NCBI GenBank assembly: GCA_023266115.1
Contig: JAHFRU010000005.1
Span: 1 to 64,000, forward strand
From: Gammaproteobacteria bacterium
Lineage (GTDB): Bacteria > Pseudomonadota > Gammaproteobacteria > VBWC01
Length of the DNA: 64,000 nt
Reading direction: 5' to 3'
Shown: positions 1 through 64,000 of the stretch, in pieces
How positions within the stretch are numbered: position 1 is the stretch's first letter
How the letters are laid out: the number at the start of each line of letters is the position of its first letter
Notes under the pieces: model-generated
Told to the model about the DNA's origin: nothing
The model's database searches: none
The model's input: only the letters and a program-made list of their open reading frames with translations
Program-made: the position numbers and the translations under genes

Positions 1-137
1 TGGCTTGAAAAGTGTCGACGACTGTGGAAAAACTGCGAGCGAAAACTGAACACCAGCGTGCAGATGGTCGTGTTTGCGTTTCTCAGCTTAATCTTGAAAA
101 GATCGTGAACAGGCTCTAAGCGACTACGCGTCACGCA

Positions 138-1148
138 CTAATCCATTTCACGGTGATAAGAACACACGATTTCTACTTCTTTCTTCGAACCGAGAATCAC
201 CGGAATACGTTGATGCAGTTCTTCGGGCAGAATGTCCAAAATCCGCTCGCGCCCGGTCGTCGCCATTCCGCCGGCGCGCTCGATGATCAACGACATCGGG
301 TTGGCTTCATATAACAATCGCAGCTTTCCGGGTTTGGATTTATCCTTGGTGTCTTTCGGGTACATGAAAATTCCACCGCGGGTAAGAATGCGATGGACCT
401 CCGCCACCATCGAGGCGACCCAGCGCATATTGAAATTCTTGCCACGCGGCCCATTGGCACCCTTGATGCATTCATCGATATAGCGCTGAACCGGCGGTTC
501 CCAAAAACGCTCGTTCGATACGTTGATCGCGAACTCCTCGGTATTTTCTGGCACTCTCATATTTTCGTGGGTCAGGAAGAACTCCCCGACATTGCTATCA
601 AGCGTAAAGCCGTTCACGGCGTTGCCGGTGGTCAGCACAATCATTGTCGACGGACCATAAACCGCATAACCGGCGCAAACCTGTTCCGTCCCCGGTTGAA
701 GAAAATCAGTCGCCGTCGGCTCCACTACGTCTTCCGGGCAGCGCAGAATAGAAAAAATCGTGCCGACGGACATATTGATGTCGATGTTAGACGAACCATC
801 CAGCGGATCAAATACAAGAAGATACTTGCCTCGGGGATACTGTGGCGGAATATTATATACGTCCTCCATTTCTTCGGACGCCATGCCCGCCAGGTGACCG
901 CCCCATTCGTTGCGGGTCAGCACAATATCGTTCGAGATCACGTCAAGTTTCTTCTGCTCCTCGCCCTGAATATTTTCGGATTCGGCGCTGCCTAGCACGC
1001 CTATCAACGCCCCCTTGTTGACTACATTGGCGATATGCTTGCAGGCAATCACGATGTCGTTGAGCAGCGACGTGAGTTCGCCGGATGCGGTTACAATACG
1101 ACGCTGGTCCTGGATCAAGAATTGGGTAAGCGTGATAGCGTTATGCAT
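138..1148 (-). CDS. fbp: Fructose-1,6-bisphosphatase, class I
   Basis: Cytosolic enzyme that hydrolyses fructose 1,6-bisphosphate to fructose 6-phosphate in gluconeogenesis and, in autotrophs, the Calvin cycle. The 336-residue protein has the usual length for class I FBPase. It carries the metal-binding signature [10 protein letters not shown] in its first half and a C-terminal substrate region ending KKEVEIV. The ATG at 1148 gives an N-terminus ([11 protein letters not shown]) typical of the family. It stands alone on the minus strand, divergent from the methyltransferase gene, with about 215 bases between them for both promoters. No second fbp or RuBisCO gene lies in the window, so a role in carbon fixation cannot be judged here. 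Confidence 0.96.
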
Positions 1149-1364
1149 GGCCTGTTGTTCCTTAGAATTTTGGTTCCGACGATTCTTTTATGATTTGTTT
1201 GTTCGCTATTAGCGGATAAAGCGGCTCCTCCTAGAGAGGACAGCCATACCAATTAACGTAAGGTCCACGAATGGCCGTATAGTATGCGCATTTTCGTCGA
1301 AAAAATAAACTGTTGGCGCAGAACGCGCTGGTTAAGAGTGGCCGTTTAAGGCACTGGATGACGC

Positions 1365-2594
1365 ATGAGCCTGGCTCCGCTACGTTTGAAAAAGAATGAG
1401 GAAAGGCGTCTTCGCGCCGGTCATCTGTGGATATTCAGTAACGAGGTCGACGTCGCAACCACGCCTCTTAGCGGGTTTGAGGCAGGACAGGTGGTGGATA
1501 TTTGCGATTCCCGCGGCAAACCGCTTGGTAGCGCTTATGTCAATCCTCAGTCACTGATATGCGCCCGCATGATCAGCAGCCTGCCAGGCGCCGTACTGGA
1601 TCATGCCTTGCTGGTAAAGCGTTTGAAGGCTGCACTGGTGCTGCGGGACAATCTGTTCGATAAGCCTTTTTACCGGCTGGCATTCGGCGAGGGCGACGGT
1701 CTCCCGGGTCTGGTGATCGACCGGCATGGCGATACCTCCGTCATACAAATCACGACGGCAGGCATGGAGCGCTGTAAGGACACGATCATCGCGGCGCTGC
1801 ATGAGGTTGTCCGGCCGTCGCATATCGTTCTGCGCAACGATGCGCCACTGCGCAAACTTGAAGGGCTGGAGCTTTATGTCGCTGCAGTTGCCGGCACTGC
1901 GCCGGAGCAAACGGTGATCGAGGAAAACGGCGTACGCTTTGCGATATCACCAATGAGCGGCCAGAAAACCGGCTGGTTTTACGATCACCGGCTGAATCGC
2001 GCCCGTATGCAGCAATACGTGCGCGGCAGGCGCATTCTTGACGTCTTCAGCTATAGCGGTGCATGGGGCATACAGGCAGCTGTCGGCGGCGCCGCCGCGG
2101 TTACGTGCATCGATAGCTCTGCGCGCGCCGTCGACGAGCTGCGCGAAAACGCTGACCTGAACGCTATCCACCAACCTATCGTCGCACTGGTCGGCGACGC
2201 GTTTGACGCGCTGAAAACGCTGCGTACAGAATCCGAGCGTTACGACGTGGTCATCGTCGACCCGCCTGCTTTTATCAAACGCAAGAAAGACCTTCAGGAA
2301 GGCCTGCAGGCCTATCACCGGATCAACGAACACGCGCTGCAACTAGTCGAACCGGGCGGTATATTGATTTCGGCCTCCTGCTCGTTTCATCTTGAGCGCA
2401 CCACGTTGCGCGAGGTGCTGCTGAAGGCCGCGCAGCGTGCTGATGTTCGTCTGCAGATCCTCGAACAGGGACATCAGGCACCCGATCATCCGGTGCATCC
2501 GGCGATTCCGGAAACGGATTATCTCAAGAGCTATATCTGCCGCGTGCTGCCTGCCGAGCAACGCGGACCTATGCCCGCTGACGAGGGCGGGTGA
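1365..2594 (+). CDS. rlmI: SAM-dependent rRNA methyltransferase, RlmI-like
   Basis: Probable 23S rRNA m5C methyltransferase of the RlmI/COG1092 family, acting on ribosomal RNA in the cytoplasm. The 409-residue chain starts with a PUA-type RNA-binding domain (roughly residues 1-75, including GHLWIFSNEVD). A Rossmann methyltransferase domain follows, with the SAM-binding segment DVFSYSGAWG, the active-site motif DPPAF and a downstream SASCSFHL containing the likely catalytic cysteine. It lies 15 bases upstream of lgt on the same strand, so the two are probably co-transcribed. The assignment to position C1962 is from family knowledge; the sequence itself supports only the family. Confidence 0.88.
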   Translation: MSLAPLRLKKNEERRLRAGHLWIFSNEVDVATTPLSGFEAGQVVDICDSRGKPLGSAYVNPQSLICARMISSLPGAVLDHALLVKRLKAALVLRDNLFDKPFYRLAFGEGDGLPGLVIDRHGDTSVIQITTAGMERCKDTIIAALHEVVRPSHIVLRNDAPLRKLEGLELYVAAVAGTAPEQTVIEENGVRFAISPMSGQKTGWFYDHRLNRARMQQYVRGRRILDVFSYSGAWGIQAAVGGAAAVTCIDSSARAVDELRENADLNAIHQPIVALVGDAFDALKTLRTESERYDVVIVDPPAFIKRKKDLQEGLQAYHRINEHALQLVEPGGILISASCSFHLERTTLREVLLKAAQRADVRLQILEQGHQAPDHPVHPAIPETDYLKSYICRVLPAEQRGPMPADEGG

Positions 2595-2609
2595 TATACT
2601 CTCGCCGCG

Positions 2610-3419
2610 ATGTTGACCTATCCGATGATCGATCCGATTGCCATCGAGCTCGGCCCGCTGAAAATTCACTGGTACGGAATCATGTACCTGACCGGGTTTG
2701 CGGCGGCGTGGTGGCTTGGGATCACCCGCGCGCGGCGCCCGGCTTCCGGATGGAGCGGCGAAGAAATTGGTGATTTGATCTTTTACGCCGCGCTCGGGGT
2801 CGTGCTCGGCGGGCGGCTTGGCTACATGCTGTTCTACGATACCGCCAACCTGATTTCCAACCCGATCACCATTTTCAAGGTGTGGCAGGGCGGCATGTCT
2901 TTTCATGGTGGACTCCTTGGCGTGATTACGGCAATGTGGCTGTACGCCCGCAAGACACGCCGCCAATTCCTGCAGGTAGCCGATTTCGTCGCACCGCTGG
3001 TGCCGGTCGGTCTCGGTGCCGGCCGTATCGGCAACTTCATTAACGGTGAACTATGGGGCAAGGTTTCCGATCTGCCGTGGGCGATAGTGTTTCCTGACCT
3101 GCGTGCGGGCGGCTTACCGCGCCACCCCTCGTCGCTATACGAAGCATTGCTGGAAGGCTTGTTGCTATTCATCGTTTTGTGGATATTCTCCGGAAAATCG
3201 CGGCCCATAGGCGCCGTTTCCGGGCTATTTCTTGTTTGTTACGGCTCGTTTCGTTTCGCTGTCGAGTTTCTTCGGATGCCTGACGAACAATTGGGCTATC
3301 TGGCCTTTGGCTGGTTCACCATGGGGCAGTTATTGTCATTACCGATGATATTGCTCGGCCTCTGGCTGACCGCCCGTGCCTGCCATGGTCGTGGGCGCAT
3401 TCCGTCTCGTCCCGCGTGA
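2610..3419 (+). CDS. lgt: Prolipoprotein diacylglyceryl transferase
   Basis: Inner-membrane enzyme that transfers diacylglycerol from phosphatidylglycerol to the lipobox cysteine of prolipoproteins, the first step of lipoprotein maturation. The 269-residue protein has about seven hydrophobic segments. It carries the Lgt signature [13 protein letters not shown] near residues 140-152 and the HGGLLG segment around residue 98. The start ATG at 2610 gives the common N-terminus with a conserved IHWYG motif at residues 17-21. It sits 15 bases behind the rlmI-like gene and about 50 bases before thyA, an arrangement (lgt-thyA) also seen in enterobacteria. Confidence 0.96.
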
Positions 3420-3469
3420 CGCATCCATTATGCTAAGGCACGGCGACAAACATCGAGGACCACCGAGCG

Positions 3470-4264
3470 ATGCAGCAATATCTTGAACTGATGCGCCACG
3501 TCCGGGACCACGGCACAGACAAACATGACCGCACCGGCACGGGTACGCTAAGCGTGTTCGGGTACCAGATGCGGTTTAATCTTCAGGACGGTTTTCCGGC
3601 TGTCACCACCAAGAAACTGCACTTACGGTCGATCATCCACGAGTTGCTGTGGTTCCTGAGGGGCGACACGAATGTTGAGTACCTGCACGAACACGGTGTC
3701 ACGATATGGGACGAATGGGCCGACGGGAACGGCGATCTTGGACCGATATACGGCGCGCAGTGGCGTTCCTGGCCGACCCCGGACGGCGGCATCGTTGATC
3801 AGATCGGTCAGGCGGTCAAGCTGATCCGGCAAGATCCGGACTCCCGCCGCATCATCGTGTCGGCCTGGAACGTCGCAGCACTCGACAAAATGGCGCTGGC
3901 GCCATGCCATACCTTTTTTCAGTTTTACGTCGCGAACGGGGCGTTGTCCTGCCAGCTTTATCAACGCAGCGCCGATATTTTTCTTGGCGTGCCTTTCAAC
4001 GTAGCGTCGTACGCGTTACTGACAATGATGATGGCGCAGGTATGCGAACTCAAGGCCGGCGAGTTCATCCATACCTTCGGTGACGCCCACCTGTATATCA
4101 ATCACCTTGATCAGGTTGACCTGCAGCTGTCACGCAAGCCGTTTCCTTCACCCATCATGAAGATCAATCCTGACGTCCAGTCTATATTCGACTTTACTTA
4201 CCGCGATTTCGAGCTCGTCGGCTATGAGTCGCACCCGGCTATCAAGGCGCCCGTGGCGGTCTGA
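3470..4264 (+). CDS. thyA: Thymidylate synthase
   Basis: Converts dUMP and 5,10-methylene-tetrahydrofolate to dTMP and dihydrofolate. The 264-residue length equals that of E. coli ThyA. The catalytic cysteine lies in [12 protein letters not shown], and [16 protein letters not shown] is the conserved phosphate/dUMP-binding stretch. The chain ends in PVAV, the usual C-terminal closure peptide. folA follows after only 6 bases, so the enzyme that regenerates tetrahydrofolate from the dihydrofolate made here is translated from the same message. The start ATG at 3470 is preceded by GAGGACCACCGAGCG, which supplies a moderate ribosome-binding site. Confidence 0.97.
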
Positions 4265-4270
4265 TACCCG

Positions 4271-4762
4271 GTGGCCGTCGTCTCGCTCGTGGTCGCGATG
4301 GCGCAGAATCGCGTTATAGGCCTCAACAACCGGCTGCCCTGGCGACTGCCGGCCGATCTCCGGTACTTTCGCCGGATTACGCTGGGTAAACCCGTGGTAA
4401 TGGGCCGCAAGACCTTCGAATCGATAGGCAAACCACTGGACGGGCGAACCAATATCGTCGTCTCGCGCGACCCGGCTTACGAGGCCCCTGGCTGCGTCGT
4501 CGCAAGCTCGTTGGAGAGTGCCCTGAGTGCCGCCGCCGGTGCCGCCGAGACAATGATCATCGGCGGCGCCAATATCTACGCCCAGGCGTTACCAACCGCC
4601 AACCGCCTTTACCTCACGTTGATCCACCATGATGTTGAGGGCGACACCGTGTTTCCCGAAATCGCCGGCACTGAATGGCGCGAAATCGAGTGCGTGGACC
4701 ACGCGCCCGGCCCTAAGAACCCGTACCACTATAGTTTTATCGTGCTGCAACGGCGGCAGTGA
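4271..4762 (+). CDS. folA: Dihydrofolate reductase
   Basis: NADPH-dependent reduction of dihydrofolate to tetrahydrofolate. The 163-residue protein shows the chromosomal DHFR pattern: VAMAQNRVIG at the N-terminus, LPWRLPADLRYF with the catalytic acidic residue, MGRKTFESIG for NADPH binding, and IIGGANIYAQ in the last third. Translation starts at GTG 4271, six bases after the thyA stop. No in-frame ATG precedes the conserved N-terminus, so GTG is the only sensible start. It is the last gene of the apparent rlmI-lgt-thyA-folA group. Confidence 0.95.
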   Translation: MAVVSLVVAMAQNRVIGLNNRLPWRLPADLRYFRRITLGKPVVMGRKTFESIGKPLDGRTNIVVSRDPAYEAPGCVVASSLESALSAAAGAAETMIIGGANIYAQALPTANRLYLTLIHHDVEGDTVFPEIAGTEWREIECVDHAPGPKNPYHYSFIVLQRRQ

Positions 4763-4813
4763 TGTTCCACGCCGCCTGCATCCGGCCTGGATGCCGAGAC
4801 CTCGGCAGCTTTC

Positions 4814-4830
4814 GTTAAGGCGCATTTAAG
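4814..4830 (+). promoter_or_regulatory. PmrA/QseB-type direct-repeat box
   Basis: GTTAAG, five bases, then TTTAAG form a direct repeat with an 11-base period. This matches the known PmrA/BasR-type half-site (YTTAAK-N5-YTTAAK) except for the first base. It lies about 110 bases before the start of the response-regulator gene, which belongs to the same OmpR/PmrA/QseB class, so autoregulation is likely by inference. A GGCTTCCG/CGGAAGC inverted repeat follows at 4830-4867. Confidence 0.5.
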
Positions 4831-4937
4831 GCTTCCGCTCCCCCGGCCTGCTTGAATACCCGGAAGCGCCTGGAGCGCGATGCTGTTCCGGCGCCGCGCA
4901 TGCGCCGTTGAACAACCAGCAGGTTTGGTATCATCCG

Positions 4938-5603
4938 ATGATGCGCATATTAGTGGCAGAGGACGACGAACTGCTTGGCAGTGGCATTCAATCCAGTCTG
5001 TCCGGCAGCGGGTACGCGGTCGACTGGGTCAAGGACGGTCAGTCCGCCCTGAATTTCCTGAACGCCGGGCCATATGACCTCGTCATTCTTGACCTCGGAT
5101 TGCCGCGCAAGTCCGGCCTGCAGATCATGGCGCAGTTGCGCGACGCCGGCCAGGCCGTACCCGTGCTCATGCTGACGGCGCGTGACACCGTGGCCGATCG
5201 TGTGGCCGGCCTCGACAGTGGTGCCGACGATTACATGGTCAAACCGTTCGATCTCGACGAGCTGCTGGCGAGAATTCGCGCGCTGTTGCGGCGCCGCGCC
5301 GGGCGCGCCGCACCTCTGATACGTTATGGCGACATTGAGCTCGACCCGGCGTCTCACCTTGTCACAAACCGCGGTCTAGCGGTCGATATGTCGCCGCGTG
5401 AATTTTTCCTGCTGCTGGAATTACTTGAAAACCAGGGCCGCGTCATGTCCCGGCCGGCTCTCGAAGAGAAGCTGTATTCCGGAGACGACCCGGTCGAGAG
5501 TAACGCGCTTGAGGTACATATCCATCATCTGCGCAAAAAGCTCGGAAATGAACTGATCCGAACCGTGCGTGGCGTTGGTTACATTGTCGACAAAACGGCA
5601 TGA
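4938..5603 (+). CDS. Response regulator, OmpR/PhoB family (PmrA/QseB-like)
   Basis: Transcription factor of a two-component system. The receiver domain (residues 1-115) has the acidic pocket AEDDE, the phospho-acceptor aspartate in VILDLGLP (about residue 51) and the conserved KPFD lysine. A winged-helix DNA-binding domain follows, ending in TVRGVGYIVDK. An upstream TTG at 4908 would add ten unrelated residues, so I take the tandem ATG at 4938/4941, which places the first beta strand (RILVAEDD) correctly. The kinase gene overlaps its stop by 4 bases (ATGA), implying translational coupling. A PmrA-type box lies upstream. The signal sensed cannot be deduced. Confidence 0.92.
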   Translation: MMRILVAEDDELLGSGIQSSLSGSGYAVDWVKDGQSALNFLNAGPYDLVILDLGLPRKSGLQIMAQLRDAGQAVPVLMLTARDTVADRVAGLDSGADDYMVKPFDLDELLARIRALLRRRAGRAAPLIRYGDIELDPASHLVTNRGLAVDMSPREFFLLLELLENQGRVMSRPALEEKLYSGDDPVESNALEVHIHHLRKKLGNELIRTVRGVGYIVDKTA

Positions 5604-6985
5604 CGTCGATACGTGGCAAGTTGCTGGTACTTCTGCTGCCGGCGGTCTTGCTGGTGGTTGTCGCGGCGGAAGCGGGAATCTATGTTGCTACACGCAACGA
5701 GGTCGACAACCTTATCGACGCGCAACTAACCCAGGCGGCAACCGTGTTGCTAAATCTTTCCGGCCATGAGCTTCTGGAACACGAGCAGCTGCATGCCGAT
5801 GGCAACGTCACCGCCACCGATGTGCCATCTCTGCTAGACGTACTTCATCACACCTACGAGCAGGTCGTCGCGTTTCAGGTATGGCTGGGCGGTGGCACCA
5901 AACGCCTGGTAATGCGCTCCGACCGGTCGCCCACCGTCGCACTGTCTGATCGCTCCTACGGCTTCCGCGATTCACTTATTGACGGCCAGGCGTGGCGCGT
6001 CTACGCGCTGTCGAATTCCGATCAGGGAATCCGGGTGCTGGTAGCAATCAACAAACAAAGTATCGGCGAGCTGCGTGATCGGATCGCGCGACAGGCATTG
6101 GTGCCGGCGGTCATCGCGCTGCCGGTACTGGGGCTACTGATCTGGCTAGCGGTAAGCAGGGCGATCAGGCCGTTGCGGCTCATTACCGATGACGTCCGCC
6201 GGCGGCGTCCGGATGATCTCGCGCCGTTGAACAGCACGGTGACACCAGAGGAAGTACGGCCGCTGGTCGACGCGCTGAACGCGCTGTTGCAACGTGTCGG
6301 GCAGGCGTTCGATAACGAACAGCGCTTTACCTCCGATGCGGCCCACGAATTGCGTACACCGCTTGCCGGGCTAAAGCTGCAAGCGCAGCTCGCCTCGCAG
6401 ACGACCGACGAAGCGACCCGCAGAACGGCGCTGCAGCGTGTCATCCTAGGGGCGGACCGGGCGACCCACCTGGTGCAGCAACTGCTGACGATGGCACGCC
6501 TCAACCCGGAAACTGCGTTATCAACAGCGACGAGCATCGATGTGGTCAAAGTGGCGGCACAAGTATTGTCTGAGGCGGATCGCGACGCACACGCCAAGCA
6601 CATTACACTGACGCTCGAAGCACCTGTCGGTGTCAGAATTTCCGGGGACCCCGATGCCGTCGGCATTCTGGTCAGCAACCTCGTCAGGAATGCCATCGAG
6701 TACACGCCGCATGACGGAAAGGTCGAGGTCACTGTGATGGCGGACGGCGGGGGCGCGGTACTGTGTGTGGAAGACAGCGGGCCGGGCATAGCTGTGGACG
6801 AACACGACAAGATCTTTAAACGATTTTATCGACAACCGGGCACCGGTGGTACGGGTTGTGGACTGGGACTGTCGATTGTCAAACGGATTGCCGACCTGCA
6901 CGCGGCCAATATCAGCCTCGGCAAATCCGCTAACGGCGGACTACGCGTCGAGGTTCATTTTTCGGGCCTGATAAACCCGGGCTAG
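5600..6985 (+). CDS. Sensor histidine kinase (QseC/PmrB-like)
   Basis: Inner-membrane kinase paired with the preceding regulator. The 461 residues comprise an N-terminal membrane segment (about 8-30), a periplasmic sensor of about 135 residues, a second membrane segment (about 168-186), a HAMP linker, a dimerisation domain with the phospho-acceptor histidine in SDAAHELRTPLAG (His249), and a C-terminal ATPase domain. The ATPase domain has an N box (LVSNLVRNAIEYTP), DSGPGI and GCGLGLSIV. The N-terminus of the periplasmic part (GIYVATRNEVDNLIDAQL) resembles QseC-type 2CSK_N domains. The start ATG overlaps the regulator stop codon. Confidence 0.93.
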   Translation: MTSIRGKLLVLLLPAVLLVVVAAEAGIYVATRNEVDNLIDAQLTQAATVLLNLSGHELLEHEQLHADGNVTATDVPSLLDVLHHTYEQVVAFQVWLGGGTKRLVMRSDRSPTVALSDRSYGFRDSLIDGQAWRVYALSNSDQGIRVLVAINKQSIGELRDRIARQALVPAVIALPVLGLLIWLAVSRAIRPLRLITDDVRRRRPDDLAPLNSTVTPEEVRPLVDALNALLQRVGQAFDNEQRFTSDAAHELRTPLAGLKLQAQLASQTTDEATRRTALQRVILGADRATHLVQQLLTMARLNPETALSTATSIDVVKVAAQVLSEADRDAHAKHITLTLEAPVGVRISGDPDAVGILVSNLVRNAIEYTPHDGKVEVTVMADGGGAVLCVEDSGPGIAVDEHDKIFKRFYRQPGTGGTGCGLGLSIVKRIADLHAANISLGKSANGGLRVEVHFSGLINPG

Positions 6986-6988
6986 CCA

Positions 6989-7237
6989 TCAGCGCGAGCC
7001 CCGCAACAGGGCCGCCGATATACGCATAGCTGCAACGCCACTTTCGCGACGTATCGCGACGGAGAAATTGGTCGCCTGCCATTCGATCTCGAAACCCGGC
7101 GGCACCAGTACGTACGCTCTGACACGGGGATATAGCAGCAGATCAACGACCAACACACAAACCATTATTACGGCAATCGTAACGCGGGGTTTGATCGAGG
7201 TCGGGTTATCGTCATGCAGCGGGGAATCATAGGTCAT
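6989..7237 (-). CDS. Small predicted membrane protein, unknown function
   Basis: I do not recognise this 82-residue protein. It has a polar N-terminus (MTYDSPLHDDNPTS), one clear membrane segment at about residues 17-37 (VTIAVIMVCVLVVDLLLY) and a C-terminal part of about 45 residues that is probably outside the cytoplasm. The open frame extends to 7291, but the residues before this ATG (MRGAISGRWFAGGARQVA) look like untranslated sequence, so I chose the internal start at 7237. It is convergent with the histidine kinase gene, ending 3 bases past the kinase stop, and may be co-transcribed with the ZapG-like gene upstream on the same strand. Confidence 0.5.
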   Translation of the reverse strand: MTYDSPLHDDNPTSIKPRVTIAVIMVCVLVVDLLLYPRVRAYVLVPPGFEIEWQATNFSVAIRRESGVAAMRISAALLRGSR

Positions 7238-7300
7238 AGCCACCTGCCGCGCGCCTCCCGCAAACCATCGGCCGCTGATCGCGCCGCGCAACGATATGAA

Positions 7301-7720
7301 TCAATGTACCGGTGGCGCAGAACGGTCGTCCGGTTTCGTCTCCAGCGGCGGCTTCGACGGAGCCGCTGCACCGGCAGGGGCGCTCGCGTGATCAGCGGTG
7401 GGGTTGCCAATCAGCTTCTCAGCGGGCGTTATCATCGTGATCCTGGCAGCGTCGCCCGAACACAGCGAGCGAGCGCCCCTGGCCAGGTGATCGTAGACGG
7501 AGCGATAGCTTTCCGTCATGTTATTCACCAGCTCGCCGGTCCTGGTGAAGTGCTCATTCACCTGTTGACGGTGGCGATCAAGCTCGCACTGCGCTGTCTT
7601 GAGTTCCTCGGCAAGTTCCTTGGCTTTCTTTACTGCCGTGTTTGCCGTGCGGCCGAGAGAGAAGCCGGCACCAAAGCCCAGCACAAGAACGATCAAACCA
7701 TAGACAGCGTCCATCGACAC
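7301..7720 (-). CDS. YhcB/ZapG-like DUF1043 protein
   Basis: Single-pass inner-membrane protein of the YhcB (ZapG) family, which is linked in E. coli to cell division and envelope synthesis. The N-terminus MDAVYGLIVLVLGFGAGFSLGR is the membrane anchor with the glycine pattern typical of the family. A coiled coil follows (about residues 28-70, KKAKELAEELKTAQCELDRHR) with the conserved VNEHFTRTGELVNNMTESYRSVYDHLA segment. The C-terminal 50 residues are Pro/Ala-rich and disordered. The length (139) is ordinary for the family. It lies between the two-component system and pgl, on the opposite strand to both. Confidence 0.85.
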   Translation of the reverse strand: MSMDAVYGLIVLVLGFGAGFSLGRTANTAVKKAKELAEELKTAQCELDRHRQQVNEHFTRTGELVNNMTESYRSVYDHLARGARSLCSGDAARITMITPAEKLIGNPTADHASAPAGAAAPSKPPLETKPDDRSAPPVH

Positions 7721-7919
7721 GCCCTCCCCAGAAGTGTATTCACCAATTCAAGGCATGGACCGGTGAGCTTAAGTGGCATGATGCCGGTGGTCAAGCAGCC
7801 GTCAAATACCCATGAGGCCCCAATTATTTTGGCAAAATCAGTGCAGCTCGGTTACAGTTGTTTAATTATGATGGTCTTGAGTATGTTCCGGTTGCGCGCA
7901 CGCCCAGTCGGCAATCAAC

Positions 7920-8696
7920 ATGGTCGATCGAACGTCTTTGGAAGCTGGTAAATCGTTACAAATCTGCGTCGATCTCGAGGCGCTAAGTCTTGCGGCGGCC
8001 AAACGTTTTACTGACCTGGCGGCGCAGGCTATCGGTAAGCGCGGCGCTTTTCACGTCGCGCTCGCCGGCGGAGCAACGCCGCGGCGTTTGTATCAGCACC
8101 TCGCGATGCCGATGTTCGCCGAACGCATCGCGTGGCAGCACGTTCACATTTATTTCGGCGACGAGCGCGCCGTCCCGCCGGATGACCCGGACAGTAACTA
8201 CCTGATGGCGCATGAGGCGCTGTTGCGCCATGTGCCGATTCCAGACACACATATTCATCGGATTAACGGCGCCGAGAAAGATTTATCACAGAGCGCGATG
8301 GACTATGAACGCGTTCTGCGACAGCAACTGACCGCCAGCGACGGCTTGTTTCCACAGTTCGATCTAGTGCTGCTGGGTATTGGACCAGACGGACACATCG
8401 CGTCGCTTTTTCCGGATACCCCGATACTCAAGGAGACGAGCAAGCTCGTCGCTGCCGTCTACGTCGCGAAATTGTTTACCTGGCGTATCAGTCTGACGTT
8501 GCCGGTCATCAATAACGCGCTGCACATCATGGTTCTGGCGGCAGGCGAAAACAAAACGGTTATTATTCGTCAGGTGTTCATTGACGATGCCAGCAGCGAT
8601 CATTATCCGGTGCAACTGCTGCATCCGGCCGGTGAACTGGAGTGGTACCTCGATGCGGCGGCGGCGCGCGCGCTGGCGGACGGGGCGCGGGCTTGA
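7920..8696 (+). CDS. pgl: 6-phosphogluconolactonase
   Basis: Hydrolyses 6-phosphogluconolactone to 6-phosphogluconate in the oxidative pentose phosphate or Entner-Doudoroff route. The 258-residue protein has the SOL/DevB-type features: VALAGGATPRRLYQHL for phosphate binding, FGDERAVPPDDPDSNY, and LLGIGPDGHIASLFP. The last eleven residues are an Ala/Arg tail. The glucokinase gene begins inside its stop codon (TTGA), so the two are translationally coupled. No zwf gene is visible in the window. Confidence 0.94.
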   Translation: MVDRTSLEAGKSLQICVDLEALSLAAAKRFTDLAAQAIGKRGAFHVALAGGATPRRLYQHLAMPMFAERIAWQHVHIYFGDERAVPPDDPDSNYLMAHEALLRHVPIPDTHIHRINGAEKDLSQSAMDYERVLRQQLTASDGLFPQFDLVLLGIGPDGHIASLFPDTPILKETSKLVAAVYVAKLFTWRISLTLPVINNALHIMVLAAGENKTVIIRQVFIDDASSDHYPVQLLHPAGELEWYLDAAAARALADGARA

Positions 8697-9694
8697 ACGT
8701 AATATCGGGGGACGTCGGCGGAACCAAGACGTTATTGCAGATCGCCGAGGTGAATGATGGCGCTGTTCGATCCATTCACGAACAACGCTTCGATAGCCGC
8801 CGGTTCGCGAGCTTTGATGAGGTCGCGAGGTGCTTCCTCGATAACACGCCTGCCGATATCATCGGTGATCTGCAGGCCGTGTGCGTCGCGGTGGCGGGAC
8901 CGATCGAGGACACCGCAGATGGTAGGCGCGTCGACGTCACCAATCTGCCCTGGTCGCTCCAGGAGCCATCACTCGCAACGTTGTTTGACACCGGGCGCGT
9001 GCGGCTTATAAACGATTTTGAGGCGGTAGCTTACGGTACCGAGACGCTGACCGGCGCTGACCTGGTGGTGCTACAGCGCGGGCTTGACCAACCCCGTGGT
9101 AATCGTATGACACTCGGCGCTGGCACCGGGTTTGGCTGCTGCCAATCGCTGTGGCAGGGTGATCGCTATCTTGTCATGCCGTCGGAGGCAGGCCACACCG
9201 ACTTCGCACCGAACGACGCGACGCAAATGGCGTTGCTATCGCACCTGCTGGGTAACGCTTCGCAAGTCGAGATTGAGCAGGTTTTGTCCGGGCCGGGGTT
9301 GAAAACCATTTTCGATTTTCTGCGCGATTCGCGCGGTATTAGTGCGAGTGTGGGGCTTCGCGATGCCATGCACGACGGTGACCCGATCGCCGCGATTGCG
9401 CAGTTTGGCAAAACACAACGCGATCCGCTGGCTCGCGATGCACTGGACGTCTTTGTAAAAATTTATGGCGCGGTCGCCGGTAACCTTGCGCTGCTCTGTT
9501 TGCCTTACGGCGGTATTTTTATTGCCGGGGGAATTGCCCCAAAACTTTCCGCAGTGCTGGCCGACGGCCGGTTCACCACCGCGTTTCGCAACAAGGGAAA
9601 AATGTCCGCGTTGATGGCGCGCTTTCCGCTGTATATCGTGCGAGATGAAGGCGTCGGCATGAAAGGCGCGGCCATCGTCGCCAGCCGTATATAA
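8693..9694 (+). CDS. glk: Glucokinase
   Basis: Phosphorylates glucose to glucose 6-phosphate. The 333-residue protein belongs to the bacterial Glk (COG0837) family. It has GDVGGTKT at the N-terminus for ATP binding, LINDFEAVAYG in the middle with the catalytic aspartate, and GAGTGFG for nucleotide binding. The open frame can be extended back to 8642, but that part is in-frame antigenic noise from pgl. The TTG at 8693, overlapping the pgl TGA, starts exactly at the conserved first beta strand. It converges on gyrB with about 20 bases between the stops and no obvious terminator. Confidence 0.92.
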   Translation: MNVISGDVGGTKTLLQIAEVNDGAVRSIHEQRFDSRRFASFDEVARCFLDNTPADIIGDLQAVCVAVAGPIEDTADGRRVDVTNLPWSLQEPSLATLFDTGRVRLINDFEAVAYGTETLTGADLVVLQRGLDQPRGNRMTLGAGTGFGCCQSLWQGDRYLVMPSEAGHTDFAPNDATQMALLSHLLGNASQVEIEQVLSGPGLKTIFDFLRDSRGISASVGLRDAMHDGDPIAAIAQFGKTQRDPLARDALDVFVKIYGAVAGNLALLCLPYGGIFIAGGIAPKLSAVLADGRFTTAFRNKGKMSALMARFPLYIVRDEGVGMKGAAIVASRI

Positions 9695-9716
9695 CCATGT
9701 TCGACGCGCGATCTTC

Positions 9717-12158
<2,442 letters not shown>

Positions 12159-12223
12159 CTAGCATCCTGCGCTGAATTTTGGGTTGTTTTTTTGGGTGGA
12201 GTTATGCCAATAAGACCGCAGGT

Positions 12224-13309
12224 TTACGTCGTTACTTCTGCGATTTCTCCTCGTTCCACGTGAAACAATTTCTGACCCACGAGCAGTGCCCGGTCAAACA
12301 GGTCATGCTCGGTAGCAGTAACAAAGACCTGTTGACCGAGGGAGACGAGCAGACTAAACAAGCGATTGCGGTGCGCATGATCAAGCTCCGCCGCAAGATC
12401 ATCAATCAACAACACACAACGAGTATGCGTCACTTCGCCCATCAGCGCGGCCTGTGCGAGATACAGAGCACAAATCAACAGCTTCTGCTGGCCGCGCGAC
12501 ACCACTTGCCGAGCCGGCACGGTTGCAATCTTGATCACCAAGTCTGCCCGGTGCGGCCCTTGCCGAGTGTAGCCAATCTGGCGATCCATATGCGCCTCTT
12601 CCGCCAAGATTTCCATCAACGGCCGGTCGGCCGGCCAGCCGCGCCGATAATCGATTTCGGCAGCGTCGATACCGAGAAGCTCACCAACGTAACGTGTAAA
12701 CCACGGCGCCATCAATGTTAGGTACCGTCGACGGAACTCATCGATATGAGCTGCCGCTTGGGATAATTCCGCCTCCCACGCAGTTAACTGACCTGGAGCC
12801 ATGTGCCGGCGTAGGGCGGCATTGCGCTGACGTAATGCGCGGTAATAACGTTTCCACACCCCAAAAAAGCCGTGTTCCACGTGGAACACTCCCCAATCAA
12901 GAAAGCGCCTGCGCAAGCGGGGGCCATCCTCGAGCAAACGATGGCTATCGGTATTGATGAGTATCAGCGGCAATTTCAGCGCGAGGTCGGATACACGATT
13001 TAGTGGCTCCCGATCCGCGAATAACTCTACTCCGGACGCGTCGAAATTGACTCGCACCGAAGTTTCAGCGCCATTCGATGAACTTGCTACCCGGCCAGCG
13101 ACGGCCAAACTGTTGGAGCCGCTCTGAATAACCGGCGAGAGCCGTGAGCTGCGGAATGATTTCGCTCGACCCAGAATGTGTATTGCTTCGAGCAGGCTGG
13201 TTTTTCCGCTGCCGTTTTCGCCCCAAACCAGATTAACAGAACAACCGGGCGAAATTTCTGTATCCGCGAGATTGCGAACGCTCCGCAGCGCCAGATGGGT
13301 CAGGCTCAT
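12224..13309 (-). CDS. recF: DNA replication and repair protein RecF
   Basis: SMC-like ATPase that loads RecA at gapped DNA together with RecO and RecR. The 361-residue protein has Walker A GENGSGKTSLLEAI near residue 30, the signature region SRGQQKLLICALYLAQ in the last third and Walker B LLIDDLAAELD. Two copies of the peptide FHVE occur (GVFHVEHG and LFHVERGE), and both are encoded by parS-like palindromes, so the gene doubles as centromere sequence. It lies about 90 bases upstream of gyrB and about 90 bases downstream of dnaN. Confidence 0.96.
   Translation of the reverse strand: MSLTHLALRSVRNLADTEISPGCSVNLVWGENGSGKTSLLEAIHILGRAKSFRSSRLSPVIQSGSNSLAVAGRVASSSNGAETSVRVNFDASGVELFADREPLNRVSDLALKLPLILINTDSHRLLEDGPRLRRRFLDWGVFHVEHGFFGVWKRYYRALRQRNAALRRHMAPGQLTAWEAELSQAAAHIDEFRRRYLTLMAPWFTRYVGELLGIDAAEIDYRRGWPADRPLMEILAEEAHMDRQIGYTRQGPHRADLVIKIATVPARQVVSRGQQKLLICALYLAQAALMGEVTHTRCVLLIDDLAAELDHAHRNRLFSLLVSLGQQVFVTATEHDLFDRALLVGQKLFHVERGEIAEVTT
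12253..12266. promoter_or_regulatory. parS-like site 1 (in recF 3' end)
   Basis: GTTCCACGTGAAAC is a 14-base near-palindrome. It differs from the classic parS core (GTTTCACGTGAAAC) at one base and matches site 2 in its left arm. It lies inside recF, encoding FHVER. ParB is encoded at 26359, so this is a probable ParB-binding centromere site. Confidence 0.75.
12873..12888. promoter_or_regulatory. parS site 2 (perfect palindrome in recF)
   Basis: TGTTCCACGTGGAACA is a perfect 16-base palindrome of the Pseudomonas-type parS pattern. It lies in recF, encoding FHVEH, about 620 bases from site 1. Two sites this close to dnaA and on the same replichore as parAB are what a ParABS origin-segregation system needs. 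Confidence 0.85.
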
Positions 13310-13402
13310 GGAAAGAGTTGATATTTGTCCCTAATTTCGGTAATTGTCCGGAAAAATCGTCGAACTTTCACTATCCACCCGGCTAACAATATACTGGGCG
13401 GT

Positions 13403-14503
13403 TCACAAGCGCATCGGCATAACTACATACTTGCAGCTTGTATCGCCTACGCCCTCAACCAAGCAACAGCTGTTGGCATCAGTCATAGAAAGCCTGGCCT
13501 GCTCCGTCGTTACTGCCGATAATGCGTCAAGCATATAGGAAGCGTTAAATCCGATATCCAAACCCTTCCCCTTATAATCAACAGCGACCTCTTCTTCGGC
13601 CTCTTCCTGTTCTGGATTGCGGGCAAGAATTCTTACGCTACCTTTGCTCATTTGAAAGCTGATGCTGCGGTATTTTTCGTTGGAGAGTATCGACGCCCTC
13701 ACCAGAGCCTGCTTCAGCGGATCGCGCTCCGCTATCACGATATTTGATCCACCCTGCGGGACGACATGCTGGTAATCGGGAAAACGTCCATCGACAAGCT
13801 TGGATGTGAAGCTAAGGGTATCTGTCGTAAAGCGAATATGATTACTACCAAGCGACACGGCAACGGGAGTCTCGACATCATCCAGCAAGCGCGCGAGCTC
13901 AACAACACCCTTGCGTGGAATGATGACCTGTTGCTGATCTGCGCCCTTCAGATCCGCTTCAAGATCGCACAGTGCGAGACGATGTCCGTCGGTGGCAACA
14001 ACGCGAATCCTGTTTTTTCCGAGTTCAAGCATTAATCCGTTTAAATAATAACGCACGTCCTGCTGCGCCATCGCGAATTGAGTACGCTCAATCACACGCT
14101 TCAGCGCCTTTTGCGGCACGCTGAATTCACAGGCGCCCTTGATAGCCCCCAAATTCGGAAAATCTTTTACCGGCAACGTCGCCAGCACAAAACGACTCTT
14201 GCCGGACCGGATAACTAAGCGCTCCTGCTCCGCGACCATCTCAATCTTGGCCTGGTCAGGCAGTGCACGACAAATGTCCAGAAATTTTCGGGCCGGAAGC
14301 GTGATCTCCCCGGTCTCGTCAGCATTCAACATACTGTGAGTCACCATCTCGACCTCGAGGTCAGTCGCCGTCATGGAAAGTTTCTTTCCGTTGACACTGA
14401 TCAAAACATTGGAAAGTATCGGCAATGTTTGACGTCTTTCGACCACACCCGCAACCGCTTGCAGGGGTTTCAACAAGGTCTCTCTGTCTATCGTGAATTT
14501 CAT
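13403..14503 (-). CDS. dnaN: DNA polymerase III beta sliding clamp
   Basis: Ring-shaped processivity clamp of the replicative polymerase. The 366 residues match the E. coli protein in length and start with MKFTIDRETLLKPLQAV. The third-domain motif LTDANSC and the C-terminal end YVVMPMRL, which forms part of the peptide-binding pocket, are present. The gene lies between an AT-rich 215-base spacer next to dnaA and recF, in the classical order. Confidence 0.98.
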   Translation of the reverse strand: MKFTIDRETLLKPLQAVAGVVERRQTLPILSNVLISVNGKKLSMTATDLEVEMVTHSMLNADETGEITLPARKFLDICRALPDQAKIEMVAEQERLVIRSGKSRFVLATLPVKDFPNLGAIKGACEFSVPQKALKRVIERTQFAMAQQDVRYYLNGLMLELGKNRIRVVATDGHRLALCDLEADLKGADQQQVIIPRKGVVELARLLDDVETPVAVSLGSNHIRFTTDTLSFTSKLVDGRFPDYQHVVPQGGSNIVIAERDPLKQALVRASILSNEKYRSISFQMSKGSVRILARNPEQEEAEEEVAVDYKGKGLDIGFNASYMLDALSAVTTEQARLSMTDANSCCLVEGVGDTSCKYVVMPMRL

Positions 14504-14718
14504 TTTCTTAATTATATAAATCTTTAAAATACTTACCTGCTATTATTATTAAGCTCCATCCATACCGGGGATAAGCGATAAAATACTATTTATAACAAAT
14601 AGCTATCGAATATCAAACCCATTGGACTATCCCGGTATACATTGCCGTTTGCTTGTGGGGAAATTGTTCAAAAGAACCCGAAGCGATAAATTATTATCTT
14701 GTCCACAGTTTCTCAAGA
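14504..14718. other. Candidate oriC segment between dnaN and dnaA
   Basis: This spacer is much more AT-rich than its neighbours, with runs such as ATTATATAAATC next to dnaN. It holds one strong DnaA-box-like nonamer, TTGTCCACA at 14699-14707, and two weaker reversed ones, TGTGGGGAA at 14654-14662 and CGGGGATAA at 14566-14574. A small inverted repeat CTATTT/AAATAG lies at 14586-14602. It could be the origin, or an auxiliary element paired with the region upstream of dnaA. The dnaN promoter must also lie here. Confidence 0.45.
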
Positions 14719-16059
14719 TTAACTCGACAAGGTTCTTAACAGGTTCGCACAGTCTTCATTGATTCGGCGATCACAGTCCTTCAATTCCTTGATCTTTCGG
14801 CAGGCGTGTAAAACAGTTGTATGATCACGACCACCAAACGCGTCACCGATCTCAGGAAGACTGTGGGTCGTTAACTCCTTTGCCAAAGACATGGCGATCT
14901 GCCGTGGCCGCGCGACCGACCGTGATCTCCGCTTCGATAATAAATCGGCAACGCGAATCTTGTAATACTCGGCCACGATTTTTTGAATGTTTTCGATCGA
15001 AACCAGTTTCGCATGCAAGGCGAGCAGGTCACGGAGTGCTTCCTTGGCAAACTCCAGTGTGATCGGCCGACCGGTGAAACGAGAGTTCGCAACGACGCGC
15101 CGCAGAGCCCCCTCCATTTCCCTGATATTGGCATGCAGACGCTCGGCGATCAGAAAGGCAACTTCATGGGGTAGCACGACATCTGATTGCGCCGCCTTGC
15201 TCATCAAAATCGCCACACGCGTCTCCAGTTCCGGCGGTTCGATGGCGACCGTCAGACCCCAGCCAAAACGAGACTTGAGGCGTTCTTCTAACCCTTTGAC
15301 TTCTTTAGGATAGCGATCGCAAGTCATGATGATCTGCTGCCGGCCCTCCATCAGCGCGTTGAAGGTATGAAACAACTCCTCCTGGGAGCGCTCCTTGCCG
15401 GCAAAAAATTGGATGTCGTCGATCAACAGCGCATCCACTGACCGATAAAACCGTTTGAATTCATTGATGGCGTTGTGTTGCAGCGCCTTGACCATGTCCG
15501 CAACGAAGCGCTCCGAATGCAGATAAACGGCGCGTGCATTGGGCTTGCGCGCGATCATCATGTGGCCAATCGCATGCATCAAATGCGTCTTCCCAAGACC
15601 AACCCCGCCATAAATAAATAGTGGATTGTACGCGCCACCGGGGTTCTCGCCGACCTGCATGGACGCGGCTACCGCGAGCTGGTTCGAGTTGCCCTCAACG
15701 AAATTGTCAAAAGTGAATTCCTGACGCAGGTTGCTGACAGGCGCGTCCGTCACCACATCTGCGGCACGGCGAAAGGCCGGCTTGTTAGCGCCACTTACTT
15801 GAATTTGCGCGCTTTTAGTGCCGATCTCCAGGCTGATTTGGGGGGCCGCTCCGTCACCAAGCTGGGAAAGGATATTCGTAATCTGACCAATCAGGCGCTC
15901 GTTAACCCACTCGAGCACAAACCGGTTGGGCGCCAGCAGCCGGATCGAACCGCCGTCCTCTATGGCGTGTAACGGCCGTATCCACGTATTGAGCTGCTGT
16001 GGTGTGAGTTCCGACTCCAAGCGATAAAGACACTGCTGCCATAGCGGTTGATCCACCAC
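14719..16059 (-). CDS. dnaA: Chromosomal replication initiator DnaA
   Basis: AAA+ initiator that binds DnaA boxes and opens oriC. The 446-residue protein starts with the domain I motif [18 protein letters not shown] and has Walker [16 protein letters not shown], Walker [10 protein letters not shown] and the C-terminal DnaA signature [15 protein letters not shown]. The frame is open back to 16143. I prefer the GTG at 16059 (or its neighbour at 16056): it follows an AAGGGG ribosome-binding sequence by seven bases and puts DQPLWQQC at the N-terminus, as in homologues. It reads away from rpmH. Confidence 0.95.
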
Positions 16060-16259
16060 CAAAAATCCCCTTAAGGTATGCGGTTCTGTCTGGAAATCAA
16101 GGAAGGACCGCAGTCTATACCGCCATGGATGACTTATCCACAACTTTATTTTCTGAGGTATCAGCGAGATAAAACGTTGACAGCCCCATGGTCGTTTCAG
16201 TATCTTTGCGCGTTTTCATTGACGCTGTATTCGCGGCGTTTTTTTGGGTAGAGCTATTT
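16060..16259. other. dnaA-rpmH intergenic region with a perfect DnaA box
   Basis: This divergent spacer carries the perfect DnaA box TTATCCACA at 16134-16142, close to the dnaA start. In Pseudomonas-type chromosomes oriC lies in this rpmH-dnaA gap. Only one consensus box is visible here, so it may serve mainly for dnaA autoregulation, with origin function shared with the dnaA-dnaN gap. Confidence 0.45.
16177..16206 (+). promoter_or_regulatory. Sigma-70-type promoter of rpmH operon
   Basis: TTGACA at 16177-16182, an 18-base spacer and TATCTT at 16201-16206 form a good promoter pointing at rpmH. The expected start site near 16213 lies downstream of the upstream in-frame codon at 16188, which supports the short L34 start at 16260. 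Confidence 0.6.
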
Positions 16260-16394
16260 ATGAAACGTACATTCCAACCCAGCGTTATCAAGCGCAAACG
16301 GACACACGGCTTCCGTGCGCGTATGAGTACCGCTGCCGGACGGCGGGTATTGAAGCGTCGTCGCGCTAAAGGCCGGGCGCGACTGAGCGCATAG
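16260..16394 (+). CDS. rpmH: 50S ribosomal protein L34
   Basis: Small basic large-subunit protein of 44 residues ([20 protein letters not shown] at the start), rich in Arg and Lys, with the conserved [19 protein letters not shown] core. The open frame reaches back to 16188, but those residues are hydrophobic and foreign to L34 and lie before the likely transcription start. It is the first gene of rpmH-rnpA-yidD-yidC. Confidence 0.98.
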
Positions 16395-16395
16395 A

Positions 16396-16770
16396 TTGTC
16401 TGCTGAATTGGGCGCAGGACAAAGACGTTTTTCCCACCAGCACAAGCTAGCGAAACAAAGTGATTACCAACGCGTTTTTCAGGCGCCGCTGAAATCATCT
16501 AACGGGTGTATGACAGTCCTGGCGAGAAGAAACGATGGTGGTCTGGCGCGAGTCGGGCTGGCGATATCCAAGAAGCATGTGCGCCGTGCCGTCGACCGGA
16601 ATCGCATCAAGCGGGTAGTGCGCGAAAGTTTTCGCCTGCACCTTGAACTGTTGCAGGGTCTCGACATCGTCGTACTCGCGCGTGGCGGCATCGCAGCGAA
16701 GAACAACCAAGAATTGCGCGCGGCGCTGAACGCACACTGGAACAAACTGGCACGATGCAGAAAATCCTGA
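16396..16770 (+). CDS. rnpA: Ribonuclease P protein component
   Basis: Protein subunit that assists the RNase P RNA in 5' processing of tRNA precursors. The 124-residue basic protein has the family core, including [29 protein letters not shown] (about residues 54-82) and DIVVLARGG. The only suitable start is TTG at 16396, just after the rpmH stop codon, which suggests translational coupling. yidD starts 16 bases before its end. Confidence 0.95.
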
Positions 16771-16994
16771 CAGGCCTGATTCGCGGTTACCGTTACCTGA
16801 TCAGCCCGCTACTGGGCAATCATTGCCGTTTTTACCCCAGCTGTTCCGTGTATGCCGCCGAGGCGATAGAGCGTCACGGAACCGTGCACGGCTCATGGCT
16901 CGCGCTGAAACGGTTGAGCCGTTGCCATCCATGGCATGCCGGCGGCGTTGACCCGGTGCCGCACGCCTGTGGCAAAGCCGCCTGCAATGGATAA
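16755..16994 (+). CDS. yidD: Membrane protein insertion efficiency factor YidD
   Basis: Small peripheral inner-membrane protein thought to help YidC-dependent insertion. The 79 residues carry the conserved segments [21 protein letters not shown], with two cysteines, and a C-terminal [14 protein letters not shown]. It overlaps the end of rnpA by 16 bases and the start of yidC by 8 bases. This gives a compact rpmH-rnpA-yidD-yidC operon. Confidence 0.96.
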
Positions 16995-18645
16995 CCAGCG
17001 CCTTTTTCTTGTCATCTCGTTGACCTTCGTTGTCTTGCTGCTCTGGCAAGCATGGGAGCAGGACTACGGCGCGCGTCACGCGGCGAACCCGCCCGCTGAA
17101 ACCGGGCCAGTGGCGGCTGCGCTACCGCCGCACGACGTTCCGGCTGCACAGCAAGCATTCACCGGCGCGGCGGCGACGAACCAAGCTACTCCGATCGAAG
17201 GTAGTGGAGAAGGCCTGAAATCCGCGGGCCGGATCCGTGTTGTCACCGACGTCTACAATATTGAAATCGATACCCTGGGCGGCGACCTCCGCGAGGTCGA
17301 TCTGCGCGCCTATCCGGTTGTCGTTGGCCAACCCGACCAGCCGTTTCGCCTGATGAAGGACGAGCCAGGCCGGTTGTTCATCGCGCAGACCGGCATGCTG
17401 TCACGCGCCGCCGCGCCGGATCATCACGCGCTGTATAGCGCGGCGCAAGCGGAATACCGGCTTGCCGATGGTGTCGACGAATTAACGGTGCCGTTAACCT
17501 GGGCGAGCGACAGCGGACTCAAGGTCACCAAGAGCTATACCTTCCACCGCGGTAGTTACCTGATCGATATCAGTCACATCGTCACCAATAATACGGCACA
17601 GGAATGGAGCGGGCGCATATACCGTCAATTGCAGCGCACCCGTCCCGGCGATGGCGAAACGCCCCGGTTTATTTACACGTACACCGGTGGCGTGGTCTAC
17701 AGCGCCGAGGACAAGTACAAAAAACTCGCGTTCGATGATATGGCCAAGGAAAACCTCAGTCGTGACATCACCGGCGGCTGGGTGGCGATGATCCAGCACT
17801 ATTTCGTCGGCGCCCTGGTGCCGTCCAAGGACCAGGCCAACCATTATTACAGCAAGGCGCTGGCCGACGGCCGTTTTGTGCTCGGGATGGTGTCGCCGGA
17901 CATCAGCGCCGCGCCCGGCGCATCGGTCACGCATAACACGCAGTTGTTTGTCGGGCCAAAACTGCAACACCAGCTCGAAGAAGTGGCGCCGGGTCTGGAG
18001 CTTACCGTTGACTACGGCATACTGACCATTCTGTCAAAGCCGCTGTACTGGCTGCTGAACTATATTCATAAGGTGGTCAATAACTGGGGTTGGGCGATCA
18101 TCATCCTGACGTTGATCATCAAGCTCGCGTTCTACAAACTGTCGGCGGCCAGTTACAAGTCCATGGCGAACATGCGCAAACTCGCGCCGAAGCTGCAACA
18201 GCTGCGCGAACGCTACGGCGACGACCGGCAGCGCATGAGCCAGGGGATGATGGATCTGTACAAGAAGGAAAAGATCAACCCGCTCGGCGGTTGCCTGCCG
18301 ATCATGGTGCAGATTCCCGTGTTCATCGCGCTGTACTGGGTGTTGCTGGAAAGCGTCGAGTTGCGTCAGGCCGGGTTTATTTTCTGGCTACACGACCTGT
18401 CGACCAAGGATCCGTACTATGTGCTGCCCGTGATCATGGGCGCGACGATGTTCTTCCAGCAGAAGCTGAATCCGCCACCGCCGGACCCGGTGCAGGCCAA
18501 GGTCATGATGATGCTGCCGTTCATCTTCACGGCGTTCTTCGCCTTTTTCCCGTCCGGCCTGGTGTTGTACTGGGTCGCCAACAGTGCCCTGTCGATCGCG
18601 CAGCAGTGGTACATCACACACCGCATAGATAAGAGCAGCGCCTGA
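16987..18645 (+). CDS. yidC: Membrane protein insertase YidC
   Basis: Polytopic inner-membrane insertase that works with or without the Sec translocon. The 552-residue gram-negative form has an N-terminal anchor ([17 protein letters not shown]), a large periplasmic beta domain to about residue 340, and five C-terminal membrane segments. The conserved hydrophilic-groove arginine lies in [15 protein letters not shown]-type sequence after the second segment. The frame opens at 16936, but the ATG at 16987 gives the MDNQRLFL N-terminus of homologues and just overlaps the yidD stop. Confidence 0.97.
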
Positions 18646-18728
18646 GCCGGTTTGTTGCATGGGCTTGCAGCGGTGCGCCGCATGGACTAGTTTATTCAGG
18701 GCGACCCGACGCGAAATGGAGGTGCCCT

Positions 18729-19328
18729 ATGAATTTGCGAAAGTTTTCCCCGCTCTCGTCAACGCTGCTGCAACGCGGCGTCACCTTTCACCGCGCCACA
18801 CCGCTCTATCCGCCGCGAGTAACAGCGAAAAATCCGGCGCGGGATGTGATGACGGACCTGAAAAAAATCCCGGCGGTCACCATCGAACCGACGTTTTCAG
18901 TCATGGCGGCGAACATGAAGATGATCCACAGCGGCGTGCGCTTGTTGTTGGTCACTAACGCCCGGCGGCATGTCGTCGGACTGCTGACCGCGACCGATGT
19001 GCTCGGTGAAAAGCCGATGCAATATATGTTGAAGGCCGGCTGCAGTCACGACGAAGTGCAGGTACAGCACATCATGCCCCCGCAGGCCGAACTCGAGGCG
19101 CTGAACCTGGTCGACGTCGAGCGGTCCTGTCTCGGCGATATTGTCGAAACGCTGCGGCGCGTCGGCCGACAACATGCGCTGGTCGTCGATACCGGTGCAG
19201 CCGACCGCGGGCAGTGCGTGCGCGGCATCTTCTCAAGCACACAGATCGGGCGCCAGCTCGGCGGTACGCTGGACGTGTACGAGGTCGCACACACCTTCGC
19301 GGAGCTGGAACACGCGCTCGCGAGATGA
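18729..19328 (+). CDS. CBS-domain protein
   Basis: A 199-residue protein with an N-terminal stretch of about 40 residues followed by two CBS modules (about 40-95 and 113-178). It includes VMAANMKMIHSGVRLLLVTN, VVGLLTATDVLGEKP and a second-module FSSTQIGRQLG. CBS pairs bind adenosyl ligands and usually act as sensors for a partner activity, but no effector domain is attached here. The start is well supported by GGAGGT six bases before the ATG. It lies between yidC and mnmE, an unusual place for such a gene. The specific role is unknown. Confidence 0.85.
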   Translation: MNLRKFSPLSSTLLQRGVTFHRATPLYPPRVTAKNPARDVMTDLKKIPAVTIEPTFSVMAANMKMIHSGVRLLLVTNARRHVVGLLTATDVLGEKPMQYMLKAGCSHDEVQVQHIMPPQAELEALNLVDVERSCLGDIVETLRRVGRQHALVVDTGAADRGQCVRGIFSSTQIGRQLGGTLDVYEVAHTFAELEHALAR

Positions 19329-19360
19329 GGCTGACTGGGACCTGAGCGTGGCCGTCCCGT

Positions 19361-19392
19361 CGAAGGCGCGCCCGGTACCGGGCGCGCCTTCG
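19361..19392. terminator. 32-base perfect palindrome before mnmE
   Basis: CGAAGGCGCGCCCGGT is followed at once by its exact reverse complement, giving 16-base GC-rich arms with no spacer. It lies between the CBS gene (stop 19328) and the mnmE start at 19399. There is no T run on either side, so it is at best a weak intrinsic terminator. In RNA it would form a very stable stem ending only 6 bases before the mnmE start codon, over the position of its ribosome-binding site. Confidence 0.6.
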
Positions 19393-19398
19393 GCATAA

Positions 19399-20754
19399 AT
19401 GACTCAACATCCACTCGATACCATCGTGGCGGTCGCGACGCCGCCGGGGCGCGGCGGCATCGGCATCGTCCGGGTCAGCGGGCCGCGGGCCGCCGCGATT
19501 GCCGCCGCGCTGACCGGCCACATACCGGCGCCGCGCCGGGCACAACTGGCCGTGTTTCGCGCTGCGGACGGCAGTGCGCTGGACCAGGGACTGGTGCTGA
19601 TGTTTCCGGCGCCGCATTCGTTCACCGGTGAAGACGTGCTCGAACTGCACGGTCACGGCGGCCCGGTGGTGCTTGATGTGCTGACGAAGCGCGTCGTCGC
19701 GCTGGGCGCTCGCGTGGCACGGCCCGGGGAATTCTCGGAGCGCGCCTTCCTGAACGACAAACTCGATCTGACCCAGGCCGAGGCGATTGCCGACCTGATC
19801 GACGCATCGTCCGGGCAGGCGGCGCGTTCGGCCGTGCGATCCCTGCAGGGCGAGTTCTCGCAAACGATTCATGCGCTGGTCGAACAACTGGTGCAATTGC
19901 GCATCTACGTCGAGGCGGCGATCGACTTTCCCGAAGACGAAATCGATTTCCTGTCCGATGGCCGCATCGCCACCGCGCTAGACGCCGTTGCCGCCCGGCT
20001 GCAGACGCTGACAGCGACCGCGCAGCAAGGGTGTTTGTTGCAGGAAGGCATCAACGTTGTCATCGCCGGCCAGCCGAACGCCGGAAAGTCCAGCCTTCTT
20101 AACCGTCTCGCGCGACGCGACGCCGCGATTGTCACCGACATCCCGGGCACGACCCGCGACGTGCTGCGCGAACGTATTGCCATCGACGGACTACCCGTCC
20201 ATATAATCGATACAGCCGGGTTGCGCGACAGCGCCGACCCGATCGAAAGGATCGGCATCCAGCGTGCCTGGGACGAAATCGCGCGGGCCGATCGTGTGCT
20301 GGTGATTGTCGACGACCGCGGCGGGGTGGCGCGTGAGGATCGGGCGATTATCGACAAGCTGCGGCACGGCCCCGCATTAACGATCGTGCGTAACAAGATC
20401 GATCTGACCGGTCGCCAACCCGAAATAGTGACCGGCGAGTTTGGTACCGAAGTCGCCTTGTCGGCCAGATCCGGCGCCGGTATCGACCAGCTGTGCCGAC
20501 ATCTCGCCGACTGTGTCGGTTATCAGCCAGACGGCGAAGGCGTGTTCATTGCGCGTCGCCGCCACCTGGATGCACTGCGCCGCGCGCAGGCGTCGCTGGC
20601 CAACGGTCGGATGCAACTCACCGGGCAGCGCGCCGGCGAGCTGCTCGCCGAAGACCTGCGCCAGGCTCAGCACGCACTCGGCGAAATCACCGGCGAGGTC
20701 ACATCCGACGATCTGCTCGGCCGTATCTTCGCCAGCTTTTGTATTGGAAAATAA
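19399..20754 (+). CDS. mnmE: tRNA modification GTPase MnmE
   Basis: GTPase that, with MnmG, installs the aminomethyl-type modification on wobble uridine of several tRNAs. The 451 residues comprise an N-terminal tetrahydrofolate-binding domain, a helical domain, and an inserted G domain with [29 protein letters not shown] and NKID. The chain ends with the catalytic C-terminal CIGK motif. mnmG follows 65-71 bases later, so the two partners form one unit. Confidence 0.97.
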
Positions 20755-20825
20755 CCGCTTAACTAAAAATGCCCATGGCCGGCAGGCGCCATTGCCGCTA
20801 GAATACGCGGCCACAGGCAGTGTCT

Positions 20826-22724
20826 ATGAATATGAATTTTCAGGATGGTTTCGACGTCATCGTGATCGGCGGCGGCCACGCCGGCACCGAGGCCGCGCTG
20901 GCGGCCGCACGACTTGGCGTGCGCACACTGCTGCTGACGCAGAGCATCGAGACCATCGGGCAGATGAGTTGCAACCCGGCGATCGGCGGCATCGGCAAGG
21001 GGCACCTGGTCAAGGAGATTGACGCGCTCGGCGGCGTGATGGCGCGCGCGACCGATCGCGCCGGCATCCAGTTCCGCATCCTGAACGCGAGCAAGGGCCC
21101 GGCCGTGCGCGCGACCCGTGCACAGGCCGACCGCGTGCTGTATCGCCAGGCGATACGCGCGGCCGTCGAAGGCCAACCGAACCTTTTCATATTCCAGCAG
21201 GCCGTCGATGATCTGATCGTCGAAAACGGTCGCGTCACCGGTGTCGTTACCCAAATGGGTCTGCGTTTCGCCGCGCGCGCCGTGGTGCTGACCGTCGGCA
21301 CGTTTCTCGGCGGTCGTATTCACGTCGGCCTGTCCAATTACCAGGGTGGTCGCGCCGGCGATCCGCCGGCAAACGCGCTGGCGAGTCGGCTGCGTGAACT
21401 GCCGTTACGGGTCGCTCGCCTGAAGACCGGCACGCCGCCGCGCATCGACGGCCGCACGATTGATTACCGCCAGCTTGCTGCGCAACCCGGCGATACGCCA
21501 GCGCCGGTGTTTTCCTATATCGGGTCCGCTGCCGAGCATCCCGCCCAGATCGTCTGCCATATTACGGCGACGAACGAACAGACCCATGAGATCGTCCGCA
21601 GCGGCTTGGATCGTTCGCCGATGTACACCGGCGTGATCGAAGGCGTCGGCCCACGCTATTGCCCGTCCATCGAGGACAAGATCGTGCGTTTCAGTGAGCG
21701 TGACTCGCACCAGATATTTGTTGAGCCCGAGGGGCTGAACACGCATGAGGTCTATCCGAACGGGATATCGACCAGTCTGCCCTTCGACGTGCAATATGCG
21801 CTGGTGCGTTCGATCCGCGGTTTCGAAAACGCGCATATCACGCGCCCCGGTTACGCCATCGAATATGACTATTTCGATCCGCGCGATCTGAAGGCGTCGC
21901 TGGAAACGAAACATATTGATGGACTGTTCTTCGCCGGCCAGATCAACGGCACGACCGGTTATGAAGAAGCCGCGGCCCAGGGGTTGATCGCCGGCCTCAA
22001 TGCCGCGCGGCGGGTGAACGGCCTGGAGGCGTGGTGCCCGCGCCGTGACGAAGCCTATATAGGCGTGTTGATCGACGACCTGATCACGCGCGGCACGCTG
22101 GAACCGTATCGCATGTTCACCAGTCGTGCCGAGTACCGGTTGCTCTTGCGTGAAGACAATGCTGACCTGCGCCTGACGTCCAGGGGTCGCGAACTGGGTA
22201 TGGTCGACGACGAACGCTGGCGATTGTTCGAACAGAAGCGCGAAGCACTGGAACGCGAACAACAGCGACTGCGCAACACCTGTCTGCATCCCGGACGTTT
22301 GCCTGTCGCGGACGCCGAGCGCGTGCTCGGCGCGCCGTTAAGCCGCAACCAGAATCTGATGGAACTGTTGCGCCGCCCCGGTGTGCATTACGAAAGCCTG
22401 ATGACACTGCCCGGCGCCGGTGACGGTGCGGCCGATCCGGCGGTACGTCAGCAGGTGGATATCCAGGCCAAATACGCGGGCTACATAGACCGTCAGGAAG
22501 ACGAGATCGTGCGCCAGCGCCGCAACGACGAACTGCGTATCCCGGCCGACGTCGACTATAACGATGTGCGCGGCCTGTCGAGCGAGGTGCGCCAGAAATT
22601 GTCTGCAGTCGCCCCGCAAACGCTCGGCCAGGCGTCACGCGTCCCGGGTGTGACACCGGCGGCGATCTCGCTGTTGCTCGTGCATCTGAAAAAACGCGGC
22701 CACAGGCTGCCGAAGTCGGCCTAG
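20826..22724 (+). CDS. mnmG: tRNA uridine-5-carboxymethylaminomethyl modification enzyme MnmG
   Basis: FAD-dependent partner of MnmE. The protein of about 632 residues has the FAD-binding signature [15 protein letters not shown] at the N-terminus, [21 protein letters not shown]-type sequence after it, [12 protein letters not shown], and the C-terminal helical domain. The frame opens at a GTG at 20820. The ATGs at 20826 and 20832 are both credible, and I use 20826. The alpha/beta-hydrolase gene follows 33 bases downstream. Confidence 0.96.
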
Positions 22725-22757
22725 CAACACGCCGGCCTGCCGCACCGTTACCCGCCG

Positions 22758-23372
22758 ATGTCTGAACGCCTGTTTATCCAGGGACCCGCCGGGCGCTTGC
22801 AAGCGATCTACCAGCCGGGCGACGCGCATAAACCCGCCGTCGTCGTTTGTCACCCCCACCCGCTGTATGGCGGCACGATGAACAACAAGGTCGTTTACTG
22901 GATCGCGCAGACGTTCCGCCAGCACGGTTGCACGGTGTTGCGATTCAATTTCCGCGGCGTCGATGACAGCGAAGGCAGCTGGGACAACGGCGTCGGCGAG
23001 ACTGACGATGCACGCGCCGCGCTGGCCTGGCTGCATGCTCAGCATCCGGCCGCGCCGTTGTGGCTCGCGGGATTCTCGTTCGGGTGTTACGCCGGCCTGC
23101 GCGCCGCGCACGACGATCAACGTGTCACGCGTTTGTTTGCCGTCGCTCCCGCGGTCAACCATTATGATTTTTCTTTCATGCAGGAAGACACGCGCCCGTT
23201 GACGGTGGTGATCGGTACCCGCGACGAAATCGTGCCGTTCGATGATGTCCAGCGCTGGAGCCGGACGTTGCCGGAAGTCAGATTCCATGCGCTGGCCAAC
23301 GCCGGTCATTTTTTTCCGGACCACAAGCAGGAGTTGCTTGCGGTTCTGGCGAACGACGCCTTCAAGCCATAA
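22758..23372 (+). CDS. Alpha/beta hydrolase, COG2945-type
   Basis: Predicted serine hydrolase of 204 residues. It shows the family markers HPHPLYGGTMNNKVV, LRFNFRGVDDSEG, the nucleophile elbow GFSFGCYAG (serine about residue 109), DEIVPFDD with the probable catalytic acid, and NAGHFFPDH with the catalytic histidine. Proteins of this group are widespread near housekeeping genes, but their substrates are not established. It sits between mnmG and a superoxide-reductase-like gene on the same strand. Confidence 0.88.
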   Translation: MSERLFIQGPAGRLQAIYQPGDAHKPAVVVCHPHPLYGGTMNNKVVYWIAQTFRQHGCTVLRFNFRGVDDSEGSWDNGVGETDDARAALAWLHAQHPAAPLWLAGFSFGCYAGLRAAHDDQRVTRLFAVAPAVNHYDFSFMQEDTRPLTVVIGTRDEIVPFDDVQRWSRTLPEVRFHALANAGHFFPDHKQELLAVLANDAFKP

Positions 23373-23470
23373 TCCACGCACGCACCATGGTTGCGAAGAC
23401 CGTGTTGCAAGCCTCACAATCGTCGCTCTGATATCGGGCGAAAAATGACAACTCCACGGAGGAATTACCC

Positions 23471-23869
23471 ATGATGAATCGCGGCGCGGCTTTACTGGCC
23501 TTGTTCGTTTGGTCCGGTGTATCGATCGCCGGTCCGTTTGACTCGCTGCAACGCGAAACGAATATAGCGCACACACCGATCATCAGTGCGCCGGACAAGG
23601 TTAAACCCGGTGAGGCGTTTGACGTGATGATCGCGATCGGTGAAAAACAGCATCCGTCACTGACCGATCATTTCATCCGTTACATCGCGCTGTATGCCGG
23701 CGATGTCGAGGTGGCGCGCGTTGATCTGACGCCGACCATGAGCGTGCCGCAAGTGACGCTGACGGTGACGCTGCAAACCTCGACGACACTGCGCGCCCTC
23801 GCCGCGCCGAATCACTCGGCCCCCTGGGTCGCCGAACATCCGATCACTGTCACCGAATCGGCAGACTAG
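23471..23869 (+). CDS. Periplasmic superoxide-reductase-like (SORL) protein lacking the cysteine ligand
   Basis: A 132-residue protein with a signal peptide (MMNRGAALLALFVWSGVSIA) and a fold resembling the iron domain of neelaredoxin/desulfoferrodoxin: HTPIISAPDKVKPGEAFDV, then HPSLTDHFIRYIALY. Four histidines (34, 61, 67 and 115) fall where superoxide reductases place their iron ligands. The essential cysteine of the C-N-x-H loop is replaced (A-P-N-H, residues 112-115). Normal superoxide reduction is therefore doubtful. It could bind another metal or act as a carrier. It converges on the LolA-like gene with the stop codons overlapping. The ribosome-binding site is GGAGG before the ATG. Confidence 0.8.
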   Translation: MMNRGAALLALFVWSGVSIAGPFDSLQRETNIAHTPIISAPDKVKPGEAFDVMIAIGEKQHPSLTDHFIRYIALYAGDVEVARVDLTPTMSVPQVTLTVTLQTSTTLRALAAPNHSAPWVAEHPITVTESAD

Positions 23870-24696
23870 CGCAGCTTGCCGCGCAGGCCGGTTTTCATTG
23901 TGCGCGTGGAGAAAACGTCGTCGCTGAGCCCGGTGTTGAGGCGGATATCGGAAACTTCCAGGCGCGTCTTGTGGCCGTTCTGTACGTTCTGTACGTTCAG
24001 GATCTTCCACGCCCAGGCATTCCCGACAGGCTGCCACTCCGTCGTCTGCTGCTTGCGCAGATTACCGTCCAGATCGTAGTAGTCGATACGCGTCGTCAGA
24101 AAGCGGTCGGCGGAAATCCGGCGTACCACCTTGCGGTACGGGTAGAACTCCGCTTCGTCCTTGCGCGAGCTTTCGATGACATAGTACGTGACGCCGTCAA
24201 TCTCCTCGGTGGCGGTCAGCGTATGGCTGTCGCGTGACGGATGGCGTGGATCGAGATCGAACGGCTTCAGTTCGGTGGCAGCGAACTCCTCGTCTTCCTC
24301 GATATTGTCGCGATGGCTGACCTTGCGCACGGTGCGCAGCTCGGGCAGATAGATCCATTCATCGTCGGCCTGATCGACATACGGCCGATAACGCCACGAC
24401 ATGTAGGCGATTCCGCGGCCGTGCGCCGGGAATTCCTTGATGAACAGAAATTTTGAATTGACGTTGCCCTCGCCTTTGTAGCGCTTCCACAGCATGGTGT
24501 AGACCAGTTTACGCTCCGGCTGGCCGTCGGCCTCGAACGAGAACGTCAGCGTCGATATGGAATCGTCACCGCCGTAGACATTGAACGCCTTGTTCATCAC
24601 GTCCTCGGCGCTGAGCTCGGCAGCCAACGCTGCGGCACTGATCAGTAACATGGATGCCAGCGCGCCGATGCGCCGCCAGGGCTTGCGGATATTCAT
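23866..24696 (-). CDS. Outer-membrane lipoprotein-sorting (LolA-like) protein
   Basis: Exported 276-residue protein with a signal peptide of about 26 residues and the LolA-like fold of the uncharacterised family often annotated as outer membrane lipoprotein-sorting protein. Family hallmarks are LSAEDVMNKAFNVYGGDD, a run of short beta strands, WIYLPELRTVRKVSHRDN, and YVIESSRKDEAEFYPYRKVV. Such proteins commonly accompany RND exporters, but none is encoded nearby. Its stop codon overlaps that of the SORL gene by four bases (CTAG). Function beyond lipid or lipoprotein binding cannot be assigned. Confidence 0.85.
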   Translation of the reverse strand: MNIRKPWRRIGALASMLLISAAALAAELSAEDVMNKAFNVYGGDDSISTLTFSFEADGQPERKLVYTMLWKRYKGEGNVNSKFLFIKEFPAHGRGIAYMSWRYRPYVDQADDEWIYLPELRTVRKVSHRDNIEEDEEFAATELKPFDLDPRHPSRDSHTLTATEEIDGVTYYVIESSRKDEAEFYPYRKVVRRISADRFLTTRIDYYDLDGNLRKQQTTEWQPVGNAWAWKILNVQNVQNGHKTRLEVSDIRLNTGLSDDVFSTRTMKTGLRGKLR

Positions 24697-24867
24697 GAAG
24701 CGTCCTCCAGTATGTGGATTGCTGACGGTATGCCCGGCCTCCGCGAGCGCGGGCCGTTACAGGCGCTGTCGGCCAGACAATAACAAAAAACTTTGGTCGG
24801 TGGCACGGCGCGCGCATTACAATACCCAATACGCCGCAAACATCAAGCCCGATCACGATATACCCGT

Positions 24868-25515
24868 ATGCCCGGCCAGCCACATAACCTTTGCCCGGAC
24901 GCCACCTTGTCGCAGGGTATCGACCGGCTGGGCCTGTCGCTGGACGCCGGGGTGCAGCTACAGCTGCTCGATTATGTCGCGCTGCTGGAGAAATGGAATC
25001 GCGTCTATAACCTGACCGGGAACAAAACGCGCGGGCAGATGATCGTCCAGCATCTGCTCGACAGCCTTTCCGTCGCGCCCTGGCTGCGGGGTCCGCATAT
25101 CGCCGACATCGGCACCGGCGCCGGCCTGCCCGGTATACCGCTGGCGCTGGCGCGGCCGGGGTTTTCGTTCGTGCTGGTGGATACGCAGCAAAAGAAGACG
25201 CGCTTCGTGCGGCAGGCCATGATCGAGCTCGGCCTGACCAACGTCGAGGTGGTCCAGGCGCGCGCCGCCAATTACCGGCCGCCCGCCCTGTTTACCACGG
25301 TGGTGTCGCGGGCGTTCGCGTCGGCCGCGGATTTTGTCCGGGAAGCCGGCCATCTGTGCGCGCTCGACGGGCTTATTCTGGCGATGAAGGGGCGCTATCC
25401 GGAAACGGAGCTGAAAGAAATTCCCGAACCATATAGAGTAGTAGCCGTCACGGAGCTGACAGTACCCGGTCTGGACGCTGAACGGCATTTGATACAGATA
25501 CAGTCCGCAACTTGA
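24868..25515 (+). CDS. rsmG: 16S rRNA m7G527 methyltransferase
   Basis: Methylates N7 of G527 in 16S rRNA. The 215-residue protein has LLEKWNRVYNLTGNK, the SAM-binding motif IADIGTGAGLPGIPLAL and the SRAFAS segment of the family. The frame extends upstream to 24793, but the added residues are unlike the family, so I start at the ATG at 24868. It precedes parA by 20 bases, keeping the usual mnmG-rsmG-parA-parB order except for the three-gene insertion after mnmG. Confidence 0.95.
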   Translation: MPGQPHNLCPDATLSQGIDRLGLSLDAGVQLQLLDYVALLEKWNRVYNLTGNKTRGQMIVQHLLDSLSVAPWLRGPHIADIGTGAGLPGIPLALARPGFSFVLVDTQQKKTRFVRQAMIELGLTNVEVVQARAANYRPPALFTTVVSRAFASAADFVREAGHLCALDGLILAMKGRYPETELKEIPEPYRVVAVTELTVPGLDAERHLIQIQSAT

Positions 25516-25535
25516 CGTAGTCACAGCAGGCAACC

Positions 25536-26369
25536 ATGGGCAGGGTGATCGCGGTTACCAATCAGAAAGGCGGCGTCGGCAAGACGACGACGTCGGTCAA
25601 CCTCGCCGCGTCGCTGGTCGCGACGCGCCGCCGCGTGCTGCTGCTCGATATCGACCCGCAAGGCAATGCGACGATGGGTAGCGGCGTCGACAAGTACCAG
25701 CTGGAAGCCAGTGCCTGCGACGTATTGCTGGGCGAATGCGGGCTGGCGGACGCTGTCGTCCGCGCCGAACCGGCCGGATATACGCTGTTACCCGCCAACG
25801 CCGACCTGACCGCCGCGGAAGTCGCGCTGATGAACATGCCGAATCGCGAACGCCGGCTGCGCAGCGTGCTGGAACCGGTGCTGGACGACTACGACTATAT
25901 TTTGATCGACTGCCCGCCATCGCTGAACATGCTGACGGTCAATGCGCTGGTGGCGTCGACCGGCGTGATGATCCCGATGCAATGCGAGTACTATGCGCTT
26001 GAGGGTTTGTCCGCCTTGCTCGACACTGTCAGGCAGATCCACCAGACGCTGAACCCGCAGCTGCGCGTCGAGGGCGTGCTGCGCACCATGTACGACCCGC
26101 GCAACAAGCTGGCCACCGAGGTGTCCGACCAGTTGCTGAGCCATATGGGCGACAAGGTCTACCGGACCATTATTCCGCGCAATATCCGCGTCGCGGAGGC
26201 TCCGAGCCATGGCCTGCCGGTGCTGTTATATGATAAAAGCTCGCGTGGCGCGCTGTCGTACCTGGCGCTGGCCGGCGAAATCATACGCCGTGATGCCAAA
26301 GACACGCCCGCCAGGCCGGCCGAATCCCACGGTCCGGCCGTAACGATGGAAATACAGGATGGTGGCTAA
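25536..26369 (+). CDS. parA: Chromosome-partitioning ATPase ParA (Soj)
   Basis: Walker-type ATPase that moves ParB-parS complexes of the origin. The 277 residues contain the deviant Walker A KGGVGKTTTSVNLAA at the N-terminus, Walker A' DIDPQGNATMG and Walker B ILIDCPPSLNML. The last 30 residues are a variable tail. parB starts within its 3' end (11-base overlap). Together with two parS sites in recF this forms a complete ParABS system. Confidence 0.97.
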   Translation: MGRVIAVTNQKGGVGKTTTSVNLAASLVATRRRVLLLDIDPQGNATMGSGVDKYQLEASACDVLLGECGLADAVVRAEPAGYTLLPANADLTAAEVALMNMPNRERRLRSVLEPVLDDYDYILIDCPPSLNMLTVNALVASTGVMIPMQCEYYALEGLSALLDTVRQIHQTLNPQLRVEGVLRTMYDPRNKLATEVSDQLLSHMGDKVYRTIIPRNIRVAEAPSHGLPVLLYDKSSRGALSYLALAGEIIRRDAKDTPARPAESHGPAVTMEIQDGG

Positions 26370-27240
26370 TAAAAAGCGCGGGCTGGGTCGCGGTCTGGAA
26401 GCGCTGCTCGGCAACACAGTACCGGCGGCAGCCGCTGAAGCGCCGCGCGCGGCGCCCGGCAGCGATCTGCGCATGATTCCGGTCGACCTGATCCGCCGCG
26501 GCCGTTACCAGCCGCGTCACGATATGCATACCGAATCGCTCGAGGACCTCGCCGCGTCGATACGCGCGCAGGGCGTGATCCAGCCCGTGGTCGTCCGGCC
26601 GCTGGATGTCGGTGGTTACGAAATCATCGCCGGCGAACGCCGCTGGCGCGCCGCGCAGCTGGCCGGGTTGAGTGAGATACCGACGATCGTCCGTGACGTA
26701 GCGGACAAGGCGGCGATTGCGATGGCGCTGATCGAGAATATCCAGCGCGAAAACCTCAACCCGCTCGAGGAGGCCGGCGCGCTGCAACGTCTGATCCGGG
26801 AATTCGAAATGACCCATCAACAGGCCGCCGAGGCGGTGGGCCGGTCGCGCGCCGCCGTATCGAACCTGCTGCGTCTGCTGGAGCTCAACCAGGATGTCAA
26901 ACAACTGGTCGAAAACCGCCAGCTCGAAATGGGCCACGCGCGCGCGCTGCTCGGACTGACTGGCGGCATGCAGAGCGAGGCCGCGCATCGTGTGGTGGCG
27001 AAGAGGCTGTCAGTGCGCGAAACCGAGCAACTGGTCGCGCAGCTGCAGAAGGACCGCGGCAAGCGCCCGGCGACCCGGGCGGCGGCGGTTGACCCCAACG
27101 TGCGCCAGCTGCAACATGACCTGAGTGAAAAACTGGGTGCCGCCGTGCAGATTCAGCCAGGTGCGCGCGGCAAGGGCAAGCTCGTTATCCAGTACAACAG
27201 CCTGGACGAACTCGACGGGATTTTGTCGCACATAAAATAA
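26359..27240 (+). CDS. parB: Chromosome-partitioning protein ParB (Spo0J)
   Basis: CTP-dependent clamp that loads at parS. The 293-residue protein has an N-terminal KKRGLGRGLEALL box that contacts ParA, the ParB/Srx CTPase domain with GERRWRAAQLAG, and the central helix-turn-helix TQQAAEAVGRSRAAVSNLLRLL-type sequence. The C-terminal dimerisation domain ends in LDELDGILSHIK. The ATG overlaps the end of parA. The likely targets are the recF parS palindromes about 14 kb away. Confidence 0.97.
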   Translation: MVANKKRGLGRGLEALLGNTVPAAAAEAPRAAPGSDLRMIPVDLIRRGRYQPRHDMHTESLEDLAASIRAQGVIQPVVVRPLDVGGYEIIAGERRWRAAQLAGLSEIPTIVRDVADKAAIAMALIENIQRENLNPLEEAGALQRLIREFEMTHQQAAEAVGRSRAAVSNLLRLLELNQDVKQLVENRQLEMGHARALLGLTGGMQSEAAHRVVAKRLSVRETEQLVAQLQKDRGKRPATRAAAVDPNVRQLQHDLSEKLGAAVQIQPGARGKGKLVIQYNSLDELDGILSHIK

Positions 27241-27298
27241 AATTGCGGTAGCTTACGCAAGTACCCGGGAAACCGGCGGCGGCCCCCACGAACAGCTG

Positions 27299-27328
27299 TT
27301 GCAGCTATGGCCGCACGCACGTTATACT
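27299..27328 (+). promoter_or_regulatory. Sigma-70-type promoter of the atp operon
   Basis: TTGCAG at 27299-27304, an 18-base spacer and TATACT at 27323-27328 point towards the atp genes. The predicted start near 27335 lies after the upstream ATG at 27307, which supports the start of the first gene at 27358. Confidence 0.55.
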
Positions 27329-27357
27329 TCGCGGTCAATTTTTTGGGTGTCTCCGGC

Positions 27358-27558
27358 ATGACCGAACCCGGCAGGGTGGCTCCGTTATTGATCGGGGCGG
27401 GCACGATGCTGACGTCGATGGTGGTCGCCGGATTTTTGCTGGGGTATGTGGTGGATACCTGGCTGGGCAGCCAGCCGGTTTTCATGTTGATCTGCGGAGG
27501 CCTCGGCCTGATCGGGGGCTTCATGAAGGTCCACAAGTTGTTAAGCAGGCTCGGTTAA
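27358..27558 (+). CDS. AtpZ/AtpI-type F0 assembly protein
   Basis: Small membrane protein of 66 residues with two hydrophobic segments (PLLIGAGTMLTSMVVAGFLLGYVV and FMLICGGLGLIGGFM) around the family motif GYVVDTWLGS. AtpZ-type proteins are linked to c-ring assembly or cation supply of F-type ATPases. An alternative ATG at 27307 would add 17 residues but lies upstream of the probable transcription start. The next gene is a second, distinct subunit-I protein, so both assembly-factor types precede atpB here. Confidence 0.8.
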   Translation: MTEPGRVAPLLIGAGTMLTSMVVAGFLLGYVVDTWLGSQPVFMLICGGLGLIGGFMKVHKLLSRLG

Positions 27559-27562
27559 AGCG

Positions 27563-27964
27563 GTGGATCCTGCAGCGCATGAGCTGGTTGTAAAGGCCAG
27601 GAAGGTCATGGTTCTGCAGATCGCGATCACTGGGCTGGTCGCGACGGGGGTTTTTTTGGTCCAGGGTGAGGCAGCGGCCAGATCGGCCTGTTACGGCGGG
27701 CTGATAAGCGTCGTGGCGGCATGGATGTTGGGCCGCGGCGTTTTATTAGCGGGCAAGACCGCACCGGAGAGCCCCGGCACAGGCACGTGGATCTTATATA
27801 TGAGTGCCGCACTGCGGTTTGTGCTGGTGCTCGCCTTGTTCGGCGTCGGTCTGGCGATGCTGGAGCTTAAGCCGGTGCCGTTGATCAGCGGCTTTGTCGC
27901 GGCGCAGTTGAGTTACCTGGCACGGTTCAGGGACCAGCCGCGCAGCACCGGGAATTCGGCGTAA
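27563..27964 (+). CDS. atpI: ATP synthase subunit I
   Basis: Inner-membrane protein of the ATP synthase I chain family (133 residues, four hydrophobic segments), thought to assist c-ring assembly. Family features are the N-terminal VKARKVMVLQIAITG, a YGGLISVVAAWMLGRG segment and the C-terminal GFVAAQLSYL. It starts at GTG 27563, four bases after the stop of the AtpZ-like gene. The last dozen residues are hydrophilic. Confidence 0.88.
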   Translation: MDPAAHELVVKARKVMVLQIAITGLVATGVFLVQGEAAARSACYGGLISVVAAWMLGRGVLLAGKTAPESPGTGTWILYMSAALRFVLVLALFGVGLAMLELKPVPLISGFVAAQLSYLARFRDQPRSTGNSA

Positions 27965-27976
27965 TAATAAGCGTAA

Positions 27977-28840
<864 letters not shown>

Positions 28841-28937
28841 TGGCATGGCGGTGTTTGTATGGCGAAATCCCGATCGCATCGGTAGCGGGAACTGGATAGT
28901 TTCGAGTTCGATTGTTTGTTAAATAAGGAGAGAAGTG

Positions 28938-29231
28938 ATGACACCCGAGATGATTTCTGAAATTTACGCCGCGACCGCCGTTGGCGTCGGCGTGATTCTC
29001 GCCGCCGCCGGTCTCGGTTCCGCGATCGGCTGGGGACTGATCTGCGCGAAGACGCTCGAAGGCATCGCGCGTCAGCCGGAAATGCGCCCGGCCCTGATGA
29101 CCAACATGTTCATCTTTGCCGGTCTGATGGAGTCGTTTCCGTTCATCATCCTGGCGTTCGCGATGTGGTTTTTGTTTGCCAACCCGTTTATCGGCGCGAT
29201 GAGCGCCGCGATCAAGACATTAGGCGGCTAA
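28938..29231 (+). CDS. atpE: ATP synthase F0 subunit c
   Basis: c-ring hairpin of 97 residues with two helices joined by the polar loop ARQPE. The ion-binding carboxylate is a glutamate, in FAGLMESFPFI, rather than the aspartate of E. coli, and is followed by serine. Sodium-translocating rings also have Glu-Ser at this place, but they need a glutamine in helix 1, where this protein has Trp/Gly (AIGWGLI). Proton coupling is therefore more likely. AAGGAG seven bases before ATG 28938 favours this start over the GTG one codon earlier. Confidence 0.96.
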   Translation: MTPEMISEIYAATAVGVGVILAAAGLGSAIGWGLICAKTLEGIARQPEMRPALMTNMFIFAGLMESFPFIILAFAMWFLFANPFIGAMSAAIKTLGG

Positions 29232-29275
29232 CAGCCAGTGTTGCCTGACGTCTTTTTTACCGGAGGCGCAAGACC

Positions 29276-29746
29276 GTGAATATTACTGTCTCATTATTTG
29301 GCCAGATGCTCGCGTTTGTCCTGCTGATCTGGTTTGTGAACCGGGTTCTGTGGGGGCCGCTGTCGGCCATGATGGCCGAGCGCCAGAAGCGCATCGCCGA
29401 CGGGCTGGCCGCTGCCGACAAGGGCAAGCACGAACTGGAGCTCGCCGAAAAGCGCGCCAGGGATGTGTTGAAGGACACCAAGGCGCAGGCCGCGGAGATT
29501 CTGGCGCAGGCCGAAAAGCGCGCGTCGGAAATCGCCGAAGAGGGCAAGGCCAGCGCGCGCGCGGAAGGCGAACGTCTGCTGCAGGCGGCGCGGGCCGAGA
29601 TCGATCAGGAAGCCAACCGCGCGAAGGAGCATCTGCGCGGCCAGGTTGCGTCGCTGGCGACGGCCGGTGCCGGCAAGATCCTGCGGCGCGAGGTCGATGC
29701 GAAGGCGCATGCCGATCTGATGAAAGACCTTATCGCGCAAATCTAG
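29276..29746 (+). CDS. atpF: ATP synthase F0 subunit b
   Basis: Peripheral-stalk subunit of 156 residues: one N-terminal membrane helix (LFGQMLAFVLLIWFVNRVLW), the conserved PLSAMMAERQKRIADGL hinge, then a long Ala/Glu/Lys-rich coiled coil. Starts at GTG 29276, preceded by GGAGG. The length equals E. coli AtpF. Confidence 0.97.
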   Translation: MNITVSLFGQMLAFVLLIWFVNRVLWGPLSAMMAERQKRIADGLAAADKGKHELELAEKRARDVLKDTKAQAAEILAQAEKRASEIAEEGKASARAEGERLLQAARAEIDQEANRAKEHLRGQVASLATAGAGKILRREVDAKAHADLMKDLIAQI

Positions 29747-29756
29747 GACGCTGACG

Positions 29757-30293
29757 ATGGCCGAGAAAAGCACACTTGCCCGTCCCTATGCCCAGGCCAT
29801 ATTCGAGCTGGCGCAGAGTCAGCGCGTGCTGCCGGCATGGTCGGAGCACCTGCAAAGGCTGGCGCTTGCCGTGAACGATCTGAATGTGCGGCGGCTGATC
29901 GTTAGCCCGCGCGTCACCGACGACCAGCGGGTCGCGATCATCGCCGAGGTTGCCGGCAACCGGCCAGGTGACAAGGTGGTGGGTCTGCTCAGGGTGCTGG
30001 CGCGTAACCGACGGCTGGGTGTGTTGCCGGAAATCGCCGCGTTGTATGAAAAGCTGCGCGCCGAGGCCGAACGATCGCTGGAGGCCGAAGTGGTGTCGGC
30101 GTTTGACATCACCGAGGAACAGAAACGGCAGTTGGCTGCGGCACTGAAAAAGCGGCTGGACCGAGAGGTCAGCCTGACCTGCCGGACCGACGCGAGTTTG
30201 ATTGGCGGTGCGATCGTCCGCGCCGGGGATCTGGTCATTGACGGGTCCGTAACCGGCAAGCTCGGAAAACTGGCAGTGGCACTGTCGCATTAA
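29757..30293 (+). CDS. atpH: ATP synthase F1 subunit delta
   Basis: OSCP-type subunit that links the b-dimer to the top of F1. The 178 residues begin with the family pattern LARPYAQAIFELA and end with GGAIVRAGDLVIDGSVTGKLGKLA. It lies 10 bases behind atpF and 20 bases before atpA, inside the operon. Confidence 0.97.
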   Translation: MAEKSTLARPYAQAIFELAQSQRVLPAWSEHLQRLALAVNDLNVRRLIVSPRVTDDQRVAIIAEVAGNRPGDKVVGLLRVLARNRRLGVLPEIAALYEKLRAEAERSLEAEVVSAFDITEEQKRQLAAALKKRLDREVSLTCRTDASLIGGAIVRAGDLVIDGSVTGKLGKLAVALSH

Positions 30294-30313
30294 TTTAGTA
30301 GAGGAATCGAAAC

Positions 30314-31855
30314 ATGGCGCTCAATGCATCCGAAATCAGCGATCTGATTAAAAAGCGTATCGACAGCTTCGAGGCAGTCACCGAAGCCCGTACCGAAGGC
30401 ACGGTCGTCAGTGTCACCGACGGTATCGTGCGCGTACACGGTCTGGCCGACGTGATGTCTGGTGAAATGATCGAGTTTCCGGGCAACACCTTCGGCATGG
30501 CGCTAAACCTCGAGCGCGACTCGGTCGGCGCGGTGATCCTGGGTGACTACAAGCATATCAGCGAAGGCGACAGCGCCAAATGCACCGGGCGCATACTTGA
30601 GGTGCCGGTTGGCGAAGGCCTGCTCGGCCGCGTCGTCGACGCGCTTGGCAACCCGATCGACGGCAAGGGCCCGATCACGGCCGCAGGCACATCTCCGATC
30701 GAGAAGGTGGCGCCGGGGGTCATTCAGCGTCAGTCGGTCAGCCAGCCGGTGCAGACCGGGTTGAAGTCTATCGATGCGATGGTGCCGATTGGCCGTGGCC
30801 AGCGTGAGCTGATCATCGGCGATCGTCAGACCGGCAAGACCGCGGTGGCGATTGACGCGATCATCAATCAGAAAGGCACCGGCATTAAATGTATCTATGT
30901 CGCGATCGGCCAGAAGGCGTCGTCGGTGGCGAATGTCGTGCGCAAGCTCGAAGAGCACGGCGCGATGGCACATACCATTGTCGTGGCGGCAAGTGCGTCC
31001 GACTCGCCGGCGATGCAGTTCATCGCGCCGTACGCAGGTTGTTCCATGGGCGAATTCTTCCGTGACCGCGGTGAAGACGCGCTGATCGTTTACGACGATC
31101 TGACCAAGCAGGCCTGGGCGTATCGTCAGGTATCGCTGTTACTGCGCCGTCCACCGGGCCGCGAGGCCTATCCGGGCGATGTGTTCTATCTGCACTCCCG
31201 CCTGCTCGAGCGCGCCGCGCGTATCAATCCTGAGTACGTCGAGAAATTGACCGGCGGCAAGGTGAAAGGTAAAACCGGATCGCTGACCGCGTTGCCGGTC
31301 ATCGAAACACAGGCCGGCGACGTGTCCGCGTTCGTGCCGACGAATGTGATTTCGATTACGGACGGCCAAATATATCTTGAGACCGACCTCTTCAACGCCG
31401 GTATCCGTCCGGCGATCAATGCCGGCCTGTCGGTGTCGCGTGTCGGCGGCGCCGCGCAGACCAAGATCATCAAGAAGCTCGGTGGCGGCGTGCGACTCGA
31501 CCTCGCGCAGTACCGTGAGCTGGCGGCGTTCGCGCAGTTCGCGTCCGACCTGGACGACACCACGCGCAAGCAACTGGAGCGCGGCCAGCGCGTTACCGAG
31601 TTGATGAAACAGAAGCAGTATCAGCCGCTGTCGGTGGCCGAGCAGGCGGTATCGCTGTTCGCGGCCAGTCAGGGCTTTCTCGATGACGTCGAACTGAGCA
31701 AGATCGTTGATTTCGAACATGCGCTGCACAGCTACATGAAATCGTCACACGGCGCATTGCTCGACTTGATCAACCAGAGCGGTGATTACAACGACGACAT
31801 CGCCAAGAAATTGCGTGGCGCGATCGAAGGCTTCAAGAAGAGCCACGTCTGGTAA
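30314..31855 (+). CDS. atpA: ATP synthase F1 subunit alpha
   Basis: Non-catalytic nucleotide-binding subunit of the F1 hexamer. The 513 residues equal the E. coli length. Walker A is [15 protein letters not shown], and the segment [17 protein letters not shown] carries the conserved arginine of the alpha/beta signature. A ribosome-binding site (GAGGAATCG) lies just upstream. Confidence 0.98.
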
Positions 31856-31869
31856 CGCAGGGTTAACGC

Positions 31870-32736
31870 ATGGCCGTCGGCAAAGAGATACGCACCAAGA
31901 TCAAGAGTATCAAGAATACTCAGAAGATCACGCGGGCGATGGAAATGGTTGCAGCGAGCAAGATGCGCAAGGCGCAGGATCGCATGGCGGCATCGCGGCC
32001 CTATGCCGACAAGATGCGCGCCGTGATCAGTCATCTGGCCCACGCGCATCCGGAGTACAAGCATCCGTACCTGCTGGAACGCGCCGAGGTCAAGCGCGTT
32101 GGCTTCATCGTCATCTCGTCCGATCGCGGCCTGTGCGGCGGCCTGAATACCAATATGCTTCGTGCGCTGCTCGGCGAAATGCGGCAGCTGCACAAGAACA
32201 AGGTGGAGATCGACCTGTGCACGATCGGCAAGAAGGCGCACGTCTTTTTCAAGCGGCTCGGTGGCAATCTCGTCGGCCAGGTGGATCATCTCGGTGACGC
32301 GCCGCAGCTCAGCGCTCTGATCGGCACGGTCAAGATCATGCTCGACGCCTACAGCGAAGGGCGCATCGACCGGCTGCACGTCGTCTACAACGAATTCGTT
32401 AACACGATGACGCAGAAGGCGCACATTGATCAGCTGATCCCGATCGAGGCCGGCGAGCTCGACGCGCAGTTGAAGCATCACTGGGATTATCTGTACGAGC
32501 CTGAGGCGAAAGCGGTGCTCGACGGCCTGATGATGCGCTATATCGAATCGCTGGTATACCAGGGCGTCGTCGAGAATATTGCCTGCGAGCAGGCGGCGCG
32601 CATGGTCGCGATGAAGTCCGCGTCCGATAACGCCGGTGACCTGATCGGCGAATTGCAGCTGGTTTACAACAAGGCGCGGCAGGCGGCGATTACACAGGAG
32701 ATATCGGAAATCGTCGGCGGCGCCGCCGCCGTGTAG
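31870..32736 (+). CDS. atpG: ATP synthase F1 subunit gamma
   Basis: Central rotor shaft, 288 residues. The N-terminal helix ([31 protein letters not shown]) and the C-terminal signature [12 protein letters not shown] are both present. It follows atpA by 14 bases. The 77 bases before atpD form the longest spacer within the F1 part of the operon. Confidence 0.98.
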
Positions 32737-32765
32737 TGTTGGTAGGTTACGGGGCAAGCGGGTAG

Positions 32766-34190
<1,425 letters not shown>

Positions 34191-34211
34191 GTCACCAGCG
34201 GGAGAAATACC

Positions 34212-34637
34212 ATGGCCTTTACCATGCATGTCGATATCGTCAGCGCCGAGGAAGCCATTTTCTCCGGCAAGGCACGCATGGTATTTGCGCCGGCGGTCAT
34301 GGGCGAGGTCGGCATTCTGCCCCGACATGCGCCGTTACTGACGCAGCTCCGCCCCGGTGAGGTGCGCGTGCAGACCGAGGATGGCACGGAGGATTTCTTC
34401 TACGTCTCCGGCGGCATGCTCGAGGTGCAGCCCTATACCGTGACCGTGCTGGCCGATACCGCGGTGCGCGCCAAGGATATCGACGAGGCCGCGGCAATCG
34501 AGGCCAAGCAGCGTGCCGAACAGGCGCTCAAGGACCGCAAATCGGATATCGACTACGCCAAGGCGCAGGCCGAGCTGATCGAGGCCTCAGCGCGCTTGCA
34601 AGCCATCCAGCATCTGCGCAAGAAGACTGGTCGCTAG
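34212..34637 (+). CDS. atpC: ATP synthase F1 subunit epsilon
   Basis: Rotor subunit and ATPase inhibitor, 141 residues. An N-terminal beta sandwich ([39 protein letters not shown]) is followed by a C-terminal helical pair rich in Ala/Glu/Lys. Last gene of the operon. The 207 bases before glmU show no strong terminator, so some read-through into glmUS is possible. Confidence 0.97.
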
Positions 34638-34844
34638 GCGGCTGTGTGATGATATTTCCGGTCCATTGCGTCGTCGCTGCCATCGCGCTGGCGCGGGAAT
34701 GACCGCTCGGGAATTCATCGGCTCTTTTCTGCCCGATCACCGCGTCGTTACTGCGCCTCGCTCCTGCCCATCCATCGGTGCAGACATCTGCTGTACGGCG
34801 CTATCCGGCTTGAATCCTGACGGGCGAAATCCGACACTACACCA

Positions 34845-36233
34845 ATGACCATCAGCGTTGTCATACTCGCCGCCGGCGAAGGCAAGCGCATGCGCTCGCG
34901 GTTGCCGAAGGTACTGCACGACATCGGCGGCCAGCCGCTGCTCGCGCATGCGATCGCGACCGCCAGGCAACTCAGCGACGCCCGCATCCACGTCGTTTAC
35001 GGCCACGGCGGCGATCAGGTCATCGCCAGGTTGAATGGCCTGTTGCCACCGGATACTGCGCGGTGGGTCAAGCAGGAGCAGCAGCATGGTACCGGCCATG
35101 CGGTGGCGCAGGCCTTGCCCGGCATCGATGAGTCCAGCACGGTACTGGTGCTTTACGGGGATGCGCCGCTGATTTCCGCTGAAACCTTGCGGCGCCTGGT
35201 CGCCGCCAGCGCCGACGGCGCGCTGGCACTGATGACCGTCGAGCTGGATAATCCCGCCGGTTACGGCCGCATCGTACGCGACAAGGCCCATGCCGTAACG
35301 CGCATCGTCGAGGAAAAAGACGCGAACGATAGTCAGCGTGCGATCCGTGAAATCAATACCGGGTTTCTGGCGGTGCGCGCCGGCCAGTTGCGTCAGTGGG
35401 TCGAACGGCTGGACAATAGCAACGCGCAACGTGAGTTCTATCTGACTGACGTCATCGCCATGGCCGTGCGGGATGGCGTGACGATACGCACGGTGTCGCC
35501 CGCCTCGCCCTTCGAGGTGCTGGGCGTCAACGACAAGGCGCAACTGGCGTTACTCGAGAGGTACTACCAGAAGATGCGTGCAGAAGACCTGCTAAAAAAC
35601 GGTGTGACGCTGCGTGACCCGGCGCGATTCGATTTGCGCGGCGAGCTAACGCACGGCACGGATGTCACCATCGATGTGAACGTCATCATCGAGGGCACAG
35701 CGCGGCTCGGTAGCCGCGTGACGATCGGCCCCAACGTGTTGCTGATCAATGTCGAGATCGGCGACGACGTCGAGATCCTGGCTAACTGCGTGATCGAGGA
35801 CGCGGTGATCGGCGCGGGCTGCCGCATCGGCCCGTTCGCGCGCGTCCGGCCGCAGACCCGGCTGGCCGACAACGTTCACGTCGGCAACTTCGTCGAGATC
35901 AAGAAATCCACGGTTGCCGCGGGTTCGAAGATCAATCACCTGAGCTATATTGGCGACAGCACGGTAGGCGCTCGCGTTAACATCGGTGCGGGCACTATCA
36001 CCTGCAATTACGACGGCGCGAACAAATACGAAACGATCATCGGCGACGACGTATTTGTCGGCTCCGACAGTCAACTGGTGGCGCCGGTGCGCATCGGTGA
36101 CGGTGCGACGATCGGCGCAGGCTCGACCATCACACGCGACGCGCCCGCCGGCGAACTGACGCTGAGCCGCGCGCCGCAGCAGACCCATCCCGGCTGGAAA
36201 AAGCCGGTCAAGAAACGACGCGTGGAGGAATAA
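34845..36233 (+). CDS. glmU: Bifunctional UDP-GlcNAc pyrophosphorylase / GlcN-1-P acetyltransferase
   Basis: Makes UDP-N-acetylglucosamine for peptidoglycan and lipopolysaccharide. The uridyltransferase half (residues 1 to about 230) has LAAGEGKRMRSRLPKVLH and GDAPLIS. The acetyltransferase half is a left-handed beta helix of hexapeptide repeats (HVGNFVEIKKSTVAAGSK, IGAGTITCNYDGANK). The 462 residues match the family. glmS starts 4 bases after its stop, so the two hexosamine genes form one unit, as in E. coli. Confidence 0.98.
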   Translation: MTISVVILAAGEGKRMRSRLPKVLHDIGGQPLLAHAIATARQLSDARIHVVYGHGGDQVIARLNGLLPPDTARWVKQEQQHGTGHAVAQALPGIDESSTVLVLYGDAPLISAETLRRLVAASADGALALMTVELDNPAGYGRIVRDKAHAVTRIVEEKDANDSQRAIREINTGFLAVRAGQLRQWVERLDNSNAQREFYLTDVIAMAVRDGVTIRTVSPASPFEVLGVNDKAQLALLERYYQKMRAEDLLKNGVTLRDPARFDLRGELTHGTDVTIDVNVIIEGTARLGSRVTIGPNVLLINVEIGDDVEILANCVIEDAVIGAGCRIGPFARVRPQTRLADNVHVGNFVEIKKSTVAAGSKINHLSYIGDSTVGARVNIGAGTITCNYDGANKYETIIGDDVFVGSDSQLVAPVRIGDGATIGAGSTITRDAPAGELTLSRAPQQTHPGWKKPVKKRRVEE

Positions 36234-36237
36234 CGGT

Positions 36238-38070
36238 ATGTGCGGCATTGTTGGCGGCGCGGCCTCCCGCGATCTGGTCCCGATCCTGATCGAAGGACTG
36301 AAGCGGCTGGAATATCGCGGTTATGACTCTGCCGGGCTGGTCGTCATGAACGACGCCGACGAGCTGACCCGTGCGCGCGTGGTCGGCAAGGTCGTGGAAC
36401 TCGAAAACAATATCCGGCACAAGCCACTGCACGGGCACGCCGGTATCGCACATACCCGCTGGGCGACGCACGGCAAACCCACGGAAAAAAATGCGCATCC
36501 GCATATCTGCCGTCATACGGTCGCCGTGGTACACAACGGCATCATCGAAAATCACGAGGCGCTGCGCGCGCAGCAGAAAACAGCCGGCTACGAATTCACC
36601 TCCGAAACCGATACCGAGGTTGTCGCCCATCAGATTTACGATTATCACGTCAAGGGTGCGACGCTGCTCGATGCCGTCACGTCCGCGGTGGGTGATTTCG
36701 ACGGGGCTTACGCGTTGGGTGTGGTCAGCAACAAGGAACCCGGGCGTTTGGTCGCGACACGGCGCGGCAGCCCGCTGGTGGTCGGTATCGGTATTGGCGA
36801 ATACTTTATCGCCTCCGATGTCGCGGCGCTGCTGCCGGTAACGCAGCGCTTTATTTTTCTTGAAGAAGGCGACGTCGCGGACATCACCAAGGACACGCTG
36901 GATATCTATGATGCCGCGGGCAACGCGGTCACCCGGCCGGAAAAGCTCAGCGAATTGACGGCGGATTCGGTCGAGCGCGGCGAATACCGCCACTACATGG
37001 CCAAGGAAATATTCGAGCAGGCGCGCGCGGTAGCACAAACTCTTGAGGGTCGCATCAGCGGGCACCGCGTCCTCGAAGGGGCGTTCGGGCCGCTGGCCGC
37101 AGAAGTGTTCGACGTGGTCAGGCGCGTGCAGATCATCGCCTGCGGTACCAGTTACCATGCCGGCCTCGTTGCCAAATACTGGTTCGAGGCGCTCGCCGGC
37201 ATTCCATGCAACGTCGAGGTCGCCAGCGAGTTCCGTTACCGGCATCCGGTATTGCAGCCGCGCAGCCTGTTCGTGACGATCTCGCAGTCCGGCGAGACCG
37301 CCGATACGCTCGCCGCGTTGCGCGACGCCAAGCGCCGCGGCATCGGCCATTCGCTGGCGATCTGCAACGCACCGGAGAGTTCGTTGGTGCGGGAATCCGA
37401 CGTGGTGTTGATGACGCGCGCGGGCCCGGAGATCGGCGTCGCATCGACCAAGGCATTCACGACGCAGCTTGTGGCGTTGATGTTGCTGGTTATCGTGCTC
37501 GGCCGGCGTCATCGTATTACCGAAGAAATCGAGGCATCGCTCGTCAAGCAGCTCGAAAGCCTGCCGCGCAAGATTGATGAGGTGCTGCAACTCGATGGCT
37601 CGATCGCCGAACTTGCGCAGCAGTTCGCTGATAAGGACCATGCGCTGTTTCTTGGTCGCGGCGCGCACTATCCGATCGCGATGGAAGGGGCGCTGAAGCT
37701 GAAGGAGATTTCATACATACACGCCGAGGCCTACCCGGCCGGTGAACTCAAGCACGGCCCGCTCGCACTGGTCGACGCCGACATGCCGGTGATCACCGTT
37801 GCGCCGGATAATGCGTTGCTGGAAAAACTAAAATCGAACATGCAGGAAGTGCGCGCGCGCGGCGGCCAGTTGATCGTGTTCGCCGATTCCGCGACCGATG
37901 TACGGGCTGGCCCGGGCGTGCAGGTATTGAACGTCGCGCCGACCGAGGACGAGATCTCGCCAATCATCTTCACCATCCCGCTGCAACTGCTCGCCTACCA
38001 CGTCGCCGTCTTCAAGGGCACCGACGTCGATCAGCCACGCAACCTCGCCAAGTCGGTGACCGTGGAATAA
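36238..38070 (+). CDS. glmS: Glutamine-fructose-6-phosphate aminotransferase
   Basis: Converts fructose 6-phosphate and glutamine to glucosamine 6-phosphate. The 610 residues comprise an N-terminal glutamine amidotransferase domain, starting with the catalytic cysteine (MCGIVGG) and containing HTRWATHG, and two SIS sugar-binding domains (SQSGETADTLAALR; the second near GRGAHYPIAMEGALKLKE). The C-terminal LAKSVTVE ends as in homologues. No glmS ribozyme is expected in this lineage, and none is possible in the 4-base gap to glmU. Confidence 0.98.
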   Translation: MCGIVGGAASRDLVPILIEGLKRLEYRGYDSAGLVVMNDADELTRARVVGKVVELENNIRHKPLHGHAGIAHTRWATHGKPTEKNAHPHICRHTVAVVHNGIIENHEALRAQQKTAGYEFTSETDTEVVAHQIYDYHVKGATLLDAVTSAVGDFDGAYALGVVSNKEPGRLVATRRGSPLVVGIGIGEYFIASDVAALLPVTQRFIFLEEGDVADITKDTLDIYDAAGNAVTRPEKLSELTADSVERGEYRHYMAKEIFEQARAVAQTLEGRISGHRVLEGAFGPLAAEVFDVVRRVQIIACGTSYHAGLVAKYWFEALAGIPCNVEVASEFRYRHPVLQPRSLFVTISQSGETADTLAALRDAKRRGIGHSLAICNAPESSLVRESDVVLMTRAGPEIGVASTKAFTTQLVALMLLVIVLGRRHRITEEIEASLVKQLESLPRKIDEVLQLDGSIAELAQQFADKDHALFLGRGAHYPIAMEGALKLKEISYIHAEAYPAGELKHGPLALVDADMPVITVAPDNALLEKLKSNMQEVRARGGQLIVFADSATDVRAGPGVQVLNVAPTEDEISPIIFTIPLQLLAYHVAVFKGTDVDQPRNLAKSVTVE

Positions 38071-38394
38071 GCCGCCGTCATTAGGAAACAAAGTTTGTGC
38101 GGGGGAAATAAAGTTCTTACCTGAGCCGGACCGCTCACATAGCGACGGGAACCTGGTCCCTGCTTCAATGGCATTTTCTTCCCGCCGACCGCAGTCTTGC
38201 CTCGCGGTCACCCAGGTTTATTATTGGGGAGGTTTACTTCAGTCGCGTGCAAGCCCCGATCCGCTGTGGTGCTGAACGGCTGCGTCCGACCCTGAGTAGA
38301 CGTTCGGCCACCCAGGGCATTCAGTCAGCCATCGGTCCGTATATGCTAATAGGGATATACGGACCGGAAAATATTAACGTATTGATTGGCCATT
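38071..38394. other. Gene-free spacer downstream of glmS, with one hairpin
   Basis: No coding frame with a credible start or family match was seen. One clear structure is an inverted repeat of 12-base arms, CGGTCCGTATAT at 38333-38344 and its complement at 38355-38366, with a 10-base loop. It is not followed by a T run and may belong to the insertion-sequence debris that follows. Confidence 0.5.
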
Positions 38395-38519
38395 CTTTGT
38401 TGGGTCGACGCTCCCCTTCTTGAGTAGACTTGGATATAGAGTCCAATCCCTAACCAGAAGGAGATTGGACATGAAGAATGCGGTTTTCAGAAGAGCAGAT
38501 CAGGCTCGCAAAGAGTAAG
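38395..38519 (+). mobile_element. IS3-family left-end remnant
   Basis: A ribosome-binding site (AGAAGGAGATTGG) leads to ATGAAGAATG. One frame shift later, from 38481, the sequence reads RFSEEQIRLAKSK, the N-terminus of IS3-family OrfA transposases (commonly KRFSEEQI). Only about 15 codons survive before the greB start. The upstream segment beginning near TGGGTCGACGCTCCCC may be the terminal inverted repeat, but no right end is seen. The short frame 38471-38518 (15 residues) is just the frameshifted start. The element is dead. Confidence 0.55.
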
Positions 38520-38521
38520 CG

Positions 38522-39025
38522 ATGTCACGTTATCGCCCACTACAAGCTAAGTCATCCCCCTATATAACACCCGCCGGCTACACGATGCTGGATGACGAGC
38601 TAAAGGCACTGTGGAAGCGTCGCCAGCATATCGTGCCGGCGCTCTCTACGGCAGCGGCGGAAGGAGATCGTTCCGAAAATGCCGAGTATATTTATCGTAA
38701 AAAAGAACTGCGCGAGATCGACTGCCGTATCCGTTACCTCCAGAAACGACTGCCTGACCTCACGGTCGTGCACGACACGCCAAAAGACCAGGGCCATATC
38801 TACTTCGGCGCATGGGTCGCGCTTGAAGATGAAAGTGGCACTGAGGTCACCTATCGTATCGTTGGTGCCGACGAGACCGATGCCCGACAGGGCTTTATCA
38901 GTATCGACTCACCGATGACGAGGGCGCTGTTTAAAAAGGCGGTCGATGATGAAGCGCGGGTACAAACACCCGACGGTGAACGGCGCTTGCTCGTGCGCAA
39001 TATACGCTACACGGCGGGGCAGTGA
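38522..39025 (+). CDS. greB: Transcript cleavage factor GreB
   Basis: Rescues backtracked RNA polymerase by stimulating cleavage of the nascent RNA. The 167-residue protein matches GreB rather than GreA. The coiled-coil tip has GDRSENAEY with the two acidic residues that hold Mg2+, followed by KKELREIDCRIRYL. The C-terminal domain has FGAWVALEDE, YRIVGADE and ISIDSPMTRALFKK. The ATG follows an IS3 remnant by two bases, so the native promoter and ribosome-binding site were probably replaced or are supplied by the remnant. The gene itself appears intact. Confidence 0.93.
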   Translation: MSRYRPLQAKSSPYITPAGYTMLDDELKALWKRRQHIVPALSTAAAEGDRSENAEYIYRKKELREIDCRIRYLQKRLPDLTVVHDTPKDQGHIYFGAWVALEDESGTEVTYRIVGADETDARQGFISIDSPMTRALFKKAVDDEARVQTPDGERRLLVRNIRYTAGQ

Positions 39026-39427
39026 ATTCGTGGCCACACGTACCACCCCTGCTGACCACGGTCTAAAACCATGGAAGTCGTCAGCCATATATATAGAGTA
39101 GCGACAAATGGGGCAACGGCCAACCGGCCGATAACGACCCATTTTCTCAATCTGACATAACAATGATTGATGACCTCCATGTATTGTAAGCAGCGGCATA
39201 ACAAGCCTTTCGAGCCGACGCTGTACATCCCCCGTTTTAGTAGGTACGTTGCTTTCGTATGCGACATAAGCCACGGAAGGTTCAGGTCTCCGATTAGCGC
39301 CGCGATGCAAATGTCCATGGCCTGTGCAAGCGCCCTGCGCTTCACTAGTGGCTAACCAACCAAGTATGGAATTGTTCCGTCACGCGCTTTACCTCCGACC
39401 TTTACCCGAATGTAAAAGGAAGCAATC
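39026..39427. other. Gene-free 400-base spacer between greB and bcp
   Basis: Frames of up to about 130 codons exist on the minus strand, but they overlap greB, lack ribosome-binding sites and match nothing I know. A segment at 39196-39221 (GCATAACAAGCC followed by GAGCCGACGC) resembles the left half of an integron attC site. A matching right half is not evident. Otherwise I see nothing. Confidence 0.4.
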
Positions 39428-39901
39428 ATGTTAAAGAAAAATGATACCGCACCGGCATTCAACGCAGTGGATCAGGACGATAAGCCAATCCGCCTCGCGG
39501 ATTTCCGGAGCCGCAAGAACGTGGTGCTGTATTTTTACCCGAAGGACGATACGCCTGGCTGTACCATAGAGGCAAAGCAGTTTACCGATCTGGCCGGTGA
39601 ATTTGCGAAATACGACGCGGTGGTGATCGGTGTCAGCAAGGATTCCTGCGACAGTCACCGCGCATTCATAAAGAAATATGGCCTAAACGTCACACTGATC
39701 TCGGACACGGATGGCCGGGTTTGTAGCAGCTACGGCGTCTGGCAGGAAAAAGAAAAGGACGGCGTGAAGAAGATGGGGATTGTTCGGTCGACCTTCATCG
39801 TCGACAGAAATGGTGTTCTGCAAGAGGCTTTATACGGCGTTGCGCCGGACGGCCACGCGCAGGCGATGCTGGCGACAGCAAAGAAACTGCAAAGGCTGTG
39901 A
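39428..39901 (+). CDS. bcp: Thioredoxin-dependent peroxiredoxin, BCP/PrxQ type
   Basis: Reduces hydroperoxides using a peroxidatic cysteine. The 157-residue protein has the thioredoxin-like fold with YFYPKDDTPGCTIEA, in which Cys45 is peroxidatic. The usual resolving cysteine five residues later is replaced by lysine (position 50). Other cysteines are at 74 and 99, so it is either a 1-Cys enzyme or uses an alternative partner. A ribosome-binding site (AAAAGGAAGC) precedes the ATG. Confidence 0.94.
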   Translation: MLKKNDTAPAFNAVDQDDKPIRLADFRSRKNVVLYFYPKDDTPGCTIEAKQFTDLAGEFAKYDAVVIGVSKDSCDSHRAFIKKYGLNVTLISDTDGRVCSSYGVWQEKEKDGVKKMGIVRSTFIVDRNGVLQEALYGVAPDGHAQAMLATAKKLQRL

Positions 39902-39971
39902 AGCAGCCATTATGTTCGCACCTGACCATGGCCACAGTCAGGCGCGCCACAATTTTGCGACAATATCCCTG

Positions 39972-40529
39972 TTACCACGTCCAGTTGCCGTGTCCGGGAA
40001 TGTTTACGGTGTCATCGTCAAAGTTGTTTTTATCGGCCTGTTGGTGGCATTTGTCGCAATAGCTCAATGATTTCACCTTGTCGTTCTTCTTGATGAGGTC
40101 TTCCGGTATCTCGTTGTGTTTGCGCTTGATGTACGGTACCTCGATGATGCGCAGCGGCGCTTCACCGGGTTTCAGCGACGCCATGATTTTTTTCGAGCGC
40201 TTGTAATTCGATTTGTCCGCGGAGTTAGCGACCAGGAAGTCGAGAATGGCCAGACGATTGTTGTCCGATAACTCCGCGTTCTCGCCAAAATGGTCCTCAA
40301 GTGCCTTGGCGTCGAGCAGCTTGCGCCACGACTGTTCCGGCAGCAGGCCCGGTTGATAAAGGAAGTGACACTCGCCACAGCCCTTGCGATAGGTTTCGCT
40401 GGCAACCGGCGCGACCTCTTTCTTCCGCTCCAGCGAACGAGCATCGGTAAAAAAGCTGTCGGCGTGGACGGGCAATATCGCGCCGGCGACCACCGTCAGG
40501 GATAAAAATACTGCTCTGGATTTCTTCAT
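39972..40529 (-). CDS. Dihaem cytochrome c (DHC type)
   Basis: Periplasmic electron carrier of 185 residues with a signal peptide (cleavage near VHA-DS) and two c-type haem motifs: CGECH at residues 51-55 and CDKCH at 158-162. Architecture and neighbours match the dihaem cytochrome (DHC) known from Rhodobacter and Shewanella, which passes electrons to the SHP haem protein encoded next to it. It is the last gene of a four-gene minus-strand cluster, 18 bases behind the SHP gene. The physiological acceptor is unknown. Confidence 0.9.
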   Translation of the reverse strand: MKKSRAVFLSLTVVAGAILPVHADSFFTDARSLERKKEVAPVASETYRKGCGECHFLYQPGLLPEQSWRKLLDAKALEDHFGENAELSDNNRLAILDFLVANSADKSNYKRSKKIMASLKPGEAPLRIIEVPYIKRKHNEIPEDLIKKNDKVKSLSYCDKCHQQADKNNFDDDTVNIPGHGNWTW

Positions 40530-40547
40530 GATGTCCTCTCGTAATGA

Positions 40548-40940
40548 CTACAGCGCCGACAGATACTTGAGAAGATCGACTTTCTCCTGATCTGTACATT
40601 CGCGTCCGTAGGTCCATTTGCAATTCCGTGTGAACCATTTTTCGATCTTCTCGAGATCGGTGAAGCGCTCCTTGTTGGCAGACGGCGCCAGCGGATCGAT
40701 CACCTTGCCGGTCTTGACATGTTTACCCGGCTTGGTAAGGTCTTGGCCGTGGCAGGTCATGCAATCGCGTTCCTTGCCATCTTCACCGGTATTCTTCTGG
40801 TGCCACAGCTCGTCGCCATGTTTGGGATTTAACGCCAGCGTTCCGTGCGGGTTGTAATGTGCAATCGCCTCGTCAACGGTGACCGACCATGCGGGTTGCG
40901 CGACAGCCATGGAGGCGACTAACCATAGATACCTTCTCAT
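40548..40940 (-). CDS. SHP-like monohaem cytochrome c (DUF1924)
   Basis: Exported 130-residue protein with a signal peptide (RRYLWLVASMAVAQPAWS) and one haem motif, CMTCH at residues 60-64. The C-terminal half (FTDLEKIEKWFTRNCKWTYGREC) is characteristic of DUF1924, the family of the sphaeroides haem protein (SHP), an oxygen-binding cytochrome with a dissociable asparagine ligand. I start at the ATG at 40940; the frame opens nine codons earlier without a signal-peptide rationale. It lies between a dihaem cytochrome and two membrane proteins. Confidence 0.88.
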   Translation of the reverse strand: MRRYLWLVASMAVAQPAWSVTVDEAIAHYNPHGTLALNPKHGDELWHQKNTGEDGKERDCMTCHGQDLTKPGKHVKTGKVIDPLAPSANKERFTDLEKIEKWFTRNCKWTYGRECTDQEKVDLLKYLSAL

Positions 40941-40960
40941 AAAGCTACCTCTACCGCTTA

Positions 40961-41518
40961 TTACCATGTCATCTTGATGCCGACCAGCATGCCGATCGCG
41001 CTTGCCGCACCGACACCGCCGTGAGGGTCCGGCGCCTTGCTGACGGCATAGAGAAACCCGAGCGTGCCCAGTGTGGTCAGCAACATATGGATGTTGTCCG
41101 GATTCCTGAAACCTTCGCTCAGATCAAGATCCTCCCAGTGAAAAGTCAGTCCAGTGGCGACCGCGCCAACACCCAGCGCTGCGGCAGTCCTGCCGAGTAG
41201 TTCATGTGCGCCATTCTCTTGCTTGGGTGCCAGCAGTGTCAGCGCCGCCGCGCCTATCGAACCGATACCGAGATACTTGTGCAGCTTGTTTGCAGTGAAC
41301 CAGCGTTCCTCGAACAGCGGCTTGTCATCTTCCGATTCTTTGTCGTGACGTGCGTCGGGTGTTTCGTCAGAGGTGTCGTCCACGGCCGCAAGCTGGAAAC
41401 GATCGCCATACAATGTCGCGTAATTGACTCCAGTGATTGCCGTGTCAGCGGTATTGTCCGCCCGGACCGGGGCGTTGATGATCAAGGCGATCATTGGTAA
41501 CAGCAAATATCTCAACAT
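40961..41518 (-). CDS. Membrane protein of the SHP/DHC cluster, possible haem-binding protein
   Basis: I do not recognise a named family for this 185-residue protein. It has a signal-like N-terminus (MLRYLLLPMIALIINAPVRA), an acidic periplasmic stretch (about 40-70), then three to four hydrophobic segments. Histidines lie near the membrane edges (NKLHKYLGIGS, AHELLGRT, FHWEDLD, IHMLLTTLG), a layout that would allow haem b binding. It is placed between cytochrome b561 and the SHP gene on the same strand, which suggests a part in the same electron-transfer chain. Confidence 0.7.
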   Translation of the reverse strand: MLRYLLLPMIALIINAPVRADNTADTAITGVNYATLYGDRFQLAAVDDTSDETPDARHDKESEDDKPLFEERWFTANKLHKYLGIGSIGAAALTLLAPKQENGAHELLGRTAAALGVGAVATGLTFHWEDLDLSEGFRNPDNIHMLLTTLGTLGFLYAVSKAPDPHGGVGAASAIGMLVGIKMTW

Positions 41519-41567
41519 GGTTTCGTCCCGTAGTTCATTTAGGGAGGCCCTGATTTATTCCGATATT

Positions 41568-41676
41568 GTCATTCCCGCGAAAGCGGGAATCCAGTGCTAT
41601 AAATTCAACGGTTTACTGGATTCCCGCTCTCCGCTGCGCGCAGCCTGCCCCTGTGAAAACAGGGGGCCGGAATGAC
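41568..41676. repeat. Palindromic intergenic repeat element, copy 1
   Basis: A 109-base unit bounded by GTCATTCC (41568-41575) and its complement GGAATGAC (41669-41676). Inside are nested hairpins: ATTCCCGC-GAAA-GCGGGAAT at 41571-41590, long arms GCGGGAATCCAG/CTGGATTCCCGC at 41583-41594 and 41616-41627, and CCCCTGT-GAAA-ACAGGGG at 41648-41665. It is a small non-coding mobile repeat of the ATTCCCGC-GCGGGAAT type, related to copy 2 at 61024. It supplies the stop codon and the last 25 or so residues of the cytochrome b gene. Confidence 0.75.
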
Positions 41677-42274
41677 GACACATCGAAGGTTCCTTAGATT
41701 GTTGCTTGACACCGGTGATCATCGCGCGCACGAGGTTTTCCCGGTGCTGTATCGAGGCGAGCATCACGCCAAGCAGATGAAACGCGATCATCACCAGCAA
41801 TACGTCGATGGTGGTTTCATGCAATTCGCGCCAGAAATAGGCATGCTCATCGCTCATGTGGATCATCAGGCCCGGCAACGGCGCTTCGAATTCGATTACC
41901 ATCATCACAATGAACCCGGCGACTGTCGCGAATGTCAGCGCGCTGAGCAGCGCAATCACCATCATGCCGCCGGCCGGATTGTGACCAGGATAATAGTGCG
42001 GGCGCCCCAAGCCGATCACCTTGAGATAGTCGAGCACCGTGCGCGGGGAATAGACAAAGTTGCTGAAACGCGCGTACGGCGAACCGGCGAATCCCCAGAC
42101 GATACGCGCCATGACAAGCCCGAATATGAAATAGCCGAGCACGATGTGCGCATCCTGCATGCCGGACTGACTGGTCCAGTAGGAGGCCGCGAAGGAGATT
42201 ACCAATGCCCAGTGAAAGAATCTTACGAAACGATCCCAGACTTTTATGGTGTGTATCGGAACGCTACTACTCAT
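41597..42274 (-). CDS. Cytochrome b561-type membrane protein
   Basis: Inner-membrane dihaem cytochrome b of the Ni/Fe-hydrogenase/b561 type, 225 residues with four helices. Likely haem-ligand histidines are in VRFFHWALV, DAHIVLGYFIFG, ELHETTIDVL and IAFHLLGVM. It most likely takes electrons from the quinol pool and passes them to the periplasmic DHC and SHP cytochromes encoded downstream. The frame opens at 42361; I use the ATG at 42274 (SSSVPIHTIKVWDRF). The last 25 or so residues (from about CRHSGPLF) come from an inserted palindromic repeat and are not part of the family. Confidence 0.87.
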   Translation of the reverse strand: MSSSVPIHTIKVWDRFVRFFHWALVISFAASYWTSQSGMQDAHIVLGYFIFGLVMARIVWGFAGSPYARFSNFVYSPRTVLDYLKVIGLGRPHYYPGHNPAGGMMVIALLSALTFATVAGFIVMMVIEFEAPLPGLMIHMSDEHAYFWRELHETTIDVLLVMIAFHLLGVMLASIQHRENLVRAMITGVKQQSKEPSMCRHSGPLFSQGQAARSGERESSKPLNL

Positions 42275-42583
42275 GTACAACGACGTTTTAGTGAACGGGA
42301 CGGCCCTTTGCCGGGTGGTTTCTGATGGTTCGCAGTGGGTGTTGTCCGTACGAACCGTCAAAAACTGAGACCAGGATCATATGGGTAAGTTCATGTACAA
42401 AGCTTAAGGCATACTTAAACCGGAAGATTGCCCTGGCATGGCACGGCGTACAATTAGTCATCGCGCGATGAGGCCCCGCTTATTGAGAATCGATCGCGAC
42501 TCTTGATGGCACGTACGAATGATCTGGGTGGTTGACAGGGGCCATAGGTATGGAACCCATGCGTCAAAAACGCCGGGATCATC

Positions 42584-43537
42584 ATGATTGATCATCGAAG
42601 CAGACCGTTGCGCGCGGGCCCGAGTAACGCCGGGCGGCCGGTCATTTTCGGCGAGGTTCTGTTTGATCAGTTCGCGGACGGGTCGTGCGTACTCGGCGGC
42701 GCACCGTTAAACGTCGCGTGGCACCTGCGGGGTTTCGGGCTGAATCCGTTGTTCATCAGTCGCGTCGGGGACGATGCGCTCGGCGAGCAGATGCTGGCTG
42801 TGATGATGACCTGGGGTATGGACATCTCCGGGATCCAGGCCGATACCGCGCGTCCGACCGGCACCGTGCAGGTCGCGCTGAAAAACGGTCAGCCGACGTT
42901 CTATATCGTTCCCGACCAGGCCTACGATTTCATCGACGCCGGTGCCGCGATCGCCGCCATCGCCGGAACGCCGCTATCGATGCTTTATCACGGCACGCTG
43001 GGTGCGCGTCAAACGGTGTCGCGCGGCGCGCTGGATGCGCTGCGTCGCCAGACAAATATGCCACGTTTCGTCGATATCAATCTGCGCCCGCCCTGGTCGA
43101 CGATGGAGCTGGCGACGAATGCACTGTATAACGCTGAACGCGTCAAAGTGAATGATGATGAAATAAAACAAATCGCGTCGTATGAACGGCTACCCGGCGC
43201 CAATCCGCATGAACTCGCTGCGGTGTTACGCAGGCACTTCAGAATCGGCATGCTGATTGTGACCTGCGGTGAACAGGGCGCGTTCATCGACACGGCGCAG
43301 GGCATCGATGCGGGCAAGCCGGTCAAGGTGAAGCGTCTTGTCGATACTGTTGGTGCCGGCGATGCCTTCTGCGCGGTGTCGATACTCGGCCTGACCGGCG
43401 GCTGGCCGATCGCGACGATATTGGCCCGGGCGCTTGCTTTCGCGTCGGCGATCTGCAGCGTGCGCGGCGCAACGACGACCAATCAAGGCCTGTATGCGTC
43501 GTATATAGAACAGTGGGAGCGGGACGGTGGCCGATAG
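42584..43537 (+). CDS. PfkB-family sugar kinase, probable fructokinase
   Basis: Ribokinase-fold kinase of 317 residues with the N-terminal GG motif in VLGGAPLNVAWHL, VDINLRPPW in the middle and the C-terminal signature DTVGAGDAFCAV containing the catalytic aspartate. The closest pattern is the bacterial fructokinase that accompanies sucrose synthase and sucrose-phosphate synthase genes. This fits the remnants of both genes immediately downstream. Residues around PTFYIVPDQAY are encoded by the 33-base segment that recurs inverted 740 bases downstream. The partner genes are dead, so its present substrate supply is uncertain. Confidence 0.88.
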   Translation: MIDHRSRPLRAGPSNAGRPVIFGEVLFDQFADGSCVLGGAPLNVAWHLRGFGLNPLFISRVGDDALGEQMLAVMMTWGMDISGIQADTARPTGTVQVALKNGQPTFYIVPDQAYDFIDAGAAIAAIAGTPLSMLYHGTLGARQTVSRGALDALRRQTNMPRFVDINLRPPWSTMELATNALYNAERVKVNDDEIKQIASYERLPGANPHELAAVLRRHFRIGMLIVTCGEQGAFIDTAQGIDAGKPVKVKRLVDTVGAGDAFCAVSILGLTGGWPIATILARALAFASAICSVRGATTTNQGLYASYIEQWERDGGR

Positions 43538-43540
43538 AGG

Positions 43541-43870
43541 CGTCGGTATATCCAGCTGATCAGCGTATACCGCCTAGTGCGTGGCCGCGACATGGAGCCC
43601 GGGCGCGACGCCGACACTGGCGGCCATCCCGATGTAGGCCTGGTCGGGAACGATATGGAACGTCGGATGCCGAGGAACAGCATGAGATTCAGCGCATGCA
43701 TGCGCTGATCGATCAGCATGGATTACACGACAACCTGCGCCGGCTCGGCATCGAGCTGGAGCGTTCTACCGCCTGCAATCCCGGTCGCTGGCGGAGGCCG
43801 TGCGGTGCTCCTGAGTGCGAATTCCTGTCGCTAGATCCGGCGCGCATGGACGACGGTCGGCAACACAGGT
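43541..43870 (+). pseudogene. Fused remnants of sucrose-phosphate synthase and sucrose synthase
   Basis: From 43541 the plus strand reads RRYIQLISVYRLVRGRDMEP, then GRDADTGG, the N-terminal motif of bacterial sucrose-phosphate synthase (YIQLISVHGLIRG, ELGRDADTGG). The match stops at 43624. In another frame, from about 43658, the sequence reads SDAEEQHEIQRMHALIDQ, then HGLHDNLRRLGIELERS, which matches the C-terminal glycosyltransferase part of sucrose synthase before frameshifting again near 43780. Most of both genes is missing. No start, no long frame and no catalytic core remain, so this is a relic of an sps/susy/frk sucrose cluster. Confidence 0.65.
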
Positions 43871-44006
43871 ATCCTTAGGCACCCTGCGCCCATCGCTTTG
43901 TTGCCCGGTGGCTGATTGTGTCCGAAGGGTGCAGCTGGACAGGCGCCGCAGGGCTCTTGGTGAAACAACAAGGCCTGAACCGTGCGGCCTTCGTCTTACA
44001 AGTATT

Positions 44007-44083
44007 GCGCCCGTAGCTCAGCTGGATAGAGTACCGCCCTCCGAAGGCGGTGGTCAGAGGTTCGAATCCTCTCGGGCGCGCCA
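44007..44083 (+). tRNA. tRNA-Arg (CCG)
   Basis: A 77-base cloverleaf: acceptor GCGCCCG pairs with CGGGCGC, the anticodon stem is CCGCC/GGCGG with loop CTCCGAA and anticodon CCG at 44041-44043, the T arm is AGAGG-TTCGAAT-CCTCT, and the 3' CCA is encoded. It reads the arginine codon CGG. Its last bases are repeated 119 bases downstream, a pattern left by integration at tRNA genes. Confidence 0.97.
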
Positions 44084-44186
44084 TTCACCCCGTTCATTCT
44101 GCCCCCGTTCGGATTCCCGGCCCTACGCTGCGCTTCGGGCGTTCGCCGGACTGCGAATGTCTTATGGACATTCGGTTCCGGCTCAC

Positions 44187-44201
44187 CCTCTCGGGCGCGC
44201 C
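44187..44201 (+). repeat. Duplicate of the tRNA-Arg 3' end (att-like)
   Basis: CCTCTCGGGCGCGCC matches bases 44068-44082 of tRNA-Arg exactly, 119 bases further on. It looks like an attachment-site duplication left by an integrative element, though no integrase gene is present. Between the copies is a hairpin CGAATGTC-TTATG-GACATTCG (44154-44174) flanked by CCGGA/TCCGG. Confidence 0.5.
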
Positions 44202-44285
44202 TCTTCGTTTATGTCGTACGTCGAAACTAAGGCACAGCAAGAATTCGAAGCGCTTCCGTTCGACATGTCGCCAGTAGTGCCACGA

Positions 44286-44320
44286 AACAAAAAACCCGCC
44301 TGGGTTTGCCAGGCGGGTTT
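44286..44320 (-). terminator. Intrinsic terminator of the Mms6/MamD-like gene
   Basis: A perfect 12-base stem, AAACCCGCCTGG (44292-44303) and CCAGGCGGGTTT (44309-44320), with a 5-base loop. On the minus strand it is followed by a T-rich run, 46 bases past the stop of the gene at 44366. On the plus strand it could also end the tRNA-Arg transcript. Confidence 0.85.
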
Positions 44321-44365
44321 GTGTTTCGTATTGCGCGTTTCAGATAGTTAATTCAACGCGCCGAC

Positions 44366-45568
44366 TCAGTGTGCCGGCTGGAGTTCGTTGTCGGACTTGT
44401 GGGCCTCCTGGTCTTTCTTGTTGCGCACATAACCATAAATGCCGGCCGCGGCGAGCCCGCCAAGGATGACCGGGCCCCAAGCGCCCAAGCCCAGTCCCAG
44501 ACCCAGGCTCCAGCCGGTGCCTGACCAGATGGTGCCCGCTGCTACCGTTGTCTTCGCAGTGGCTGCCGCTGTTGTTGCGGTCGCGGCGCTTTTTCCGGCG
44601 ACGCACGCCTTGCCGGCAGATGTTGCCGCCGGGGTGGTCATCGCGGCATTCATCATCATCGGCTTGCCGGCCATGCCGCCCGCCGCCTTTGCTGTGGCAC
44701 CGGTTTTCATCGTTGCACCTGCCGCGGCCTTACCGCCAGCGGTCTTCGCCGCTGCCGCCGACGTGGCTGCTGCTGACTTGGCGGTCACCGTGACCGGCTT
44801 CAGAATGATCAGGTTCTTAGGACCGACGCCGGCCGCTATCGGCGCTTTGTTAACCGAGAACGTCTTGCCAATCAATGACGGGATCTGATTGGCGCCTTCC
44901 TGAACCTTCAGCATCATGACCTGATTGCCGCCCTGTCCTGCCGCAGCACCGGCGGGTTTCAGGAACAGCATATTGTTGGCATTGGCGCCGACCGGAGGCG
45001 CCATCACGGTGAACGCCTTGCCGCCGGCGGCCTTGGCCATTGCCGCCTGCTTGGCATTGGTGACCTCGATAAGAATCGAATTGGCACCCTGGATCTGTGT
45101 AATGGTGATGTCGGCTGCCGCTGCAGCACCGGCGGTCTTGACCGCCATCCCTGCCGCCCCTGCTTTCGCAGCCATGCCAGCCTTCGCAGCGGCGGCACCG
45201 CCCGCCTTGGCTGCGCCACCTTTCGCCGCTACACCAGCGGCGCCGGTTCCCGCGGCGCCGGCTGTTACAGCACCGGCAACCGGTTTGACCACTACCCATT
45301 TGCTCGCGCCGCCGCCGAGCATCAACGGCGAGTTGCCGATGGTGACGGTTTTACCGCCCATTGCGGCGACTGTTGCGGCCTGATTATTACCGGCCAGTTG
45401 CACAGCAATGGACTGGCCACCTGCTGTCGTTGGATTCAGGATCAGCATGTTCTTCATGCCGCCGCCTGCGACGGCCTTGCCGACGGTAAATGTCTTCCCC
45501 TGCGCGGCCGCGACCTGCGCGGCTTGCCTCGCGGTTTCGATCTTCAGCATGACTGTTTCAGTAACCAT
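44366..45568 (-). CDS. Mms6/MamD-like repeat protein with LG-rich transmembrane domain
   Basis: A 400-residue, Ala/Gly/Lys-rich protein. Four related units of about 43-45 residues (5-47, 53-97, 164-206, 217-259) share the pattern GKTFTVGKAP, a glycine-rich turn and a hydrophobic strand ending in KP or NP. Low-complexity Ala/Lys/Gly/Thr linkers lie at about 98-152 and 262-345. The C-terminus is GTIWSGTGW, then SLGLGLGLGAWGPVILG, a membrane helix to about 380, and a short polar tail. That tail domain closely matches the magnetosome proteins Mms6 and MamD (Mms7), where the LG-rich helix sits in the magnetosome membrane and the end binds iron or magnetite. Here the tail has only scattered acidic residues. 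The ribosome-binding site is GAGAGGAA and a terminator follows. No other mam or mms gene lies in the window. Confidence 0.82.
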   Translation of the reverse strand: MVTETVMLKIETARQAAQVAAAQGKTFTVGKAVAGGGMKNMLILNPTTAGGQSIAVQLAGNNQAATVAAMGGKTVTIGNSPLMLGGGASKWVVVKPVAGAVTAGAAGTGAAGVAAKGGAAKAGGAAAAKAGMAAKAGAAGMAVKTAGAAAAADITITQIQGANSILIEVTNAKQAAMAKAAGGKAFTVMAPPVGANANNMLFLKPAGAAAGQGGNQVMMLKVQEGANQIPSLIGKTFSVNKAPIAAGVGPKNLIILKPVTVTAKSAAATSAAAAKTAGGKAAAGATMKTGATAKAAGGMAGKPMMMNAAMTTPAATSAGKACVAGKSAATATTAAATAKTTVAAGTIWSGTGWSLGLGLGLGAWGPVILGGLAAAGIYGYVRNKKDQEAHKSDNELQPAH

Positions 45569-45929
45569 ATTGAATTCCTCTCGGTGTTATTATTAATTCC
45601 GGTTAACTCGCCACGCTTCTTTCGACATTTCGCGAACAGCAAGAAAATATGGCAATCCGATTACTCATGGAACCCGTCGAACAGGAATGCTCCCTACCGA
45701 AGAAACACTGTTCAGATCCGAATTCTCAGTCTTGTTAAGTTATTTCTTACCATATTCATCGGGCGTTGTCATATCTTAAATAAAGCACTATTTTCTTGAG
45801 GAATAATGCGGAATCGTTATTGTTGGTAAACAACCGGACGGAATGTGAGTTTGCTTACGCGATCAAATAAAAAAAGCGCGTATCCTATGGGTTGTTTTAT
45901 TCGTTTGCGAATTAAAATGCCTATCGTTT
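45569..45929. other. AT-rich upstream region of the Mms6/MamD-like gene
   Basis: This 360-base stretch is clearly more AT-rich than the surroundings and holds no credible gene. It must contain the promoter of the gene at 45568. Several TA-rich hexamers are present, but I could not single out a -35/-10 pair with good spacing. The base composition suggests regulatory or acquired DNA. Confidence 0.45.
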
Positions 45930-46151
45930 TCATTTGTGTGTCGGTTTTCGGTCAGCAGCCTGTGATTCGTCTTTACCGTGCGCCGATGAGGGGTGTTCGT
46001 CCGACAGCGCGGTTCCCGATGGACGCGCCGCGCGTGAGAATCGCCTTTTCACCAAAAAATAAAAAACAATAATTGCGATGACACCGCCGACCCACAGGAT
46101 CTCGATACCGAGTAAAATCGCCGCCATATGACCGTGCAACCAGTTTTCCAT
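45930..46151 (-). CDS. Small single-pass membrane protein, unknown function
   Basis: A 73-residue frame with one strong membrane helix (AAILLGIEILWVGGVIAIIVFYFLV, about residues 10-34), a basic stop-transfer KRRFSRAARP and a hydrophilic Ser/Lys/His-rich tail. It is not a family I recognise. It precedes the Mms6/MamD-like gene on the same strand with a 361-base AT-rich gap, so co-transcription is uncertain. The ribosome-binding site is weak. I list it because the membrane topology is clear and the region is otherwise empty. Confidence 0.45.
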   Translation of the reverse strand: MENWLHGHMAAILLGIEILWVGGVIAIIVFYFLVKRRFSRAARPSGTALSDEHPSSAHGKDESQAADRKPTHK

Positions 46152-46246
46152 GCGTCATCTTACGTTATCTTACGATATATGAATAAACGCGGTCTGCCAG
46201 ACGTGCGGCAGCGTGTCTGGCCTTACTCAGGGGTTATTGTCCGGGA

Positions 46247-47068
46247 TTACGCGGCGAGATGCACGCCGTCCGGTATACGGATATCGACGGCAATCGGCAA
46301 GTGATCGGAGAACATGTGATGAAGGGGGCGTACTTCGGCAATGCGCAGCGATGGCGAGGTCAAAATATGGTCGATATTGCGTACTGGCCGCCAGCTTGGG
46401 AAGGTATTCAGTCTGTCCAGCGGCTCGCACAGGTGCGTGCGCGTTAACAGCAGGTCAATTTCCTGGCTGTGTACAGCACAGTTGAAATCGCCCATCAACA
46501 CCACGTGCTCGTGCTGTTTGACGATCCCGGTGATGTAATCGAGCTGTTTGGCGCGCGAACCCTTGCCCAGCGCAAGATGCACGACAAGTACTACCAACGG
46601 ATTATCCTTGTGACCAAACCGCACCTCGAGTACGCCGCGCCCGGGAATGCGGCCAGGTAATCGATGTTCTGTGACCGCGGTCGGACGGATCTTGCTCAGC
46701 AGGCCGTTGCTGTGCTGTGCGATGCGCCCAAGATTCCTGGTAGTCTGATGATGCCAGAACGGAAAACGTGCCTTGACTGCAAGGTACTCGACCTGGTTGA
46801 CGTAGTAGCTGCGCATGCTACCGGCGTCGACTTCCTGCAGCGCGACGATGTCGTAGTCGCTGACCATGCGTGCGATGCGCTCTAAATTCGTAAACGTCGC
46901 CGGGTGTGGTATCACATGGCGCCAGCTTTGCGTAAGGTAGTGATGGTAACGTGCGGTTGCCACGCCCACCTGAATGTTATAGCTCAACAACTTCAGATGA
47001 AGCTTCGCGCCGGCGAGTGGTGCTGCGTCGCGACACGCGTCGCTTAGCGTTGCACTTAGATCGGGCAA
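46247..47068 (-). CDS. Endonuclease/exonuclease/phosphatase-family protein
   Basis: Metal-dependent phosphoesterase of the EEP fold, 273 residues. The motifs are SYNIQVG, the metal-binding glutamate in IVALQEVDAGS, VVHLALG, MGDFNCAV with the catalytic Asp/Asn, and the terminal SDHLPIAVDI with the catalytic histidine. Substrates of this branch vary (nucleic acid, phospholipid, inositol phosphate) and cannot be told here. Its ATG overlaps the 3' end of the preceding gene by 13 bases, so the two are likely co-translated. Confidence 0.87.
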   Translation of the reverse strand: MPDLSATLSDACRDAAPLAGAKLHLKLLSYNIQVGVATARYHHYLTQSWRHVIPHPATFTNLERIARMVSDYDIVALQEVDAGSMRSYYVNQVEYLAVKARFPFWHHQTTRNLGRIAQHSNGLLSKIRPTAVTEHRLPGRIPGRGVLEVRFGHKDNPLVVLVVHLALGKGSRAKQLDYITGIVKQHEHVVLMGDFNCAVHSQEIDLLLTRTHLCEPLDRLNTFPSWRPVRNIDHILTSPSLRIAEVRPLHHMFSDHLPIAVDIRIPDGVHLAA

Positions 47069-48687
47069 ACCATGTCCCCCAGTTTCTGCGTCAACTTCAG
47101 ATTTTCACGGTAATCCACCGGACAGTCGATGATGCTGACGGTGTTATCCCCCCGGGCCTTTTGTAGTATCGGCAGCAGCTCGGAAGTCTTTTGCACCCGA
47201 TACCCCTTCGCGCCGAACGATTCGGCGTACTTTACAAAATCCGGGTTGCCGAACTTTACATTGGAAACCCGCCCGAAGCGGCTCATCTGTTTCCATTCGA
47301 TCAGACCGTAGCCGCCGTCGTTCCAGATCAGGATCACGACGGGGATCTTGAGGCGCATCGCCGTTTCGATTTCCTGGGAATTCATCAAAAAGCCCGCGTC
47401 GCCGGTTACCGCGATCACCGCTTGGTCCGGATACGCCAGTTTGGCTGCAATGGCGCCGGGCACCGCGATGCCCATGCTGGCGAAGCCGTTCGAAATGATG
47501 CAGGTATTCGGTTCCTCGCAGCGGAACACGCGCGCCATCCACATCTTGTGGGCACCGACGTCGCAAATGACGATGTCATCCAGTTTGAGCGCAGTGCGCA
47601 GGTCCCAGACAATTTTCTGCGGCTTGACCGGAAAAGACCGATCGTCACGATGCTCGTTCATTTCGCTGATCAACGTATCGCGCAGGCCGCGCATGCGGTG
47701 ACCCGGATGCGGCGTGGCCAGTTCGCCGATACGGATCAGACTGTGCTTGATATCCCCGACCACACCCGCCTCGACGATATAACAGGCATCCACCTCGGCC
47801 GGTGTCATCGCAATATGGACGATCTTGCGGTCGCGCGTCGGATGCCACAGGTGCGGGTGATATTCGACCAGATCAAAACCGACACAGATGATCACATCGG
47901 CCTGCTGAAAACCGCAGTTGATGTAGTCTCGTGACTGCAATCCGGCTGTGCCCAGCGCCATGGGATGCTTGAATGGAATTATCCCCTTGGCCATGAAGGT
48001 GTTTGCCACGGGAATATGGAGTTTTTCTGCGAACTCTGCCAGTTGTCGCCACGCCTTCGCGCGGATCACGCCGTTACCGGCAAGAATCATCGGGTTCTGC
48101 GCGTTCGAAATAATTTCCGCCGCGTGTTGGACGCGATCCGCCGCCGGCTCAGGCGGCGTGTGCTGCTGGACACGCAACGGCTGGTCATTGCTCGACAGTT
48201 CAGCGACGTTTTCCGGGAATTCGATGAAACACGCGCCGGATTTTTCGGTCTGCGCCAGCTTGAACGCCTTACGCACTATCTCCGTGACAATGTCCGGAGA
48301 CACGATCTGCGCGGCGTATTTGGTGATTGGCTGGAACAGCGCAACGAGATCGAGCACCTGATGCGATTCCTTGTGCAACCGGTTGGTACTGGCCTGGCCG
48401 GCGATCGCGACGAGAGGCGCGCAATCCATATTGGCGTCGGCAACGCCGGTGACAAGATTCGTTGCGCCGGGGCCCAGTGTCGACAGGCAAACCCCGGCGC
48501 GGCCGGTTAGCCGGCCGTAGACATCGGCCATGAAGGCCGCGCCCTGCTCGTGGCGCGTCGTGACGAACTTGATCGATGAATCGAGCAACGCGTCCATGAC
48601 GTCGAGGTTCTCTTCGCCGGGAATACCGAAGACGTACTCAACACCTTCGTTCTCGAGGCATCGGACAAACAGATCGGAGACTTTCAT
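47056..48687 (-). CDS. Thiamine-diphosphate enzyme, acetolactate synthase-like
   Basis: A 543-residue enzyme of the acetolactate synthase/acetohydroxyacid synthase large-subunit family. The N-terminal domain has the catalytic glutamate in TRHEQGAAFMADVYGR (about residue 47) and LGPGATNLVTGVADA. The C-terminal domain has the ThDP/Mg motif GDAGFLMNSQEIETA with IWNDGGYG. No regulatory small subunit (IlvN/IlvH) follows, so it resembles the single-subunit catabolic or glyoxylate-carboligase-like types. I start at ATG 48687, before KVSDLFVRCLENEGVEYVFG; the frame opens 20 codons upstream inside the dsbA 3' end. An EEP-family gene follows. Confidence 0.87.
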   Translation of the reverse strand: MKVSDLFVRCLENEGVEYVFGIPGEENLDVMDALLDSSIKFVTTRHEQGAAFMADVYGRLTGRAGVCLSTLGPGATNLVTGVADANMDCAPLVAIAGQASTNRLHKESHQVLDLVALFQPITKYAAQIVSPDIVTEIVRKAFKLAQTEKSGACFIEFPENVAELSSNDQPLRVQQHTPPEPAADRVQHAAEIISNAQNPMILAGNGVIRAKAWRQLAEFAEKLHIPVANTFMAKGIIPFKHPMALGTAGLQSRDYINCGFQQADVIICVGFDLVEYHPHLWHPTRDRKIVHIAMTPAEVDACYIVEAGVVGDIKHSLIRIGELATPHPGHRMRGLRDTLISEMNEHRDDRSFPVKPQKIVWDLRTALKLDDIVICDVGAHKMWMARVFRCEEPNTCIISNGFASMGIAVPGAIAAKLAYPDQAVIAVTGDAGFLMNSQEIETAMRLKIPVVILIWNDGGYGLIEWKQMSRFGRVSNVKFGNPDFVKYAESFGAKGYRVQKTSELLPILQKARGDNTVSIIDCPVDYRENLKLTQKLGDMVCPI

Positions 48688-48703
48688 CGACGAATAGACA
48701 CAG

Positions 48704-49339
48704 CTAGCGTGCCGCTTTTCTTGTTTCCTCGGCAACAAGAAAATCAACTACCGTCATGGTCTCGCTGGCTTGCCCCTGTGCCATGCCAGGATCGGTGCGG
48801 TATTTGCCATTGATCACGATCGAAGGTGTGCTATGAATGTTATAGCGACGGCCAAGTTCGCGTGCGCGCCGCACTTTGCTGTCGACCGCAAACGAATGGA
48901 ATGTTTTGCGGAAGTCCTCCTCTTTCACGCCGAACCCTTTGAAGAATTCCATCAGGCTGTCCTCCGTATCGAGTTTACGTCGCTGACTGTGAATCGCTTC
49001 GAATAGCGGGAGATGGGTCTTGTCCAGTACGCCGAGTGCCTCGGCCGTGTAAAAAACGCGCGCGTGGATCTCCCATTTTTCGTTGAGGATGGCTGGTAGA
49101 CGCACGAATTCGACGTTCGCCGGTTTGTGCTCAAGCCAGCGATCGATGACGGGTTCAAAACGGTGGCAGTGCGGGCACCCGTACCAGAACAGCTCGACAA
49201 CCTCGATCTTGTCCGTCGTGCTGACGGTCGGTGATTCCGGAATGATGCGCTGGTACTGCTTGCCTTCTTCATACGAAGCGGCCGTAGCGGCCGCCGTGGT
49301 CAGCAGCAGAAAAAGCAGCGGAAGCAAACGTTTTGTCAT
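48704..49339 (-). CDS. dsbA: Thiol:disulfide interchange protein DsbA
   Basis: Periplasmic oxidase that introduces disulfide bonds. The 211-residue precursor has a signal peptide (KRLLPLLFLLLTTAAATA), the active site CPHC in FWYGCPHCHRFEP, and the cis-proline region STPSIVINGKY. The frame opens at 49405, but only the ATG at 49339 starts at the signal peptide. The next gene on the strand is the acetolactate-synthase-like gene, 16 bases further. In pseudomonads dsbA lies near engB and polA, as here. Confidence 0.94.
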   Translation of the reverse strand: MTKRLLPLLFLLLTTAAATAASYEEGKQYQRIIPESPTVSTTDKIEVVELFWYGCPHCHRFEPVIDRWLEHKPANVEFVRLPAILNEKWEIHARVFYTAEALGVLDKTHLPLFEAIHSQRRKLDTEDSLMEFFKGFGVKEEDFRKTFHSFAVDSKVRRARELGRRYNIHSTPSIVINGKYRTDPGMAQGQASETMTVVDFLVAEETRKAAR

Positions 49340-49549
49340 CACTTGTCCACCTTGGATTAAGGGTGTGGCACTGAGCCCGGTTAACTTGCAATGTTGTCCT
49401 GCCATCTATATTGAAGCAATTGTGTATGAACCGCCTATTAATGGCGTCAACGCGGTGCACTTTCTATATACGGGTTATGCTGCCTTAAGCGATTGAATTA
49501 ATCACCCTTTATGTTATAACCATCATCGAACTGCCGAGGAGCCTGACCT

Positions 49550-50038
49550 ATGTCGCCGGAAAAAATTGATTTAACCCAGTTTCTTAACCAGCACTATTTG
49601 TGCGAATCACTGACCGTCAAGGAGGTGCAGAGCCTGCTCGACTACACCGAGTTGGTGACCTTCGGGCGCGACGACATTATCGCGGATATCGGAGCGATAG
49701 GCGAGGCGTTGTATTTTGTCGTCAAGGGCGAAGCCGGGCTTTTTTATGACGACGGCACACGCGAGCGGGAGGTCGGCCGGATGCTGGAAGGCGAGCTGAT
49801 GGGCGAAATGTCGTTTTTCGATCAGGAGCCACGCCTGCTGCGCATGCGCTCGCTTTCCAGCGATACCCAGCTGCTGAAGCTGACGCGCCCCATGTACCGG
49901 CGTTTGCGCATTGAGCATCCGTTCATTGCCGTGAATCTGCTTGAACACGCGATTGTCAGCCTGGATCACCTGGTGCGCCGCGTCAGCAAGGAAGGCGCGC
50001 GCATGGATAACTATCTGTTCGGACCGGGCCGGAGATAA
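49550..50038 (+). CDS. Cyclic-nucleotide-binding domain protein
   Basis: A stand-alone cNMP-binding domain of 162 residues without the helix-turn-helix of CRP/FNR proteins. The phosphate-binding cassette GELMGEMSFFDQEPRLLRMRS is present with the conserved glutamate and arginine, so ligand binding is plausible. A short helical extension follows. The ribosome-binding site is GAGGAGCCTGACC before the ATG. Adjacent to engB on the same strand; the partner is unknown. Confidence 0.85.
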   Translation: MSPEKIDLTQFLNQHYLCESLTVKEVQSLLDYTELVTFGRDDIIADIGAIGEALYFVVKGEAGLFYDDGTREREVGRMLEGELMGEMSFFDQEPRLLRMRSLSSDTQLLKLTRPMYRRLRIEHPFIAVNLLEHAIVSLDHLVRRVSKEGARMDNYLFGPGRR

Positions 50039-50066
50039 GCGGCGGCCCGCACCGGATTCTTGTGTC

Positions 50067-50741
50067 ATGACACGGCGTAATCCCGCCTATAACCGCGCCG
50101 TTTTCATGCTGAGCGTCGCGAGTTACCCGCAGTTGCCGTCTGAAGCTGGTAGCGAGGTGGCGTTCTGCGGCCGCTCCAATGTCGGGAAATCAAGTGCAAT
50201 CAATGCCATCACCGGCATAGGCGGCCTCGCCCGAGTGAGCAAGACGCCGGGACGTACCCAGCAACTCAATTTTTTCCGGATTGATGACGAGCGTCGCATA
50301 GTCGATCTGCCCGGCTATGGGTATGCGCGCGTGCCCGCCGAAGTGAAACGCCGTTGGGACCAATTGCTGGAGCAGTACTTGCGCTCACGGCGATCGCTGC
50401 GCGGCGTGATCCTGCTTATGGATATCCGCCATCCGTTGACGGACTTCGATCGCCAGATGTTGGCCTGGTGCCAGCTGGCGGCGATGCCGGTGCACATCCT
50501 GCTCACCAAGGCGGACAAACTCGGCCGCGGCGCGATTAACACCACAATTGCACAGGTTAGCGAGGCGTTGAAAACGGAATTTGACCTGCCGGTCGGTGTC
50601 AGCGGCGTGGGTGGAGTCACCCTGCAGGCGTTTTCCGCGGCCAAACGAACCGGGATAGACGATGTACACACCGTGCTCGATCGGTGGCTCGGTTTCGAGC
50701 AGGCAAAAAAAACCCCGGTTCGTCCTAGGGAGGAAGGTTGA
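50067..50741 (+). CDS. engB: Ribosome biogenesis GTP-binding protein EngB/YihA
   Basis: GTPase needed for assembly of the large ribosomal subunit. The 224-residue protein has FCGRSNVGKSSAINAI, KTPGRTQQLNFF, DLPGYGYARVP and TKADKLGRG. The frame opens at 49941 within the preceding gene; the ATG at 50067 gives the normal N-terminus. The last codons run into the hairpin that terminates the opposing transcript (polA or sRNA). Convergent with polA, as in E. coli and Pseudomonas. Confidence 0.95.
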   Translation: MTRRNPAYNRAVFMLSVASYPQLPSEAGSEVAFCGRSNVGKSSAINAITGIGGLARVSKTPGRTQQLNFFRIDDERRIVDLPGYGYARVPAEVKRRWDQLLEQYLRSRRSLRGVILLMDIRHPLTDFDRQMLAWCQLAAMPVHILLTKADKLGRGAINTTIAQVSEALKTEFDLPVGVSGVGGVTLQAFSAAKRTGIDDVHTVLDRWLGFEQAKKTPVRPREEG

Positions 50742-50830
50742 ACCGGGGCCAACATTTCCCGGCCGGGGAGGCCGGTTAGGGGTTACCGCCCAGGGAGGGA
50801 GGGCGGTGAAGCGTTTGGGATGAACGCTTC
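50705..50830 (-). ncRNA. Candidate sRNA in the polA-engB gap (Spot 42/ErsA position)
   Basis: On the minus strand four hairpins follow one another: stem 50830-50823/50815-50808 (loop CATCCCA), stem 50807-50801/50791-50785 (loop TCCCTCCCT), stem 50775-50770/50764-50759 (loop TCCCC), and terminator stem 50748-50740/50721-50713 (loop AACCTTCCTCCCTAGGAC) followed by eight T. A possible promoter upstream has TTGAAC (50866-50861) and CATAAT (50841-50836) with a long 19-base spacer. The transcript would be about 125 nt with C-rich loops able to pair with Shine-Dalgarno sequences. The same position holds Spot 42 in E. coli and ErsA in Pseudomonas. The complementary strand has GGGA in every loop, so an RsmY/CsrB-like plus-strand RNA is an alternative, but the T run favours minus. 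Confidence 0.5.
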
Positions 50831-50901
50831 CGAACATTATGACTAGGCTGTCTGGCAAAAGTTCAAAAGCGGATTGTTAAATGTCGTTTAACAATCTGAC
50901 A

Positions 50902-50939
50902 ACCGCCAACGGAATCATCATGGTGATTCCGTTGGCGGT
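50902..50939 (-). terminator. Long hairpin at the polA stop codon
   Basis: ACCGCCAACGGAATCA (50902-50917) and its exact complement (50924-50939) form a 16-base stem with a 6-base loop, starting inside the polA TGA. No T run follows on the minus strand, so it may protect the mRNA 3' end or slow polymerase before the intrinsic terminator at 50748-50705. Confidence 0.5.
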
Positions 50940-53659
50940 CAGTGAGCCTCGCCCCAATTGTTCCCGGTCCCGATATCCACCTCCAGCGGCACGGAAAGCG
51001 CCGCCGCATCGCGCATATGGCGCCGGATATTTGTCACGAAGTCTTCGATGCGAGTATCCGCGACCTCAAATACCAGTTCGTCGTGTACCTGCATGATCAT
51101 TTTCGCATCCGTCCCGGTTTCCATAAGCCAATTATGGACTTTGAGCATCGCGCACTTGATGATATCGGCCGCCGTGCCCTGCATCGGCGCATTGATCGCC
51201 GCTCGTTCGGCGTACTGGCGGCGTTGGGCGTTCGATGACCTGATCTCCGGCAGATACAGCCGCCGGCCGAACAGTGTTTCAACGTAGCCTTGCGCGCGCG
51301 CCTGCTCGCGGGTGTTGTCCATGAACTGTTTGACCTGCGGGTACCGGGCAAAATAGCGCTCCATGTACTTCTGCGCCGACTGCCGGTCGATACCCAGTTG
51401 CCGCGCGAGGCCGAATGCCGACATGCCGTAGATCAGGCCGAAGTTGATGGCCTTGGCGTTGCGTCGTTGCTCGGTCGTTACTGTGTTGCGGCTTGCGTCA
51501 AAGATCTCGGCAGCGGTGGCGCGATGGATGTCCTCGCCGCGCGTGAACGCGTCGACAAGACCCGTGTCGCCCGATAGATGCGCCATGACGCGCAGCTCGA
51601 TCTGCGAGTAATCGGCCGCGACAATCCGGTAACCCGGTGGCGCGATGAAGGCCTGGCGGATGCGGCGCCCTTCCTCGGAGCGGATCGGGATGTTCTGCAG
51701 ATTAGGATCGCTCGATGACAATCGTCCGGTCGCTGCAACGGCCTGGTGATAGGACGTGTGTACCCGGCCGGTGCGCGGATTGACCTGCCCGGGCAGCTTG
51801 TCCGTATACGTCGACTTCAGCTTGCTCAGTGCCCGGTGTTCGAGCAGGATTTTCGGCAGGTCGTAATCGAGCGCGAGCTCCTGCAGCACGGATTCGGCGG
51901 TCGACGGCTGCCCCTTAGGTGTCTTGGAGAGCACCGGCAGGCCCAGTTTATCGAACAGGATTTCCTGGATTTGCTTCGGCGAAGCCAGATTGAACGACTG
52001 GCCTGCCGCGTTCTCGGCCTGGTGTTGCAGCTCGAGGATACGCGTCGCGAGCATCTGGCTCTGCTCGTTGAGCATGCCGGCGTCGACCAGTACACCGGTG
52101 CGCTCCATCTGCGACAGTACCTCGATCAGCGGCACTTCGATGGTTTCGAACAGCGTGCGCTGTCCCGCGCACTCGCTCAGGCGCGGCCACAACGCCTGAT
52201 GCAGGCGCAGGGTTACGTCGGCGTCTTCGGCCGCATAGTCGGCCGCCGTCGCCACGTCGATCTGGTTGAAGGTCAATTGGCGCGCGCCCTTGCCGGCGAT
52301 GTCCTCGAAATGTACGGTACGCTCACCAAGATACTTGAGCGCCATCGAATCCATGTCATGCCGTGTCGCATTGCTGTCGATCACATAGGATTCCAGCATC
52401 GTGTCGAACGCGATCCCGGTTAGATTGATGGCGTAATTGGCGAGCACATTTTTGTCGTATTTCAGATTCTGGCCGACCTTGCGACGGCGCGGATCCTCCA
52501 GCAGCGGCCGCAGCCGCTCCAGTACGTAATCCCGCGATAACTGCTCGGGCGCGTCCGGATAGTCGTGCGCGACCGGCACATAGGCTGCCTCGAACGGCTG
52601 GATTGCAAACGACACACCGACGATTTCCGCTACCATATAATCAAGGCTGGTGGTCTCGGTATCGAACGCAAACAGCTCGGCGCCGGTCAGGCGTTCAAGC
52701 CATGCGTTGAAATCGTCTTCGGTGACTATTATCGGGTATCGCCTGCCGGTTCGCGTCGCCGGCACGGTCGATTCTGGCGCCGCTACCGCCCGCCCCTCCC
52801 CGGCGAGCAACTCTTCCAGCCAGCGTTTGAATTCCATGCGCTGGTAGATATCGTGTAACGCGGCCGTGTCCGGCTGACCGGGCGTGAGCTGCGCCGGATC
52901 AGCATCCAGACCGACGTCGCAACGTATCGTCGCCAGTTGCCGCGACAACTCCAGCTGTTCGAGATGATCGCGCAGACTCTCGCCGACCTTGCCGCTGATA
53001 GCCGCCGCGTGGGCAACGATCTGATCCAGTGAGCCATGTTCCTGCAGCCACTTGACCGCGGTTTTCGGCCCGACCTTCGGCACACCGGGAATGTTGTCGG
53101 AACTATCGCCGACCAACGCCAGGTAATCGATGATCCGCTCCGGCGGCACACCGAACTTGTCGATGACGCCCTGCCGGTCGAGCGTCGTATTGGTCATGGT
53201 ATTGATCAGCGTGACATGCTCGTTGACGAGCTGCGCGAGATCCTTGTCGCCGGTCGATACGATGGTGGCGATCCCCTGTGCGGCCGCCCGGACGGCCAGC
53301 GTGCCGATGACATCGTCCGCCTCGACGCCGTCAATCATCAGCAACGGTAACCCCAGCGCCGCGACCAGCTCATGCAGTGGTTTGATCTGCGCCCGCAATT
53401 CGTTGGGCATCGGCGGCCGATGCGCTTTGTAATGCTCGAACATCTCGTCCCGGAACGTCTTGCCCTTGGCATCAAACACCACGGCGACATAATCCGGCGC
53501 CAGATCCACCATCAGTTTGCGCAACATGTTGGCGACACCGTAAACCGCGCCGGTCGGTTCGCCCTGCGAATTGTTCAGCGGCGGCAGCGCATGAAATGCG
53601 CGATACAGATATGACGAACCGTCGACGAGGACGAGTGTTTTAGTATCCGAACGGGCCAT
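50939..53659 (-). CDS. polA: DNA polymerase I
   Basis: Repair and Okazaki-fragment polymerase, 906 residues. Domains in order: 5'-3' exonuclease ([35 protein letters not shown]), 3'-5' proofreading exonuclease that appears active ([11 protein letters not shown] keeps the Asp and Glu), and the polymerase domain ([46 protein letters not shown]). The gene ends at a long hairpin overlapping its stop codon. It is divergent from the LOG-like gene. Confidence 0.98.
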
Positions 53660-53780
53660 GATCGCTAATGAAAGACGGTTTTCGAACGATAACTTAGCGT
53701 ACTGGATAACGTGATAAACTTAAGCTCACGCACCGTTTTACCGGTGCTGCGACATACCCATCAGGTTGTGAGTACACGTA

Positions 53781-54506
53781 ATGGACGACGATCACAAATC
53801 AATGCATCCCAGTCTGCGCCCGATCAACGATACCATGTTGAACCGGGAGAGCTGGAAGATTTTTCAGATCATGGCGGAGTTTGTCGAAGGCTTCGAGCGG
53901 CTCGCCCAGATCAAACCGTCGGTGAGTATATTCGGCTCGGCGCGCTTCGAGCCGGATAATTCTTACTACAAGCTCGCCGAAGAAATCGCGCTGGAATTAT
54001 CCAACGCCGGTTTCAGCGTCGTCAGCGGCGGCGGGCCGGGTATCATGGAAGCGGCCAACAAGGGCGCCTACGCGGGACGCTCGCCGAGTATAGGATTGAA
54101 CATCGTGTTGCCGCATGAGCAGAATACGAACCCTTACCAGGACATATCGCTGAACTTCCGGCACTTTTTTTCGCGCAAGGTGATGTTCGTCAAATACGCG
54201 TCCGCCTATGTGGTTTTGCCTGGCGGATTCGGCACGCTCGATGAACTGGCCGAGATCCTGACGCTGATCCAGACCGAGAAAACACGGCGCATTCCCATCA
54301 TTCTCGTATCGGCGACTTTCTGGGAAGGGTTGATCAAGTGGTTCCGGACGACCCTGGTTCCCGAAGGCACCATCAGCGCCGCGGATCTCGATCTTATGCA
54401 GATCATGGATACACCGAAGGACGTGGTTGATGCTATATTCAGCCACTACGAGAACCGGGGATTCGAGCCTTCCGCCGAAGAGCAGGAAATGCTGCTCGAC
54501 CTCTAA
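53781..54506 (+). CDS. TIGR00730-type Rossmann protein, LOG-like phosphoribohydrolase
   Basis: A 241-residue protein of the LONELY GUY/lysine-decarboxylase-like family. It carries VVSGGGPGIMEAANKGAY and the signature PGGFGTLDELAEILT with the conserved Gly and Glu residues. Family members cleave nucleoside 5'-monophosphates to free base and ribose 5-phosphate. A cytokinin-activating role is known for plant and some bacterial relatives but cannot be assumed. The ATG at 53781 has no strong ribosome-binding site. A DUF2782-type gene follows 18 bases downstream. Confidence 0.87.
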   Translation: MDDDHKSMHPSLRPINDTMLNRESWKIFQIMAEFVEGFERLAQIKPSVSIFGSARFEPDNSYYKLAEEIALELSNAGFSVVSGGGPGIMEAANKGAYAGRSPSIGLNIVLPHEQNTNPYQDISLNFRHFFSRKVMFVKYASAYVVLPGGFGTLDELAEILTLIQTEKTRRIPIILVSATFWEGLIKWFRTTLVPEGTISAADLDLMQIMDTPKDVVDAIFSHYENRGFEPSAEEQEMLLDL

Positions 54507-54524
54507 CATGCATCAAGGTTGTCT

Positions 54525-54839
54525 ATGCGCCGCCTCTTATTTGCCATAGGGTTGCTGCTGGTCGTGCCAGGTATGGCCGGCGCCGACGAAGCACAGTCGC
54601 GTGCGGCCACGGATAATACCGATGCGACGGAACCGGAAGTCACGATCATACAGTCGGACGGCAAGCGGGTAGAGGAATACCGTGTTAATGGCCAGCTGTA
54701 CATGATCAAGGTGACGCCGCGCAAGGGACCCCCTTACTATCTTGTCGACACTGACGGCGACGGGGTTCTCGAGACGCGGCGTAACGATCTCGCGTCAAAT
54801 ATGTTGACGCCGCAGTGGATACTGTTTCGCTGGAAATAG
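54525..54839 (+). CDS. DUF2782-type exported protein
   Basis: A 104-residue secreted protein with a signal peptide (RRLLFAIGLLLVVPGMAGA) and a small C-terminal beta domain: VTIIQSDGKRVEEYRVNGQLYMIKVTPRKGPPYYLVDTDGDG, ending WILFRWK. This pattern is that of DUF2782, a family of unknown function common near polA and thrB in gammaproteobacteria. The frame opens at a TTG at 54519; the ATG two codons later is the likely start. Confidence 0.85.
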   Translation: MRRLLFAIGLLLVVPGMAGADEAQSRAATDNTDATEPEVTIIQSDGKRVEEYRVNGQLYMIKVTPRKGPPYYLVDTDGDGVLETRRNDLASNMLTPQWILFRWK

Positions 54840-54910
54840 AATATTAAAGGGGTGTCGAATACGGCGCGAAGCGCCGGTGTTTGATATCGCCAGAAAGCTG
54901 ATCTGATTTT

Positions 54911-55870
54911 ATGTCGGTTTACACGAGCGTTGAATTGGACGAACTCGAACGGCTGTTGCGCAGCTATTCGATTGGCGGGCTGGTCGATCTCACAGGCATA
55001 AGCGACGGCATAGAGAATACCAACTACTTCGTTACCACCACACACGGCAAGTTCGTTTTGACGCTGTTCGAAGTGGTGCCGCGTGCCGACCTGCCATATT
55101 TCCTGGAATTAATGGCGTTTCTTGCAGAGCACGGTGTCCCGAGCGCGCATCCGATCGCCGATGGCGATGGGCAATATCTCCAGGAACTTTGCGGCAAACC
55201 CGCGGTGCTGGTGCAACGTCTGGATGGCGCCGGCCTGAATAACCCATCGATTCGTCATTGCTCGGTTATCGGTGCGATGCTCGCGCACATGCATCTAATC
55301 GGCGCAGCGTTCAAAGACCACCGCGCAAACGATCGCGGGCCGGTCTGGTGGCAGAAAGTCATATCCCAGGTCTCGCCACGCCTCGATGCCGCGAGTATTG
55401 CACTCGCCAACGACGAAATCCGTTTTCAGGCCCTGCGTCAATCCGCCGCGTTGCCGGCTGGCGTGATTCATGCTGATCTGTTCCGCGACAACGCACTGTT
55501 TGTCGGCGACAAGCTGACCGGTGTCATCGATTTCTACTATGCCTGTAACGATGCATATCTGTATGATCTCGCGGTTACCGTTAACGACTGGTGCAGCCTG
55601 CCGGACGGCGATCTCGATGTGGCAAAACTGACCGCGCTGACCGGCGCTTACCAGGAACAACGCGTAGTCACTGCCGAAGAGCGCGAGATGTGGCCGGTAA
55701 TGCTGCGTGCCGCGGCGTTGCGTTTTTGGCTGTCCCGACTGCAAGACCAGCACTTCCCTCGCGCCGGCGAGATCACTCACACCAAGGACCCCGAGGTGTT
55801 CAAGCGCATACTGCGACGCCGCATCACCGGCGAAAACCAGATTCGCCGTCTGTGGGACGCGGGTGCCTAG
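54911..55870 (+). CDS. thrB: Homoserine kinase (ThrB, aminoglycoside-kinase type)
   Basis: Phosphorylates homoserine in threonine synthesis. The 319 residues belong to the choline/aminoglycoside-kinase-like form used by pseudomonads, not the GHMP-type ThrB of E. coli. Evidence is GISDGIENTNYFVTT at the N-terminus, the catalytic loop VIHADLFRDNALF and GVIDFYYACNDAYLYDLA with the metal-binding aspartate. It lies downstream of polA, LOG and DUF2782 genes, the arrangement seen in Pseudomonas. Confidence 0.92.
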   Translation: MSVYTSVELDELERLLRSYSIGGLVDLTGISDGIENTNYFVTTTHGKFVLTLFEVVPRADLPYFLELMAFLAEHGVPSAHPIADGDGQYLQELCGKPAVLVQRLDGAGLNNPSIRHCSVIGAMLAHMHLIGAAFKDHRANDRGPVWWQKVISQVSPRLDAASIALANDEIRFQALRQSAALPAGVIHADLFRDNALFVGDKLTGVIDFYYACNDAYLYDLAVTVNDWCSLPDGDLDVAKLTALTGAYQEQRVVTAEEREMWPVMLRAAALRFWLSRLQDQHFPRAGEITHTKDPEVFKRILRRRITGENQIRRLWDAGA

Positions 55871-56383
55871 CGTATCCACCCGCCCTTTGGGTCTGTGGAT
55901 AACCTTGTGGACATATTGGGGTCAAGTGATGCGCCGACCGACCGCATGTCGTTGATCCAGCGCGTGAACTGGTTCTTCTTCACAATGAAAGCAGATATTA
56001 TTCAGTAAGTTATAAATATTCCGGGATTTCCGTCTGTTACAACGCCTGTCGCGTTACGCCACAAGGTATTTGTGTATAAGCCCAACCGGACGATAGTCCG
56101 ACGCGTGCAGGATTCGTGCGCGCGTTTTTCGCCGGGTATCATTAGTATTCGCGGCATATCACAAAGTGTAGCGGACAGCACGCCTGCCAGCGCCTTCCGC
56201 GCACGCGATCCGGTTTCGCCAAAGCGACGCTGTTCAGATTACAATATCTTCTTGTTTTTCTAACCCAAACGCTTAATTTGCGAGTGTGTTCTCGAAGAAG
56301 AAAACCGGTAAGCATGAAAACGAGACACGGCGTTGAAATAGTGGCGGATCGGCGGGTGAGTCGAAAAGGCGTGGTGTAGCGGT
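55871..56383. other. Gene-free 513-base region before the type II secretion operon
   Basis: No credible coding frame. The left end has a small cluster of DnaA-box-like sequences: a perfect box in reverse orientation, TGTGGATAA at 55894-55902, a weaker TTGTGGACA at 55905-55913, and GTATCCACC at 55872-55880. The middle is comparatively AT-rich. A TACAAT -10-like hexamer near 56240 may belong to the gsp promoter, but no convincing -35 was identified. Confidence 0.45.
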
Positions 56384-57262
56384 ATGCAACTGCCAGACTG
56401 GAAAAGGCTGACGTCGGCGGTGTTCAGCGAAGATACCGTCAAACCGGCGACGGTTATTGTCAATCTCCTTCTAATTACTCTGCTAGCCGCCAGTGCTGCG
56501 CAGTTGACCTGGCGCGCGATCACGCCGGGACCGGACTCGGCGGCGACGCGGACCCCGCAGCTGGACAGCGGACCGGCCGTCGCGCAACGTCCGGCGATCA
56601 GCGCTTTGGCGCAGGAGATCGCCGGTCTACATCTGTTCGGGCGGGCGGACGCGGTGGCGGCAGTGCGGCCGGAAACCATGCCCGAGACCAAGCTCAACCT
56701 GGTATTGCGCGCGGTGTTTGCCGGCGATGCGGCGACCGCGCGGGCAATTATCTCCGACCCTTCCGGGGGCGAGAACTTCTATGCGATCGGCGCGCAACTG
56801 CCCGGCGGGGCCGAGCTCAAGGAAATACATGAGTCCCATATCATCCTGTTTCGTGGCGGACGTTATGAAACCCTGCGCCTGCCGAAGGAAACGCTGGACG
56901 TGACGGCCGAAATCGCCAACGAAGTGCGTACCATGCAACAACCGAACGGCGGCCTGTCACGGCGCGGTTACCGCGACGCCCTGATTAATAATCCGGAAAG
57001 CTTTGGTGAGTACGTCAGGGCAGAGGCAGTCAACGAGAACGGCGAGTTCAAGGGCTTCCGGCTGTTGCCAGGCAAGGACCGTGAATTTTTCGAAGAATTC
57101 GGCATCGAGGTTAACGACATTGTGACGGCGGTGAACGGTGTCAGACTCGACAACCCGATGAAGGGCCTGGAAGTATTGCGTGCGCTGTCGACCGCGGACC
57201 AGGTAAGCGTTGAGGTGATACGCGACGGCATCCCCCGGTCAATGGTAATTTCACTGAACTAG
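56384..57262 (+). CDS. gspC: Type II secretion system protein GspC
   Basis: Inner-membrane clamp protein that connects the assembly platform to the secretin. The 292-residue protein has one N-terminal membrane helix (about 23-44), a Pro/Ala linker, the homology-region (HR) domain (LFGRADA, LNLVLRAVFAGD) and a C-terminal PDZ domain (GFRLLPGKDREFFEEFGIEVNDIVTAVNG). It is the first gene of the gsp operon; gspD follows after 90 bases. Confidence 0.93.
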   Translation: MQLPDWKRLTSAVFSEDTVKPATVIVNLLLITLLAASAAQLTWRAITPGPDSAATRTPQLDSGPAVAQRPAISALAQEIAGLHLFGRADAVAAVRPETMPETKLNLVLRAVFAGDAATARAIISDPSGGENFYAIGAQLPGGAELKEIHESHIILFRGGRYETLRLPKETLDVTAEIANEVRTMQQPNGGLSRRGYRDALINNPESFGEYVRAEAVNENGEFKGFRLLPGKDREFFEEFGIEVNDIVTAVNGVRLDNPMKGLEVLRALSTADQVSVEVIRDGIPRSMVISLN

Positions 57263-57352
57263 TTTTATGGTGCAGACAGGACCGGTCACGGCTAAACTGC
57301 CGGTATTCAACAATAAACATTACCACATGGCGGCGAGCAGGCAATCACGCAG

Positions 57353-59467
57353 ATGGGTGTAACGGACAAACCAACTAGCCGCTCCGGGCGGTTCCTCCGG
57401 AGCCGGTGGCGGATAGCGCGCGCCACGATGCGTGCCGTGGCGGCTACCGTAGCCGTGCTGTGGGCATTGCCAGCGGCATCGCAGCCGGTCACATTCAATG
57501 CCAAGGACGCCGAGATCGCCGCGGTGATCGGTACCGTCGCCGAGATTACCGGCAAGAACTTCATTGTCGATCCGCGCGTCAAGGGTAAAGTCACGATCAT
57601 ATCGTCGCGACCCATGGAGAAGCAGGAGGTCTACGACGTATTTCTGTCGATTCTGGAGGTGCACGGTTTCGCCGCCGTGCCGCTGGGGAATACGGTCAAG
57701 GTCATCCCGGCGGCAAATGCCAAGCAGTCGGCGGTGCCGATCGGCACCGGGCGCGAGCCGACAGAGACCGATGAGGTCGTCACCCGTGTCATCGAGATCG
57801 AGAACGTTGCCGCGTCGCAGCTGGTGCCGATCCTGCGGCCACTGATTCCGCAGCAGGGACATCTGGTTGCCTATCCGCCGAGCAATATCCTGATCATCTC
57901 CGATCGCGCCGCAAATATCGAACGGCTCTTGCAAATCATCCGGCGCATCGACAAACGCACCGTCGATGAGGTCGAGATCGTGGCGCTGAAATATGCCTCG
58001 GCGGCGGAAGTGGTCCGCGTGCTGACCGCGCTGCAGCAGCAGGCAAACAAGGGTGCCCAGCAGGGCGGCGAGATTGACCAGCCGACCCTTATTGCCGATG
58101 AGCGCACCAACAGCATCCTGATCGGCGGCGGGCGTTCCGGTCGTCTGCAGTTGCTCGCGGTGATCGCGCACCTCGACACGCCGCTCGAAACCACCGGCGA
58201 TACCCATGTCGTCTACCTGCGCTACGCCAATGCCAAGGATCTTGTGCCGGTGATTACCGGTGTCGGGAGCAGCATCGAGCAGGAAGAGCAGGCGAAGAAA
58301 GGCGGTGCAGCTGCGGCACCGGGCCGGCAGCCGGTGTTCAACATCCAGGCCGATGAGGCCACCAATTCACTGGTCATCACCGCGCCGCCGGCCGTGTTCC
58401 GATCGTTGCAGGCCGTGATCCGGCAGCTCGATGTGCGTCGTGCGCAGGTGCTGGTCGAGGCCATCATCGCGGAGGTGTCGTCGGACAAATCCGCCGAACT
58501 CGGCGTCCAATGGCTGTTCGGCGAGAAGAACGCGCCGCGCAACAACCCGGTTGGTCTGATCAATCTCGGGCCGGCCGGCAGCGGCATCGGCGCGATCGCC
58601 GGTGCCGCCAGCGGCAGCGGCGACGATGTCCGCAAGAGCCTCGCCAGCGTACCGTCGGGCCTGACCATCGGCGGCGGTAACTTTCCCGATTCCGGCACCG
58701 GCTGGGGAGCGTTGCTACACGCACTGCAGGGAGACAGCGCGAACAACATCCTGTCGACACCGACGCTGGTGACCATGGACAACGTCGAGGCCGAAATCAG
58801 TGTCGGTAACGAGGTACCTTTCACCACCGGATCGTTCACGACCTCCACCAACGGCGCCAGCAATCCGTTCCAGACCATCGAGCGCAAGAAGGTCGGCCTG
58901 ACGCTCAAGGTAAAACCGCAGATCAACGAAGGCAACACCGTGCGGCTGAATATCGAGCAGAACGTCGACAGCCTGGCTGGCTCCGGGCAGGACGTGACGC
59001 TGTCGATCACCAACACACGCTCGATCAAGACCACGGTGATGGTCGACGACGGCAACGTCGTCGTCCTCGGCGGCCTGATTCGCGATAACCAGACCGAGAG
59101 CGTCCAGAAGGTGCCGTTGCTCGGTGATATCCCGCTGCTCGGGCACCTGTTCCGCTACACCACCAAGCGTAAGGACAAGACCAACCTGATGGTATTCCTG
59201 CGCCCGGTGATCCTGCGCGACGAGGCTTTGGCCACGTATATGACCAACAGCAAATACAACTTCATTCGCGATCGTCAGCTGGAAAGCCGCGAGAGCAAAT
59301 CGCTCATTATGCGCGGCGAGCGTCCGGCGCTGCTGCCGCCGATCGAAGAAATGATGAAGCTGCCACCGGAGTTCGGCGCCAAGAATTCGCCGGCCGCAAA
59401 CGAACTTGAATTACCACCGTCGTTCCCGGTCGATGCCGGCGACGGCAAGCAGAACACAGAGAAATGA
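57353..59467 (+). CDS. gspD: Type II secretion system secretin GspD
   Basis: Outer-membrane channel. The 704-residue protein has a long N-terminus ending in a signal peptide ([16 protein letters not shown]), domains N0 ([20 protein letters not shown]) to N3 and the secretin core with [17 protein letters not shown]. An alternative ATG at 57428 would give a normal-length signal peptide, so the true start is uncertain. A Ser/Gly-rich loop occurs near residues 400-425. The C-terminal 75 residues, after the barrel, are charged and could bind a pilotin. gspE overlaps the stop by 4 bases. Confidence 0.95.
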
Positions 59468-61005
59468 CCGAGGTAGTGCACGATAATTCTTTGGCGATCG
59501 AGGGTGTTGCGGTGCCGGCGGAAGAGGCCGGTAGCCATCAGCGCCAGGTGCCGTTTGCGTTCGCCAAGCGACACGGCGTGCTGATCACCGCTATTGGTGA
59601 GGACATCGCCCAGGTACTGACGCGCAGTGGCGTATCGACGGCCGCACTGACCGAACTGCGGCGTTTTCTTGGCCTGCCCTTACATATCGAAACAGTCTCT
59701 CCCGACCGGTTCGACGCATTGCTGCAGCAGGCGTACGAACGCGGGTCGTCTGACGCGATGCAGCTGATGGATGATCTCGGCGACGAGGTCGACCTGTCGC
59801 GCCTCATGCAGGAACTGCCGGAGCCGGAAGACCTGCTCGAAAGCGCCGATGATGCGCCGATCATCCGGCTGCTGAACGCGTTATTCACCGAGGCGGTCAA
59901 GCTCAACGCCTCCGACATCCATATCGAACCCTACGAACACCGGCTGGTGGTGCGCATCCGCGTCGACGGCGTGCTGCGCGAGGTGCTGGAGCCCAGGCGC
60001 GTGCTCGGTCCACTGATCGTGTCACGCATCAAGGTTATGGCGAAACTGGATATCGCCGAGAAGCGCCTGCCGCAGGACGGCCGCATCTCGCTGCGTATCG
60101 CCGGCCGCGCCGTCGACGTGCGTGTATCGACGATACCGAGCGGCCACGGTGAACGCGTCGTGCTGCGTCTGCTCGACAAGCAGGCCGGCCGGCTCGATCT
60201 CGAGAATCTCGGCATGGACGAGCGCACGCGCAAGACCATCGACAAGCTGATTCACAAGCCGCACGGCATTATTCTGGTGACGGGCCCGACCGGTTCGGGC
60301 AAAACAACGACGCTGTATGCGTCGCTGGCGCGCATCAACGACAAAAGCCGCAACATCATGACGGTCGAGGACCCGGTCGAGTACTACATCGATGGCATCA
60401 GCCAGACGCACGTCAACACGCGCGTCGACATGACGTTCGCGCGCGGCCTGCGCGCGATACTGCGTCAGGATCCGGACGTTGTCATGGTCGGGGAAATCCG
60501 CGATCTTGAAACCGCCGAGATCGGCGTGCAAGCAAGTTTGACCGGCCATCTGGTGCTGTCGACATTACATACCAACAGCGCCGTCGGCGCGGTGACGCGT
60601 CTGCGCGACATGGGCGTGGAACCGTTTCTGCTGTCGTCCAGTCTGATCGGGGTACTGGCGCAGCGCCTGGTGCGCGTGCTGTGTGTCGAATGCCGGCGCC
60701 CGTATGCCGCGAGCCAGGTCGATTGCGCGGAACTGTGGCTGCCGGCGAGCAATCCGCCGATGCTGTACGCGCCGGTCGGCTGTAACAGTTGCAAGCATGT
60801 CGGCTACCGCGGCAGGGTCGGTATCTATGAACTGATCGAGGTGGACGACAAGATGCGCGCCATGGTGCACGACGGCGCATCGGAACAGGAAATGGAGTCA
60901 TACGCGCGCACGCTGAGCAAGAGCATCCGCCAGGACGGCATCAAGCGCGTGCTGGCCGGCGAAACCTCGCTGGAAGAAGTATTGCGCGTGACACGCGAGG
61001 ACTGA
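59464..61005 (+). CDS. gspE: Type II secretion ATPase GspE
   Basis: Cytoplasmic hexameric ATPase that powers pseudopilus assembly. The 513 residues have an N-terminal domain binding GspL, then [21 protein letters not shown], Walker [16 protein letters not shown], the Asp box MTVEDPVEY, Walker [21 protein letters not shown] and a His box. The zinc-binding tetracysteine motif is intact (CVEC and CNSC). ATGA overlap with gspD implies coupling. A 199-base gap with a palindromic repeat separates it from gspF. Confidence 0.97.
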
Positions 61006-61023
61006 GCAACCTTGATGACGTCA

Positions 61024-61110
61024 GTCATTCCGGCCAGGGGCGACAGGCTCGCGAACCGGAATCCGGGAAGGCCGGAGGGTTCGCTGGATTCCGGCTCGCG
61101 CCGGAATAAC
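61024..61110. repeat. Palindromic intergenic repeat element, copy 2
   Basis: An 87-base unit starting with GTCATTCCGG (61024-61033) and ending with CCGGAATAAC (61101-61110), complementary except one base. It contains CTGGATTCCGGC-TCGC-GCCGGAAT on the right. It shares its ends and the CTGGATTCC core with copy 1 at 41568 and lies between gspE and gspF. In RNA it would fold into a strong structure and could attenuate or stabilise the operon message. Confidence 0.7.
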
Positions 61111-61203
61111 GTATTCCGGTTCGGGCGCGGCGTTTTCAATCGAGTGTTGGCCGCGTTTCGGCTACTTCGTTCTACTATGTTTCGTTCTCTGCGTGACTAA
61201 ACC

Positions 61204-62418
61204 ATGGGTGCATTCGAATACACAGCGCTCGACAGTTCCGGGCGGACACACAAGGGGATCATGGAGGCGGACACGCCGCGCCAGATTCGCAGCCAGTTGC
61301 GCGAAAAACAGTGGGCGCCGCTGTCGGTCGTCGAGGTCCGGCAGCGCGAGTCCCGCCAGCAGCGCCGTACGTTCTTCCGGCGCGGCATCAGCGCAACCGA
61401 TCTTTCGTTGATCACGCGCCAGTTCGCGACGCTGGTCGGTTCCGGTATGCCGATCGACGAGGCCTTGCATGCCGTGTCGCAGCAGACCGAAAGACCGCGT
61501 CTGAGGAGCATGCTGCTGGCGGTGCGTTCGCGCGTCAAGGAAGGCCATACGCTGGCCGATGCGTTTGCTGATTTTCCGCATATCTTCCCCGATCTGTACC
61601 GGGCAACCGTGGCGGCCGGCGAACAGTCGGGTCATCTGGACGCCGTACTCGACAAGCTTGCCGACTACGCCGAGAACCGCCAGATGGTGCAGCAAAAAGG
61701 CATGCTCGCGCTGATTTATCCGGTACTGGTCACCGCGGTCGCGATACTGGTGGTCACCGCCCTGCTCGCCTTTGTCGTGCCGCAGGTCGTGCAGGTGTTC
61801 GAGAATATCAATCAGAAGCTGCCGCTGCTGACCGTCCTGCTGATCGCGCTCTCCGATTTTATCCGCGACCATGGCGTGCTGCTGCTGATCGCGATCGTGC
61901 TGCTGTCCATCGCCACCCGCTATATCCTGCGGCGGCCCGGTCCAAAGGCCGCTTTTCACCGCTTTTTGTTGCGCCTGCCGCTGATTGGCCGGCTGGTGCG
62001 CGGCATCAACGCTGCGCGGTTCGCACGCACCTTCAGTATCATGGTGGCCAGCGGTGTGCCGGTCCTCGAAGGGCTGAGCATCTCGGCACAGGTGGTGACC
62101 AACATCCCGATGCGCCGGTCTGTCGAGGAAACCTCGCGCAACGTGCGCGAGGGCTCCAACCTGCATACTGCGCTGGAGCGCAACGGCTATTTCCCGCCGA
62201 TGACGATACATCTGATCGCCAGCGGCGAGGCGAGCGGCAACCTCGAGGCGATGCTGGAGCGCGCCGCCGGTAATCAGGAGCGCGAGGTGGAAACACTGAT
62301 TGCGGCGGCGCTGGGCATTTTTGAACCGGTGCTGATCCTGGTGATGGGCGGCGTGGTGCTGGTGATCGTGCTGGCCATCCTGCTGCCGATCTTTGATCTT
62401 AATCAATTGGTCAAATAG
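61204..62418 (+). CDS. gspF: Type II secretion inner-membrane platform protein GspF
   Basis: Polytopic platform protein, 404 residues, with two repeated T2SSF cytoplasmic domains (ISATDLSLITRQFATLVGSGMPIDEAL and ARFARTFSIMVASGVPVLEGL) and three membrane helices. It starts MGAFEYTALDSSGRTHKGIMEADT, the standard GspF N-terminus, and ends IFDLNQLVK. It is separated from gspE by a mobile palindromic repeat and from gspG by 206 bases, both longer than usual inside a gsp operon. Confidence 0.96.
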   Translation: MGAFEYTALDSSGRTHKGIMEADTPRQIRSQLREKQWAPLSVVEVRQRESRQQRRTFFRRGISATDLSLITRQFATLVGSGMPIDEALHAVSQQTERPRLRSMLLAVRSRVKEGHTLADAFADFPHIFPDLYRATVAAGEQSGHLDAVLDKLADYAENRQMVQQKGMLALIYPVLVTAVAILVVTALLAFVVPQVVQVFENINQKLPLLTVLLIALSDFIRDHGVLLLIAIVLLSIATRYILRRPGPKAAFHRFLLRLPLIGRLVRGINAARFARTFSIMVASGVPVLEGLSISAQVVTNIPMRRSVEETSRNVREGSNLHTALERNGYFPPMTIHLIASGEASGNLEAMLERAAGNQEREVETLIAAALGIFEPVLILVMGGVVLVIVLAILLPIFDLNQLVK

Positions 62419-62518
62419 GGGTCCTGCCGATGGTCGAAGGTTCCATAAACCGGTCGTACTGGTGGCCGCTGACGCTATCGACGGATTGATTGTAAGTACG
62501 GCCGGAGGAATAAACAGC

Positions 62519-62605
62519 TTGAAATTCCCGGTATGCGTGGCAACGATGCTATTCCTCCTCTCTGTGGGAGGGCGGTTAATGAGACGGCTGTGGATTCAAA
62601 ACTAA
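62519..62605 (+). CDS. Possible short leader peptide before gspG
   Basis: A 28-codon frame beginning with TTG at 62519, ten bases after GGAGG, encodes a hydrophobic peptide (KFPVCVATMLFLLSVGGRLM, then RRLWIQN). An inverted repeat GGAGGAATA/TATTCCTCC (62504-62512 and 62540-62548) could hide its ribosome-binding site. It may be chance. I list it because the gspF-gspG gap is otherwise empty. Confidence 0.2.
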   Translation: MKFPVCVATMLFLLSVGGRLMRRLWIQN

Positions 62606-62624
62606 TTCAGGAACGGGACAGATA

Positions 62625-63068
62625 ATGACCAAGCATATACGCCAAACACAGCAAATGGCCGCCGGCTTTACCTTGATCGAGGTCATGGTGGTCGTCGTAA
62701 TCCTCGGCATCCTCGCGGCGTTCATCGTGCCGCGTATCATGGACCGGCCGGATATCGCGCGCATGACCAAGGCAAAGCAGGATATCCGCGTGCTCGAAAG
62801 CGCGCTGAATCTCTACAAGCTCGACAACCACGATTATCCGTCGATGGATCACGGCCTGGAGGCGCTGGTGCAAAAACCGGCGAGCGCGCCGCAATGGAAG
62901 GACGGCGGTTATATCGAACGGATTCCCAAGGACCCGTGGGGGCGTGAGTACCAGTACGTCTATCCCGGCACGCAGGGATCGCTCGATATCTTTTCGCTGG
63001 GACGTGATGGACAGCCCGGTGGCGACGGTGTCGATGCCGATATCGGTAACTGGAATCTGGGCGAATAA
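62625..63068 (+). CDS. gspG: Type II secretion major pseudopilin GspG
   Basis: Main subunit of the pseudopilus, 147 residues. A short leader ends at glycine, followed by the prepilin peptidase site G/FTLIEVMVVVVILG and a 20-residue helix. The conserved calcium-binding C-terminal region (PKDPWGREYQYVYPG, SLGRDGQPGGDGVDADIGNWNLG) is complete. Confidence 0.97.
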   Translation: MTKHIRQTQQMAAGFTLIEVMVVVVILGILAAFIVPRIMDRPDIARMTKAKQDIRVLESALNLYKLDNHDYPSMDHGLEALVQKPASAPQWKDGGYIERIPKDPWGREYQYVYPGTQGSLDIFSLGRDGQPGGDGVDADIGNWNLGE

Positions 63069-63122
63069 ACCGGGAAAGCCAATACGCTGCGCGATCACGT
63101 CATTCAACCTGCCTGTCATTCG

Positions 63123-63680
63123 GTGCGTCGTCGTCACGTAGCCGCCGGTCAGCGCGGCCTGACGCTGATCGAGATCCTTGTCGTGCTGATCATCATCGGT
63201 GTGATGATCAATTTCGCCGTGCTGTCGGTTGGCCCGAACAAGAACGCGCAGGCCGAGGAGGAAATCCACCGGCTTGCCGCGCTGATCGGTCTCGCCAGCC
63301 AGGAGGCGGTGCTCGGTTCGCGCGAGATCGTGCTGGAACTGGATGAACATGGCTACCGTTTCTTCGAGCTGGACGTCACCGAGAACAAACTCGTGGCGAT
63401 AGACGACGATGACAAGCTGCTGCGCGAACGCAGCCTGCCGGACGGATTCAAGCTCTCGATCGACCTCGAGGGCGACACCATCACGCTCGGTGAATCGAAC
63501 AACGACAAGAACGGCAAAAATAGCAAGACCGCACCGGCGGCGCGTATCTATCTGTTGTCGAGCGGCGAGTTCGCGCAGCCGTTTGAGCTGACGCTGCAGG
63601 CGTCGGAGGATGGTGATACCTACCGGCTGAAGGGCGACCCCTCCGGCAAGCTGGAACTGATCTACCCGAACAACACCTGA
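63123..63680 (+). CDS. gspH: Type II secretion minor pseudopilin GspH
   Basis: Minor pseudopilin of 185 residues. It starts at GTG 63123 with a basic leader and the cleavage site G/LTLIEILVVLIIIG. A beta-rich globular domain follows, with EIHRLAALIGLASQEAVLGSREIVLEL-type sequence, and a loop rich in Asn/Lys (NNDKNGKNSK). The stop overlaps the gspI start (TGATG). Confidence 0.92.
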   Translation: MRRRHVAAGQRGLTLIEILVVLIIIGVMINFAVLSVGPNKNAQAEEEIHRLAALIGLASQEAVLGSREIVLELDEHGYRFFELDVTENKLVAIDDDDKLLRERSLPDGFKLSIDLEGDTITLGESNNDKNGKNSKTAPAARIYLLSSGEFAQPFELTLQASEDGDTYRLKGDPSGKLELIYPNNT

Positions 63681-64000
63681 TGTCGGCATCTGCATTGCAT
63701 CGATCGCACCACCGGAAACGCTCGTGTGGCTTTACCCTGATCGAGGTCATGGTTGCGCTGGCCGTGCTGGCCATCGCACTGGCCGCGGTGATCGAGGGCG
63801 TTACCGCACATGTCGCCAACGCCACCTATCTGCGTGACCGCACGCTGGCGCATTGGGTCGCGATGAACCGGGCCGCGGAGTTGCAGCTGGGCTCTGAATG
63901 GCCGTCGCCTGGCACGACCAAGGGCGCAGCGTTGCTGGCGGACCACGAATGGTTCTGGACCGTGATCGTCTACCAGACCGGCGACACCCATGTGCGTCGC
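63680..64000 (+). CDS. gspI: Type II secretion minor pseudopilin GspI (partial)
   Basis: The frame starts at ATG 63680, overlapping the gspH stop, and runs off the window after 107 codons. The prepilin site G/FTLIEVMVALAVLAIALAAV is followed by VTAHVANATYLRDRTLAHWVAMNRAAELQLG and the GEWPSPGTT-like segment (here SEWPSPGTTKG) and WFWTVIV, the GspI pattern. gspJ and gspK probably follow outside the window. Confidence 0.93.
   Translation, partial: MSASALHRSHHRKRSCGFTLIEVMVALAVLAIALAAVIEGVTAHVANATYLRDRTLAHWVAMNRAAELQLGSEWPSPGTTKGAALLADHEWFWTVIVYQTGDTHVRR

Follow-up and report, generated by a model that had tools for sequence, protein, structure and literature searches.

A probable mamD (mms7) gene located away from the magnetosome gene cluster of a gammaproteobacterium

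The mamD locus and its product

The window analysed here is a stretch of 64,000 nt, namely positions 1-64000 of a contig of 153,882 bases (C14), from a 3.10-Mb MAG that consists of 46 contigs and is 98% complete. On its minus strand, an open reading frame of 400 aa with an ATG start (44366..45568) encodes a full-length protein of the MamD magnetosome family and is called mamD below. A likely ribosome-binding site, GAGAGGAA (45575..45582, minus strand), lies 6 nt before the ATG and has been conserved in a sister MAG (VBWC01, 'Gammaproteobacteria bacterium isolate X1_MaxBin.010', L015). On the 3' side there is an intrinsic terminator with a 12-bp stem, a loop of 5 nt and a T-rich tail on the minus strand (44292..44320, minus strand). 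The unit consists of mamD alone, with a ribosome-binding site and a terminator of its own, and is placed between a tRNA-Arg (CCG) gene detected by ARAGORN (44007..44083, plus strand), which is the next gene past the terminator, and an ORF for a 73-aa single-helix membrane protein (45930..46151, minus strand), which lies upstream on the same strand. The 73-aa ORF had no family match and is not assigned to the magnetosome system; its frame is maintained in the sister MAG. The GC3 of mamD is 0.70, the same as that of its neighbours. Searches of the genome with the MamD, Mms6, and MamK families returned nothing in the 64 kb besides mamD itself, in agreement with the earlier note, which had seen no other magnetosome gene in the window; the other mam genes were found on another contig (C35).

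The mamD product matched NF040916, the curated NCBIfam equivalog model for MamD (318 positions), with an E-value of 4.2e-61 and 206.9 bits (cut-off 100), and its whole length was covered; the profile search of the whole genome gave 207.9 bits. In detail, the whole-genome match consisted of three stretches, that is, repeats 1-2 (81 bits), the region of repeats 3-4 (70 bits), and the LG end (65 bits). Since repeats 1-2 score 81 bits by themselves, the Leu-Gly run is not the sole basis of the match, and the profile check that the earlier note had proposed thus found significant similarity outside that run. Against the Mms6 model (NF040917), the protein scored 55.2 bits where the cut-off is 200, and against the MamG model (NF040985) 36.3 bits where the cut-off is 100, both matches residing mainly in the LG end. 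The former score speaks against an identity as Mms6, and MamG is likewise under its curated cut-off. The kinship with both Mms6 and MamD/Mms7 claimed in the earlier note was therefore slightly too broad: the MamD part held, and the Mms6 part did not. NF040915, considered as a further magnetosome family, turned out to be a different family. Pfam had no model for the protein, its sole match (0.18) being due to chance, and the PDB contained no sequence relative.

The N-terminal part consists of four tandem repeat units, which were delimited with a repeat HMM: unit 1 (aa 5-48; 45425..45556), unit 2 (aa 52-98; 45275..45415), unit 3 (aa 164-208; 44945..45079), and unit 4 (aa 216-261; 44786..44923), all on the minus strand. 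The summed pairwise BLOSUM62 score of the four units was 400, compared with 137 +/- 12 (maximum 178) in 500 within-unit shuffles, and Ala accounts for 52% and 41% of the linker residues, which bears out the earlier description of four repeats of about 44 residues with Ala/Lys/Gly-rich linkers. Units 1-2 and units 3-4 form a duplicated pair with 29% identity. AF2 predicted strand-helix-strand-strand for each unit with modest confidence (beta-alpha-beta-beta for unit 1); the model of units 1-2 had a pLDDT of 66.9, and that of the full-length protein was poor (44.5). For the two-repeat module, Foldseek returned nothing at E <= 0.001 and the best Z of VIA-align was 5.5, and we therefore claim no fold relative.

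Downstream of the repeats, a domain composed of GTIWSGTGW, the LG repeat, and a membrane helix (aa 345-381; 44426..44536, minus strand) is also present in other MamDs. The hydropathy maximum, at aa 354-377, falls inside this LG domain, and the LG repeat overlaps the membrane helix as is typical of MamD. The C-terminus was read as GTIWSGTGWSLGLGLGLGAWGPVILGGLAAAGIYGYVRNKKDQEAHKSDNELQPAH, as the earlier note had described for this LG-domain protein. The protein ends in a short polar tail (aa 382-400; 44369..44425, minus strand) with 4 acidic residues out of 19. LG domain and adjoining helix are shared with Mms6, but the genome encodes a separate Mms6-like protein inside its magnetosome cluster, and the tail of that protein is more acidic, with 10 acidic residues in its last 31. 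The earlier note had likewise seen fewer acidic residues in the tail than in Mms6. With its four units, Ala/Lys linkers, and GTIW..LGLGLGLGAWGP followed by a membrane helix, the protein resembles the MamD (Mms7) proteins of Pseudomonadota, those of Magnetospirillum among them; it differs from these in its length of 400 aa, against the 318 positions of the model, and in the place of its gene outside the main cluster.

The magnetosome gene cluster and a possible role of MamD

Profile searches of the remaining genome, which the earlier note had suggested, located a magnetosome gene cluster on contig C35, at about 408.3 to 430.9 kb. The gene order is mamA (TPR), mamI, mamE, a gene for a 530-aa Ala/Lys-rich protein, mamK, a weak MamL match, mamM, mamN, mamO, mamP, a second mamA, mamQ, mamB, mamS, mamT, a third CDF transporter gene, mms6-like (248 aa), mamF-like, mamH, and a second mamI-like gene. 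MamI, MamK (481 bits, cut-off 400), MamM, MamN, MamO, MamB, MamT, and MamH scored above the curated cut-offs, and strong matches under the cut-offs were obtained for MamA (179/200), MamE (599/800), MamP (285/300), MamQ (239/250), and MamS (193/200). MamL, Mms6 (73.5/200), and MamF showed weak or local similarity only. MamE retains its protease motifs (H, D, and S), and CXXCH occurs in it three times. The MamF-like protein had no NCBIfam match; it gave a Pfam DUF4870 hint and resembles the gene that takes this place in other clusters, and from this hint and position we take it to be MamF-like. The 530-aa Ala/Lys/Pro-rich protein (L012:14077-15669, plus strand) matched neither Pfam nor NCBIfam; its position between mamE and mamK recalls that of MamJ in Magnetospirillum. 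The third CDF transporter (L004:7605-8753, plus strand), between mamT and the mms6-like gene, scored under the MamB and MamM cut-offs.

With a full-length MamD and a cluster on another contig of the same genome, the gene products point to a magnetotactic organism with a dispersed gene, the first of two possibilities raised in the earlier note. We consider that the window gene very probably encodes MamD (Mms7), a magnetosome membrane protein, away from the main cluster of a gammaproteobacterium that possesses such a cluster. A bona fide magnetosome gene can occur in a window that has no magnetosome cluster, and looking inside the cluster alone misses part of the magnetosome gene set.

A third LG-type protein, small (97 aa), is encoded on contig C34 (G000:C34:20133-20357; L003:1492-1785, minus strand), alone near an M23-type peptidase gene. 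It has GMGVGLASWTPIIIGG, scores under the cut-offs of MamD, MamG, and Mms6, and is conserved in both genomes (109 aa in the sister MAG; L036:9931-10260, plus strand). It is possibly another dispersed magnetosome gene.

In strain AMB-1, MamD reaches magnetosomes only under magnetite-forming conditions, a step that requires MamO and that MamN restrains, and the authors' model is that MamD keeps vesicles small until it is cleaved by MamE (PMC11332177). MamF-like proteins target MamD into the membrane (PMC11628618), and an altered expression level of mms7 alters crystal shape (PMC4945951). The mechanistic work on MamD comes from Alphaproteobacteria only, and for the present organism we consider genes alone. 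The genome encodes MamE, MamM, MamN, MamO, and a MamF-like protein, so that it could operate the same scheme. By analogy with Magnetospirillum, the C-terminal LG/helix region would insert MamD into the magnetosome membrane with the aid of the MamF-like protein; MamD would then restrain vesicle growth, thereby letting iron become concentrated and magnetite nucleate, and subsequent cleavage of MamD by the MamE protease would allow vesicle and crystal to grow. MamD may thus control crystal and membrane size in magnetic organelles, as it does in Magnetospirillum. Since mamD lies outside the cluster, its expression would be either constitutive or coordinated with that of the cluster in trans. Magnetosome clusters can also be silent (PMC9938234). 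As a natural case of MamD encoded apart from the cluster, this organism would be useful for asking whether the amount of MamD is by itself enough to set the size of crystals or vesicles.

The dispersed position of mamD

The usual, though not defining, place of mamD is in or near the cluster; here it is on another contig. In the sister MAG, the MamD protein is 97% identical over 400 aa and mamD lies in the same neighbourhood, and other contigs carry the cluster and the gene for the small LG protein, which gives the same three-place layout. Both assemblies are fragmented, the sister being a MAG, and, judging by the lengths of the contigs, mamD and the cluster lie no less than about 56 kb apart in the genome studied here and no less than about 98 kb apart in the sister. 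These two were the only genomes of the order in the search; both have mamD, and two genomes of one gammaproteobacterial order are now pointed to as having a magnetosome gene cluster. The tetranucleotide composition of the mamD contig correlates with that of the cluster contig (r 0.95), and other MamD-bearing genomes differ. This matching usage and the GC3 like that of the neighbours indicate neither mis-binning nor recent import. The kinase and the cytochrome b561 near mamD are 88% and 73% identical to their sister counterparts, compared with 97% for MamD, which suggests constraint on mamD.

With regard to origin rather than function, a working MamD could have arrived on a small island through tRNA-linked integration. 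The tRNA-Arg gene adjoins, and an exact 15-nt copy of its 3' end (CCTCTCGGGCGCGCC; 44187..44201, plus strand) lies 119 bp away, between the tRNA gene and mamD, 0.02 matches being expected in the window. However, the two copies do not flank mamD but share one side of it, none was found beyond it within the window, no integrase was noticed among the ORFs listed around mamD, and the GC3 of mamD is like that of the host. The neighbouring tRNA and the copy hint at a past integration, and we regard this origin as unlikely. More partial repeats are present in the same gap in the sister MAG.

Another explanation is that mamD is a decayed or unused relic left behind by a rearrangement of the cluster. 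Three gammaproteobacterial genomes of family f116 (G116, G231, G329) have the order mamD-mamF-mamH, whereas the genome studied here has mms6-like-mamF-mamH, so that the mms6-like gene fills the slot that mamD occupies there. Nevertheless, the reading frame is intact, the ribosome-binding site and terminator are present, and MamD is better conserved in the sister than the kinase and the cytochrome; a relic is therefore quite improbable, and we retain the reading of a MamD encoded away from the cluster.

Scattered positions of the mamCDFG genes were reported previously, so that finding mamD apart from the cluster has precedents. A known case is amb0400, the mamD-like gene of the AMB-1 magnetotaxis islet and a MamD homologue outside the main island (PMC2818848). 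The window mamD is also encoded outside the main cluster; unlike amb0400, which is an extra copy in an islet of 22 kb that also carries transposases and further mam-like genes, it stands alone and is the sole mamD found. More tentatively, this order-level lineage, represented by two genomes, might have split its size-control proteins (the four-repeat MamD and the small LG protein) off the cluster into two vertically kept sites with their own promoters, a scenario that we consider possible but rather doubtful. If it were true, the control of crystal size could have a regulation distinct from that of organelle formation.

MamD in other genomes

Profile searches with curated cut-offs over a class sample of 369 genomes found MamD above its cut-off in five, the genome studied here among them, and MamB was above its cut-off in the same five. 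In the phylum sample, MamB was found in 40 of the 41 MamD-positive genomes (above the cut-off in 39). The exception (G493, 80% complete) had no MamB match at the threshold used and was the sole candidate seen for MamD without mam genes. The earlier note's other possibility, a wider role of LG-domain scaffolds in compartment or mineral formation independent of magnetosomes, could draw on the solitary place of mamD among housekeeping genes with no other mam gene found in the 64 kb, but this co-occurrence, the cluster in the same genome, and the full-length MamD match including the repeats make it very improbable.

These results are consistent with a MamD that belongs to the magnetosome system. 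MamD and MamB share a contig in 28 of the 40 phylum-sample genomes, and MamD is only on another contig in the other 12, which are hard to read because the assemblies are fragmented. Two other gammaproteobacterial genomes allowed a judgement on this point (G116, G231), and both have mamD inside the cluster, on the contig that carries mamB. The MamDs of family f116 (G116, G231, G329) are of the same class and share the LG domain and an N-terminal repeat pair; they differ from the window protein in having two units and in being encoded directly upstream of mamF-mamH in all three genomes. The four-unit plan is that of MamDs of other classes in the phylum sample. The extracted MamDs from other classes and families are 260-354 aa long, compared with 400 aa in the window. 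In the MamD tree, the window copy is on a long branch with weak support, and a gammaproteobacterial clade was not rejected (p-AU 0.334).

Four gammaproteobacterial genomes of the class sample (G087, G211, G300, G312) had MamK above its cut-off and no MamO above its cut-off. These MamK-like actins are probably from outside magnetotactic bacteria, and MamK alone was thus discarded as an unsafe marker of magnetotaxis. Four genomes of the phylum sample (G448, G462, G466, G473) carry three or four MamD copies above the cut-off, distributed over several contigs.

Follow-up and report, generated by a model that had tools for sequence, protein, structure and literature searches.

Paired repeat units in a probable MamD (Mms7) protein encoded outside the magnetosome gene cluster of a gammaproteobacterium

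A mamD gene and its surroundings

The 64,000-nucleotide stretch of gammaproteobacterial DNA analysed here (the window) contains an open reading frame on the minus strand (44366..45568) whose 400-residue product, judged by its sequence, is almost certainly MamD (Mms7), a protein of the magnetosome membrane that belongs to a known family. The NCBIfam model for MamD (NF040916) matches it over three stretches with 206.9 bits against a cut-off of 100. The models for Mms6 (NF040917; 55.2 bits, cut-off 200) and MamG (NF040985; 36.3 bits, cut-off 100) stay below their cut-offs, and their matches fall on the C-terminal part with its LG-rich segment. At E-values up to 1, the MamD model also finds matches in four of 14 control genomes, none of them above the cut-off. 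A Pfam search with the whole protein identified no family, the best hit being SecD_1st at E 0.18. At the nucleotide level, the gene shows purifying selection, with 46 synonymous and 8 nonsynonymous differences from the sister species (pN/pS 0.062 by simple counting). A probable ribosome binding site, GAGAGGA (45576..45582, minus strand), is read upstream of the ATG, and a terminator-like hairpin, a consensus match only and readable on both strands, lies 3' of the gene (44292..44320, minus strand).

The host genome is a draft of 3.10 Mb in 46 contigs, and the mamD contig (C14) measures 153.9 kb. The neighbours of mamD are a tRNA-Arg gene (ccg; 44007..44083, plus strand), which lies outside the system, and genes for an Exo_endo_phos protein, a PfkB kinase, cytochromes and an acetolactate synthase-like protein. 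No magnetosome cluster gene adjoins mamD, and MamC is not on this contig; with 15 cluster proteins as queries, the contig yielded a single match, a 25% MamO-like one that is presumably just a common protease of the HtrA type. Around mamD, the sister species is arranged in the same way, with 94% identity across 11 kb. The GC content of the mamD stretch is 62–64%, compared with 57–58% in the surrounding 4-kb blocks, and the neighbouring PfkB gene also has 61–63%. A direct repeat of the tRNA-Arg end across mamD, sought as a sign of integration at this tRNA, was not found. Relative to the window, the sister species carries a duplication of about 150 bp next to tRNA-Arg (L026:10966-11117) that reaches into the 3' end of the tRNA; one tRNA was called there.

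Four units in two pairs

The protein carries four copies of a unit of about 43 residues, all encoded on the minus strand: unit 1 at residues 5–47 (45428..45556), unit 2 at 53–97 (45278..45412), unit 3 at 164–206 (44951..45079) and unit 4 at 217–259 (44792..44920). A first-pass annotation had proposed this four-fold repeat with the same limits, and both are borne out: a profile seeded iteratively from the protein's own units finds all four, at residues 6–46, 54–97, 165–206 and 218–259. A left-out profile, made from 130 units of which none came from the window's species or the sister species, although the search that gathered them had started from the window's units, with which they were also aligned, likewise recovers four of four, with 46.4, 44.2, 39.1 and 26.4 bits (iE 1.4e-13 to 2.5e-7) and with unit 3 at 167–206.

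None of 1000 segment-shuffled, composition-keeping copies of the protein yielded a unit at iE <1e-3 (best 6.3 bits). Five of the six unit-versus-unit scores were reached by none of 2000 composition-keeping shuffles, and that of units 3 and 4 by two of 2000; the first half scored 135 against the second, the shuffled maximum being 75. Self-alignment no better than that of shuffled sequence had been named as the result that would count against the repeat; its scores exceed those of the shuffles, and the repeat stands. The motif GKxFTVxxAP given earlier for the units is loose, with unit 1 lacking the proline and unit 2 reading GKTVTIGNSP. Across 23 aligned units, the G of GK never varies and the closing L.P hardly does. 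Across the 189 residues of the two pairs, there are 17 Lys and Arg and 3 Asp and Glu, giving a net positive charge.

The arrangement as two pairs split by an alanine-rich linker also held up. The Ala/Gly-rich linker between the pairs (residues 98–163; 45080..45277, minus strand) contains 46% Ala at residues 98–160, has pLDDT values below 50 at 100–161 and includes a four-codon indel relative to the sister species. Units 2 and 3 are separated by 67 residues in the window's protein and 71 in that of the sister species, compared with 13–29 in 22 other four-unit proteins. An Ala/Thr/Lys-rich linker precedes the membrane segment (residues 260–344; 44537..44791, minus strand); it has 40% Ala at 262–345, and AlphaFold draws a helix at 263–274 inside a stretch with pLDDT below 50 (262–361). 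Alanine makes up 17% of the units as opposed to 40–46% of the linkers.

The LG-rich C-terminal segment expected of MamD is present as the motif LGLGLGLGAWGP (residues 355–366; 44471..44506, minus strand), in the part of the tail where the models for Mms6 and MamG also match. A predicted membrane helix lies at residues 365–390 (44399..44476, minus strand), which AlphaFold draws with low confidence (pLDDT only about 55). The available excerpts of an earlier study assign MamD a C-terminal transmembrane helix (PMC3905215). The tail of the window's protein is less acidic than those of most relatives.

Predicted fold of the units

AlphaFold models, all of single chains, were obtained for the full protein with 39 of 47 four-unit proteins (mean pLDDT 58.7; units mostly 70–90, linkers below 50) and, from 98 of 111 available pairs, for the first pair by itself (pLDDT 74, pTM 0.62), which shows the same elements. 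In the full model, each unit is a strand-helix-strand-strand: strands at residues 6–10, 26–29 and 41–46 with a helix at 13–21 in unit 1; 54–58, 74–77 and 91–96 with 61–68 in unit 2; 165–169, 185–189 and 200–205 with 172–180 in unit 3; and 218–222, 236–240 and 252–258 with 226–232 in unit 4. We regard the unit fold as moderately predicted, and no known structure resembles it convincingly.

Foldseek comparisons of the full model and the first pair with the PDB, and of the first pair with viral models, gave no match at E up to 0.001. With VIA-align, the best Z for the first pair was 4.5, and none of 999 chains reached 5; a sequence search of the PDB gave nothing with E <0.24. Pfam searches with 98 pairs gave hits to 21 families (E up to 1) that were all unconvincing, the best E of 0.0019 coming from a single member. 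HIRAN-like and clamp-like rows recur in these comparisons at insignificant scores. The unit pair aligns with the HIRAN domain of HLTF at TMq 0.45–0.48 and an insignificant E of 0.97–2.3, and with Rad5 (6l8n) and 3k2y, which we take to contain HIRAN domains, at Z 3.3 and 3.8, respectively; profile comparison of unit pairs with seven of eight HIRAN matches was empty. For a DNA sliding clamp, the best Foldseek values were E 0.055, probability 0.12 and rmsd 16.7 with the full model; the unit pair compared with a viral clamp model gave 0.12, 0.20 and 12.7, respectively. The tudor-like domain of FlgD (PF13861) shows weak, non-significant similarity to 10 of 98 MamD pairs (best E 0.0057). FlgD does not occur among the 50 structure-search rows listed for the full model and the pair, an absence that excludes nothing. 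As far as the excerpts of PMC3905215 go, FlgD was the basis of an earlier model of part of MamD, and MamD was listed there without a conserved domain. The unit has no Pfam entry (best E 0.18 with the whole protein, 0.0019 in single members of the 98 pairs), in line with the earlier suggestion that it could be a new domain; the family of the protein is known.

The repeat across the MamD family

Among 4867 open reading frames from 58 stretches, most of which were picked because mamD is present, 45 proteins contain the unit, 24 of them with four units and 21 with two. A scan of named loci found it in the window and in 63 of 72 loci (47 four-unit and 17 two-unit proteins), nine loci having none. 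The two protein sets overlap, and every member of either (45 of 45 and 64 of 64) has two or four units, the window's MamD having four. Many of these relatives are situated among magnetosome genes.

In a search of 398 genomes of the phylum, the unit profile was positive in 42, and these are the same 42 that have MamD above the cut-off (lists compared by eye); five further genomes have only MamD-model matches below it. The number of unit matches per genome was 2, 4, 8, 12 or 16, with one genome having 7. In the window's own genome, the only significant matches are the four in mamD; the Mms6-like gene and a gene for a 97-residue LG protein were not matched by the unit profile, and two other places were insignificant (E 0.55 and 0.89). 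Single-unit proteins, proposed earlier as something to search for, turned up neither in the scans of open reading frames and loci, nor in the own genome, nor among the matches listed for the 398 genomes. To judge from these sequence searches, the unit is apparently confined to MamD. The protein is rare in the class, with MamD in 5 of 369 genomes; three genomes of the class have the two-unit form, and another bin titled Gammaproteobacteria has four units (L136, L137). Outside Pseudomonadota, a bin titled Nitrospinota has a two-unit MamD (L106:2016-2588) with mamT- and mamS-like genes next to it.

In a tree of 69 pairs, the second pairs form one group (99/85) and the first pairs of four-unit proteins another, weaker one (89/74); the two pairs of the window's MamD fall with their respective groups, and the pairs of the two-unit MamDs of Magnetococcales and two Thiotrichales bins fall on the first-pair side. 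Because the second pairs group together and the window's pairs join the others, the duplication of the pair seems to be a single, ancient event that did not take place in the window's lineage. With its few columns and without an outside root, the tree does not separate acquisition of the second pair from its disappearance among the two-unit lineages. The duplication of a pair suggested by the first-pass annotation is supported both by the counts of two or four and by the separate first-pair and second-pair groups.

In a tree of the 47 four-unit proteins, the window's MamD groups weakly (87/84) with proteins of Magnetococcales. The idea that the out-of-cluster mamD genes are one paralogue found no support, the label requiring nine changes on that tree; the label means that no cluster gene lies within the fetched flank, was set by hand for 18 rows and is rough because many contigs are short. 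Near-identical four-unit MamDs of 335–338 residues occur in six genomes of magnetospirilla and relatives (L092, L093, L096, L097, L100 and L148), with no cluster gene in the fetched flanks, and five of the six genomes also have a divergent MamD beside a MamF-like open reading frame. This suggests a recently mobile second mamD, perhaps of the type of amb0400, which the accessible part of PMC2818848 describes as a mamD homologue in an AMB-1 islet outside the main island. Unlike the window's mamD, whose contig gave only the MamO-like match to the 15 cluster queries, amb0400 lies with other mam-like genes and transposases.

Magnetosome genes elsewhere in the genome

A mamAB-type cluster is located on contig C35, not on the contig of mamD. 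In it, MamI (84.2 bits, cut-off 80), MamM (437, 350), MamN (559.6, 500), MamB (456.6, 350), MamT (206.1, 200), MamH (659, 300), MamK (481.7, 400), MamA (229.5, 200) and a second MamI (85.0, 80) score above their cut-offs. MamE (599 of 800 bits), MamP, MamQ, MamR, MamS, the scanned part of MamO and another MamA are best matches below the cut-off, and MamL reaches only 16.2 of 100 bits. The two MamA and two MamI proteins are encoded in or beside the cluster (L011:8278-8988, L012:2008-2658, L011:9647-9901 and L012:10662-10871). A third CDF transporter beside mamT (L012:6104-7252) has MamM as its nearest Mam model, under the cut-off (218.4 of 350 bits).

An Mms6-like protein (73.5 of 200 bits) and an open reading frame that we take to be MamF-like follow; the latter has no library match and shares 40–60% identity with open reading frames of other loci, one of which lies just upstream of mamD in Magnetospirillum SS-4 (L110). 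MamC (132.4 bits, cut-off 100) is encoded on a third contig, C13 (L169:1356-1718), whose first 20 kb contain no cluster gene, and a weak MamC-like frame (51.8 of 100 bits) on a fourth, C11 (L170:9886-10191); two MamC matches are likewise present in the sister genome. In this genome, mamD does not lie next to mamF and mamC as in the mamGFDC operon, MamC being on C13 and C11 and the MamF-like frame on C35. Provided that the draft assembly is correct, mamD and the cluster are separated by at least about 55 kb: mamD lies 44 kb from the nearer end of its contig, and a further 11.5 kb or so lies between the cluster and the end of C35. The 97-residue LG paralogue, with the degenerate segment GMGVGLASWTP, is encoded outside the cluster (C34, L005:1474-1767) and also occurs in the sister species. 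A genome of the same genus (G001) has the same three LG proteins.

The window's protein resembles MamD/Mms7 of the Magnetospirillum mamGFDC operon type (for example L110, L144 and L149) in its family model, four units and LG-rich tail but differs in the location of its gene outside the magnetosome cluster. Two-unit MamDs of Magnetococcales and two Thiotrichales bins share the unit and tail with it but have one pair and are encoded inside the cluster, mostly upstream of mamF-, mamH-, mamI- and mamE-like genes; a mamD-like gene upstream of mamHIE is mentioned in the excerpts of PMC6783814.

Proposed role and alternatives

The published work on Magnetospirillum, cited here from the portions available, places Mms7/MamD at the magnetosome and reports effects on crystal or membrane size (PMC11332177, PMC4945951, PMC11628618). 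Under biomineralising conditions MamD arrives at the magnetosomes, MamN holding it back and MamO being required, and in the authors' model its cleavage by MamE releases membrane growth (PMC11332177). MamF-like proteins are required for its targeting, MamD being depleted 84-fold in their absence (PMC11628618). The expression level of mms7 alters crystal shape, and a 7-kDa C-terminal piece is found on the crystal (PMC4945951). Which end of MamD faces the lumen is disputed, the N terminus (PMC3905215) or the C terminus (PMC4945951).

We consider it likely that the window encodes the MamD of a gammaproteobacterium with magnetosome genes and that this protein acts as in Magnetospirillum. By analogy, MamD would enter the magnetosome membrane through its glycine-rich helix once biomineralisation begins, aided by MamF-like proteins. 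There it would restrain membrane growth and influence the size and shape of the magnetite crystal until cleaved by the protease MamE. Because MamE of this genome falls below its cut-off (599 of 800 bits), cleavage of the window's MamD is not assured. We rate this mechanism in its particulars as slightly better than an even prospect here. The unit pairs would most likely form the folded part that faces the lumen and the crystal, and the low-complexity linkers could be spacers and plausible protease-sensitive sites. It is possible, although we would wager against it, that the pair is a magnetosome-specific, MamD-only domain of unsolved fold whose copy number, set by one ancient duplication, tunes crystal size or shape in each lineage.

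Within the organelle, the pairs might bind mineral, a lysine-rich luminal domain templating or capping magnetite faces with the number of units setting reach or avidity. The net positive charge fits this idea, but the pairs contain neither His nor Cys and only a few acidic residues, leaving no obvious iron ligands, and in the excerpts of PMC3905215 it is Mms6, rather than the MamD repeats, that is reported to bind iron; we consider the idea rather unlikely. A slightly less probable proposal makes the pairs protein-interaction modules through which MamD, or its partners, would be cross-linked into a membrane coat, a scaffold inside the organelle. In its favour are the long linkers, of low predicted order, between the repeats and the persistence of both two-unit and four-unit forms; against it, the AlphaFold models are of single chains only.

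A surface-displayed array unrelated to magnetosomes, as the first-pass annotation envisaged, would account for modular repeats, Ala-rich linkers and a hydrophobic C-terminal segment. It is very improbable given the score far above the MamD cut-off, the coincidence of the 42 of 398 unit-bearing genomes with the 42 that have MamD, and the many relatives among magnetosome genes; since the protein is MamD by NF040916, surface display finds no support and the family is not new. Chance similarity of low-complexity Ala/Gly sequence would suit the linkers, which are truly of that kind, but not the units, with their lower alanine share and their absence from all 1000 segment shuffles, and its probability is negligible. 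The preferred reading remains that of a MamD acting as in Magnetospirillum.

Implications for the MamD family

This is a true repeat in a known organelle protein, and its pair-wise anatomy is a modest addition. We met no account of a MamD repeat in the parts of the open-licence literature available to us and do not claim that none has been published; as far as that literature extends, what is new to us is that the repeat follows a pair-wise grammar, goes back to an old duplication and is apparently restricted to MamD, and that the gene lies off the cluster in this gammaproteobacterial genus. The crystal-shaping genes are scattered, with mamD on C14 and mamC on C13, so counts based on the cluster alone can miss parts of the toolkit. 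According to the excerpts of PMC11332177, MamD is a target of the MamE-controlled checkpoint of magnetosome growth. The grammar of the repeat, with pairs, two or four units and probably one old duplication, supplies constructs for structural and truncation work, and the one-pair and two-pair lineages provide a natural contrast.
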